Shown here: piece by piece, positions 1 to 64,000 of the stretch | Position numbering within the stretch: the first letter of the stretch is position 1 | How the letters are laid out: the number at the start of each line of letters is the position of its first letter | Assembly (NCBI RefSeq): GCF_964204645.1 | Contig: NC_134029.1 | Location: 4,039,001 to 4,103,000, forward strand | Source of the DNA: Tubulanus polymorphus | Taxonomy: Eukaryota > Nemertea > Palaeonemertea > Tubulaniformes > Tubulanidae | Direction of reading: 5' to 3' | DNA length: 64,000 bases | The notes under the pieces: generated by a model | What the model was told of the DNA's origin: nothing | Seen by the model: the letters and a program-made list of their open reading frames with translations, nothing else | Database searches by the model: none | Position numbers and translations under genes: made by a program

Positions 1-3000
1 CAACTGGACTGTCCCAGTAAACGGTGACTGAAGAGATGGAACCCCACTGCCTTTTACTCTCAGCCTATCGCCCTCGACACTTCGTGATTGCTACACAGGT
101 TTAAACGATATCGGTTAAAAGAAAACGTTATACCATTATTTCGGGTTAATGCTGAGATTTAGCTTTGCACTCAATAATTCATTGCTGCCAAGTTCGATAC
201 GCTCAAAGCAATCCAGTTAATCGCCAATGTTATATCCAAGTGAAAAATGAAGATTGATGAAAAGTAACGTTTAATGTGTCTTTATTGGCTGCCATAATTA
301 ACAACTGCCTTCCATAAAAATGTGCATAACAACGTACAAGTGTATGGCAAATAGGCCAATGGTCAGTGGGTGTATGAAACCTGTCCAAGTCCCTTGACCA
401 ACACGACAAATTAGCCATTAAGTCCAGCTGGATAAATGATCATCATGTTGAAGCAAAACTGTGATTGATTGCCTTTACCACCACCGGTCTTTAGCAGGTT
501 TTCTCGGCCGTGTGGGCAACGATTATCAACTATTTCTTACATTTCTTACCTAGTTTTATATGCCTATAGTGTAATGTGATGTTCAGCATGGTGTTCTTTT
601 CGTATACCACCTATTGTGTCATAACTCTCGCTTCTCTTAAGCGGCTATTAATCTACCCCTAAACCTAAAACAACACATTTTGAGGGTTAATTTGTATATC
701 CAGATTTTTCCAAAGACTAACATTGATCGATTAAAGTTGTAATATTCAATGCCTTATTCTAGGCGTACATTATTTCAGAATTACGATTCAAGAACTTGAA
801 ATATTTTTACATAAACTGAATTCTAGAAAATCCTTATCATGGCACCTTTTATGTCATCTATAACCGGGAGGTCTTCGAACCAGCGGTGACCTGAAGTTGA
901 TAATGAGAAACAGATATCCAGGTGGGTCCGTCAACCGTGGGAAAATGAGCGATGACCGGCAAGAAGATGAACAGGTATAAATGCCATGGCGTGTGTCCGG
1001 CACATTGAAATCAACTCAACAATGTATACGCGCGTATAAAATATGAAAACACGGGCGAATACGCGTGTATTTCTAAAATGAAAAAGACGCATTGAACATT
1101 GGACTAAAATTCGAAATTGAAAACATTGAATCGTCAAACCGAAGTTCTCACGAACACGCACGTGCGCGAACCATCTGAAATGTTCATTTAAAAATGACAA
1201 ATGACCACTGGAGAAATATCTAGATGGGAATTTACTTGTAAAAGATTTTATCAAGTTGATTTACGCAATGACAACCAAGAGGAACAACAGATGAGATAGA
1301 TATAAGCCCGACGTCAATTCATACAGTAAACCTCGCTTGACTCGGTAACCCGGAAAAATCAGTCCGAGGTAAGCTAAGTCTAGGATAGGAAAATATTTTA
1401 GAAAGTCGCGGAAATGATTTCGCTTTATCCGAGTTAGTCAATTATCCATGTTGACCGTGTTTGATAAGGCAGAGGTGTGTGTCAAAGGAAAAAGTCCTAT
1501 ATTTTCTATGGGATTCAAGGTTTAAAATAGAGGACGAACAGCGCATAAGACAAAGCATATTCAAACAATGATCGCTTGAAATGACTAAACGACTATATTT
1601 TACATGGAAAAAATTCAACGGGACAATCTGCGAGGCACGTGTTGTCTGTCCCGAATCACGGGCCCGTATCGCGCGTTAACAGAATAGATATTTAGTATCA
1701 TATTTTGTGCAATTTGACTGTGAATAAACAAAAAGTTGTGGGAATAACAAGATGACTGACAACAAGTCATTATTTTCCGTTAGCTGGTGGAACGAAGGAA
1801 CGGTGGTCACTAAACATGAGGGTGGACTGTCGATGGTCGATATCGTGGGAATTGCTTTAATTTTTCACCGTGAGAACATTTTACCGGAGATGAACAAAAC
1901 AAAGAATCAGAGTGAACAATTCAGATGCTGTAACAAGTATCCCTAATAATATGGCCAGTGACACCCATACTTTCGTCTCAGCACCATCGGAGGCGCAATA
2001 TCCCCGAGATGCTATTTTTTTAATCTCATCACTTCTCCCAATTGTTCCTGAGCGCTTTAAAAGATAACAGCATTGAACTCATATTCTAAAGACAGAATCT
2101 CCACTCTCGAGATGCTCTCAATGACTTAAAGGCAGGCATATGCGTGCAAGGTGCGTGGACACAAATTTGTCGGAATTGCCCGATAGTTGTCCGCTAATTT
2201 GTGGCACATTAGCGATAATACTGATTTCATCTCGTGCACAGATTTTACAGATAGAGATGATGTATAATTTGACCCATTAGCGGAATTAATGCTCGCTGAT
2301 CGTGAATTAGTTACGTCGCACAACCTGTAATTTGCCAGTAACTTTGAGATTATACGGCGCGCGCACGCCAACAATTTCAGGAAATAGCCATTTTTACGGC
2401 ACTGCTTTTATTTCGCCGTTTGGCACGATTTATATCAGATCGTATATGATAGATATTTCATGAATGTCTACTGGTTCAAGGATGTTCGTCAAAGGAAGTG
2501 TCGAGTCAAATCACCAGACTTAGTTAGTTCAGTCGGCATCCAAAGGACCCATTTTCTTTTTATTCGGTGGTAGTATTGCAGGCACGTATATAGGCAATAA
2601 CGATGTCCCAATTATTACCAGTATCTTTCACACGGTCAAATTATATTAAAAAGAGGTCATAATTTCTCCTGCACTACTCGGTGTAACCGTTCACCACATC
2701 CTCAAACAACTAATTAACCAAAAATATTCGGCTCTTTCGTCGAAGATGACCGTTAGAAAACCTGCAAATAATAACCGCTAACAAGTCATATATTAGTCTC
2801 CACCGCGCTCTCCACGTCCATGTGTCCTTCCGTGGTCACTTATTAAACACCAATCAGCCGTTTATTGGTCTTCATTTGACAGATAAATCAGTAAATGAAC
2901 AAATAAAACGTGCCTAATTTGCTAGTATCGGGCAATTTTCTTTCACTCCATATTGCAATTGTTAATGACTGTCACTGAGCTCTTCACGGGTACTCTATAA

Positions 3001-5083
3001 AAAACAGAACAGTTTGCACATTATTGCACGCGTCGTACTGGAAACGCTTCGGTCATATTAAACAGAGTAGAGAAGGATGTGGGAACTAAAGGATATCATT
3101 AGAGCGAGAGACCTTGCGGTCCACACAACTTTTCAAAATAATCTTTTATACGGATTAAGACTGATACAGCCAGCTGATGAAGAAAACGTTAAACAAAATT
3201 TGTTTTTAATGCGCAAATATCTAACAATGAATATATTTTAAAATTTTGTTTAAAATACGTTAAATTTCGTGCCCTTTTTCATCCCCAAAGTTAAAAAGGG
3301 CTTGTAGTCGTCCCTTTTAATACCAAAAGTAGAAAAGAGCACATTTTTACAAGACTAGGCAGATAGTTTCAACAAAAAGGCACAGCATCATCAGGATTTC
3401 ATCTTTATTACCTGGAAACAATTGCTCTTAAAAGGAAAACATTTTCAAAATTTTCTGATCGAGGACCCAACACCCCCTCGTTTGCCGTGGAGTATGCCTT
3501 TTTTATAAGTTCTGCTACCCTCAACAGTGGTCCCTGGATGCGCCCCTAATCATTTGATGCTAGATGCTGTATAACACTGAGATGAGACGGCATCAAATGT
3601 TTTAGGTCTGCGTATTCTTATAAAAACACTAGTCTTCTAGATGGCACCTCAGAAAATCTTGATTGTGGCAAACATACTTTGAATGGTACATCTTGTTTTT
3701 GTTTTTGTAGGACAAGTGGTGTCGCAAGTTAAGGAGTGTTCTTCTAGTTGACACCACAACAAAACGTCGTTTAGAAGTCGTTTCTGGAGCCATGTGTTGA
3801 AGTTTCGATGATTGTTGGTGGACCGGACGAAATCAACCCCGCCGTTATATTTAATTACCCAACTATTGAATAATTACCCAATTCATTTGGCTGTAATTGC
3901 GAACTCAATATCCCCAAATAAAGCTAACTGTTTCCGGCGATTCAGTCTAATTGATTTGCCTTCGTTCAATAAATCAGAATCTTGTTTGTTTACCCTGGTC
4001 TCGGCCAGCTCCTGAAGTGTGGGTATTTACTGTCAACTTAACTTGCACGTGTTGTAGAAGTAGGCAAGACGTGCTATTTTACACAGCCCGTAATGGCTTA
4101 GCAAACACGAAGGCTTCGATCTTTTCGCATAACGCAGTCAAACGCCTTTGTTAAATCGACAAACGAACATGCCAAATCATCCAAACAATGGACACGAAGG
4201 CTATTTAAAGTCGCGTTAATTTGTCAACGTTTGTTGAAATTCCGTCGATGGAATGATAATCCTGTTCTGTATAAACTGAAACGTTACACACTAGATAGTC
4301 ACAAGAGGAGTCGTATTGTGTATACTAACGGCGAAAGATTAGCTAAAGAGGATTCGCTTGTATCCCGGTGTGAAGGTGCCGATAATACGCGCGTCTTAAT
4401 ATAAACTGATTATTATTGTGGAAACCCTCAAACCTTTACCTGTATGTATAGATTTACTGTACACCGAAATACGTCCCAATATTGACAAAATTCTTGTCAA
4501 CAAAAATATTATACTATTAGACTGGCCACGGAATAACTTTCTGAAGTGATATGTCATGAAAGTTTTGACTTGTGTGAAAGTATGGTTGGTCATAAAGTGT
4601 TGGCATAGGAAATAGATCAACTTAGGCTAGTGTAGAATTAGACTCTAATGATGGACACCGAAATGAATTGAGGTCCGTGGTTTCGAAGTTGGCCTGGTGG
4701 GTCTCCGCGCCTTATCATGCTGTGATTATATCTAAAGTTTGTCCATTGTCTCGACGTTGGACAACGCCGGTCGTGACTGATCGACACACCGATGGTCTTT
4801 GTTCGGACCGGCGGCTAAACTTTGAAATTACTGAAAATATCTCAAGTAGTTTCTAATTTCCTTGGTTTGCCGTGTTTAAGGAGATGCTTCATTAACAATC
4901 GATTCAGTAGTCGTTTCCGCCGTTAGCGATACGGCAGTCGTGTGCCTCGCTATAAAGCCAATATCCGGTGTTCCACGGCGTCTGATTCACGCGCTACGTC
5001 ACACACTACTGTTACTGACTAACTGCGGATGAGATAAATTAAATTGAAATCTGGTTAGAAAAATATCATATCGTTCCCTTATC

Positions 5084-5151
5084 AATTTAAACATATAGTT
5101 TGAGTAGTTTCCTAACTAATTTAAACATATAGTTTAAGCAGTTTACTAACC
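5084..5151. repeat. 34-bp tandem duplication, two copies
   Basis: The segment starting AATTTAAACATATAGTTT at 5084 recurs at 5118, giving a period of 34 bases with a few differences in the second half of the unit. It is a simple local duplication with no visible coding role. Confidence 0.75.
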
Positions 5152-5816
5152 GTCTTGACTGCGATAAAAAGTCAAGGCTATTATTCTTAGAAGTTGCTGA
5201 GAAATATTCTACAAATTCAACAGCAGAAACCATCCAAACGATGATTTCCTCACACCTGGCGATGATCTCTAGTGAGACTTCGAAACATTGTGTCATTTTT
5301 GGTTTCAAAACTTTTAAATGTGTACATTATTTATACAATCTATTCTCCACGTTTGAATGTGGTTATTCTAACATCAATTTAGAATGTATTATTACGATTA
5401 ATGCCACGTTTCGTTGATTTACACATTATTTTTGACTCCCCATTAGCACGTCCGGACTGGTTACGGTTTTTGTGCTTTGATTTGTCAAAATCGGGCAATT
5501 TCCCGCTGTGTTGTAGTTCGCGCATCTTTGTCGCGCTGGGTCAAATTGTTTACAACATTCGGTCATCACCGGTTGCATCATAGTAATTAACAGTAAGCGT
5601 TAATTGTCGAACAGTCATTATACTAGCCATCGTTTACGCGGTTGAATAGCCTCGTAAGTTAATTTATCACAGGCTGACATCGGTCGGTTGCGCCTAGTCG
5701 ATGAATAACGCATAGAATAGAACAACAGTTAATAGTTCTGAACCACCTGTTGTTGTGTCGCCGATTATCACCCGTAATTCGCAGTGGCCCGGTCGCGATA
5801 AACCGGCGACATCGAA

Positions 5817-5905
5817 CCAATCAGAACGCGCCTAGTGACTTGTATCAAAAGGTAAAATTGATCATGACGGTAGATTCAGAGTCATTCAGTTTACGGAGAT
5901 ATTGA
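5817..5905 (+). promoter_or_regulatory. Candidate promoter of the Rax-like gene
   Basis: A CCAAT box (CCAATCAG, 5817-5824) lies about 150 bp before the start codon. It is followed near 5885 by a TTCAGTTTACGG stretch that resembles an animal initiator (TCAGTT). No TATA box is evident at the expected distance. The assignment rests on motif and position only. Confidence 0.3.
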
Positions 5906-5965
5906 GATTAACACCGCGCGAACTTTTAGTCTTTACCGATATCATATAGAAATACACGGAGCGAA

Positions 5966-8900
5966 ATGGCAAATAGTCGAGATTCGCGAACACCGTCACC
6001 GACTCCGGTTGCAGAGAAACTTAATTCGCCATTCAGCATGGATAGAATCCTTGGTAGAGATCGTTCGCCCCCACACAGAATTACCGGTAAGTGAATATCT
6101 TCAACAATTTCCGAGGATTAACGTACAGATTACCTCTCTGTAAGTTTTCCAAAAATCTATAATAGCGAATCTATTTCTTTTTTTTCTGAAAATAGGTATT
6201 TCAGTAACAGAGAGTTCGCCTTGCAAAAGGAAATCGCCATCGCCAGATGTCGCTAGCCAAACCGGTACAGACACAGTAGACGGCACGCTGATGGATCATT
6301 GGGATCGGCCCCGAAAAAGTTCCCGACGAAACCGCACAAATTTTACTTCGTATCAGCTGGACGTTTTAGAAGACGCATTCAGAACAAGTCAGTATCCTGA
6401 TGTTTACAGTAGAGAAGAGATCGCCATGAAACTCAACCTCAGCGAAGCTCGTGTTCAGGTATAATCGCCATTCAATCATTCTATTTCTTGAAAAGTTGCC
6501 TAGCTTTTAATCTTAACTAAACAACGCAATGGTTTCCATCTATCATTTACAGTTAAGATGTAGAAATGATTTAGGTTTTTATTGAATTCTAGTTTTTGCA
6601 TAACCATAGAATGTATAACTAGAGTATACACCAGCTTATTAGCATAGGAAGTTAATTCAACTAAGGAAACCTCATAACTTCTGGTAATAGCGAACAATCT
6701 CTAGATTTAGGTGCAGATCTAAGCGTTATAACCACATACATTCCGTGAATTAGATTGCGAAGCATTCGTTCGTTCAAAACCATTAAGCATTTAGTTTCTC
6801 GAAATCCGTTAACGCCATTAGTTTGTGTGTATAGACTGTATCGGATCATCGTAGCTTCCCTTTTGAATAGATGACAAGCGAATCCCGTTGACAAAGCTAC
6901 CTCCAATTTTGATACACTAGAATCGATACGAAATAAGTCTGAATTTACCGAATAATTAACACCCTTTCTTTCATCCGTCGCGTTCGATCATTAACAGTCT
7001 ATTCGAAGCAGGAGTAATTACCTGATTAAGGATTTTGTTGTTCTCGCCAACGATTGTTCTATTATGTCGTGTGACGAGTTGTCGTTATTATCAATTATTC
7101 ATTCGCCTAGTTTCCTTCATGGACAAAATGCATCAATAGCATCACACAAATAACGGCCTCGAAAATTGAATTGTCGTTATGTTTGAATCTAGTTCTTACG
7201 TTTCTCCCTATCACCGCCGATTAAAACGTATTTTTTCCAGTTGAAACTTGATAGATTGAAATACAAAAATATAATTAATACGTAAAAAATGATATTCGTA
7301 TGGCATGTTGGCATATTCGTGGTCAAAAACTCAAATACATGTACTGCATACATTATTCTATTATGGAAATTGGGATGGTATGTACTGTTAGCATAAAGGT
7401 GAATACCAGCATCAAATCTGCTAGATTTATACGATTCGATCAATTCGAATAAGAAAATATTTAAATCTATTCTATATCATGCTTATCAGAATTTGCATAT
7501 ATGTCTCGATAATGTGTAACGAATGACGTTTTGATTGTTTTTGACGGCGAATCGTTTGTTTAACGAGACGTGGAGAGATACGATTCATTGACAATACCAG
7601 CGGGTGGGACCGGGCTTGCCTTTATGTAATTCACGATTATTAATCCTTTGACATCTGACACCATGCCACATAACAATTGCTACCAAACATATCGGATTTA
7701 TTCATGTATAGCTAACCAAAATTCATCCTTATACCTTGGGATTAAGTATAGACGATCCATATTCAACATGTCTGACTAGATTCCATAGTTCAGTATTGGA
7801 TAATTAATTTTGATTATTTGGTTCAAGTTCAAGTTCATTTATTTCATAGGAAAGAACGTACGACATAATAATATTTACAATTACGGAATTTAGAAAAGTG
7901 TGATTTTTTGATAAAATGTATGATGAAGGCCAAACAAAGCCTAAAGGCCCCTAAAGCGCGCACCCATGAAAGATCGAGTTCTTGTCGAGTCATCTGCAGA
8001 AATTTAATTCTTTCATTTCAACGGCAATATCTCATGTATCACCTACCTGCTAATCGAAGAAGTAATATATATATATTTTATTAGTAATATATATTTTATT
8101 AAAACGAAACCACAACGTTTCGGTTGTTGACGGACAGCCATCATCAGGTATTCCACCTGATGATGGCTGTTAGTTTCGTTTTAAATTATTTCATATAAAT
8201 TCAAATTGGGAGTGTTTCATTCGACTACTATCTACCTGCTGTTTTATATTCTATTCTCAGCTGTATTTCATCACTATCGATAAAGTCTGTTGTATTGTTT
8301 TTTTATGCAACATAGTGCAAACAGATATTATTATTATTAATATCATTATTATCATTATTATTATTATTATTATTATCATTAGTAGTATCGATACCATAAA
8401 CGTAGAATTCAAACATGAATAACTTGTCAACTATATAGAAATAGTTGAAAGTGTGAAATTACGGTGGCGTTTTGAAAATATTGATGGCAAAATAAGAAAT
8501 CGAAATAACAAATACACATTAAATCTAGTTTATCAAAGGTTTCGAGGGGATTTTCCATTTAGAAGCGAGAACAATACTACAACATGGCAACTGTGGGTTA
8601 CTACGCGTGTATCGAATAAATCACAACGGGAATCACTATGAGAGGTCTAAACTAGTCGTCGATTTCGTTATCGATATATCTTAAACATCCCTGATATGAT
8701 CTACAAGGCCAGATTATCCGATTTGGTTTAATGCGATGACGGAGTTGTTTCTAAGTGAACTGATCAGCGATCTAACTGTGGCTTTCTTTAATTGTATTTT
8801 TCAGGTGTGGTTTCAAAATAAACGGGCTAGGTTTCGCCGACAAGAAAAACAAATTCCATCCAATAGCGACGACTCGCATCTCCTGAAACACCATCCGCCA

Positions 8901-9320
8901 TCGACGTTGTTTGCCAGTCAAAATATTCGGTCAACTTCCGGCCCGGCGCTGCCTAATATGAACCCCGTAGCAGCGCCCTGGCCGAGCCCAGCGATGATGC
9001 AATATTACGCGCACATGCAAACGATTGCAGCGTTGCAGGCTCGATTCCAGATCGGTCGGGCACCGGTGCCCTTAAACTTCAACGGACTTTCCGGTCACTA
9101 CCCTCAATTCAGTGCGGTTAATATGGCCAGTCGCCAGTTCCACGCGCACGCAACAACATCCTCGATCGATTCGCCGCTGAATTTGACAGTGAAACAGAGC
9201 CATCTAGCGACACCCACTGACTCGATTCGACGCGAAACTCACGTGAAGTCAGACGATCAAGATTCAGGAATCGAAAACGAAACCGACTCGACCGCTAGTC
9301 CGATGAAAACCACCGAATAG
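5966..9320 (+). CDS. PRD-class homeobox transcription factor, Rax/Rx-like (divergent)
   Basis: Predicted sequence-specific nuclear transcription factor of 299 aa. Coding exons are 5966-6086, 6196-6458 and 8805-9320, with GTAAGT, GTATAA donors and good CAG or TAG acceptors; phases 1 and 0 join cleanly. The ATG is the first in frame. Residues 23-31 (FSMDRILGR) form an eh1/octapeptide-type Groucho motif. The homeodomain covers about residues 83-142. It has [17 protein letters not shown] and a trailing RRQEK, all typical of Rax, and is split by an intron between homeodomain residues 46 and 47 as in PRD-class genes. Oddities are K52 and R55-F56 in helix 3 (NKRARFRRQ instead of NRRAKWRRQ), the absence of a C-terminal OAR, and a PLNLT motif (possible CtBP contact) in the tail. 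The octapeptide also resembles HESX. Its position upstream of otp in the same orientation supports an Rx-type identity in the HRO cluster. PRD class is near certain; the Rax assignment is probable. Confidence 0.88.
7826..7980. repeat. Dispersed repeat with TTCAAGTTCAAGTTCATTTATT-type start
   Basis: The start of this segment resembles the stretch at 58358-58440 just upstream of the sorting nexin gene (TTCAAGTTTAAGTTAATTTA). It is followed by a short palindromic GGCC/AAGCC-rich part near 7930-7955. The two loci look like degenerate copies of one interspersed family; I cannot name it. Confidence 0.4.
8101..8182. repeat. Nested inverted repeat with hammerhead-like core (Penelope-like end?)
   Basis: Two pairs of perfect arms are nested: 8101-8110 with 8173-8182 (AAAACGAAAC/GTTTCGTTTT) and 8134-8149 with 8155-8170 (ACAGCCATCATCAGGT and its complement), around a 5-base loop. 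Read on the minus strand, CTGATGA is followed by a short paired segment and then CCGAAACGTTG. CTGATGA, stem II, GAAAC is the conserved core order of hammerhead ribozymes, which are known in Penelope-like elements. Self-cleavage is not shown, and stems I and III are not obvious in a single copy. Confidence 0.5.
8326..8380. repeat. ATT/ATC trinucleotide microsatellite
   Basis: About 55 bases of near-pure ATT units with scattered ATC interruptions in intron 2 of the Rax-like gene. It shows nothing beyond a simple repeat. Confidence 0.9.
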
Positions 9321-9542
9321 GTCAAGCAATTCAGTGATTTAGGTGAAATAGACTGATTTCTCACATTCATGAATATAAGATTATCTATATTCTATATATC
9401 TGGGTTCAAAATAATTCAGATTGAAAATGATGCATTTATCAATGGTGATTTGCATTTAGGTGTCAGCTGGTATATTTATATACAGTGTACTCAATTAAAT
9501 ACAATGTATAATACTATTTTTATGCTGTTTTCTGTGTTATTG

Positions 9543-9548
9543 AATAAA
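9543..9548 (+). terminator. Candidate poly(A) signal of the Rax-like gene
   Basis: AATAAA lies 223 bases after the stop codon in AT-rich 3' sequence, the first canonical hexamer on this strand after the coding region. A plausible 3' end lies 15-25 bases further on. Confidence 0.4.
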
Positions 9549-12477
9549 ATTCATAGATATTTATTTAATTCGGAAATCAATGACTAATTTCCTATGGGTT
9601 TGATCAACCAGAAGCTTATATTAACAAGGACACCGTGTTTTTCGCCAAATCAAGCCGCTAAAATAAACCATAAGTTACAATGAATTAAGTCGCGGAAATC
9701 AGAGGATTTTTTACTCGCAATCTGCTTATATTGCGATGTGCTTGATAAGTAATTCAGCCAGATGCCAAAATAATGAGCAGGAAATTTCGCAAATTTGTCC
9801 TAATTCAAAAAGGCAAAATCGACATCGATCGGTCCTAGTAAAACATGTAAAAAAATAGGATCTTTCCCCCACTCCGAAGCCATTTTCAGCGTTCCAGTTC
9901 AACCGATCACGTGGGAGTGTGGGACTTCTATACAAATGGATGATAATAAGTAGTTACATTATTCCAAGTTTTTTTTTTCTAATGGATCAAGTAGATAAAA
10001 CATTTCTCAGAATCTGATGAAAAATTTCACACCACGGCCTAGAGCAGGTAGATTTCGCTTTGGCAGGTTTATGCAAAATTTCAACGAATCTTTTTGCATA
10101 GTTTTTTTTTGGAATAGATTTACCACAATAAGCTTATGAATATCAGCGGCACGATGAATTTATGAATATAGATCCCATCAAAAATTGTAAAATCAGAATG
10201 TCACTCTGTATAAGTATGATTAGCTCCTAATATACATGTGTCATCTTGCCGCAGAAAGAGAATTATATCATGAAATCTGTATTTTGTGATACATCATTCA
10301 AATGAACGTTATTACTTTCCGATTAAGCAAAAGACCATCTGCTTCTTTAAATCTCTTCTCGTTAGCATAGGGGCATATTAACAATATCATTTTTTGTGCG
10401 GACGCGTGAAATCTGGCGTTAAAGCGCATTGGCAGATTAATTTTGGGAAATTTTAATTCACATTTCAATTCAGTGCCAATGACTCTAGCCTTTTGTTTGT
10501 GCGGTGTATCTATATGTAACAGTGTTCCCCGCTCGTCCGTGTCTCGACAGGGAACACCGTAAAATAATCTAATTGCGCGAAACACGAGCTGTAATTCGTT
10601 AATTCTCGTCGCGCAAATGGGCAACACGGATCGACCGGAAGTAGCAAACATGGCGCATAACGGCAGACCAGAATACAGATGAGCAGACGAATAAACTTGA
10701 CTCGACCAAACATTCCGTGACAAGAATATTATTACAGTTCATCTCTGAATGTCGTATATTTAGAATCTGCAATAGCATCCACGGGAGCTTACGTTACAGT
10801 CAGATTGTCTGTAAACCGTGAAATATCATCGGCAAAAATCTGTCAAGCGATAAGAAGATTTTCGAAATTCTTATTCACTTGGTTTAAATCAATGCTATAC
10901 TATGCCACGCCAGACCATGCTGTTTTCCTTCTAAACGAAAACAATATTTTTGCCCGGGATCTAAATGATAAACCTACCTCGCTAACTCGGAGTTAACCCT
11001 AACTCACAACAGTGGAACTGCATCCAGATTATCACATCAGCAATTCTCTTTCACTTTTGGTCTTCTTTACAGAGGGGAAAATACGGCGTATGCATAAAAA
11101 GTATCACCCAGCCCCCGAAACGTCTTCAAAAGAAACTTTCTATTTGTATCGATTGGTTGATCATCTGGAATATGTAGCGCCACAAAGAATTTCCCAGCGA
11201 TTTGCAACGGGGTTTTTATTAATATTTGTATTGAACTAATTCTCCATTCTCTATGAAATGATCAAAGCGGAAACTGAAGGGAAAGTCGCCGTGAAAGACT
11301 GCCTCGTTATCGAACAGATCCCTCTGAGAACCGGAAGTGAAATGATTACCGACATTCGGTCGGTTAAATGTCGTAAATTGGTCGTTGTCGCAATTACGAG
11401 CTTGATAAAATTCTTTTGTGTCGATAATTTGATCTCTTGGTGGATTCTGTGCCGATATTAAGTTACGCCTTAGTCAGCGTTTGATACACACACGCGCGTG
11501 CGCCGTCCTGAAAAGAAGAACGCCTTAATCTCTAAGAAGAAAACGACTTCCAAAAATATTCTCTCTAGCTCTTAAGCACGTGGTTCATCCGTCGATATAT
11601 CTACTGTGATCATTACGATTAAAGAGACATTACTCACTCACTCAAATCACACCGAAATTCTCCACATGTAAAATCCACAATCTGTATTTTTGCAATCGAG
11701 CGACACATGCCGTAACCGACTTGTATGAAAAACTTTCATATGTAAGTGACATTATTAAATTGATAAGTACCATTAAATCGCGTTTTCTCCAATTAGTGGA
11801 ATAAGCGATGTCATCATACTTATTTAATGAGCGCAATATTTTCGATATGTTTTCACTTGTTATATAAAAGGGGGTTGTTAGTGCATTATGTGTTGGGACG
11901 ACACGCTTTAATTAACTGACGCATAGAAACTGGAGTGCAGTTTAATTACCACTTACAAACACTGCGGCGAAGAAAACCAATCGGCGCTGAAGTGACTGTT
12001 TAAATACCAGTATAGCGAAATATAACGAGTTCAAAAGACTTGATTGTCTACCACTAAAAATTAATTAGGATTTGCAGTAGTTTATTAATTCTCGTTGGTA
12101 CGCAAGACACTTTTCGAATTGGAGTGTTTGATGATAAACCAACAGCGATGGTGTCTATCTGGATGAGGGCTGTAATACACGATACACTGTTCTGGTTGTT
12201 TTCCCGTTAGATTACCGATGTAATGTGGTGCTGGCAACGAAATGAAAGGGAAATATAGGGACAGTAACAACCTAGGGGCCGATTAGCCCTCTAACATAAC
12301 TATTTGAGGCACTGGAAGTGATTCAAAATGTGGAAAGATACCAATACCAGCACCGATCTCCTAACTTACCATGAAAATGAAATTATCCTCTGAAATTAGG
12401 CTGTTACTTTTTTTTCGAGTATTGTTTTGATCTTGAATTTTCCCTCTTATTCATAGACGATTGATTAATCTTGAGTT

Positions 12478-12602
12478 GATTTGAATTTTATTTCCCTTAC
12501 TGACCCACCACACCTGCCGGGAACGAAACCGAGGTTGAAACCGTAAATCGAAGCACAGATATCGTTGGACGATTGGTCGAATTAACAGAATCTTGTTTTT
12601 TG
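12478..12602 (-). repeat. Dispersed repeat family, copy 1
   Basis: Read on the minus strand it contains the family landmarks: TTCGATTTACGG-like and TTTCGTTCCCGGCAGGTGTG, followed by AAGGGA. The same order of blocks appears at 14618, 26043, 27528 and, reversed, at 47160. Copies are strongly diverged. I find no terminal repeats or coding capacity, so SINE or MITE cannot be decided. Confidence 0.6.
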
Positions 12603-14617
12603 TGTCGAAGTGTACGATTTGAAATTTCGGATATTTTCGTGTATATATTGTTAATCGGAATGTTCAGACGGTTAACAAAAGCAGGTGTTTCGAGCGGCGT
12701 TCTCCGCGTGTTGTGGGTCGTGAAATAGTCAAAACAAACGTTCGCAGAAACCCATGTTCAAACAAAGTTCTTTGTCTATTGGGCAATTAATTTCGAAATA
12801 AACTACTCCCTAAAAGTTACACATATAAATAAGTCTCTATTTCGAGCCGACGCGGGACTCGTTAGATCAAGGCGCAATGTGGTGAATATTTACTTATGAT
12901 AACAGGCACTGATGAATTATGTGTCAATATATTCTCGCAAGCTGCTCAGATACAATGTCAATATTAAACGCTATTAAGAATCATTACAGGCAATTAGTCA
13001 CAGAAACCAATGCAACCGTTAAATCATCGCTACCGTTATCCATTCTTTCGCGTTGCCCTGGTGGCGTCTTTCGGGGACACGTCATTCTAGACAGGGTTGT
13101 TGGTATCCCCCACTCCAGATGGGGAGGTGTTGGGCACAACGAATGATACATTCTCGGGGAACCGAACTATCACATCTGGCAGGAGTTGGGTTCATCCAAC
13201 GTAATAGGGCATCATTATAGTTACAGAACAGTTGTTAGTTAGTTGATGACAGTTAGTTGAAGAGTGTGCTACTGTCACGCCGTCGCGAACGGAAACCTTA
13301 AATGACACCTATTGGTAGATGTTGGAACCATAACCAAAGCTATCACTGGTGTTGCCATCTGACGTTCGGTCGCTGAAATATCTTCCATATTTCTCGCACA
13401 ATTCATTTTGTACAAAAATCATTACAATCTAGAACAAGGCTCTGGCCGCATAAACACTATAATCTATTTCAAAAACTCACTAATAGAACTGCCTAAACCA
13501 AGAAATAATACTACAACAAAATCTTCATATTTGGAGTCTTAACAATATAGTTATACATCTGAACGTAAGCGGACTTAATACAGTAATACGATTCACAATC
13601 GACACCATTAGTGTAGTCTATTTATTAACTAGCCAAACGCCTGTTTTACACCTACTTATCCTGATTTTGACACTTGATGTATGTTCTGATTTTGATCGAA
13701 CCGGGATGACGGTCTATCAATACGCATATGCATAGAACACTGTCTGACCACTTTTGCTAAATATCATCACATACACATTAGTTTACTGTTTCTGATGTTT
13801 CGACTGTAAACTCAGTCTCATTGCCGCGATAGCTGGAACGCTGCCTCCGTTTTTGGCTTCAGGATAGCAAGCTCCGTACGCAATGGTGGCTGGAAAGTTG
13901 CCTCTTGACATCGGTCTCATCAAAAACTACCAAAAACCTAATCGTGACAATGTAAATAAAACCCGATCAAGACTGTATATACGTTAGTGTACAAACATGT
14001 ATTCAATATTCACGTGCCTGTGCCGCTTTCTTACTGACGGTGTATCAATGCGCATAGTACTGTCCGTTTGATTGCGACGCATCCACCTAACTATGCACTG
14101 TATATTAGAAACACAAACTGCTCCCTGTGTACAACTTTTACTTTTAGGCAAACTCAGCACCAGATGTGAATCAACTGCGCACCCCTTGACGGATAAACCC
14201 ATCCTCATCGGAGCTACACCGTCGATGTCATACAACTACACTTCGGATACCCCAGGACCGGATACTCTCATTTGGAAAATTTGCGTTTCGAAATGTGCTT
14301 CCTTTCTATCTAGTCAAAACGCAGGACAATCAACTTAGAGGACTTCTACATCAACATCTACCCGAGATAAAACTAAAATAAACTATCGGACTATTTGCAC
14401 GTAGAAAACGACCAAAAAAAATTGAAAATGGACAAAATGATCTTCAACCTTGTAATATAGCTATTTCTAAAATTTCGATGTATTAGATTAGGCAGCCAAG
14501 AAAATTCAACCCAATTAGTCGCTTGTGCCGGTTCAGACTGAATGGAAGATTGTTTGAATGAACCGGAACCGGATTTCCCGATTATGTACTTCGATTTAAA
14601 CAAAATACTTTTGTAAA

Positions 14618-14795
14618 CTCGACCGCCGATCACACAACTATATCTGTACTTCGATTTCCGATTTCAAAATCAAACACCCTGTTTCGCTCCCGGCTGGTGT
14701 GGTGGAGTCTGTAAGGGACACCCAATCAAAAAATCAAACGAAATTTTCCAACCAAATAAGTAACAGGGACAATCCCTATTTTAACATCAATAAAG
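14618..14795 (+). repeat. Dispersed repeat family, copy 2 (longest)
   Basis: The copy contains CTTCGATTTCCGATTTCAAA, then TGTTTCGCTCCCGGCTGGTG, then GGGACACCCAATC, and ends with CAGGGACAATCCCTATT, a short palindrome also present in the reversed copy near 47175. The matching extent defines a unit of at least about 170 bp. Confidence 0.65.
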
Positions 14796-14924
14796 AAATA
14801 TATTTCCTTTTCGTGTAATCCGATAGATGGAGAAGGAGAAAATCCTACAATGAATCTAGAATAAAAGACGAAATTTCTGTTAGATACGAATATATTTCTG
14901 CAACATATCAGCAAATATCTAATA

Positions 14925-14990
14925 ACCACCATCAGGCATGCCGTAAAGTATGAAATAGCCATCATCAATTTGCCTGATGAGGGCTATTGG
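14925..14990. repeat. Degenerate CTGATGA-containing hairpin
   Basis: CCATCAGGCATG and, downstream, GCCATCATC followed by GCCTGATGAGGGC form imperfect inverted halves like the fold-back at 8101-8182. The GAAAC part of the hammerhead core is missing here, so this is at most a decayed relative. Confidence 0.3.
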
Positions 14991-17900
14991 CTAATATTCA
15001 CATCTATTTGAACATCTTTATTTTCATTGGATTTATTGTGGGATTTTCTACTGAATTCATATATATTAGACGGAAATTGTGAATTAGCTCGACCGATAGA
15101 TGGAGAACGTGTACAACGCGACATGACGTTCTAAGCGACAAAACTTTGATCGTGGATCGGTTAAATGGTAGCGCTCCGAATAAATACAAGGGAGATGAGC
15201 CGTATCCTATCACATTACCTTTACTGTGGTCTGGTCAAGGTTTCATAACCCACATTGCCCACAATTGACTTTTTTGCTTGATATTCCAGGATATGTGTAA
15301 ATCATCGGTTCCAAGTTGTTTTCAAAAGTAGAAAAATGATAAGAATACAAATCGCCCAAGGACATTCCTCCACCACCACTGAAATTTGGACGGGCCCATC
15401 AAAATATGATGCCAGAAAATTCCTGATTGACCTTTTCGATTGGATTTACAATTTTTCAAAATGGACTATGCGGTTCTTCGCATCTTCGGCACGATTCGCA
15501 CATGTTATTGGCGCAAGGGCCCTTTATGGATCCGCCCTTGATAGCTTCACGGCTCAGTGTATGCTTAATTCCAATTGGAATTTGTTTAACCGATTGCAAA
15601 AAAAGATTTCTCTTAAATGTCCGTCATCCTGATTTTGTGAAAATTGAAAGCAGCTTCTAAAAGAATCAAGACGGCGTTCGATTTTGTTCAATCGCGTCGG
15701 TATCTAATTGAAAATGAATATGACGTAACCGAATGAGACAAGCTCCGATGAGCCCACGATTCTCGGAGACGAAATCCGTAATTTACCTCGAATCTGCGGC
15801 GATTAGCGACGACAAGATTCAGCGACCGCCTCATATTACTGCTGAAAATCAACGCAATCGTGGCTTTATAAATTTGATTAGTATCAATAAATTCACCGTG
15901 TTAGCCTAATGCGTTCCATTTCGGTGTAAATGGAATGCGTCGTTTTAGCCGATTCGTAGCCAATTTCATCTCATTTTGCCTCATCAGCGAATTCATTTAA
16001 CCTTACTTTTATGCCGGCTAAAACAAGTGACTGCAGTAAAAACCGAGCTTCATTTATTCGGAACATGAAGTCATCTTTTATTTGCTAGGTTCTATTTGCC
16101 GAGACCCAGAACGGGCAATGCTGATGTCAATTTTCGCAAGTAAATAGCCTATTAACTCGGCAGGGTAATGTAAAATGCAAATTTAGCAACAGTGCCGCTA
16201 AAACAAATAAAATGACAGTAACTAAAGAATTGATAAATGGCAACTTGGGGAGTATATTAAGGGACTTTTTATGATCCACCGAGTTCGTTTCATCGCAAAA
16301 TATTCGACCATGCGTCGACAAGTGTACACTTATTGTACAGGGTTTCGTTTCCGCGTACATAAAAATCGTGATTAAAACCAGATTAATGTCGTTATCGAAT
16401 TTTCATAAATGAAAATTGATCGTTCATTTGCATCGTTCGATCTACAAAATCGGATGATATCATAATCAAAATGGAACTTCTTTTTTTTTAATATCGAATA
16501 CGATTCATTTTCTCGAATGCGTATGTTTTGTAAGGAGAAAATCCCCAATCTATCCCTGCGTTTCGAAAGTTCCGTATTAAGTTCCGGTTGCAGGAGATGA
16601 CAACCATCCCTTTTTCAGCCGACAGAGATGTCCCCCACGCGCGCTGTCTTTACACTTCAATTACCGCAAACGATAGATGCTTTTACGGCTTTAACTTTAG
16701 AGATTTTTATCAGACGATTTCTTGCCATTACCGGCAGAAATTAGGAGTTAATTATTTAATGCATTGGCCGGAGATGGGAACCGATAGAACGGGAAGGTGC
16801 CGGTATAGTGGACGAATCAGTTTTTTGCCGGTCGTGTGACAAGTGAAAGGAAAGTAGGAACCGAGACGGCACAATGTTGACATTTAAAGTTCAATCAGTT
16901 GAAAAGGTAGTCTCTCTTGTCATGTGATGTCGTCTTGACTGAGAACATTATATCAGTAGAAATATGGATGTGAATAAAACAAAACCACTAGATCATTTGA
17001 ATGATCCCAATGCAAGGTTAAGGAGCCGAATATTGTCTCCCACCATGTTTGGTACTCACACACCGAGCACAGTTCCAGAAAATCATTTTTATCATCATTT
17101 TTTTCTCTCAGGGCAACCAATTTCCACAAATGAATTTGAGGTTGACTTGTTGATGTCAATATAGAAATATGGCATTTCTAACTTCTTGCTTGAGTGAAAT
17201 CATGGACTCTAAAACGAAAGGGTGAAATGGTGAAATCTACCATTGTCGTTCTGTTTTTCTGTGATAGCTAATCATATGCTCCCAATCCAAGAAGATCCAG
17301 TGAAGTACAATAATAACAGGTTTCTCTTATTTCATGACTCAGTCTTAGAGTTAAATGAAAATAAATGTGCTAAAATTGCGTGGTCAGTATATGACATTTT
17401 ATTTCGCAGTAAAGCGTATAGATGTTACCCGTAGCACCATCACTTCCGTCGCAGAAGCTTTCGCTAATATGTAACCAAGGCATCGTCAAAAGGTGACGAT
17501 GGACGTCTTCCTGAACAGGGTTCCATAGTTCTGGATTTAGGAATAATTAGGATTGACCATATCAAATGATTAAGTTGACTACCTAGATCAGAACCAATGG
17601 AAACATTTTTTTCAGAAAACAGCTATGATAAGTTGCAACTTCTCAATAAGTACGAACAAGTTAGGATGATCGCGATGATGTTGATGAAACGCCTTGATCG
17701 TTCAAAGCCAACCACCTTCCTGATTCAGAGTTTATTTTCATGAGTTTGACTCTGCTGGGGTCACGATATTTGATTGTTTAGCTCAATAGCCCATGGTATT
17801 TTTACACACATTTGGTTTTTGGTGTTGATGTAAAGATGGCCACAATATTACGGAGAATATGATGGCCCTTCCTTGATGGATAGCGTCTCGCCGACGGCTA

Positions 17901-20900
17901 AGGAAGCTTATATTTCTACGTAGATTCTCAAGAAAAGTGCAAAAGCTTGCGTCCACCGCCGTTAAATGTCACGATGTAACCAGTGTTATTAATGTATCAT
18001 CCGCTCATTTGTAGCTAGTTAGCGTTTTCTGTTACAACAAGAGTATAAAGTGCAGCTTTACTTTATTACATAATTGTCTATGATAAACGACGTCAGGTTT
18101 TATCATTTATCTCCCGGTATAAATCATCTACACTAATCGAATCTCTTTGTCATCTATTTTCCCACTTTCCGCATTTATTTCGGCTATCATTCTTCTTCGT
18201 CGTCCGTTCCGCCATATCCATGGTCTCTGTTTTATGATGTACTTCCGGTGCGTTATGTCCACGCTATGATTTCTGTGAGCCGACATTAATGGCGGCCATT
18301 TAGCCGCGTCGGTCGGCTGTTCGCTTCGTGCCGGGTCGGATCATCGGCACCATCAGTTACCAGTAAATGTATTCGGTTTATGAGTTTGCATCGGTACAAA
18401 CATTAATTTAATCACAGTATAATGGTAGTGTTTAACTTGTCAGCTAATGATCCAAAGACAATTAACTTGCTTTAGCGCTGCTAATAGCTTTACTGTAAAC
18501 ACGATCCAAATTACAGGCAATAAAACTTGATGCAATTATAAGACAATGATCTTGATAACTTTTTTACAAATGACACCGGATCATGTCAGTCGAAATACGT
18601 ATTATGTAGTTAGCCATATAGTTGCTTTTAGTCAATCGTATTTGAACAGCATTCCTTTACGAACAAACCAACAGGTAAACCACAACGATAAACCTCTAAA
18701 CATTTTCCTTATGGTGCATTCTGGGAATTGATAAACGGACAAAGCTAATAAACGATGGGTACATCACCCTTGAAGAGGCAGATATGAAATAAATTATGTT
18801 GTATTGAATTTATATGTCAATATTTTCGACAGCTATTACGCCCGAGAGCGATGGCGGCGAGCCACTCTTGGTTAAGACTGTTCATTTAAAGTTGTCGCTA
18901 TCTATATAAAAGTTAATCTAGGCGATACTACGATTTATACGAGTTAGATTAATATAATTCATTTGTACCGCGAACGAGACAAGTGAGTCGACATTAACCG
19001 TAAATAGTTGAAACTACTGCGCACAATAGATGCGAATAATCGAGATTAATTTAATAAAATTTCACAAGCAGTGAAATAAGGGTCGATAAATTAATAGCAG
19101 CCGTTCGTTGAATTGATACGAGAAATTAAACTAATGCGACGCGTTTTCTGGCGAATAGAATCGCTGATAACATTCATTTCCATCGTGTTAACTAATATTA
19201 CCGCGTTCGCAGTTCGGCAGTGTTAACCAACGATTCGGTACTGAAAGGAATCGCTATATACCATTAGGAATGATTAGTTGGGTTATTGGTAACGTTTGAT
19301 AGTTTCTGTGATGCCGAATAAACGATATATTGACTGGGGAAGTCATCCTACTGTTGTTGCTGAATCTGCGTGGAATCAATGCTAATATTTACAGATGAAT
19401 CAACTTATTCTACGGCCGTAACTCTATCAATTTCCTGTCAATTATTCAATTTAGCAGCCACCATTATTGATCGTCGCCGAACAAAATGCACATATTGAAA
19501 AGCCGACTTCAATCAGCGCGTTAATGAATTCATTCGGCTCCAGCGCCGCGACCAGACCGCGGTAGAAATCTCAGCGTGAAACGTGAATCTCTATAGAAAA
19601 TGTCTCAACTGAACGGGAAAAATTTGCCGGCCCCGATACGCTCGATAACAATGCGAGCATTTAGCCCGTTTTGTTACAGCCGATGACAAACATTTTAACG
19701 CCCGGTACGCTTCGAGATCCCAACTTCCGGTGACGTCGGCTCCGATGAATGGTCCGAAACCGGAGCTCGCTATTCGGAATAATATTGGGTAAATTCACGC
19801 AGCGAAAGGACTTAAACGACTTCCTCTCAACATAAACACGCACTCGCATTTTACTTTATATCACAATTCAAAGCGAACAATCGGCTCCTAAATTGCGGGG
19901 CTATATTTCGGGTCGGATTGCGTGTCCAAAATGAATGAAACCGCAATTCTGCAATTGAATACGGATAAACCAAGGGTCGTGGGTCAAACTAGGCTCAGAA
20001 TCAATTAGATATTTTAAAGTGAATTTGTCATTAAATTCTGATTCAGCCTCAAACGCTGATCGAAGAACTGAATTCAGGCCTCACTGGTCAGCTGGCCTTC
20101 TTAATACAATATTGAATCACTGGATAATTCTATTTTTTTCAAAATTGTTTGAAAATATCAATGAACTATTTATTTACAATCGTAAGAAAACAATGAAATC
20201 AATTTCCTCCGTTTATAGATCTTGACCTAAAATTTGCGAATAACAACATTCTCTGAAATTTCTACACTCACTGGTGGAACGAATTTTGTGGGTACTACAT
20301 CACGTATACTTCATGTAGCCGAAAATGAAATTCATGAAATTCACCCACAAATGACTTAAAAGCTTTGTCGGTTACTCCTCTGATCGTTATTAGGTTATAA
20401 AAAGCAAAGTGAATTATGGATTTTGCTCGAAGGCATTGTCTTAAAGTAGAAACGTGATCGCGTACACGGATAAAGAATACAATTCTTTTTGTCTAAATAT
20501 AAAATCTATAATAAAAGAAACGCGCTTTATTTTTATTTCTCAGTTTCTTTGGCGTCACGTTTATTTATTGTTTTAGCCAGTATTGAGTGACGTAATTTTC
20601 AAAAATTGCGACGTTCTGTTTTGTTGCGTGGACGTTTCTCGAAGTAGACATCCGATACATCGACTTTCGCAAGGTTAAGTCACATGAGAGATACAGCTCT
20701 ACCTGAGGAAGACGGGTCCTGAAGTTTACGTTTACACGTGAGAAAAATTACATTTTTTTTCTGGATGGCTTATCTATAAAAACAGCATTTTTCTTCCATA
20801 CCTTATATGTGTGTAACATCCTAATGAAATAAATTTCAAACAATCAATACGATATATCTAATAACTGAATGATATATGAAAGTAATGACACATCATTTTG

Positions 20901-23900
20901 ATAACTACTTAATTGGGATCAATTTCAGTTTCTGCTTTTCGACTGATGCATCATTCCAGCCCATGAGATTATCTTTTTTTTATATTCATTCATCCAAGAA
21001 TTTCAGGCGCATATTACAACATTCTAGTGAAAACTAGGAGCCATGAACTGTATTACTCGCCATATAGTTATGGTCACAATGAAACGGAAGAACGCGGGTT
21101 TCAACCTCCGGCTCCACCGCGCTGACAGAAAACAGATTGCATTTGTCGGTAAATTAAGCAGATTCCAAAGTCAAGATTTTCTCACTGTAACCGTAGTGAA
21201 TGAAACCGAATCGTATTCGGCTGAAATTCTTGGCAATTTTACCGCGTACGTTCTCCAGGCAAGCGCCGACTTCCTGGCCGCGTCGAACGAAGCCCCACGC
21301 TGCGTGTTCGATGAAAATTTATTTCCGTGCCTTCTCCATCATTCGGTAATTGGCGACGACGTTCATTATTATCGATGATAGATGAGAAAACGGAGAAATG
21401 GAGGTGTTAAATTGTCGTCTAATAGACCCGCAGAAAAAGCTCCACATACGACGCAGAAATAGGAAATGAGAAAAAAATTATCGATACGAAACTTCACCGG
21501 TCAGTAGATATTAGACACCATATTGCATTGTGCTCGATAGCACCACGATATTTACTTTCAAGTTATTACAAATAAATCATGAAATCAATTTTGTAGGTTT
21601 GGCTATTTCTTTGACCTGTGTATGTTTGTGAATTTGTATTGTATCTGGGCAGAGAAATACTTCTATCCGATACAATGGCTGTTAAATGGCTTCTGGCTTC
21701 ATCTCAACGAACTTTCAACGAAATCATTTCAGTGTGGATTAACTAAGTTGAGTTGTAATGCAAACATCCGGTGTCCTTTTCGTCAATAAGGATGAATAAG
21801 GTTTGATTTGAATTGATGCATCGTCCACATCGACTGAAACGAACTTTCGTTTCGTGAAAAGGAGGCTGAATTTTTATATAGAATTAGCCGAAGTGTCGAA
21901 ACTCGCGCGATAAAACCGAAATAAAACGTACCATTTTTCACATCGGACATAGTGCGATTTTACGATTTAAAACGCATTCATGCCGTTATAAAAACGTTAT
22001 GATAATTGAATAATTCAACACTCCATTTTACTGCACGCCGTGATGGGAATTCTTTTCACGACTTGCCAATGTTGTTTTGTCACGAAACATCTGAAAATTT
22101 GCATTTCTCCGTCGTCAGTTGCAAATTTCATTTTGATGCATACCAATATCTACGTTCATATTTATGTGAGTTGAACCAAGGTCGGAGAGAAAGTGAGAGA
22201 TAGATTCCGAAAGTTTTGAATTATTGACTGGCCTGAGCTTCGTGGAGAGATAGAAAAGACGTAGCACAAACTGAATTAGATCAAATGAAAATCTAGAATT
22301 TCTCAGAATAACTAGTTATTCTGAATGTCTTTGTTGTGATTCGAATTTGTTGACCAATGATTTTTTACCTAAAAAACTAAGGTTACTGTTTGTAACTTCC
22401 TCTGATCGGACGTTTGAATTATTGAATATATTCAGACATTACCCGCGTATAGAAATACAACGTGTTTTATAGTTTAAAGCGTTTGTCATTCTTTGCTGTC
22501 TGTTATGATTCAGCAGCGACGGCAATATTTCGCCCGAAGGACAAACACTGAATTCAAACAATGAATGTTTATAATTGACAACTTTGACGTGCAGTTATGT
22601 GGTATACATCATACAACTGCATCATCTATCACTCTCTCCGATTTCCAAAAGCTATCTCTGGGCCTTCCATTCACCATTCCATTTTGAAAACTGATGTGAT
22701 CACGATATCAAACTCAATCAATTCTCATACATGGAACTTATCTTGCAACTGCTTTAATGCTTAAATCTTTTTTCAAATCATTTTAAACGCACTTCTTCAT
22801 TATACGAATTTCTACTCGCGCTAAGTTTGTTCTCAAACATCGTGTTTTGCTATTCACCTTTTATGAACAATTAATAAATAGTCTATTAATGCGGTCTATT
22901 GGCATCTGTTATGTTTCCTCTCAGTGTGAGCTCGTTATGACAATCTGGTGGATTCCCACTCAGTACTGGCGTGCCGCCGTGGTATCCAAAAGTTTATACC
23001 GATAGGGAGGAGTCTCGGTGTACTTGTCCCTGGGCAACACGTGGACTCTCTGTTGCGCTGATACACAGATCGCATCATTAGATATACGCCTTCCTTTATG
23101 CGCTACCAAAGCTCTACATTGTCTGATCTAGATTGCCTTACGGGTGCAATTGTCTAAATTGCTGTAAAACTAAAGATCATCGATCCAAAAGCGTTTATTC
23201 TTCGCATTACAGTAAACGCTATGTATCGATTCGTTCTATTCATGAAGTCACCATAAAAAAAGCTCGCTGGATATTGGGAAAAAAATGTTCTCTGTTCTTC
23301 CATTCTTCTATCGTCGTGTACAGATCCGCGAACACGAGGCAAAGTTTACATACAAGACCATTTGATTTGTGTACAAAAAACATGTTTGATACGCGAGAAA
23401 TATAATGAAATTTGCTCTATTCGCGTGGTATTTTAGGGAATGGTATCTTATCTCAAGGGATATTTTTTTTGATAATGCGGCATCTTCCATTCTCTGGCGA
23501 AGATGATCTAAAACCAAAATGAATTGTCAGAGAAAGAAAACGTTTTGAATTGTTCGGGTTGATCGGGGGATTTGATGTATGTGAAAATGTAGCGGGCGTT
23601 GAAATGTGCTTTTTCGATTCTTTTGTTACGGAGTTTAGAACAGATTACGCTCAAACTGAGCCTGGTTGACATGCGTAAACCTGGTGGATTTTTCTTCCAT
23701 GTCCGGCGAGTCACTGCATCATTTTCAGTTGACAGCTTCGTTTGGATGATGCGCTCTCTCGGGAACGTATTCAACACAAATCACCGGCCGTTGCTGCTGT
23801 TATTAATGCCGGATCTTTACTCGTCTGGTCCGCTGTACGCAGGCGACGCTGGGAAAAACAATGGTGCTAGTTCATAACGAACTCTACAGATTGACCGCGA

Positions 23901-25300
23901 TAGACAATAAACTGACCAATATCGATTGGATGTGGTTGACCGCAAGCTGTGCAAGTCCCGTCACCCGGTCACTTGACGATAGATCGACATATTTCCCAGA
24001 GATTACAATAGTTTCAATAAAATATTCACAACAAAAATATCAATATCTTCATTTTTGAGTAGATTGAATCTTCGTCTCTTCGTTTCCCTAAATCATCTAC
24101 AAAATGTATTTGCAAGAATATGTATAAATTCTCTGTAGTTCGCTAAGACTAGAAAGTTAAACCCAAATAGAAAAGCGAAAAATCTAATACATCGGACATT
24201 GTTTCAAAACTTCGAAATATCGAAAAAGTGGTCGATGTATTATTTCTTTCGGTTTTTGGTGTGAATTTGACGTATGATTTGACCCTAACAGGGTCTCTGA
24301 TCCACCACTCTCGAGCGTCATGTCGGCCCGGTAGAAATCATTTGAACTGTTCCCATTTTTCTGTCACTGCTATCTCATCAATCTTCACCTGTAATTAGGG
24401 CCTTCTCTTAGTTAGCCTTGTCACAAAACAATGCCATTATCATAATTCCTCATCTAGCTGATGCGAGTTGTTAATGTGTAAGGCATTACGGGCGCCATTA
24501 GCGGGTCAGCGGACGGGACGCAAAACATGACCACCATTAACAAGGTAATATACACTGTTTGGATTGATATAAATGAGATATCGGTGACCTTTATGTATAT
24601 CACCCATTCCTTACAGGACAATTAAGCCGTAAAAATAACATAATCAATTTCGTTCAAAGTCAGAATATTTATTAGAGGATACATGTTTTGTTTGTACAAT
24701 CACATGACAAAACTACAATATGGCGAAATAGGTTTTCGGTGCATTTATGGTTGAATCATAGTTCGATGGAATCTATGGTTTAATTTCTCCGAGACTGGTA
24801 TTTTCTGATGGATCTGAAAAAAACAAATGTTTGGAAAACAAAATTCAAAAGCAAGGGAAAAATAGTTCAATTTTCATAACAAATATTGTTTTCACACTGG
24901 TGACAACAACATGGTGAGTACACTGCAAAAATGGAAACTCAGGAACATCTCGTTAGCCCCTTATTCACACCTATAATGTCACCTCGCATCGTGACATCCG
25001 GCTTCTAATTAAAAGAGGAAACAACACGTCAACAATACGTAAGTGCATCGAGTAGGTGATTCCACGCTGACTCTGCGGTGATTCAACGATTCCGATCTTT
25101 CCAAATACTAGATTATATTCACTATCTGTTATACGTAACATCGCTTTTTAACCTAAGTACGTCTTTATACACGATTCTCATTTTTCCGGTACACATGTGC
25201 ATCGGGAATTGCTAAGTTTTGCAAGTAATCTGCGCATGTCTCACTGTCATTATTTCACTGTCAAAATATGAGACGTACATTTCAGAATGACGCAAACCGA

Positions 25301-25462
25301 GGGCTACACTAGTGGCTAATCAGCTGTGGGCTACACTAGTAGTTTATCAGCTGTGGGCTACACTAGTGGTTTATCAGCTGTGGGCTACACTAGTAGTTTA
25401 TCAGCTGTGGGCTACACTAGTTATCTATCAGCTGTGGGCTACATTAGTGGTTTATCAGCTGA
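25301..25462 (+). repeat. 27-bp tandem repeat, six copies, each with CAGCTG and ACTAGT palindromes
   Basis: Six uninterrupted 27-base units start at 25301, 25328, 25355, 25382, 25409 and 25436. Each starts with GGGCTACACTAGT and ends with ATCAGCTG. Copies differ mainly at bases 13-18 of the unit; the sixth has ACATTAGT and ends CTGA. Every copy keeps the E-box CAGCTG at a fixed 27-bp spacing and five keep ACTAGT. The array lies in the desert between the two homeobox genes, about 9 kb upstream of otp. Confidence 0.97.
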
Positions 25463-26042
25463 GGGGGTACTCTAATTGGACCCCATTTTGAGTTGTATCA
25501 GTAAGAAACAAAGGAATTCAGTCCAGTTCAGACATTTTTCACGTATAGAGGAGATAGATAAAAGTGTGAAATATGGACGAGTTATACATTATGATTAAGT
25601 AGTGTTTCTTGGATCCTTTTACACGAAAAAGAACCGCGTTTGAGCCGTTTTAGTAGTAGTTCTCCTTGTTGACTTAACGATTTGATTTATTGCAATTTAC
25701 GTTCGTTTTTCCAATATCCGAGATGGTTACCCAAATCTGTTACCAATGGTAACGACGGCTGCGTTACCGTGTGTCAGGTAATGACGTGAATTAACGCTAA
25801 TTTTGGGAAAAATCAGGGAAACGCTGCTCATTTATAGTGATTTAGTCGCAGCTATAAAATAGTCAATGCCAGAATCGCTGCTCGAGGGCGACAAATGCAG
25901 TGATCCCGAAGAGCATAATACTGTGGTGGCTGACTACTCGGGCCACACAATTTCAAATTGATTAGAAAAAAAATAGTTTGAAAACAAATTTGTTTTAGCA
26001 TGCACTCGATGAAAAACCGATTTTAAGAAAAATCATGTAAAT

Positions 26043-26190
26043 TTGACCGACCATCAAACAATATCTGTATATCGATTTCTCGAGCTCAAAATCAACCTAT
26101 TTCGTTCCCGACATGTGTGATGAGTTTATGGAGCACATCGAATGAGTATTTAACATCAAAACAATTTACTCAATTAGATCAATAAGAGTT
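26043..26190 (+). repeat. Dispersed repeat family, copy 3
   Basis: This copy is diverged: GACCGACCATCAAACAATAT, then TCGATTTCTCGAG, then ATTTCGTTCCCGACATGTGT, in the same order and spacing as copies 2 and 4. Confidence 0.55.
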
Positions 26191-27527
26191 CTAGAACAAA
26201 ATTGAGTGTAGCCGGAAGTATAGTTCGGATGCGTAGAAGTTATTTCGTAATAATTTTCTTATGATATCTACAGAACCCATAACGTAAAGCTCGCCGATAT
26301 TAGCCCCGATTGCATGCGTCAGGGCGATCTGGGAGATCAGATGGGTACCGTAAATGATAAGACTGGGCCTCAAATCAAGGCAGCAGCACAGGTCAGATTG
26401 ATGTTGCAGAGAAACTCCCTTTGTGCATTGTGTATTTCTCCGCAGCAGCGGCAAAGAGTGTTACAGACAACCATTAAGGGCCGTGTTTTATGTGACCAGG
26501 GCGCCGTGAGTAGAAACACTAATTACTGCGACAGACATTTATCAACAAGTAAACCCTGTTTTACCGCCTCGCTCAGATTGTGGCGCCTCTTCCATATACT
26601 TGTCATCGCACTTCGGAGGACGCTCAGCAAATCACGATATGATATATATTCGGCTGCTGTATCAAGTCTACGTTAGTTCTGTTAGTGCTTACTGAAAAAC
26701 AGGGAAAATTATTATTGGTCCCTGGACAGAAACGGGCTTTTTGTTCTGTTAAATTTTCAACTGAACTATACATCGCTCTGGATCGGAACATAATCAGAGA
26801 ACAGGAGTTTGCATTTAAACTAGAAAAGAGAACGTTTACCGGGAACATCCGCTCACCATTAGCGGCCTAGCTATGAATTTCCTACGTAAATTACAGGAAT
26901 GATTTATAGTCGTACTGTGCGTGATCTGAACGGCGTACGCCCAGACTACACCGGCCGTATAATTACCCTCTAATTACTCTGGTTAAAGAATACTATCACT
27001 TCCTTTATCTGTGATTAAAGTTTGGAAACAAAGAGTTACTCGTTTGACAAATACAGCGCCATCAATTAAGGCCCGTTCATTAATCTATCAACGTTCGCGA
27101 GATCGGTAAATAGATACACGGAAGGTGGCGATGCGCGATCGCGCGATTGTTTAAATACCGATTGATCGATCGTGTTGTTTCAGTGCGCGGCGATTCGCGT
27201 CAGATACTAAATCAAAAAACAACAAAAACCAAGCGTCGTCTCTTTCCGGGTGTAAATACAACGGCGACGACTGTTTAGATCGGGAGCAAACAATTTAATG
27301 TTCTCTAAATCTTCCGGGTATATAACGTTGTGCGAAAAAATGACGTCACGAAACAAACGTACGGAACTTTGAAAAAAACAACGTTGACCTTTTAAGGGTC
27401 ACCGAAACCTCAAATAAATCTCACAGCGATCTCTTTGATCGATACAGAAATGTGATAAAAAACTAAATTGACATTGTAAATTAACATAGAAAACAAAGGC
27501 CGACAGATTGTGCTAAGAACTTCGACA

Positions 27528-27680
27528 CTTCAACCGACCATCAAACTATCAGTACTTCGATATCCGATTTCATAATCAAACTCCTTGTTTCGTTCCCGGC
27601 AGGTGAGATGGGTTTGTACGGGATACAAATCAAAACCAATAAAATCAATCAATCGAATAGATAAGAGGGGCAATAAAGAT
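27528..27680 (+). repeat. Dispersed repeat family, copy 4
   Basis: It shares CAACCGACCATCAAAC with copy 3 and CTTCGATATCCGATTTCA plus TTGTTTCGTTCCCGGCAGGT with copy 2, and so links the copies into one family. Confidence 0.6.
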
Positions 27681-30600
27681 CATTTAGAACTATTTAAAGA
27701 TGATAAGAACTTGAAAGAATTATTGTTGTTCCGTGTCAAATCTTGCAGTATACTCTGAAAATAGAAGAATTTTCGCTTTATTTGGCGATTGTGGCATTTA
27801 CTTTCGTCGAATGCGTCTACCTAGTCCACGTCCCGCCGAAGACGCGTCGTAACTTGTCAAATGTGACACGTCAATTTGTGCCGGTATCAGAGCGCGAATT
27901 AGCGACGGATCACATTTTAATTTGAGAAGATGAGATCGGCCGTCTGGCAGTCAAACCTAATGCCCGTGCGAGCTCGACAAATTCCATCCAACTGTACGAT
28001 AATTATTGTTGCCAGTTAAATGGTTTTTAATAGCTGTAAGAAGCTCGGCTGACTCAGGATTGTCGGATACGTAAAGCTTTCTTCTAGCTCTTTCATCAAT
28101 CCCCTGAAAGCTGCTGGATCTTGATGGTATTCGGTGGGATTTTTACGGATGCATTTGCGCGCTTGTATTTGTGGTTTCCGCGAGTAATATATCTTAACCG
28201 GTATGACAAGATGATTGCACATCGTCTCAGTCTTCGATATTGATACTATTTCTAAAGCAGATGATGGCATTGATGACATCAACCGCCACTGAATCATACA
28301 CGCCCTCGTTTATGTAATCCCATCGGCCTGGTCACGTTTTAAAGACCACGAAAAGTGACCTCAGGTATGTGAGGTAGTCACATGTCCATTCTTCGTGGTC
28401 AAACCAATCCTCACGATTTCGCCCTACTTTTACCAAGGTCGTTCACAATAAAGGTCGCGCACCAAGATACACGGGCACGAGTGCCTGACACATACATTTT
28501 ATCTGATATATCGCCGGGATACGTAATAAATTGCTTTTTAAAACACAGACGTGCTTCATTGAATTAGTACGTATACAAGTTATTACTTTTCGGTACGCTT
28601 TCCGATTGAAAGATGACGTAATAACCGAGTGTAGTTTTATCATCGGTGATGTTCATTTTGTTGAGCGCCGCGCGAATGTTATATGAATACATCGCATTTC
28701 CCGTATCGCTGAAGCGAGACCGGCGCGTTCTGTGATAAAATTAAAAGCCAATTTTATTCTTGATTACCTGGCTGCGAGAACGCGGCGCAATTTCTCTGCA
28801 AATCTCCGTAGATCCATAGATCATGTGGTAAATATCAACCCTTCGGTCGCTCTGGGACGATTAGTGGTTGTTATTTGATGTTTCGTCAGATGGTATGTTT
28901 GATAAATGTGCCCGCGCCAGGTAAATGACTTCATAAAGGTGAAATAACGAGTGAATTGCTGCCTGAGAAATGACAGAAACGCCGAGTGACAGCCAGCTAT
29001 TCAAGGCTGTAGAATCCATGAATAAATTCACGTTAAAAAAACCAACAACAGGACTAGGAGATGCAGACTGATCCTATACATCTATGAATTAGCGTCTAAT
29101 GAATTAACATCTATCAATTCCAAAAGTTTTATGAAAACATGTTACATATATAATCTTTCAACATTAATTAGGACATTCATTCGTAAATGAACGAGCAAAA
29201 GCTTCGTTATCCTTTTTAACAGCGCTTAATAGCTTCGGTGACACAAATAGTATCAAGTATAAGCAGAAGTTGGTCCAAGGGGGGGTGGGGTGTTAAGGAG
29301 GTCTCGGTCCTACCGCTCCGTGTTCGAAATCTTTCTGATATTGACATCAATCATGTTAATGATGAAACTAAACCACATTCGAAATCTTTATCGATTGCTT
29401 TTTCGGCGTCTGCCAGAAATTACCGTATAGGAAATGCACAAATTCTTATGAATGTATTTTTCATTGAAATATGAAAAGAAAATTGTAAGGGGAACACCCC
29501 CCCCCCCCTCCCCGCTCAGATTTCTGGATCCGCCCCTGATAGTCATATTGACCCCCAGATCGTGTTCTATCTTCCTCTTAGGACAGCACCATTTAACCAC
29601 GCTATGTATCCTGCCTTTAGAGTAAAACAACATGAAATATATAGTTAGTACGAAAACATGATGCGCTGTCCAAATGAAAGAATTCCAGAATACTCCGTAA
29701 GATTTCTTCGCTCAAGTTTTTTTTTCAGAATGTGGCGAGAGAAAATACGAGGATCCGCCCTGCGTCAAAGTGAGGGTTTCTATTTATTAACACGATCCGG
29801 GTCAATATGAATGACATACGCGTTGATATTATTTTTAGGACGAATCGTGAGAGAGCGTAATGCAATTGCATTCGAACACGTCAGGTATTATTTTATAATT
29901 CTATACGGAACAATAACCGAACACTTGAGAACATCACAAGTCATATCGACGCTTCAATCAAATCGTTTTATTTACGCCTGAAATCGCTTTATTTACGGTT
30001 TGACGTTTGAAAAAGACACCACGCCTCGTGGGGAATATCTGTGACTTCATACATCTATGAATAGACGCATTATTCTAAATTTACAGATCTAATATATCTT
30101 CAATCGTGATCTTGTTTACTCTCTTTAGTATGGGACCTACACGGCCTCCAGTAACTTGAAAACATTCTATGACAATCATAAGCCTAAAGATTTCGAACCC
30201 AAATCCTTTACCAAGCACACTAAATAATTTGATACGCGCTAATATCTGGTACGGGCAAAACTGGTACGGGCAAACTTTGGGAAAGCATTTATTTTCACCG
30301 TAGAAATCTATAATTTATCAATTACAGCAGATCGCAGCCTCATCAGTGCGAATATCACCTTGTACCATCACGCACATAATAGCTTAATAAACGATAACAT
30401 CGATAAATCCTCCGTAATGATATATCATGCATTGTTTTTGCTTTTTCTTTTCAACTGTCATTTACGTTTTGCGGTCCTTTGTAACTACGACTCTGTTTGT
30501 CACGACTGTTGGTGCGTACGCTGATCGATGCATTCATGTATATGTATCTCTCTATGCCTTGAAGGCGGATCTTATTGTTTGATAATCGCCGTATAGTATT

Positions 30601-33245
30601 ATGCGACACATCTTATAAATCTCGCAGGCGACAGGGGGTAGCGGCGGGCACCGACTCGTAATTCAATACCCAACCGATATTACACTCATCAACGTGCTGC
30701 GTACTTTCAATTAAAGCTACAGCGATCGCTCCCTCGTCATGAAGCAATAGACTATACTTCCTCTCGTCACAAGAAAGTATTGAGAGACATTTATATACAG
30801 TGTCCGCATCCAGTGACTGGCTTCAGTCCAAAATTAAACTTGAATAAGATGTGACGATGTTGAGACTGTTTGTATAGTTCGACACGTGGAACCGGTCCAC
30901 CGCGACCCGTGGTCGAAATTCGTTTTCAATACCGAGTTGTTTCGTTACGCCGTCAGCGAGATAAACCATGTTGCCGATGTTCACTACAAGTCATCATAAA
31001 TAACGTAATCAATTAAGACGATATGATTTTCATTCTAAACGAATTACACATAAACGAGCGCTGAAACCATTTTAATTAAACATTCATTATTTGATAAATT
31101 GTTGAATGTTAACGATTTTACTATTAGTAGATACGAGGAAGGGACGTTGACCGTATGGCTAAAGACAACGGGTGTCAATAACTATTGTTCTGCATAGATA
31201 ACCTCCATACGATGTTGACAATAGGAAAATCTGTCGTGTTGCAGTGGATAATGCTTTAATTATCGGGATTGTGAATGATAACGGGGAGTCTAAAAGATCT
31301 TTCGGTCAATGCGGTCCGCGTGCGTTCAAATCGAAGCAGGTGCGACCCTTCGAATTCCGGCGTCAAAACAGGTGTCGCGCTGGCTCGTGCTTACGTGTGG
31401 AGCTAAATCACGAATAACATCTTTGCCAGAAGTCACGAAAACCTAGCTAGAAAATATCACGAAAGCTCTACGAAATTTATCTGACTTTTTAGTTGTCACA
31501 TACTCACTACCGTAAATGCTTGTCGTCTTTCTCTACATATGAATGATACGCACGTAAAGTATATTAGATTATGTAAATACGTTTTTCCCATGAATATGAA
31601 ATTTTGTATTTTTTCTTCTTTTTTCTTATTGCGTATCGAAATAATGTAGCCTATAACAATATAGTCAATAATAATATAGGCCTACAAAACTCTACAAATA
31701 TAGTGAATATATCGAAGTTTTTAACGATACCACCAACCCATGATTTCCTATAGTTCAGGGTATATGCTCAGATATTTCCAAACAAAAATATGAAATTCAT
31801 CTCGACCAACGTATGACCGATTCGAAACAAAGGCGTTTGTTTATACAATTTGTTCCGATAGATTTATCGGATTTCACCATGAAAGTATATCTATCTAAAA
31901 GATCGATGAGACGAAATTGAATCAAGGGAGTAACGCCCCGGGCTGTATTAGTGCATTTATAACGCCCAATTATAAAACATTCTCTCGCTTCACAGGGACG
32001 CGGAGAAAACCGAGAGAGCCGCCGTCAATGCCCGAAGAGAGTACTGATCGCGAATGATAACTGCAAACTCTTCTTTAAAAGATGACATTGACACGTGGCA
32101 ATATATCATACATAGATTCTATCACTCGCCTGAAAGGGCCACTGTCACAAATTAGTTCCACGCGTGTGATTTTTTCTCAGTTTCGATTTTAACATTTATA
32201 AATGCTCACATTTCACTCGCGGCGATGACATTTCACGAAAAATTTTACACGAGCAATTGTGTCATTCAAAAAGTTACAGCGACAGTAGTTAAAACGAGTT
32301 GACCTTAAAGTAATATGGATTAAAGATATATCGGAAATTAACTGATTATTACTCAAGAAAGAGAAGAATTGACCCGACAGCAGGGGTCTTGGCATTTTCT
32401 ATACATAGACGAAAATAAATATTTCCGAAGTATCCCACATAGGCATTAGAAATATCTCTAAACCAACCAACAAAACATCATATACCGAAGAAAATAGCGA
32501 TATTATTATGCGCCAGAGATCTTCGCAGCTGAGCTCAATCGCGGTATTTATATAGATAAATTTGATTCCCCGTAGAAACGGTTATGCAATCTGGTCGCTA
32601 CTACTGTCGTTTAGATGACTGAGCTTTATCACATAAGTTAAAAAAACGCAACTGCGTTTGGTAAGAGATCACCATTCAAAGGGGATATACCCCAGTGATG
32701 GCTCTATTTTTGGTGAATTATATAGCTTTATAGTCAAGTTATTGCGATATTTGCTGTAATAAGGTATATTTTGAACTATGAAAATCTGAGTTCTCAGGTA
32801 GTGAAAAAGAAGCCTTTATCAAGATGGCGGCTATTAGCTCTACTTTTTTCCCCGTATTTCCATCGATTGATAACCTCTCTGATGCTCACCTTGCGGTATG
32901 TTAAACGCTTATCCACACGGCAATGTATTTCGTGCATATTCCAGAGAAAAAATCTGTCAAAAATGGTGCGTTTTTGTCGGGTGAAAGACACAACTCGTCC
33001 GGGTGGTTATACTACTGTTTCTGCACGTGAATACATCGCCCTGTAGTAGCGATTATTTATATAAATGGCGAACGCATTAAGGTAACCATGGCTTGCAAAC
33101 TAGTGTAATAAAATCTACTTTCTAGCGTCTAAATTTTATTTATCTTAATGAATGAGCCGGCTAGAGGTATTGATGTGGAGACGCTGATTTGGTCGGCGGT
33201 TGGCGGCGGGCGATTCTGACACAGACTACATCAGTGACTTGCTCG

Positions 33246-33296
33246 CCAATCGGTCGATATAAGGCGGAGCTAGGCGACATATTCTTTGAATTCAGC
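33246..33296 (+). promoter_or_regulatory. Candidate promoter: CCAAT, TATA and initiator
   Basis: CCAAT at 33246-33250 is followed by TATAAGG at 33258-33264 and TTCAGCA at 33291-33297, about 35 bases further on. The surrounding 100 bp is GC-richer than its neighbours. It lies 0.8 kb upstream of the first otp coding exon and could drive a 5' untranslated exon of otp or a noncoding RNA. No donor site can be assigned with certainty. Confidence 0.35.
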
Positions 33297-34055
33297 AACC
33301 AAGCATCATCCGTATCACTCCATCATTCGTAATCTACCGACTGAAATCAATAGATGAAGATTAATGAAATGCAACCGTATAAATTGAAGTGAACTAGCCC
33401 ACTTATCATTTATCATAAACCGTACGCATTTAAACGTTTTAAATATACTCATATTTGTGATACCCCTACATTCATATATAAAACATCATTATCGTCATCA
33501 TTTTTCAAAAGTAAGACAAATATTATTCATTTCTAATTAAATGGCGCACCTTTCACTTCATGATTTCATGTGATAATTAACATGTGGGAAAATTTCATAA
33601 TCTCATAGATCACCATGGTAAAGCCAAAACATTTTGTGAATAGTTCTTATGTACCTTTAAACTATCAAAACAGGGTACTTCTCAGTTTCCAGTGGGGAAT
33701 AGGAATTGACTATCTATTCTTTTCGATATTTTGGCTACTCAGAATATCGGGAACAAATTGTGTTATTGTCGAAAGTTCGACCGGATTATGTGTACCCAGT
33801 ACTGTATTCAAAAGACGCGAATTTCTAGATTTTCTCGACGGTCTCTGAGTAAAACGTGGCAGCAACCTTATGAATATTAATGAACTTGTGTAAAGCGCGC
33901 GCGAAATCGTCTGCTACAGAAATTCGCGCCAATAAATTGCAATTATGGCTTCCGAGGTGTGAGATGTAGCAATGCGATTGGTCAATTAAGAAGTCGACAG
34001 TTTCTCCCTATCACTGCTAAAAGCCTTGCTCTTATGTTACCAAGTCAGACCGCGG

Positions 34056-34102
34056 TATAAACGGCCCCAAAATAGCTCAAATTTCTCATTTCTTATTTTG
34101 GA
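34056..34102 (+). promoter_or_regulatory. Core promoter of otp first exon 1a
   Basis: TATAAA at 34056-34061 is followed 32 bases later by TCATTTC (initiator-like, A at 34088). That would leave a 5' leader of only about 15 bases before the ATG at 34103. Confidence 0.45.
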
Positions 34103-37100
34103 ATGGAAAATACCGGTTCAAGTCTGCATATGAACTCAAAAGATTCGATGATGATGGATTTTCGTGCGACGCATGGTAAGTTTATCTCGGCTTCGGGTTG
34201 TGATACTATCTTGGCCTATGTCTTCGGTAACAAGCAGGGCGCAAATAGAATAATTTTCTTCTCAGCGCTTCTATTACCGGGTGCACTGACGATAGGCTAG
34301 CTTGTGATTTAATTTACTAACTCTGAATTAAATAACCGCAAAGCAATTCGAAACTCATTTGCGGCAAACACCAGCGATAAGCAAGTAGTTTTTCCAGCTT
34401 TCGCTCAAGACACCGCAGAATATTTCTGACGAATACTCTTTCAATATTTACTCTATGATTTTGAAACTTAAAAGTTTATATATAATTGAAAGTAAATGAT
34501 TAATTGTCAGATCAAAGAAATTCGATTTTATTGCCTAATTATTGTAAAATATTTCTAGTACATCACGTATATTTATCTTGATAAATTCTATTTCAAAATA
34601 ATCATTTTTACCGAATGGATTTATTCATCTCATGAGTTTTATATTGAAGTAAAAACATTATGCATTTCTAAGTTTTCATTCTGATATTGGTGAAACGAAA
34701 TGACATTACGTTTCGCTTGAGTTGGTTACCAATACCTGAACAGCGTGTAAACCATTTTCTCAGTAAACATAATTAATTCGATGATCATAATGTTTAGCGC
34801 AAGTAATCAAACATAAATGAACGAGTTTATTTCGGATGAAATTAATACATCGGGCGTCAAAAACTAGCAAATTTTCTTGAATTCAGCGAACTGCGGGCGA
34901 CAAGCTTAGTGTTTAAGGTGTCGTAAACGGGCCTATATGGATCGTTAAAGCTTAATCTTACAATTTAAACAAATCTCTATGGTATAATCAATGCCTATAC
35001 TGATTCTGGCATTGTTTAGAAATTTACAAGGGGCTAAATTTTGTGTACGGCTCGCCGGGGGATGCGCGGTAGGTTTCAACCGAATTTCTTCAATAGGTTG
35101 CCGAGTACAATAACCCGCGCACGCACCTCGCACGCGCCGATTCGCATTTCTGCGATGTGTTAATGAAAGGATACTAAACACAGTAACAATAGACCCAACC
35201 TACCCGGGCTCGTATCGGGTATAAATTGTCAAGTTGTAGAACTGATTTGATCAGTAGTCATGCCGATGTCTCCGCATCTAAACATCTCCACCGAGCACGA
35301 GGCGCTCGCGGTTTCGCACAAGTTTCCGCTTTATTCCGAGGAGGTTAAATACAAACCGTTCGATTTTTCACGTAAGCGATAGTTATTTTATCATTAATGT
35401 CTTTAATCGTAATTTCATTATTTTGTTCAGGTTATTTTGAAGTAAAGCGAGGGCATCGTGTACATTTTAAATAGGTTTTTTGCTTATTCTGAATTTCCAG
35501 CACGGATTAGTAATCTATTAATCTAACTGATTAGTTATTTTTCAATTTTCGTTAATGCCCCATTATAGGTTGTATATTTACTGATCGTTGCTATTTGTCA
35601 ATAGGACATATTTTTTAAACGTCAATATAACGGCATTCAGATTTTGCTATCCATTTATTGTATTTCATCGATTTGTTATTTGCAATCTAATATTCTCGAT
35701 CCAGTTTTATTCGTATCTATACGTGCGAAATTAAATTGAATCAAAATATTTCCATTTGAATAATATAAATTTTAATATGTCGTATCTTCTGTATTTCTAG
35801 GTATGAAAGATCTTGGTGGCGGAGGTCACGGGATGATTCCTAAAGAGAACGGTCTGCTGCCAGGTGGATCAGACAATAACACGATTTTAACTCACAGTAA
35901 CAATAACACCGACGAAAACAACGACTCAGACAAACCGGCTAAACAAAAGCGGCATCGAACCCGGTTCACCCCGGCGCAACTGAACGAACTAGAACGCAGT
36001 TTCGCCAAGACGCATTATCCCGACATTTTTATGCGAGAAGAGATGGCCATGAGGATCGGTCTAACCGAATCTAGAGTGCAGGTAGGAATCATTAAATATC
36101 GCATTAACTTCCAACTTTCTCCCGGGTTTCTCCCGTTATTGAGGTATCCAGGCTCCAGGCTCGATGGTGTCATTTTTCTATGTTGATGTATCTAACACTT
36201 AATACATAATTATCATTCTTTCAAGAATAATGTAACCATTCATTCGATGAACTCTTACAGATTCAGAAATATAGAAATATGTTCGATATTTATATTTTTT
36301 TATCTATGAATTCTTAACATCATTAGTTGTATTTTCGCATGAAATAGATGAATACGTAATTCAATTTATCTTAAGAACAAAAATATAGGTTAAAATAGAC
36401 TTTAGAAAATAAATTGTTCTGAAATCTTATTAGATTTGAATGATACATCCAACACGTCAAATCCATATTGTATTTTGCTACGGGGTGTGGTGCAACAAAT
36501 TACAGCGTACTTTAAATTCTACGCAGTTTTGTATTATGATATCACACAAAGAAGTTGACAAACAAAAGATCGTCGTAAATTTCAGAAAAGATGACTTAAT
36601 GTTTCCAATTCCAAATTTATTTACGTTTGAACAAAATGATTATGAATCTATAATGATATATGCCACTGTGAAATTAGGAAATTTCGATTCGTTCGTATCC
36701 AAATTCTTAATAAGATCACGACTCTAGATTAAACAAACTTAAAGATACATTTTACGGAGTTTTAATAGGTTTTTGCCACGCTCTTGAAATTCTAGAAATT
36801 ACAACGAAGACTGGAGTTCTGAGGTCTCTACAATTAATTTTCTCGTTATCATACGCCATGTTGAATCATGCCATTAAAAGTCATCAATCTAGAAAATTCA
36901 GAAAACAGCTTACTTTGATCTGTCAAAACGAATTACCACTGCATTATGTAAATTCATATATATATATATATATATTCATATTGTCATCCTTACAGAGCGT
37001 ATACATTTCGTCCGTATATCCATTATACGAAAACGAGTATATACATTATTTCTCAATCGTAATTCTCATAGCGTTTAAATAGATCGCCAAATTGACTAAA

Positions 37101-40100
37101 TTGGAGGATAATAGTATAATAGTTTTGCCTCGGGATATTGCCGGATAGCTTTTGCGATGGAAACGCGGGAGCGTATTTCATAAATTAGCGGATAATTTAT
37201 GTCCATTAAGCCTACGGACGGGTTTATGCTTTTTTTAAATGAGCACATAGCTTTCACCGGTATTCGATGAAACCCTATACGTCGCCTTTGTTTAGTTGTA
37301 TTTCTTTCACTGCCGACTTCGATATTTTCGACGGTTTCATTCTATTGTCGCGATAAACCAGTGCACGTGTGCGCATCACCACGCTACATACATATGTATA
37401 TATATAAATATGTGAAAGAAAAAAATCGCTTTGTGATGAAATGTTACAGTCAGCCGCGATATAATGAATTTAGTTGCGTTTTCAACTCGAATCTGAAAAA
37501 AAATCATTCAAGCCTGAACGAGAATAACATCATTTGGTGTAAATCGTGGCAGGCGTGAATCAAATTTGGTATTTGGAAAATATCTATTTGAATATTTATT
37601 TGTCGGTGATACGACAATATTCACGCATTTAGTAGAAATTGTGCATCTGTCTAATTTTTGGCCGTTGTGCGGAAATAAAGCGATGAGATGACAGCTTTGC
37701 GACACAAATTATACCTAGAGCGGGTCATAAAACGGTTAGGAAAAATCAGCAACCGTCTGTAATTAAGCGAAACGCCATTAGAAACCACTCACATAGTCAG
37801 CCGCAAACACCTTCATCCGTATAATTAGTAGACAAAATGTTTTCATGTCGGCATTAAATATTTATAATATTCGGTCGTATTTATGGAGTATCGGTGATGA
37901 TTAATCAAGATTTTACGATCTCGCCTGGTGTGACTGGGCTACTAATGACCATTGCTGTCCATTCCCCACGATGGACATTGGCTATTTAACCCGTTGTAAT
38001 GGTCAGTGCTACCATCATCCCTCGGTGGCCATAATTATCGAGTAACACCCGGTAATGAATCGCCAATACGGTACCGTAATTCCTCAAATGAAATCCCACT
38101 CGTGTATTGGTCATATAGACGATTTGTCTGATTTGATCTAATGTTAATCTAAGCAAATCTAAGCAAAGAATTTTTCTTCTAAGTTTCTAATTCTAGATCT
38201 TAAAATACAATTTCTTCATCAAAACATATCCAAAATTCTATCTATTCAATTTGTTCCTCCTCTCTAGCACATCAGTTTAAAGTGAAATTATTGATTGCAC
38301 TTCAAGCGTGTGGATTATGATTCTAAAGCGATGTCTTCATTTGCACAGTATCACAATGACTCGTTATAGGAATCTATGAAACGTAGAATAATTGTAAACT
38401 TGTGCGATGTGGACATTATGACATCAATGAACGAAATGTTTTGGTCAAGAATCAAACCGTTAATATTAATTCTGCATTGACAAAGAGGTGTCACGTTTGG
38501 ATGTCGAAAACGTAAGGCGTAGAACGCGTGTCATCCATTGTTGTTCGACGGAACGTTACCACGCGTTAATGGACAGATCTCTGTTGCAAATAGCCCATTT
38601 TCTCACTTCTATTCGGAGTTGATGTACGGTGATTCTCTGTGGAATCGTAATTTATATCAACCAGACAATAGCCTTCCTTCTATCGCAGTTAATTAAAGAT
38701 CTATGGTACCTTTTATCTACTCACCTATGCATAATTTACCTAACGCGCCTCTACAGGGAGCCCATACTTCGGTTTGGTATTGCTTTGGTTTGATGGATGG
38801 GGGCCTCTTTGGGATTTGCATCGCGATGCCGAATCAAGATATCAAAATGGCGCGAAATCACGCGCAAAATTTCCATCAGGCGACATTGCTTTTCCCGCCA
38901 TTTTAACTGGATTTGATTAGCTCGCGTTTACGCGGGAGCGATACTAGCCCCAGATAATTATCTATCCAGTCGGTTTGATACCACTCCAAAGATAATCAGA
39001 TTTTTCTGCCTGTGAATCCTCTCAATCAGTTCAATCTAGTTGAATTACCCTTAGTCGGTGTTATCGGTGGCCGGCTTCTGACGATAAGAGCCTTTGACGG
39101 TTAATTGCCGAGCGACTTGAGCCTACTTCGTCTTCGATAAGTGCTAATCGCAGTACAAATCATATTTTACCACAATAAGTCGGAGATAATTGCTTCTAAG
39201 TGGTCGATGACTGAGCACTCAAAAAGCGTCCCATACAGTACCGTATTTGTATTTATCCTCTTTATATCGTGGCAGATGGTTTTGATGTCTAATAATTAAT
39301 TTTTCGACCTTTATCATTATTTTATACGGTAGCATACTCTGATCAATTCTTTCATTCGTCGATACGTTCACAGAGGCGTATTTACTATTCCAGACAGTAC
39401 AATTGATCTCTTTAAACTGATAGTTTAGAATAAAACTCTTCAACGGTACTTATTAACCGATAACTTGAAGGGATTTTATTAAAGTTTAACACACCAATTT
39501 ACGTATATTCGATTACTTTTATGTCATCCCATTGAAAAAATGAAATTACTCTAAATTTATAAGATTGGTAATTTCTTGGAATAGCGTCAGTGACAAATAG
39601 CTTTTATCACTTTGTTTTTCATGTTTCGTCTCCGGAGTTCGATTTTCTTAAAAGGAATTATGTCTAAGTATGCGGGGTGTTCATGCGTTCCCGAAACTGC
39701 TTCGGGGGCCATCAATTGCCTTATATTTATCAACCCATTAGGTAATTTATTTCCTTGGCATTTTGGTGCTAGCTGAATATAGGTATCTTTGGGTGTGTCT
39801 CTGTTTTATCTTGTGAAACGTCGACGATGATGGAAATCGATTAAGATGTTCTACACCGCACCCGGACCTCAAACGATCAGTGACGACTTGTGTTCACATG
39901 CCACGTGGAGTATTTTTGAAAAAAAGGTCGTCTCCATAAAAACATATAACATGCTTCATGATGATATGATGAAAGAAATATTTACAAGAGCTATAATGAA
40001 ATAGTGGGCGATTTCTCAGAAAATGTTGTTGTCATTCATAATGAGTATCTTTATCATAACTGTTTATGAATTGAATTGAACTGAAAAAAATTATAAATTC

Positions 40101-42984
40101 ATTCTATTACCGAGAAAAGAAAAAACAGTTTTAATCTATCTAGTGATAACTTGATAAAAGATCGTCGCAAAGAGCATAGAAAAAACTCACATATCCTAGG
40201 CAAAATATGCTACTTCGATTGAAACTGACTAAATCGATTATGAATCAAATTGACATTGTTATAATGAACAGCAGTCCTAATTCAGTAACCACTAAGAAAT
40301 GAAAATGAAATTAGAAATAAAGAACGGAATTACTTAGATGATGAGAGGATGACGCAAAAACTGAAGTTTTTGTCGACTTGATATTAAATCATCAAACTGA
40401 CTTCGACTGCTCGTCGTGTGATATTCGTGATAACATCGAAACTATAAAAGGTCATCGGCGATATCGACGCGATGGCGGCAAGACTCAACGATGACACCTC
40501 GGGGATACGGCCTGACAACATCGTGCAAGCGCTCGCCATCTCCATCACACAACATCCGTATCCCCCTGATAGGAATTACTCGGCTACAGAGCTGCGCGTT
40601 CCGTCACCAGGAACCGGTTGGAATCATGTTTGCTTAATCATGCGAGCACACATGGCATGTCTACGACACTCCGTCTCGGAGTTCCTTGTTTAAAACAACA
40701 CGCCTGCGATTTTATTCCCGGCTTAAAAAAAGCGACACCGACTACATCTCTCTAGCCGCTCGGGAATTCTATTTCCGGTGAAACCAGTTCGGGGCGAATT
40801 AGATAATCAATTCAATTAAAAAAAGTATGAAAAATGGCATCGATATCGTTTGGTGGTTTGTACCAAATTGGTCTGTTGGAGCAGGAGGCGGGAGAGAACA
40901 TCAAGTGGCCACACTGTCAGAGGAGCATGCTTTAAAATCGAGCGCATGACTTAAGATTAGATTCATTACCCTCAGCCCTATTGCTTATAAGCATGATACG
41001 TTTTTAAGATATTCAAAGAATTAGTTATGTACTCAACCGTAGTGTTGTCATTCAATTATGCCAAAATCTTTGCGGTTAGTGTATTTTTCACCTACTCAGC
41101 CGGTTTAGTACTGTCAAATATAGCCGTAACCCAATATACGATCTATTAAGCCAATATCAACTATAAGCTAACAATTCACCAGATAATCCTGGCTGATAAT
41201 CGCATCCAGTGATTACACGACCTACGACCTCTGTCAACTCGCAGACTCCACAATCACTGACACATTATCTCGTTTATAGCAGTCGTTAAATCGTAATTTG
41301 TCCACGGCATTAGTCTTCATTTCGACTAGGCGAACAATAGAACGTCACCTCGAGAAGTTTGATGACAAGATAAAGCTGAACATTGCTGCTAGAAAAACAA
41401 CTCTATCGTCGCCCATCTATTATACAATTAAGATTTCGGGATAAACGATTTTATCTGCGGTAAATTGGTATTTGCAGTCTGATCATTAATTAGCGCGAGA
41501 CGTAGCTTCGTCGTTTCTATTTTCATATTTTCCCGCACGCACACAGCTTACTACAGACGCTGTAACAGATCGGCTAACTTTTAAGAGAACAATCTCATCA
41601 TTTATTTCATTTTGAAGTGCTTTGTTTATACAATAGATTAGCGTCGCCTTCACATATTAGTTTTTGGGCGAAATTATTTATCAATCAAAGCGATAGGTGA
41701 ACGAACGTTTAAATGATGCATTGTCACGTTTGGCACGTATTCGGCGGGTTCCAACACCGCGTAAACCCGCCTGCACAAATGATAACCATGAATAATTTCG
41801 ACTCAACCATTAGAAATCGTATCCGCCATTCAATAAAAGCGTCTTATTCTTATACAAAGTCAGTGTTTGCTAAAGCTCAAAATCCTTCCTGTTAACCATC
41901 GACGGCGTCTCATCTCCGCTTTTTTCGCCATGTATCAAAACACAAAAGCTTGCCGGTGAAAAATAACTTAATTTGAATCCGTAATGATATTACAAGTTGG
42001 AGGCAGTTTATTTACTTAATTTACTAGATACACGCGGGTCTAGTGACTGGAAAGGCGATGCGATGGTAACTCGCCAAACAGCGTGGAAATCATCCAACAT
42101 CGGTCCATCTCACAGCGGATTTCCGCCCGATTTTGTCATGCAATTTAACAATTAGGGATGTCATAGTCAGAGCCAAGCAGAAGGAAAACGTCAGTGACAG
42201 GGAATATTTAACTAGGCAAGGGGATTATCAGTGAGTCAAACTGACTATCTCGCTGAAAGCAAAGGTTGTGCCGTTTCAATAAAAAGCGCCAAAAAGGGTT
42301 TTTAGGAAATGCGAAAAGCAATTAAGCGACAGCTCTATTTTCGTCCATTCTCGATTTGATATTAGAACATGTTTTTTCAATCACCTGACTTTTCTTCTAG
42401 GTGTTTTGACTCTTTTCGTTCTCTTGTCTAACGCTATGTTCGAATTTGATATTTTGCAGGTCTGGTTCCAGAATCGACGAGCAAAATGGAAGAAACGCAA
42501 GAAGACAACGAACGTATTTCGCACACCCGGCGCACTACTTCCTTCTCATGGACTGTCACCGTTCGCTATGAACGAGACGTTCTGCGGGTTCAATCCCGGC
42601 GATTCTCGCTGGACCGGAATGGGACCAATGTCGCAGATGCCCGGTGGAGGCCCGCTAGCTTTGCCTCCGACGTTACCTCGTCAGGGAATTGGACAATCTC
42701 TATCGTCGTCAATGGGCATGGCAGGAATAGGTTCGCCATCTGCAGTCAGCCTGCACAATAATACACTAGCTTCCTCTAATAACGGAACCATGTACTCGTC
42801 GCCATATTGCGTGACGACTACCACGTGTCCATCACCACTCTCCAATCAGACGTCTTCATCGTCGGTGACGTCGCAGATGACGTGCAACATGCAGGATTTA
42901 GGGGAAACTTGGCGGGGTACAAGCATTGCTTCTTTACGGCGCAAAGCACTGGAACATTCAGCTACTGTCACCGGGTTTCGATAG
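34103..42984 (+). CDS. otp: Homeobox protein orthopedia (Otp)
   Basis: PRD-class homeodomain transcription factor that specifies neuroendocrine and other neurons in animals. Coding exons: alternative first exons 1a (34103-34175, 24 codons plus 1 base) or 1b (35260-35371, 37 codons plus 1 base), exon 2 (35801-36081) and exon 3 (42460-42984). The protein is 292 or 305 aa. Both first exons end in phase 1 before GTAAG and splice to exon 2, giving ...[11 protein letters not shown] or ...[11 protein letters not shown]. In the 1a form the homeodomain is residues 73-132 ([17 protein letters not shown] start, Q50, [14 protein letters not shown] end), almost invariant in the Otp family. The Otp-specific [11 protein letters not shown] follows. 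The C-terminal OAR is at 271-284 ([14 protein letters not shown]). The intron between homeodomain residues 46 and 47 is the family position. The middle is Ser/Thr/Gly/Met-rich and low in complexity. It lies downstream of a Rax-like gene in the same orientation. Confidence 0.95.
35220..35259 (+). promoter_or_regulatory. Core promoter of otp first exon 1b
   Basis: TATAAAT at 35220-35226 is followed by a TCAGTAG initiator at 35251-35257, with the presumed +1 A at 35253, 33 bases from the start of the TATA box. The ATG at 35260 would then have a leader of about 7 bases, or translation could begin at the second ATG six bases on. The arrangement is close to a textbook TATA-Inr pair. Confidence 0.5.
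35260..35371 (+). CDS. otp: Alternative first coding exon 1b of otp
   Basis: The exon encodes 37 residues ([20 protein letters not shown], then [17 protein letters not shown]) and one base before a CGTAAGC donor. Its phase matches exon 2 exactly, as does that of exon 1a. Its own TATA-Inr pair sits immediately upstream, so it looks like an alternative promoter rather than an internal exon. No acceptor with a clear pyrimidine tract precedes it. Confidence 0.65.
36082..42459 (+). other. Intron 2 of otp (6.4 kb)
   Basis: This large intron splits the homeodomain. It holds AT microsatellites (around 36957-36975 and 37388-37400), a nested pair of inverted repeats (37946-38005), and no open frame with a recognisable domain. 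Large introns at this position commonly hold enhancers in developmental genes; that is inference here. Confidence 0.8.
37946..38005. repeat. Nested inverted repeats in the otp intron
   Basis: The outer arms TGACCATT (37946-37953) and AATGGTCA (37998-38005) enclose an inner pair TGTCCAT/ATGGACA around an 8-base loop. It is a modest stem that may be chance, or a small fold-back element. Confidence 0.35.
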
Positions 42985-43261
42985 GCTAATCTTGCTGGGT
43001 AATAATAATAATATAAGTTAAGGGGGTCTCAGCCTATTGCCAGTAGTAGAATCACAGAAATTTGAACAATAGCTGAATTAGAATGTAGCCATATATATAT
43101 ATATATACATATACTAATAGTTTACTCCAACAGTGTGAATCAAATGAAGTCTCATTTTCCACGCAATTCGTGGTAATTCGCAGAGAAATGTAGTAATAAG
43201 GTTGAGATAAATGTATCAAAATGTTCGTCGGTAAAGATGAATTTTCCTACCATTACCTGCA

Positions 43262-43267
43262 AATAAA
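43262..43267 (+). terminator. Candidate poly(A) signal of otp
   Basis: AATAAA lies 278 bases after the otp stop codon. A second hexamer at 44501-44506 would give a longer 3' UTR. Confidence 0.35.
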
Positions 43268-46200
43268 GCTCATCGTCCTATCATCAAAACCTAAATGAAA
43301 ATAACGAATATTATATGTTAGAATTAGGGCCGGGTCGGTTTGCCCAATGGTTAGATATCGGAGAGCATCATTCGTTGCACACTGCTGGAATAAACACGTT
43401 TATTTTTTAGCTCTCACTGAAACCGGTTTATTCAGCCAAACTATAACTTCATTTTTTTGTTAACAGGTATAACGCATTATTGGTGAGAAATGAGGCGAAT
43501 GGGTAAAAGTGGCGCCAACAGAACATTTCGAGGGGAGCCACGTTATTTCGCAGACTTAATAAACGTATTTAAGAAATTCGGGACTCGGAAAAGATACATC
43601 CGATCGGACTTGATACGGTGGTCATTTCAGGAAAATAAACATATTTCATTCAAAGTAATGAACTGAAAAACGAATCGAAATTGATGTCTGTGAATTGTGA
43701 CGCTCGTTGACGGCTTGGTAAAGAAAACTATATAATCATCTAGTCGAGATTCGGATTGAAGTGATGGATATCTTTCATTTTCTACTTTCGATCGATGCTT
43801 GAAAGAATTCACCGCGGGACAATTTTTTACCCATTTCGGTGACGTCATACCCGCGAGACCTAGCGAGCAAACTTCGAACAATTTTCGTTGTACATACAAA
43901 GGCAGAACTTTTATAAATATATATATATAAATATATAATATATGACATTATAACTATGAATTGGAAAAGACTAGTCATCACGTGTACAAAACATGATAAT
44001 AATAACAATAATAATCATAATATTTTCGTTATATTTTCTAAATGAATGTATGATACGATTTTTTCTAAACACGTGGGAAATTCTGCGCGTAAACATTCTA
44101 TGAGATAGAGGCTATGGTTAATTAACGGAAATACTATCTATCCAACCAAAGTCTTCACTATGTATGTTCGGTGATTATAGCATAAAGCATTATTTAGAAT
44201 ATTTTGAGAGTTTCTTAGCACAATTTGTAGCATAAAAACGCTACCTCATTACATCCCGGTATGTACATTCTAGTCTGTGCTATATGGCTCTACGAATTAG
44301 ACATTTCATTCACTGATATAACTTGATCTCCATTTGCATAATATTACTACATGTAGCATAATACTGTTTAAAATACTGATAAATCAATTCATTCTATGAT
44401 TATAATAGATTTTTTTGTTTGTACAGGTAATTCGATAATATGTTGTTTTAGTCGTCGAAATTAATTTTGTTTAGGTGTAAAGTGGCACTAAACGTGAGTA
44501 AATAAAACAGTTGGTAAATTGTATTTACAGTTTTGGCGTTTTTTTCTATTGTTTCTGAACAATATATATACCCACATGGAAGTATTGGGTTGACTAATAA
44601 GTTAACTAATCTCAGTGTTCATGCCATCTTATCGGGAATCAGAGTTTACGATTTGCCCCATGCATCCCAATCACCCATTTGAGTTGGGTCCTTGTAAACT
44701 GACAATTGGGGTTAAATCATTGGTTACTGACAACTGTAGTTCCACAATTGTTTGCAGAGCTGTGGAACTGGATAGGGACAAGTTTTCGAAATGCGAATAT
44801 CCCTGGCATCCCACTTCCTATAGCCAATAAGGATATCTTTAGGATGAAACAAGGTTCAGCAGATTACATGGAGCTGAGTTTACGACTGTTCACCAACGCT
44901 CTAAATTACATGAGGAAAAATATCAAATCTAAAAAACATAGCTGCAATGCCGTGCCATGCTATTCAAAATGATGGATTTTTATAGAAAATCAACGCTCTA
45001 CATGAAAGGAGGTAAGCTATCAAATCTAAAATTACTACTTTTACCAGTAATTAAAACTGGAGATAGTGGATTTAATTTGATAGAACTTCAATGTACTCAA
45101 GCATTAACTAGACGACGGAGGATACCGAAAGCAGCTGCTCGGATGGAATTTATTGTCAATTATAAAGTGTGTATAAAATATTCGTTCTCTGGCAGATTCG
45201 CGGTGTTGTTCCCAGCGGTTGAATTTCAGTACGTTACGAACCGCGCATTACAACGCGCCTAATACGCAATTAATACGCCATCATTTCGTTTTTATGTCGC
45301 AGAGCCGTCCGACGCACACGCCAAGAAGCCCATGAATTTCCAATGAAATTACTCAAACTTTGGCACGTTGCAAAAACGACAAAATCGAGAATCGTAAATC
45401 GACGAGAAAATGGCTTAATGGCTCGATTGCATGTCAACAAATCGTGCCGCGAATAAATTGTACCCAACTACTGTTTCGACTGCCATTTCATTTTACATAT
45501 TATAGAGACGCCGGCCTTCATGAATTTTCCTACTGCCATTAAACGCAGAATGATGAAATGGATGCCAACAGCGGCGGCGGGGTGGTTTACAATGAATGAT
45601 GTTACCGAAGTACACTGTATTCTTATTAACATTCCACTTCACTGTCGCGCTTTTTTAAAGAAACTCCGAAATTTACGAAAGCTCAATTCGTTAAAAATAT
45701 TATGAATAAGATATTTTGAATAACTGAATCATAAAAAAAGGAATGCAATGTCTTTATCTAGAGAGGATATTCATCTGGGATAATTTCATTTGGTAGCCTT
45801 GCGACTTCTACAAGTAATACAATATATACTTATGTTTATATCCCTTACTTTTTCATGAACTCTAAACACTGTGATTTTTTTTCAACACCAAACCAGTTAC
45901 ATTTTTTCCGCAGACAGTTTAAGCATGGACTCTTCGTTTTCGAGTCCATGGTTTATGTAAGAGTGGGTATCTTCTTGCAAACCCATTTTGTCAATGTTAG
46001 TGATATCGTTCATTTCATAGTGGTAACTCTAAGAGGCATCAAATGTATTCTGTAACATGTATCATTATATTGACTGTTTGACATTTTATTGATACTTTGT
46101 TAATTGCCTGTGAAATTTGATATCTCATTTTATAATAATAATAACTGATGTATCATTAGTCATTTCGATTCGGCATTGCGACTGCTTCTTTTATTCTGGT

Positions 46201-47159
46201 TGCTGAAAATATTGCACGAATTTAATGCCGGTCAGATATTGTATGACAGACCCCCTGGCCCGCCGTCAACCGACGGTGGGTAACTTTGTATTTCCGTTTC
46301 GTTCAGCGAATCTTCTGTTCTGGCTGTTACTGCTTTGCCGGCGAATGAAGACTGATACCATTTAATATCCTGTTGTATAGAATAGAACTGAAGTCGCGAT
46401 ATTAAAGCAGCTTAAACCCCATTCACTCTCTATTAAGCCGTGATTGGATGACGACGTTTGTTTTTCAAACTAATTTCCTCCGCAACTTCCACATACTCCA
46501 TACGACGACTGGAGACTCCGGGTCGCACGTAATCATAGCGAATACAAACTCTTAAAATCTACTAATTAAAATGCGTGACTACACGCGAACGTGGTATCGT
46601 ATCGAACGCGAACCCGGTCGATGATCATAAGAAACCTAAATCAGATCCAAAACCATTCCATACAAAAATGTCGAAAATCTAGCAAAAGTTGGAAACCAAA
46701 ATTGATCGAACCACGAAGAAACGCTGAAGGTCTAAAAATAAGGTGGTTCTATCAGCGCAACCATGAACGACAAAGATAAATAAAAATTTGATATTGTCGA
46801 AGTCAACATCGACAGCCGAGAAAACCATTGCACGAAAATCTTAGACGGCCATGGATGATATGAAGTATAGTGTAGTTGTGTCCTCATTCATTCATTCGTG
46901 TTCCGATGATGAATATAATTTCACGGCAATTATCTATCATCCGGTGCTAGTAATGAAAAGAAATCAATGTTGATATGGATATGATTGGCCAACAGTCGAT
47001 TTTACGGTAATGCTTTGCCGCCGCCGCCGTTGTATTGATGCTATCTCCTCTCATGTCGTAATCACAATATCAGTTCTCTGAGAATACCGACCAGTATCGT
47101 ATCAAAACTAGAGTTTATTTTTCATTTCAATCGTAAATCTTCTCTGATACATAGATTTT

Positions 47160-47350
47160 CTTATCTTAGAATAGGGATTGTCCCTGTTATTTATTTGATA
47201 TGCAGATTTGATATGTTTTGATTTGGTGTCCCTTACGAAGCCATACCACACCTGTCTGTGCGAAAGAGGCAGTTTGATTTTAAGTACAGGTTCCTATGTG
47301 ATCATTGGTCGAATTTACAGAATTTTATGTTTAAATCGAAGAACATATTT
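47160..47350 (-). repeat. Dispersed repeat family, copy 5 (reverse)
   Basis: Read on the minus strand it gives the family landmarks in order: a GGTGTGGTATGG block, then GGGACACCAAATC, ending in ACAGGGACAATCCCTATT, which matches copy 2 closely. It shows that the family occurs on both sides of otp. Confidence 0.6.
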
Positions 47351-49386
47351 GGAAATTTGGATTCCGGTTCAGGTAAACAATCTAGTGCGCCCATTATAAG
47401 TTAAAGCCCAGGATGGCACCATGGCGTCGGGAATGCTCTAATACTTGTTGTGTCTGAAAGTATCTGGGCTATCAATGATTCGACCTCGTAGACTGATACG
47501 CAATATCAACGCTGTAATATTTACGTATATGTAATATAGTTGAGGATAATGTGACATTTGTATGGTAAGAAAATGTACGCGGCTGCCGTTTTCTCAAGAG
47601 AACCCTCGAGCAGTAGAATGAACGATATTCTTTCATGAGATAAGCCGATTGTCAAAATACTTCTTTATAGAATAATGGACAGCTATTGTGGTCATGTCGG
47701 TCCACTTCGCAACAAAAGACTCGAAAATATGGCATATTTTATTCAGTAGTTTTTGATCCCCGCTAAGCAGGTTATTACCATGCAAAACTAACTGCTTCGA
47801 AAATATTCATAACCTGTCAGTTTTGATGAATGTTGTCACCGCGTATGACGCTGGTCACCAACTCGACAAAATCTCGTGCGCAGCAGGATATTCCGAAAGA
47901 TTCCTTCGTTTAGCGATAATTATGTTTTCTTTACGATTATTTACCGCAAATTCATCATAATAGCAACAAAATCATTAATGATAAATTAAGATATGTTCGA
48001 ATTTTTTGAAAATTAGTTAAATCGATACGCTGTTGAAATGAAGTGAAATTATGTATCTTAATTTCAGTGAAGGGAATACTTCACTTTTTTCAACCACTCC
48101 GACGTGAGCAACTAACGCACTCGGCGACTTAATATCAAGAACAGTAGAAGATAAATGGCCATTATCCGGTTGAAGTATTCGGCCTAAAGCAATGTCAAGT
48201 CACTCGTGATCTAGCACTTCCTGAACGGCGCGGTCCATACCAGCGGCGGACGCCGACTGTGCTCTGCTCGGATACACACCGCCCGGTACTCGCGGTAAAA
48301 ACGTTTATGGCGTCAAGCTCGAGCGCCCGCACAGGAAATAAGATTGTCGCAGACGATCGACTCCGAACGAGGCTCGGTAGAAGATTCGTGACTTTTCTTG
48401 TCATGAAGTCAAGACGCTACACTGATTTTAACAAAGAAAGGAGATTTATTTGACGGAAGAACACGTCAAATCGTAAAAAGTTTTAGTTGCAATTTTCAAG
48501 GGCGTTATGCCGTATAGTACCCGGTCGCACGCTATCAGCCTTTTAAATGCCTGATTGGCCGCATGTATTCGCGGTGGTTCGTAAAGCTAGTCTCCTAGCT
48601 AGATCCGATGCGTTGGTCGCGCACTTTTAAAGTGTAAATTGAATATTCCTGTTTACGAAGCCTATCTACCTCACATATAATTACCCCCCACTCGGAGCTG
48701 TTTACGACTATTGCATAGTTTCTTAGAATTTTAAACACACGCACTGCAAATGTACAATTAACAAATGATGTGTTTGTGTCCTACTTCCAAAACCAGCGCG
48801 TACTTATTATATTGCCCTGGAAGTGCGACACACGAAGGATGCGGAGCCATGGATCTGCACATGTATTTTCGCAGTTATGGTGAAAAACACCAAAAACTTA
48901 GCAATCTTCTACTTAACAATAGTACTTAATACAGAATTTATTTTATAATCTGAGAGCGCTTCAATAAAAACCCTGTAATCTAAAGCGCTATTAATCAGCA
49001 AATGAGACATCATTCAATGCCTCTACCACAGGCCTCAATGATAGGAAGATTCGTTGGAGCCGTATTAACCAGGTGTGGAATCAAATACGAGACGATCAGT
49101 ACTTGAAAGGTTATCTTGTTTACTTGACGCACGAGCTTTCGCTCCTAGTAGTATAGCAGCTGCACCAGGTGAACGCGAGTATGAAATGATATACGTGATA
49201 ATCAACGGGGATGTCATATGGTCGTTTCTGTGGTACGCACACGCCGAGTACATTTCATCTGGCCGTAGGACAAACAGTAGTACATTCTAAATCTCGATTT
49301 GAATTCGCCCGTAAAAAGAGAAAAATCAAATAAATCGAAGAGAGATACATTCATTGTGTTTACATATATATTAATATGGATTAGAT

Positions 49387-49392
49387 TTTATT
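49387..49392 (-). terminator. Possible poly(A) signal of the sorting nexin gene
   Basis: AATAAA on the minus strand (TTTATT on plus), about 1.25 kb after the sorting nexin stop. I saw no closer canonical hexamer, but non-canonical signals are possible. Confidence 0.2.
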
Positions 49393-49553
49393 GTACACAA
49401 TATGATGATTATTATAACCAATTTTTACAGTAATTATACAATACGATGTATTTATAATTGAGAATTTATCATAAGAGCACATCATTGTCATCGAAAAAAA
49501 TATAACTGACAAAGTTTTTAAAAATGTAATAATAGCTACCACATATTTTCAAA

Positions 49554-49635
49554 TACAGTCGAACCTCGTTACAACCGGGATATTCGGATATGATCTGAAA
49601 ATTAACTCGCATTTAAACGACGTTCATCGACTGTA
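49554..49635. mobile_element. Miniature pogo/Tigger-like element, 82 bp
   Basis: The element begins TACAGTCGAACCTCGTTACA and ends CATCGACTGTA, which is the inverted TACAGTCGATG. It is bounded by TA, the target duplicated by Tc1/mariner/pogo elements. It is an internally deleted non-autonomous copy. Confidence 0.6.
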
Positions 49636-49992
49636 CTTAAAAGTGGTACACAATTTTTTTTATAGAAAAAAATATATAACCGACAAATTTACTCTAATCT
49701 AAGCAAATTGAATAATCAAATCACGATAGAAATACCAACCTAATATCGAACACGGAACACTGTGTATTTCATGAGTAAAGAAAAAAATTTGCACGATATA
49801 CACAAACAATCATCAAACCATACATCGTTCATATCATCAAAATCTTCGAAATGATTTGTCAGATTTTTTTCTACTGGTCGCAGTGCGTAACTAGGCCATT
49901 TCAAACATCGTCATTAACGTATCGTAATGCGGCGTCAAAACATAAAATAAGACCAACAGCTAAGCTGATTTTTACGTATTTTATAAACCTTA

Positions 49993-50139
49993 TACAGTCA
50001 AACCCGCTTAAGTTACCATATTTGGGACGATCATCGTGTTGATGTTAATTACACTCAGTAAATCAAATTGTAAATACGCAAATTGGGACTGAAAGATAGT
50101 GATGCATCATCCGATGACGACTTTTTAAGTTCGACTGTA
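49993..50139. mobile_element. Miniature pogo/Tigger-like element, 147 bp
   Basis: It begins TACAGTCAAACCCGCTTAAG and ends CTTTTTAAGTTCGACTGTA, an imperfect inverted copy, with TA at each boundary. The CAGTCAAACCCGCTTA end is characteristic of pogo/Tigger MITEs. No transposase remains. Confidence 0.65.
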
Positions 50140-50644
50140 GTTGTGTCAACTTTTATATCTATAATGGCTATAAATGATAATTCATCAAAATGGTTTTTTG
50201 TTGTACAAAGCACGGCCTGATTCACAAATGAACGATTCATTCAACGATTCTACAACTGATTGTCCATTATACGTTAAATCAGTGGAAATTTTCACTTTCG
50301 CCGCTAAACATAGTAAATTTTCAAGCAATCGATAAATCACTCTCTCATACGTACACATCGTTATTTAGTACGTAATATACAAAGCCGTGCAAAAAGTGTT
50401 CCAATAGGGGTTCCAATAATTACATTGTATCAATAGAAAACCATTCACTGAAATAACTGATGACGCCCTCTTCACTGATTATCACTGCAGTTGATGTTAT
50501 TTCAGTATGACAAAAAAAAGAAATAATGACGAAATTTCAACACACCAATCTGCGATACATACACGGTCCTTATCACAATCAAGTAGCAGAATATTTTTTA
50601 AACAGTTTTGTTGTTCATTCCGATCCTGTCGAACGCCGACCTCG

Positions 50645-53600
50645 TTAAGCTATGGCCTTCGCTTCCGGTAGAAAAGCCTCCCAGTATTTGATGAGCTGAA
50701 ATGAAAGTGAAATTCCGTCGATCAACATCAAAGTTCATTTCCGAGTTTGTTAATTCCAAGTCGGTTAAGTTGCGAATGGCGAAATATGTCCTCTTTAGGA
50801 AAAATTCCGACCAAAAATAAGTTGGATTAAGGAAAATTTATCGTATAAGTTTGAGAAAATAAAATCCAAATTGAATGTTGTACTTTGCAATATGAACATA
50901 TCACCATACTCTTTATATTGATATTATTCAACTTTCTATAAAGGATAGCCTTCTGAGGAGAAAACTAACTAACCAGGCAACTACAACATGATATTGTTGA
51001 TCATTTGACAAATTTCAAATTTTTTCTCTTAGCATCTGACTCAGGGAATACAATTTCCTATAATTCAGTCCTATATTTGTCCGGCTAAGGTGAGAATCCG
51101 ATTGATAAGATCCGACTAAGGGAGAGGTTTTAAGAGGAAAAAGAACTGAAAAATTGCGGACTGAGAATTTCTTCCCGACTCCTCCGATTTTCCAACTAAC
51201 AGCGAGCGACCTACGCAAGTTTCACTGTAAATACAAACCTGTTGCTGGGTTTCCATCAGCGATTCTAAAGCTTTTACAACCGAAGTTTTGAAGTCTTGTA
51301 CTCGTTGTTTCTCGAATCTAGACATTTCTTTGCGAATGGTTTGCGATATCTTCTCGAAGTCGACCTGGCCTTTCTCGACCTTCTGCTCCCACTGAAATTA
51401 AATTTCTTAGTTAAAAAAAAAGTCTAAGAATACGAAAACTAATAATGTGAATCAAGAATCATCAGCCCTAACATTACTGGGAAGATTTCAATGATTGCAA
51501 TAAATACCTCCGTAATCTCTTGAGCTGCCATTGGAATTTTGTCCATTTTATGGGCGAGTTCAAGTTTGACTTTGGCTTCTCGTTTCTTTGTAAGCATTGC
51601 TTCTGCATCTTTCCAGAACTTGTAACATTTTACTCGTTCATTGAAAGCTTCCTATGAACCAAACAAAAAACCTTTATCATTCTTAACCATTTTCACAATT
51701 TCGAGTTTAAAAGTCAAGGTCCTTGCAAATCTATAGATTCATCAAAAATGGACAACTCATTTTCTGACTTCTTCAGGCTTACCTTCACAGCACCGATCAG
51801 AGCGACATAATCCTTGAGTAATTCGGCCAAAATAAAGAAATCCATTTCAGCCTGTTGTTCATGAACCTGATCGATTTTTTCTTCCACTTCCGCTAATTGC
51901 GATAACGCACGGGACAATGCCGTATGTTCTTCGGAATTAGCTAACATTGCGCAACTTTTAGCAAACGACGCCGTACACATTCCTAGATCTGGAAGCAACG
52001 CAACATTATCGTAATGGATAAAACAACAAGATTTAATGTTTTTTCTGATTGTCGGTATCATTCAATCTACACACTACAGCTATAACTGAATTATCATCAT
52101 AGATTCAGAGAAATTCATCATCCGAGACGTCGTTGAACGAATACAGCCCCAAAGAAACCTACCTTTCCTGTGATTCACCAGAGCTTCAACGCTGGAATGT
52201 AATTTCTTCAACTGTTGGTCAAGATTTTCGATCTGCTGATGTTTTTCCTCGAACCACTGAAATCAGAAGGGTGAGAACAGGATCTTCACACGAGCTGATA
52301 TAGAATATATGACATTTGCGATGAGTACATGCTGTAAATGATAAGTTAAATCACAGATGAACCACTGACACTCGAAAACACATCAATATACAACATTCTA
52401 TTGTTAAAGAAAGAAACTATGGAAACCAAGACCAGGGAGGTGGGAGTGAATTCCCTCCCCCCTGCCAAGACTAAGAAAATTAATACAATGTACCGGTACT
52501 TCAATCTAAACCGGAATCAATACACTGCACATATAAAATGTATTCTTAGAAAAATATCCAAAATCATTTTTAAGACAACATGAAACGCTGAAGGGAAAAA
52601 TCAAGATGAATCAGTTGGATGGAAAATATTTCTATCTGCCATCAGTTAGTTTCACGTTTTTAAAGTGAAATAAAAGTCGTATGACTATGGAAGTCTATTT
52701 ATAGTTCATTGAAACATCAAGTTAGCAATGAACCAAAATTGTTTGTTATTTTGAATTGAAGGACTAACGACTACTGATATGCGTAATCTTCCTGATGTTC
52801 CAACTGTTGAAAATGCTACTTTTATGTTTTTCACTTATACTGCCCCAACTTGCAAAAAACCTCTATGACAAGACCACCTCTATAGTACAAATATGAACAT
52901 AGATAATGTACATGTAACGAATACAACCATACGCACAATAAGCAAAAACTAATTAGAGATGTCTTTACTTGCACTATTTATATGAAAGAAGTGCAACGAT
53001 TTCGTAAGTCGCCTGCTTTCCATAGGAAGCCAGCAAACGTTTAATCATAAGATCACAACAAAATGATGTGTGTACAGTCGCAATGGCTCAGTTGGTACAG
53101 CACATTACTAACACACTAAATCAGAGGTTCGACTCCCACTTAGGAAATATATTTTTCTGATTAAACTACACAAGTTCCTATATTACCTGTGGCATCCACA
53201 GGTACAGGTGCACCAGCTTCCCATGGACATAGTTCATCCAAGCTCCCGAGATTCCACACGGTCGCTACAGGCATGGGTGATCACAAACATATATTCCAAA
53301 ATGCTACTACTAAATTCATGGCCACGGAATCAAGACGTTTGAAGTTCCGGGAACCCATGGTTGATCCATCGCTTTTTCATGAACGATTATTTCACGTGAC
53401 GCGACCTTCAATTCGGGTCGCTAATGAAATCAGTGCATTTCGTAAAGACATCCGAAAACATACCGTCACTATTCACGTATGAATCCTCTAAAGATATTCA
53501 AGAATCAAATATAATATAATACAGCGTAATGAAATAGTTACCTCGAAATCGTAATCCCACTGTTCAGAGGGAGAAGCCAGGGCAGGCAGAGGAATACAAA

Positions 53601-56600
53601 AATAAGAGTGGATGTATAGACCATAGCTGAGCTGGCAAGAAAACAAAATTCAGAAATTCACCAAAATTCAATGATCGTGCAGCTCTGACTAGAGCTCTAC
53701 CGTCAATTATTAGATTGCTTTCCTTTTTTTAAAACTTTAAATATTCGAAACAATTTTGTCTACTCGTTGCAACTGATTTCTAACTCTGCGAGAACTACGA
53801 TTCCCAACAGAAACGAGAACTGAAGAAGTGTTCTATAGACGGATCTATTACTAGGATCATTTCACACTACAGATTATGAATACTACGTATCGAAAACAAG
53901 TACTATACGTGAACATTTCGTGTGGTCAGCACACACACCGATAAAATGAAGAGCGCAGAAGCAAAAATCAGAGACAGAGATAGAAATCCATAGAGATAAC
54001 GATGACATGATTTTCCTTAAGTGAATGAAATGTTGATAAAATGTGTGAAAACACCAATTGAAAATACCGAAACCTCAAATTGCCAATCAATCAAATCACC
54101 CTTTTACAATTGATATCGATATCATAATTTAAATGATAAATTGAAATTTTTTTGAAAACAGCAAAATAATAAAAGCTCACTACACAACATATAGTAGGCC
54201 TAGTCGCATAATGATAAACGGGGCAAGAGATGGTTATTCAACTTTTGAATGGTGCTATCTTGCCAGCGTAAACAATTTAACATACGAATGAAAAGAGCAA
54301 GGGAGAGATAGAGAGAGATAAAGGGACTGCACATATCTTGCTAAAAGTCCCCGAACTGGAAGTACTTTAAAACCAGCAGCATTCTCCCGCACTATGGACA
54401 GGGAGTCTGAACAAACACTCTGAACGAATCGATGAATATATTCTATTCAGCGATCAATACTGACCTGATCGGTTTCGTCCATTTTAAACGCCATTTTGCC
54501 GACAGCGTCGCCAACCTTGCTGAACAGACGCATGACGCCGGCGCCGCTCAGTGCAGACGTACTCGTCGCTTTTGGAAGTTCGCCGTCGGCTTCGAGGAAA
54601 TCGCGGAAGTCGGTGTCGTTTTGTAACACGGGATGAGCAGCAGTTCGATTTAAATATCTAGAAATCAAAATCGAGAAGATTATTTTCAACTATCGATTGA
54701 CGAATGAATGAATTGAAGCCAGAGGTTTACGTGATTGGCATGGCTGAAAGAAGTATCGCCACCAAAGATCGTGAGGGTTTATTGCTAAAGGAATTGATCA
54801 AACATCAAAATTTAAAACAGCAGAATTAAGATGTATCTATAGTAGAAGGTGCATGCTCTTCAGTTAATCCTGAATTTGAAGAGTACCGTAAGTGTAAAAA
54901 TTCAAGAAGGTTTCCTATGAATTAGAAAGTCTACGGCGAGTCACTACATTATTGTCTCTGAAAAAAATACATTATCTTTTTTGGTATTTCACCGGATTCA
55001 GAATTTAAGGAGTTTCAAATGCAATCTAGATGAGATCTAAAGGCCTTCAAAATATTTCTTTTATTGTCAGTTTTCAAGTAATCATATAGAATGAATATAC
55101 ACAAAGCACTGGACAATGAAGGACGTAAAATGCGACCAATACTCAGGAACAAAAACTAATCTCACAAACCTTTCTAATGCATTTCTCCTTCGCTCGACAA
55201 AATCAAACGAACCGGTTTCATCTTTCGACATCTTTACTTTAGTCATTCCTAATGCAGCAGAGAAAAGAGCATTAGACGAAGAAAAGCGAAAAAAAGTCTG
55301 AACGTTCAGCATCAATTGAATACATACATACCTATTACGCTCTTTTCAGGGGCTGGGGGAATAATTTTTCCTTCGGCAAGGTATTTTTCCACTAGTTTTT
55401 CGTGAAGCCCGAGGAAGTCGCTAAATCTTCTCATAACGATCAGTTCCGACGACCGAAATGTGGGAATGTTTGTCTGGAAATACCCGTTATGCAGAATACA
55501 ATTATAGAACATGAAAGTTTCCGAATAACAACTGTGATCAAAAAGTCAGATATATGTCGAAATAGAACATGTACAGAGCTGTCCATAACGCAGAATATTG
55601 GCACAATCAATAGCCCCTATTTTGACTTATATCTCACTGTCTAAACCAGTTTCCGATAAAAAGTTGACCGCAAGTTTAACTTACCTTAGTGATGACTTTA
55701 TAAGACATGTACGCACCCATTCCATCACCAACTTTGGAGGGATCGGTTACTGAAATATCGATATTGAACTTATCACCGCTTTCCTCTTCGTCAATCTAGA
55801 AATGAAAAGTAAACAATTCACCAGAATAAATACATGATTTTATGAGGCTCAGAAAATTTCATTCATCTTTTATAGAATATATAACAGGGTCCCAGTCCCT
55901 ACAGATCGGTCATTCCTGGTTATAAGGAAATTTCAAATTTCAAGGAAGTGCCCGAATCACTTTCACATCTCAATTACTATAGACTGTCCTTGACCTAATC
56001 TGTACTGTTTAGGCTATCTAGTTTAACAGGTAATTTGGTGCTTTTGTAAGCAAATTCTTATCCTTTATGCCAATAAACTTTTCGGTAAATTCTTATTCGG
56101 TTACTGCCTAATTAGGTAAAGAATCCTGGTCCCAACTGTACTGATCAAGGAGTAGTTAACTGTGCAACTACAAATATCTCTAATTACCTATTTCTCAATA
56201 TTCAAGGAGTTTTGGGCATTTTGCTCAAATTAAAGGAATTTCAAGCTGTTTAGGACTTAACAAGGAATCAGGGAGTCCTAGGGACCCAGTTATTATTTGA
56301 GAATTCCCTCCAGTTATAAGGTCCATACCTCTTCTCTAGAGCGAGATGACTTCGAAATGGAACTGGCGGCAGATTTCGTCGAAGCGCTTGATATTCCCAT
56401 TTTTGGCGGCTCCTCTTCGTCGAACAACAAACTTGGTTCTTTCTCGTTGCTGTCGGCTTTTGACTCTTCATCGTCTAGTGATATCTCTGTGTGCTTTTCA
56501 TCTGAAATGCATCATCGATATATTGTAGGGTGGTACATAACAATTGAAAGAAAATCAAATGAACACTATCAACACGGTTCTTACAGATTAGACAGGGTTT

Positions 56601-58273
56601 TTATGGGATGGCCAATTTCATTTTCTATACCTTTTCAGATTAGGAAATTTCCATCCCTAAAGTTACACCCTTCCAACTTAGAACACAAACAAACAGGCAA
56701 TAGGCATATAAGCTGATTCAAAGTAAGTGAATACCATTGACTGGTTTCTTAATGCGTTTCTCATTATCAAATGTGTAGTAGCTATAAACAATGAGTTATG
56801 TAGAAAGTGACAACTCCTATGTTATCAAAATTGTCAGTAAGACAATTCCTTTAGCCTTAAGTCCAGCACAAAAAAAAATTTACTTTGAGACCATTTCTGA
56901 TTTCCCAAACCTTTTCCATAGCCATAGTTTATAAACAAAATTTCCATATTGTTTCAAAGACCTATAAATTTTTTTTGTTTTTTCCAAAACTTCCCAAAAT
57001 CTGCAAGAATCCTGATTCGAGAATCAAAAAAATTCCCTAATCAGATTAGAATATCACCCTCAGTGGGGGCTGTTTCTTTTTTGTGCACCTTGCCACCAGC
57101 TAGAACGACAAGACACCAAAAATTCAAATTCAAAGTCAGAATTATCTGATTTTTCCTGCAGGGAAAAATAAATCTGGAATCCCCTGATCTGTAAGACGCT
57201 GCTGTATCAATAACTTATAAAATGACAAACCTTTGAACAAGTCTTCAGAGTCTGAACTGTCCTTTTTAGTTGGCACAGTCTATAAAAGAATAAATCAATT
57301 AAGCACCTCAAAAAAGATTTTCTTATAGTGTAACATTTATAATTCAATCCACAACCCCTTTTATCATTATTAATGATAAGTTTTTAAAAGTATGCCGATG
57401 CAAATTTCCAATTAGGAATACATTACAGGCTAGATTTACGCCATATAATTTCGAGTGGTTAATTCACATTTGGGCATGCACATTAAGGGTCACGACTCCG
57501 AGAGAGTGTCTTCACTGAAAACTTGGAAACTGGCTGGACATTGATCCATTCCCAAGTCTGGCCATCCTCGCTTGCCAGGGGTCCGGTATCGCTCCCCGAA
57601 CTCGCTTCCACCAGCCCCCTGACCTCACGACGCGTGATTTCATTACTAGCACTGTTGCGCATGACGTCATATATCGACATGCAAAATACTTCTTTGTTCG
57701 GTAAAACATTCGCTGATTGGTCCATTCAACGGGAAACTTGTTCCTTGTTACAAGCGCTGTGATTGGTACGACTGGATTCTGGTCAGCTAGAAACAACTCC
57801 AACAACTCATGAGGTCAAGGGCATAGTGGGTTCAAATCCCTTGACGGGTGAAGATGAAGTCTGGCCAAGCCCAAGATTGAGAAATTTATGTAATGAACAG
57901 TTGCTCAGTGCTGACTTGGTACTGGGGCCAGACCACCTGAGTTATTAGAATCGATGTTCCTGAGTTGAGCCTGTGTTAGTGCCGACGAGTCAGGGAGATT
58001 AAGACTTGACTAGAGCCGGCATTTATTTTTCTTTGGGGGGGAGGGGGCGCTGATTGTGATTCATTCATGATTGATCAGTCAAAAAAGGGAACGAAGCCTA
58101 CACATTTAACAGATAAATACTGATCAGATCAAATTTGAAATAAAGCATCATCTCCTGTTTTGTATATTTACACTGTTCGCTGATGAGAATAAATCATCGG
58201 GCTCCGGAGAGTCTTTTTTACTGTCATCGTCGTCGTCGAAAAGTGGGGGTGGTTCTCGATCATCGTCCGCCAT
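50645..58273 (-). CDS. SNX2: Sorting nexin 1/2 orthologue (PX-BAR, retromer/ESCPE-1)
   Basis: Endosomal coat protein that binds phosphoinositides through PX and bends membrane through BAR, forming tubules for retrograde sorting with SNX5/6-type partners. Twelve constitutive exons, transcribed downwards: 58172-58273, 57231-57279, 56329-56501, 55685-55795, 55332-55473, 55170-55248, 54465-54657, 52163-52256, 51783-51988, 51508-51651, 51239-51391, 50645-50695. All have GT donors and AG acceptors and the phases join into 498 aa (504 with the microexon at 53542-53559). The family is about 520 aa. Residues 1-108 are acidic and low in complexity with DDLF and EDLF motifs, as in SNX1/2. PX covers about 118-240, with RRFSDF (160-165) and [12 protein letters not shown] covers about 275-498, including [24 protein letters not shown] and the invariant C-terminus [16 protein letters not shown]. 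It resembles SNX1 and SNX2 equally, consistent with a pre-duplication single orthologue; the symbol is a convenience. Confidence 0.96.
53078..53148 (+). pseudogene. tRNA-Val(AAC)-like pseudogene or tRNA-derived SINE head
   Basis: The stretch contains an A-box (TGGCTCAGTTGGTA), an anticodon-like loop CTAACAC as in tRNA-Val, and a B-box GGTTCGACTCC at canonical spacing. The acceptor ends do not pair, the anticodon stem is broken and the T stem has mismatches, so it is not a functional tRNA. It lies within an intron of the sorting nexin gene, antisense to it. Confidence 0.55.
53189..53482 (+). other. Unexplained 97-codon open frame antisense in a sorting nexin intron
   Basis: The frame runs from a possible acceptor (CCACAG near 53195-53200) to a TGA at 53480-53482. 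The first ATG in it is at 53273. The product is basic and balanced in composition, with phrases such as [19 protein letters not shown] and [15 protein letters not shown], and lacks the low-complexity look of chance frames. I do not recognise it. It could be the last exon of a nested gene, a processed pseudogene fragment, or chance. Confidence 0.3.
53542..53559 (-). other. Candidate in-frame 18-nt microexon of the sorting nexin gene
   Basis: On the minus strand, ...CCTCTGAACAG precedes TGGGATTACGATTTCGAG, followed by GTAACT. The 18 bases encode WDYDFE and fall in the 2.2-kb intron between exons that are both phase 0, so inclusion inserts six residues directly before WFEEK at the start of the BAR region. 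The upstream stretch is pyrimidine-rich with several TGC triplets, the arrangement bound by the SRRM3/4 microexon splicing factors. It was recognised from splice signals only; no transcript was seen. Confidence 0.5.
55881..56293. mobile_element. TIR MITE, about 413 bp, in a sorting nexin intron
   Basis: The left end ATAACAGGGTCCCAGTCCCT (55881) and the right end GGGAGTCCTAGGGACCCAGTTAT are imperfect inverted repeats. The inside is rich in AAGGAA and AATTTCAAG and has no open frame. A shorter relative with the same two ends lies at 61079-61177. Confidence 0.65.
57662..57766. promoter_or_regulatory. CRE and two inverted CCAAT boxes inside sorting nexin intron 1
   Basis: A perfect cAMP response element TGACGTCA (57662-57669) is followed by ATTGG at 57716-57720 and 57762-57766, i.e. 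CCAAT on the minus strand. The segment 57480-57780 is GC-richer than the rest of the intron. It may be an alternative or upstream promoter, or the internal promoter of a repeat. Confidence 0.35.
57814..57845 (+). repeat. tRNA-like B-box within a perfect 8-bp inverted repeat
   Basis: GTCAAGGG (57814-57821) and CCCTTGAC (57838-57845) enclose GGTTCAAATCC (57829-57839), which fits the pol III B-box consensus. No A-box is clear upstream, so this is at best a truncated tRNA-derived SINE. Confidence 0.35.
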
Positions 58274-58290
58274 CTTGTCTGGTCACGTGA
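58266..58290 (-). promoter_or_regulatory. CLEAR-like E-box and TISU/YY1 start context of the sorting nexin gene
   Basis: On the minus strand GGTCACGTGATC... the palindrome TCACGTGA (58283-58290) lies about 10 bases upstream of the start codon. The start codon itself sits in CAAGATGGCGGA, which fits the TISU element (translation initiator of short 5' UTR, also a YY1 site) at all but the last base. No TATA box is present. This predicts a housekeeping promoter with a very short leader and possible TFEB/MITF-type control. Confidence 0.55.
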
Positions 58291-58785
58291 TCTCGCAGTT
58301 ATGTCTATAACCCGGCCAGCGGACTTCGAATGACGGATGCTGTTCAGTTCATTTTATATTCAAGTTTAAGTTAATTTATTGTTCAGAACGGAAAGATTCT
58401 ATCAAGCAAAATACATACGAAAGTAAAATATAAGAAAAAATAGTTCACATCGTCGTATGAGGAACATTCGCTTGCCACAGTAGGGTAGGGGATATTCGCT
58501 TGCCACAGCGGACTGGATGGAGCTCGATCGCCTACTCCGAATACGTTCATAAAGTCATTTGTCCCTGCTCATCTTCTGAGTAGGCTACTTCTTCGCTGGG
58601 TATCGTCTCGATCAGTACTGCACTTAATTTCTTCTATTTCTTGTGTCCCTGATCACACCGAGCTCACTGGGATGTCAATGGTCAGGCCTACCTGGAGTCC
58701 CCCGCCTGGTCCCTTTATGGCAGTGGCCGACGGATCGACTGATCGCTGTTCTATTCAATCAAACCACAAATTTCTTTAATGATTT

Positions 58786-58918
58786 CATAAATTGACCATC
58801 ACTGACCAATTCAAACTTCTCGAACATGAGAACGATATACCGCGTTTAGTGTCAGACTAAAGGATTCAAATTCATAAATCGACCACACTGACCAATTCAA
58901 ACTTCTCGAATATGAGAA
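58786..58918. repeat. Local duplication of a 46-bp segment, period about 87 bp
   Basis: The segment CATAAATTGACCATCACTGA with the following CAATTCAAACTTCTCGAACATGAGAA recurs from 58873 with only a few substitutions and one deletion. Confidence 0.8.
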
Positions 58919-60174
58919 AGAGTCACCGCAAGTGATAAAAGTCAATACTATTTATTCGAAGAAGCTCTTAAGTTAGAACTCTAGGTGAAAATCGAAGTAG
59001 TCAACTCATTGGTCAAATCCGTCATGTCGTTATACAACTTCTCTAATATGGCCTTTGGAAAATCAAAGCCATGTGAATAGTACATTTCACAGTTCTGTAC
59101 TCAATTGTACGCAGAACACCGGCTAACGGTATGAACTCAAAGCTGCTCTAAAATTTTTGGTACAACTTTTAAGGCGCACCGGATTGGTCAGTCGTCCAAG
59201 ATACATTTAAATGATTTCCAATCGAAGAAATTGGTTTTCAAAGAAAGGTTAAAAAAGCATAGCCAGTATGTGCAGAACTGTAGGCGGGGTCCAACACTTT
59301 TTGGCCAAGTCATGATTTTTAAAACATCATTAAAATCCAAAAACGAGAATATTATGCATATTAACTTTTTTATACGTCTAAAGGTCTAAAATTTTATGTC
59401 GAAATATTTTCGCACATACAACTCTTTAAAATCCTGACTACTTAAGGTTCAGGCTAAAGCACATTATTTCACACTAAGTAATATAAAATGTAAAAATTCA
59501 GTGGCGATTTCTTTTACGCACGGTTAAGATATGCGGTCCTTGGTTTCACATCGTCACTGTTCTCAATTGTTGCGTTCAAAAATTCCAAGAATCGCCAACA
59601 AATATCTGCATTTCATTTCCTTTAAAATGGTGTATAAATTGATTTCGTCGAGCAAGGGACTGCAGAACTATATGATATTCAATGTAAACTTATGTTTTAA
59701 AAATGAGCGCAAATTATCGCAACAATGGGGACCTCGCGGGACCGCCACAAAATGGCGCCTAGAAACTGGAAACTTCTTTATTTGATAATATCTATATACA
59801 ATAACATGAAAATAATTTTTAATCTTACATTCGATATTGAATTCACTAGATATTAAGTAATTGGATAATTGTCCTAATTTGTCCTAGCTATATACTAATC
59901 GTTCGTTAAACCTTACGCTTTCCAGAGAAAATTTTTGTTTATAAAGTTTTCATCTCTGGTTTTAGTGCTGAGGTTTACTGGGGGTTCTCGACCTGTGGAG
60001 ATAGTGATACATATATTTGAAAAATAATATAAAAGTACAAGAAGATTGTTGAAAAACTAAAAGCACAGAAAGAATGTTTTAGTTTTTTTTTAGTTTTTAG
60101 TTTGTTAATGTTGTGAAGACTCCTTGTAAAGTGTGCCTTTTTATAGATATTGTTAGCTTCGGGTGGAAACGCAG

Positions 60175-60352
60175 AGCTGGAGTCGTATTTCCAAATCCAA
60201 GAAAGTGGTCGCGGAACCACTTTTTCGGCATAACACTCCTGAAGGAACTTGATTTTACTTTTGGCAGTCCTGGATTTGATATAGAATTTCTCATAATTTC
60301 GAAAAAGTGGTCCCGCGATCACTTTCTTGGATTTGGAAATACGACTCCAGCT
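60175..60352. repeat. Long inverted repeat, 53-bp arms, with adjacent CGAAACGTTG end
   Basis: The arms 60175-60227 and 60300-60352 are reverse complements with two mismatches, separated by 72 bases. Immediately after the right arm comes GACTAT, six bases, ATAGTC, then GAAACGTTGAAATAAA. This shares the CGAAACGTTG end with the fold-back at 8101-8182. This terminal signature, with hammerhead-type cores, is known from Penelope-like retroelements; the assignment is inferred. Confidence 0.7.
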
Positions 60353-61021
60353 GACTGGAGATGACTATTAGGATATAGTCGAAACGTTGAAATAAACTAC
60401 TATCTCGAAGTTTCATTTTCGGACTTTTTCGTTATAATTGTGGGATTCTCTCTAAGTGTTTAATTGAGTTACTTAAGAAACTAAAGAAATTGAACATTAA
60501 TTTTCATGAAAATCAAAAATCGAATTTGGAGAACGAAACGACCGACCGACCGGGTGTGTATTCAATAGCACTTTCTCATTACATGAAATTCTACGGTACA
60601 AAATAATTCGTGAAAAGAAATTCATTTTTAAGAATCTTATCTTATAGAATCGTAATTATAGATCTTCGGCTAACCAATACGCGTCGAAAGAAAAGGAAAA
60701 AATGATCCCTGAAATTCTCCTGCTGTCTACGATTAATATGTTCATAGATTATAAAGAGACAATTCTAACCAACCTACAACAGCACATACGTGTTCAATTA
60801 TACCACCATTATCAGAATATCAATTAAGACTGATCAGATATTTCAGTCAATCAATTCATAGCACATTACATTATTTGTGGCACCTAGGGTACAACGGTTA
60901 AAATAAGTTATCAATTTATACACGGCCCTCGAAACGTATTTCGACGGTCGTGTTTGTTTGTATCGTTTTTTTCCCTTTCCGTAAGTCTCTCTTCGGCACC
61001 AAAGTATTACGATAATATTAA

Positions 61022-61078
61022 TACAGTAAAACCCGCTTAATTCGGATCATTACGATGAAATTCATCCAGTTTACGACA
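61022..61078. mobile_element. pogo/Tigger-like terminal fragment
   Basis: TACAGTAAAACCCGCTTAAT matches the left ends at 49554 and 49993. The right end is not found. The next element (61079-61177) starts directly after about 57 bases, so the fragment may have been interrupted by that insertion. Confidence 0.45.
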
Positions 61079-61177
61079 GGCTCCCTACAGATCAATCATT
61101 CCTGCGGGATATACAGGAATATATGTATATATTTTCCATTTAGAAGTTTTAAAGGAATCAAGGAGTCGTAGGGACCT
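61079..61177. mobile_element. Short MITE related to the element at 55881-56293
   Basis: The left end CTCCCTACAGATCAATCATT and the right end AAGGAGTCGTAGGGACC correspond to the ends of the 413-bp element, with only about 60 bases between. Confidence 0.55.
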
Positions 61178-62516
61178 TGTATGAGAAATCTGTAAGTAAC
61201 ATCATACTGTTCATTAAATGTGTACAGTACATTAAGCGGACAGTTGGATTAGATGGACATCCGAATTACATCGCGTCAACACGGATATAGTGTTCTATCA
61301 ATCGTAACCAATGTCTATATTTTAAGCGCTTTTATTTCATTTCCATTCAGCTGATTTATCAAAGGTCTATTGCAGTATATAAATAGACTGATTTCCGTTG
61401 AGATAGATTTCTGTTTTTTAGACTTATCTTTTAGGGCCTATTCATGGCGAATAGAATATTCATAGAAATAAAACTGTAAGTTCATTCTTTTTTTCATCTT
61501 ATTCTTTGTGTCCTGGGAGAATATGGCGGCTTCAAAGGATTCCTTTCATAATCTAAATCTATGACGTGATAAGATTTTTGATTGTGGTAACGCATTTGCT
61601 GATTATTTTATCACCTATATATTACATGCTACCGTAGTGATTATCTTAGTTGTGAATAGACCGTGGTTTATCTGAACTGATGAGTTTAAAAGGTCTTTCT
61701 TTAATTAAAAATTTCTTTCTTAATTTGTGTGTGAATAATCTACAGTTGTGTCGGAAACATTTCTCAATACTGTAATTACATACGTAAAAAACAGAGCGTC
61801 GATCCTACGGACAAAACCGAAAATTGATATGTAAATCAACACTTTTTGACCATTCTACGCGCGAATTGTGGAAATGACTTAGGCCCTTCGTTAGATCTCA
61901 ATAATTTTGTTCTGCATCAAATTTTTGAACTGAATTCATGTTGGTACTGAGTGAAGACGTTACTGAACAAGACGTATTGAGGAAGGACCAAATCCAAAGA
62001 TCAAACCAGTATTAGTAGTACCAACGAAAAAATGTTACCTCTGAACCGAATGTTAGCGTCGACAGTGGACAATTATATCGATATTCTTTAATGCTTTTTT
62101 CTGCATCGCGGTAACTGGATCTCACACCGTAGTAACTGGAGCTATGATGCTTCTCGATATAACTATCGAAGACATCACCGAGATTTAACCGAAATCGATT
62201 AGATATTCATCACGTCCAACGATTCCTGAAAATCCGTGTATTCGCCACAAAAAAAATAGTGTAATTTTCTAAACACTAATGCTTATGACGAGGAAGAGCT
62301 TCGAGAATGAAGTCAATCAAAGTCCCGAACTCGGGAACACCGACATTATAGTCATAATATAATGTTAGAATTTCTGGCCATCCATACAAAAATAACCCGT
62401 TGCCCATCACTGATGCTGGTGTATATAGAATTTCTTGTTTGTAATGTAATAAATGTTACGACTCCACATTGTTTAATCGCCCTCAATAGATTCATACTAT
62501 AATCCATGTGTCAATG

Positions 62517-62579
62517 GTAAAGCCTCGGACACACTGGGCGATTTCGTCGGCCGATTTCGTCGCGTGTCTGAGGCTTAAC
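62517..62579. repeat. Fold-back with internal direct repeats
   Basis: The arms AAGCCTCGGACAC (62520-62532) and GTGTCTGAGGCTT (62564-62576) pair with one mismatch and extend outwards by GGT/ACC. The loop contains CGATTTCGTCG twice (62539-62549 and 62552-62562). It is probably a small non-autonomous element. Confidence 0.7.
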
Positions 62580-63018
62580 CTTGGTTCTTCTCCCCGCACC
62601 TCTCTGGTCAATATCGCCTATAGTTATGTGTGCAATAGTGTATATTAAGATTCTTTCCGTTGTATAATGATTAATATTTTGTATTTCTGGTAATTCCGCG
62701 ATTTTAGTGGAAAAGCGAAAACTCGGATTTAGTAATAAATTTCTAAATTTCGTCATTTCAACTTTTCGGCTTTCTGTGGGATTAACTAATGCTTATGATC
62801 TTAAAAAAGTAAATCTACGCACTGCATCCACGAAACTCGTAGGGAGTTTTTCGCATTATCTCAGAAATAGATCATTTTCTGCACCACTTTCTCTTATTTC
62901 TGCACACGCATTGCTCTCCCATCTTCTGAACATTTAATTATGATTTTTGGAAGATAGAAGCCTTTCTATTTGACGTGAGGCTTAATTTGTGGCGAACAGC
63001 AATTCCATCTGATCCGTG

Positions 63019-63115
63019 ATTGGTCAAATGGAGAACTCTGACAGAGAACCAGGCAGAAGTGATCGCATTCGCGCGCATTTTACTTCGGGAACGCAGTGGA
63101 ATCAGTTCAAGACGG
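63019..63115 (+). promoter_or_regulatory. Candidate promoter and 5' leader exon of the GPCR gene
   Basis: An inverted CCAAT box (GATTGGTC near 63019) is followed by GC-richer sequence and a good donor at 63116 (GACG before GTAAGA). A fitting acceptor (AAATCTACAG) lies at 63717-63726, nine bases before the GPCR start codon. The model of a leader exon and a 0.6-kb 5' UTR intron rests on splice signals alone. Confidence 0.35.
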
Positions 63116-63281
63116 TAAGAAATTATATTTGTGTCTTCCGTTTCGCAATCATAGTATTCTGCTTATGAATGATAACAACATCTATTCAATCATCGAAGTA
63201 GACAAGATGAACCAAAAACTAAAATTTCACTTCTCAATCATTACTTTAATCCGTCGTGGATATTTATGGGGATGTAAATCG

Positions 63282-63353
63282 TAGATCTCTCAAAACAGCC
63301 TTACGCGTAATCTATATTAGATCTCTCAAAACAGCCTTACGCGTAATCTATAT
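63282..63353. repeat. Exact 36-bp tandem duplication
   Basis: The unit starting TAGATCTCTCAAAACAGCCT is repeated without a single difference (63282-63317 and 63318-63353), which indicates a recent duplication. It lies in the probable 5' UTR intron of the GPCR gene. Confidence 0.95.
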
Positions 63354-63734
63354 TAGTGTTAATGCCTATGATTTATTTTACGTAGATTGTTACAGACGTG
63401 ATACACGAAGATTGTTTTGGAATATTATTTCGTCACTGCCGTGTGAAGATATATCTGTTTGGTCACTCTCTTGGCGTTGACGAGTCTGGGCACCCCTCAA
63501 ATCAGTGATACAGAAATGACTATAACGATGCATTGGTAAATTCGAAAAACGACACAGTTTTCCAGCGAATTTCTACTGCAGCTAATTAACTGAATTTTAT
63601 GACGGTAGCATCATACCCGATTGGAAATACAAACAGTGGGAACGGCAGCAATAGGCCTCATTAGACAACCCATTATAACTAAACCTCCGGAGAATCGAAG
63701 TGTTAACTTTGAACTAAATCTACAGAGGAGCGCC

Positions 63735-64000
63735 ATGGATCTCAACGAAACCTCTCAAATCAACGAAACTTGTCCACAATACAATTTTGTGTACGTAACT
63801 GTTACTGGTTTGGAATATTACGCGCCACCAGTAATTGTCATTGTCGGCTTATTCGGCAACATCCTGACATTTCTCGCCATGGTGAAAGGAAGCAATCGAA
63901 AAAAATCCACATGTTTCTATATGGCATCGCTGGCTATAGCTGATAGTTTTGTGCTTTTCCTTTACTTGATGTTGTGGATGCTGACTTATTTCACCGCTAA
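63735..64000 (+). CDS. Rhodopsin-like (class A) GPCR, N-terminal part, cut by the window edge
   Basis: Predicted seven-helix plasma membrane receptor, of which 88 residues are present. The ATG lies in a strong context (CGCCATGG). The extracellular N-terminus is short, with two N-glycosylation sequons (NET at residues 4 and 10). TM1 spans about 29-51 and contains GLFGNILTFL with the class A N1.50. A basic loop follows (KGSNRKK), then TM2 from about 62 with the signature LAIAD (D2.50) and a Trp-Met-Leu-rich end. The style resembles invertebrate peptide receptors of the FMRFamide/sex-peptide-receptor type, but ligand class cannot be decided before TM3-TM7. The frame is open to the window end and the gene continues beyond it. 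Confidence 0.9.
   Translation, partial: MDLNETSQINETCPQYNFVYVTVTGLEYYAPPVIVIVGLFGNILTFLAMVKGSNRKKSTCFYMASLAIADSFVLFLYLMLWMLTYFTA

Follow-up and report, generated by a model that had tools for sequence, protein, structure and literature searches.

A candidate 18-nt microexon at the junction of amphipathic helix and BAR domain in an SNX1/2 gene of Tubulanus polymorphus

The stretch of Tubulanus polymorphus DNA analyzed here (64,000 nucleotides, hereafter the window; positions are those of the window unless a contig is named) carries an SNX1/2 sorting-nexin gene on its minus strand. The first exon lies near 58.2 kb and has an ambiguous donor. It is followed by an exon at 56501-56329, by the exon encoding the first half of the PX domain (55795-55685), by a further PX exon (55473-55332), and by an exon at 55248-55170 whose peptide ends in ...ALER. 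The constitutive exon at 54657-54465 encodes the linker and the amphipathic helix; its peptide ends in ...KMDETDQ and its donor reads CAG/gtcagt. The next constitutive exon, at 52256-52163, begins BAR helix 1 (WFEEKHQQ...) behind the acceptor ttcag/TGG. The remaining BAR exons (Vps5, PF09325) lie at 51988-51783, 51651-51508, and 51391-51239, and the last coding exon, which includes the stop, at 50695-50645.

The spliced part of the gene matched the Vps5 profile (PF09325) with 257.8 bits, and solved SNX1 chains matched it with an E value of 7.7e-53, covering both sides of the candidate described below. When the genome was searched with PF09325 (8 candidates scored), all 4 matches at E ≤ 0.001 fell within this gene, a threshold that leaves room for weaker matches outside it. 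The PX exons gave a match above cut-off at C5:4094252-4094464, which contains two stops because it extends into an intron. The domain order is that of SNX1 and SNX2—a PX domain followed by a Vps5-type BAR domain—and from the Vps5/BAR and SNX1 chain matches we assign the gene to SNX1/2.

The feature of interest sits in the intron of 2.2 kb that separates 54465 from 52256. The initial annotation proposed that an 18-nt segment there, in phase 0 on both sides, would insert six residues, WDYDFE, immediately before the start of the BAR domain, and this description proved accurate in coordinates, letters, splice dinucleotides, and translation: on the minus strand, 53559 to 53542 reads cag/TGGGATTACGATTTCGAG/gtaact in phase 0/0. 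The flanking junctions named with it are also correct (GATCAG/gtcagt at 54465 and ttcag/TGG at 52256), with SNX1 chains matching on both sides. The segment has a length of 18 nt, within the 3-27 nt class of microexons, preserves the frame, and has canonical AG and GT dinucleotides. Its inclusion would produce DETDQ-WDYDFE-WFEEK, with three acidic and three aromatic residues added at the linker/BAR boundary, where the exon of the amphipathic helix meets the first exon of the BAR domain.

With WDYDFE added, the Vps5 match falls from 257.8 to 247 bits, a loss of about 11 bits. Among four of the seven matched sequences, the two full-length SNX1 chains (7d6d and 8afz) leave WDYDFE in an alignment gap just before WFEEK, and the shorter SNX1 chains 4fzs and 8a1g start matching at WFEEK. 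Within the genome, the 161-base candidate region matches only itself. The 22-base string of exon plus donor, searched with up to three mismatches, found itself and two matches with three mismatches each, which we treat as chance; the reversed-pattern control found one. As a separate observation, the candidate peptide, W-DYD-FE, resembles the W-FE start of the next exon (53559-53542 compared with 52256-52248, both minus strand), and both open with cag/TGG; this likeness could be a coincidence or the trace of a small duplication.

Splice-site strength was scored with matrices of generic metazoan frequencies (neither MaxEnt nor trained on this genome), which gave 4.06 for the candidate acceptor and 3.73 for its donor. 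For comparison we used the gene's own sites, namely 10 constitutive acceptors and 9 constitutive donors, leaving out the ambiguous donor of the first exon. Four of the 10 acceptors and 5 of the 9 donors score higher than the candidate's; its splice sites are thus mid-range for SNX1/2. Both had been called good at the outset. They are indeed canonical, but for the donor (GAG/gtaact, 53541 to 53536, minus strand) the word was generous, given the stronger constitutive donors and the lack of a G at +5.

How often chance would produce such an exon depends on how the two sites are combined. Random genomic sequence was represented by 16 pieces of this genome (160 kb, both strands, 320 kb-strand). When both sites had to be at least as strong as the candidate's, around a frame-preserving, stop-free segment of 3-30 nt, a single case was found in that sample, and within the window (128 kb-strand) the candidate alone qualified. 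Order-4 Markov sequence (8 Mb, segments of 3-27 nt) yielded 26 or 18 such candidates, equivalent to 0.21 or 0.14 per 64 kb-strand. A different result is obtained when the candidate's total score is all that has to be matched and each site may fall short by at most 3 bits. By this measure, there are 2 candidates in the window's 128 kb-strand, including the one under study, versus 7 in the 320 kb-strand of random genome, one of which also has 18 nt and two TGC; Markov sequences gave 0.98 and 0.51 per 64 kb-strand. Summed splice-site strength therefore shows no excess over chance in the window, against either random genome or Markov sequence, and splice-site strength alone is insufficient to make the case for a microexon. 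The summed score also picked out a 9-nt microexon-like candidate, GTGTGGTGG, at 12513 on the minus strand.

These counts bear directly on the main rival explanation, a chance pseudo-exon: a pyrimidine-rich intron with strong decoy acceptors and, 18 bases downstream of one of them, a moderate donor, together never spliced in. Besides the frequency of summed-score candidates, it draws on the intron itself, where the acceptors at 53631, 53626, 52587, and 52461 equal or beat the candidate's score (five that reach it, the candidate included), and on a donor of only moderate strength; no other internal donor in this intron scores higher (the next, at 53464, scores 3.63). On the other hand, two sites that are jointly this strong are expected only about 0.005-0.0095 times per 2.2 kb of intron, and the pair is unique in the window. 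We regard a never-used decoy as nearly as likely as a microexon, and slightly the less likely of the two.

The architecture of the acceptor region adds a second line of evidence. From 53626 to 53560 (minus strand), the sequence upstream of the exon comprises a C/T tract with three TCTC/CTCT words, a 65-base AG-free zone, and the acceptor cag. Two copies of TGC lie at 53588-53586 and 53584-53582 (positions -29 to -27 and -25 to -23 relative to the exon). In the last 90 bases before the exon, the only word of the form YTNAY is CTTAT (53606-53602, position -47), which is weakly branch-point-like; CTAAY is absent from the 90 bases before both the candidate and the downstream acceptor, although CUAAY is a preference described in flies and may not be that of this species.

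The comparison set was 224 random acceptors as strong as the candidate's: at least two TGC are present in 13 of them, and an AG-free zone of at least 65 bases in 21 (9.4%). At least two TGC together with an AG-free zone of at least 40 bases occur in 3 of the 224, which makes this combination unusual for a chance acceptor and speaks against the pseudo-exon; the fuller combination of at least two TGC, an AG-free zone of at least 65 bases, and three CT words occurs in none. When the TGC/AG-free rate is multiplied by the site densities, the expected number of chance exons of this kind is about 0.0037 per 64 kb-strand, a figure that is optimistic because the thresholds were set after the candidate had been seen. 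Among Markov candidates of equal strength, at least two TGC were present in 1 of 26 and 2 of 18, none of which had an AG-free zone of at least 40 bases as well. However, the same signature (at least two TGC and an AG-free zone of at least 40 bases) is found at 2 of the 10 constitutive acceptors of the gene itself, 55248 and 51988, the former with three TGC, three TCTC/CTCT words, and a 47-base AG-free zone. It is thus not specific to microexons in this gene, and it favors a real acceptor more than a neural one. The initial annotation, which took repeated TGC for a hallmark of SRRM3/4-dependent microexons, was correct in that two copies are present, but the weight placed on them is reduced by the constitutive acceptors that carry the same signature.

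The same sites could also delimit a longer exon, with the donor after 53542 or the one after 53464 serving either a 90-nt in-frame exon or a 96-nt poison exon that would lower SNX1/2 output. The 90-nt version (53631 to 53542, minus strand) would pair the candidate's donor with the acceptor at 53631, whose score of 4.08 matches that at 53559, and it is open in the required frame; an open frame of this length is, however, fairly frequent by chance, and this exon would cross the C/T tract and encode a hydrophobic peptide that, judged by eye, does not look coding. The 96-nt version (53559 to 53464, minus strand), which contains an in-frame stop, would use the donor ACG/gtatgt, and its score of 3.63 nearly equals the 3.73 of the donor after 53542. 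We consider an exon of this kind improbable. Our preferred reading is that 53559 to 53542 is a genuine optional cassette microexon of the eMIC type in SNX1/2; judged from sequence, we hold it tentatively and give it slightly less than an even chance.

Elsewhere in the intron, a stretch at 53077-53140 on the plus strand looks tRNA-like by eye, with words that resemble a D-loop and TTCGACTCCC. Neither ARAGORN (run with the bacterial code) nor Rfam reported a tRNA or Rfam element in the intron. This stretch may be an old tRNA-derived repeat, because the overlapping segment 53049-53116 has a single match at 84% on contig C7.

An eMIC-type microexon would require its activator, and we searched the genome exon by exon for the SRRM_C (eMIC) family. 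No match was found at E ≤ 0.001; at E ≤ 10 there were four weak matches (best E 0.028), and this looser setting also gave matches in 2 of 14 control genomes. Two of the four share a strand of contig C2 at a distance of 2.2 kb (27844603-27844731 and 27842320-27842358) and cover SRRM_C profile positions 9-55 and 55-67; the remaining two are on C10 and C8. Joined at their splice sites, the C2 pieces read ...SPSHLDKRRIT-SARKRPIPYYRP... and match the family with 55 bits (E 1.3e-14, cut-off 27), and the coding part ends in an RS-rich tail followed by a stop. By these matches, the genome encodes the eMIC domain of a Srrm2/3/4-type gene, split over two exons, the second of which might be an alternative last exon, as in insects. 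According to PMC8797185, this domain originated in the ancestors of bilaterians and is the driver of neural microexons, the conservation of which drops quickly outside vertebrates; an absence of the candidate from vertebrates would therefore be no objection to it.

For the candidate microexon, a mechanism of putative neural control can be sketched. In most cells, 54465 would be joined straight to 52256 to give ...DETDQ-WFEEK.... In neurons, the eMIC form of Srrm2/3/4, together with U2AF and SF1, would recognize the long AG-free CT/TGC tract, so that the 18-nt exon would be defined and WDYDFE inserted. These residues would follow the membrane-inserting amphipathic helix and precede BAR helix 1, where they might alter helix register or membrane contact, and a change of either kind could tune endosomal tubulation. 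That neurons switch the membrane tubulation activity of SNX1/2 through this eMIC-controlled acidic and aromatic insert is a more speculative proposal than the microexon itself, and we rate it as rather unlikely.

On the side of function, PMC10352136 counts the amphipathic helix linking PX and BAR as one of the lipid-binding regions of SNX1-SNX5 and places a coat lattice contact at the start of this helix; we infer that residues inserted at the opposite end could tune tubulation. A microexon in SNX1/2 was not found in the openly accessible article texts searched. The retrieved passages of PMC12455821 mention microexons in general beside SNX19, those of PMC6352917 report Snx2 protein levels beside a schistosome reference, and neither UGC nor snx occurs in PMC12626424. 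If the microexon is real, the neural microexon program of bilaterians would be tied to the ESCPE-1 recycling coat, and nature would have supplied a compact perturbation of the junction between helix and BAR domain. Under the neural proposal, endosomal recycling coats would be switched by splicing, which we did not find described in the literature searched.

Comparison with known systems yields both likenesses and differences. Like the eMIC-dependent neural microexons of vertebrates (SRRM3/SRRM4) and other bilaterians (Srrm234), the candidate falls within 3-27 nt and preserves the frame. PMC8797185 describes eMIC targets as having a long AG exclusion zone, UGC, and a tract with alternating UCUC; the candidate has a long AG exclusion zone, UGC, and a tract containing UCUC, but its UGC motifs are somewhat distant from the AG (-29 to -23) and the CUAAY branch point was not found within the 90 bases upstream. 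Fly eMIC exons, according to the same paper, have very weak 3' splice-site regions, weak 5' splice sites, strong upstream 5' splice sites, and short flanking introns. A strong branch point, CUAAY in flies, is also a mark of eMIC exons. Unlike the fly exons, the candidate has an acceptor of middle strength, and its inclusion would leave sub-introns of 905 and 1285 bases; like them, it has a donor (3.73) weaker than that of the upstream exon (5.32 at 54465). With regard to the protein, the solved SNX1 chains 7d6d and 8afz differ in having a gap where the six-residue insert would sit, whereas the gene as a whole has the same order of PX domain, amphipathic helix, and BAR domain as the SNX-BAR proteins SNX1 and SNX2 of ESCPE-1.
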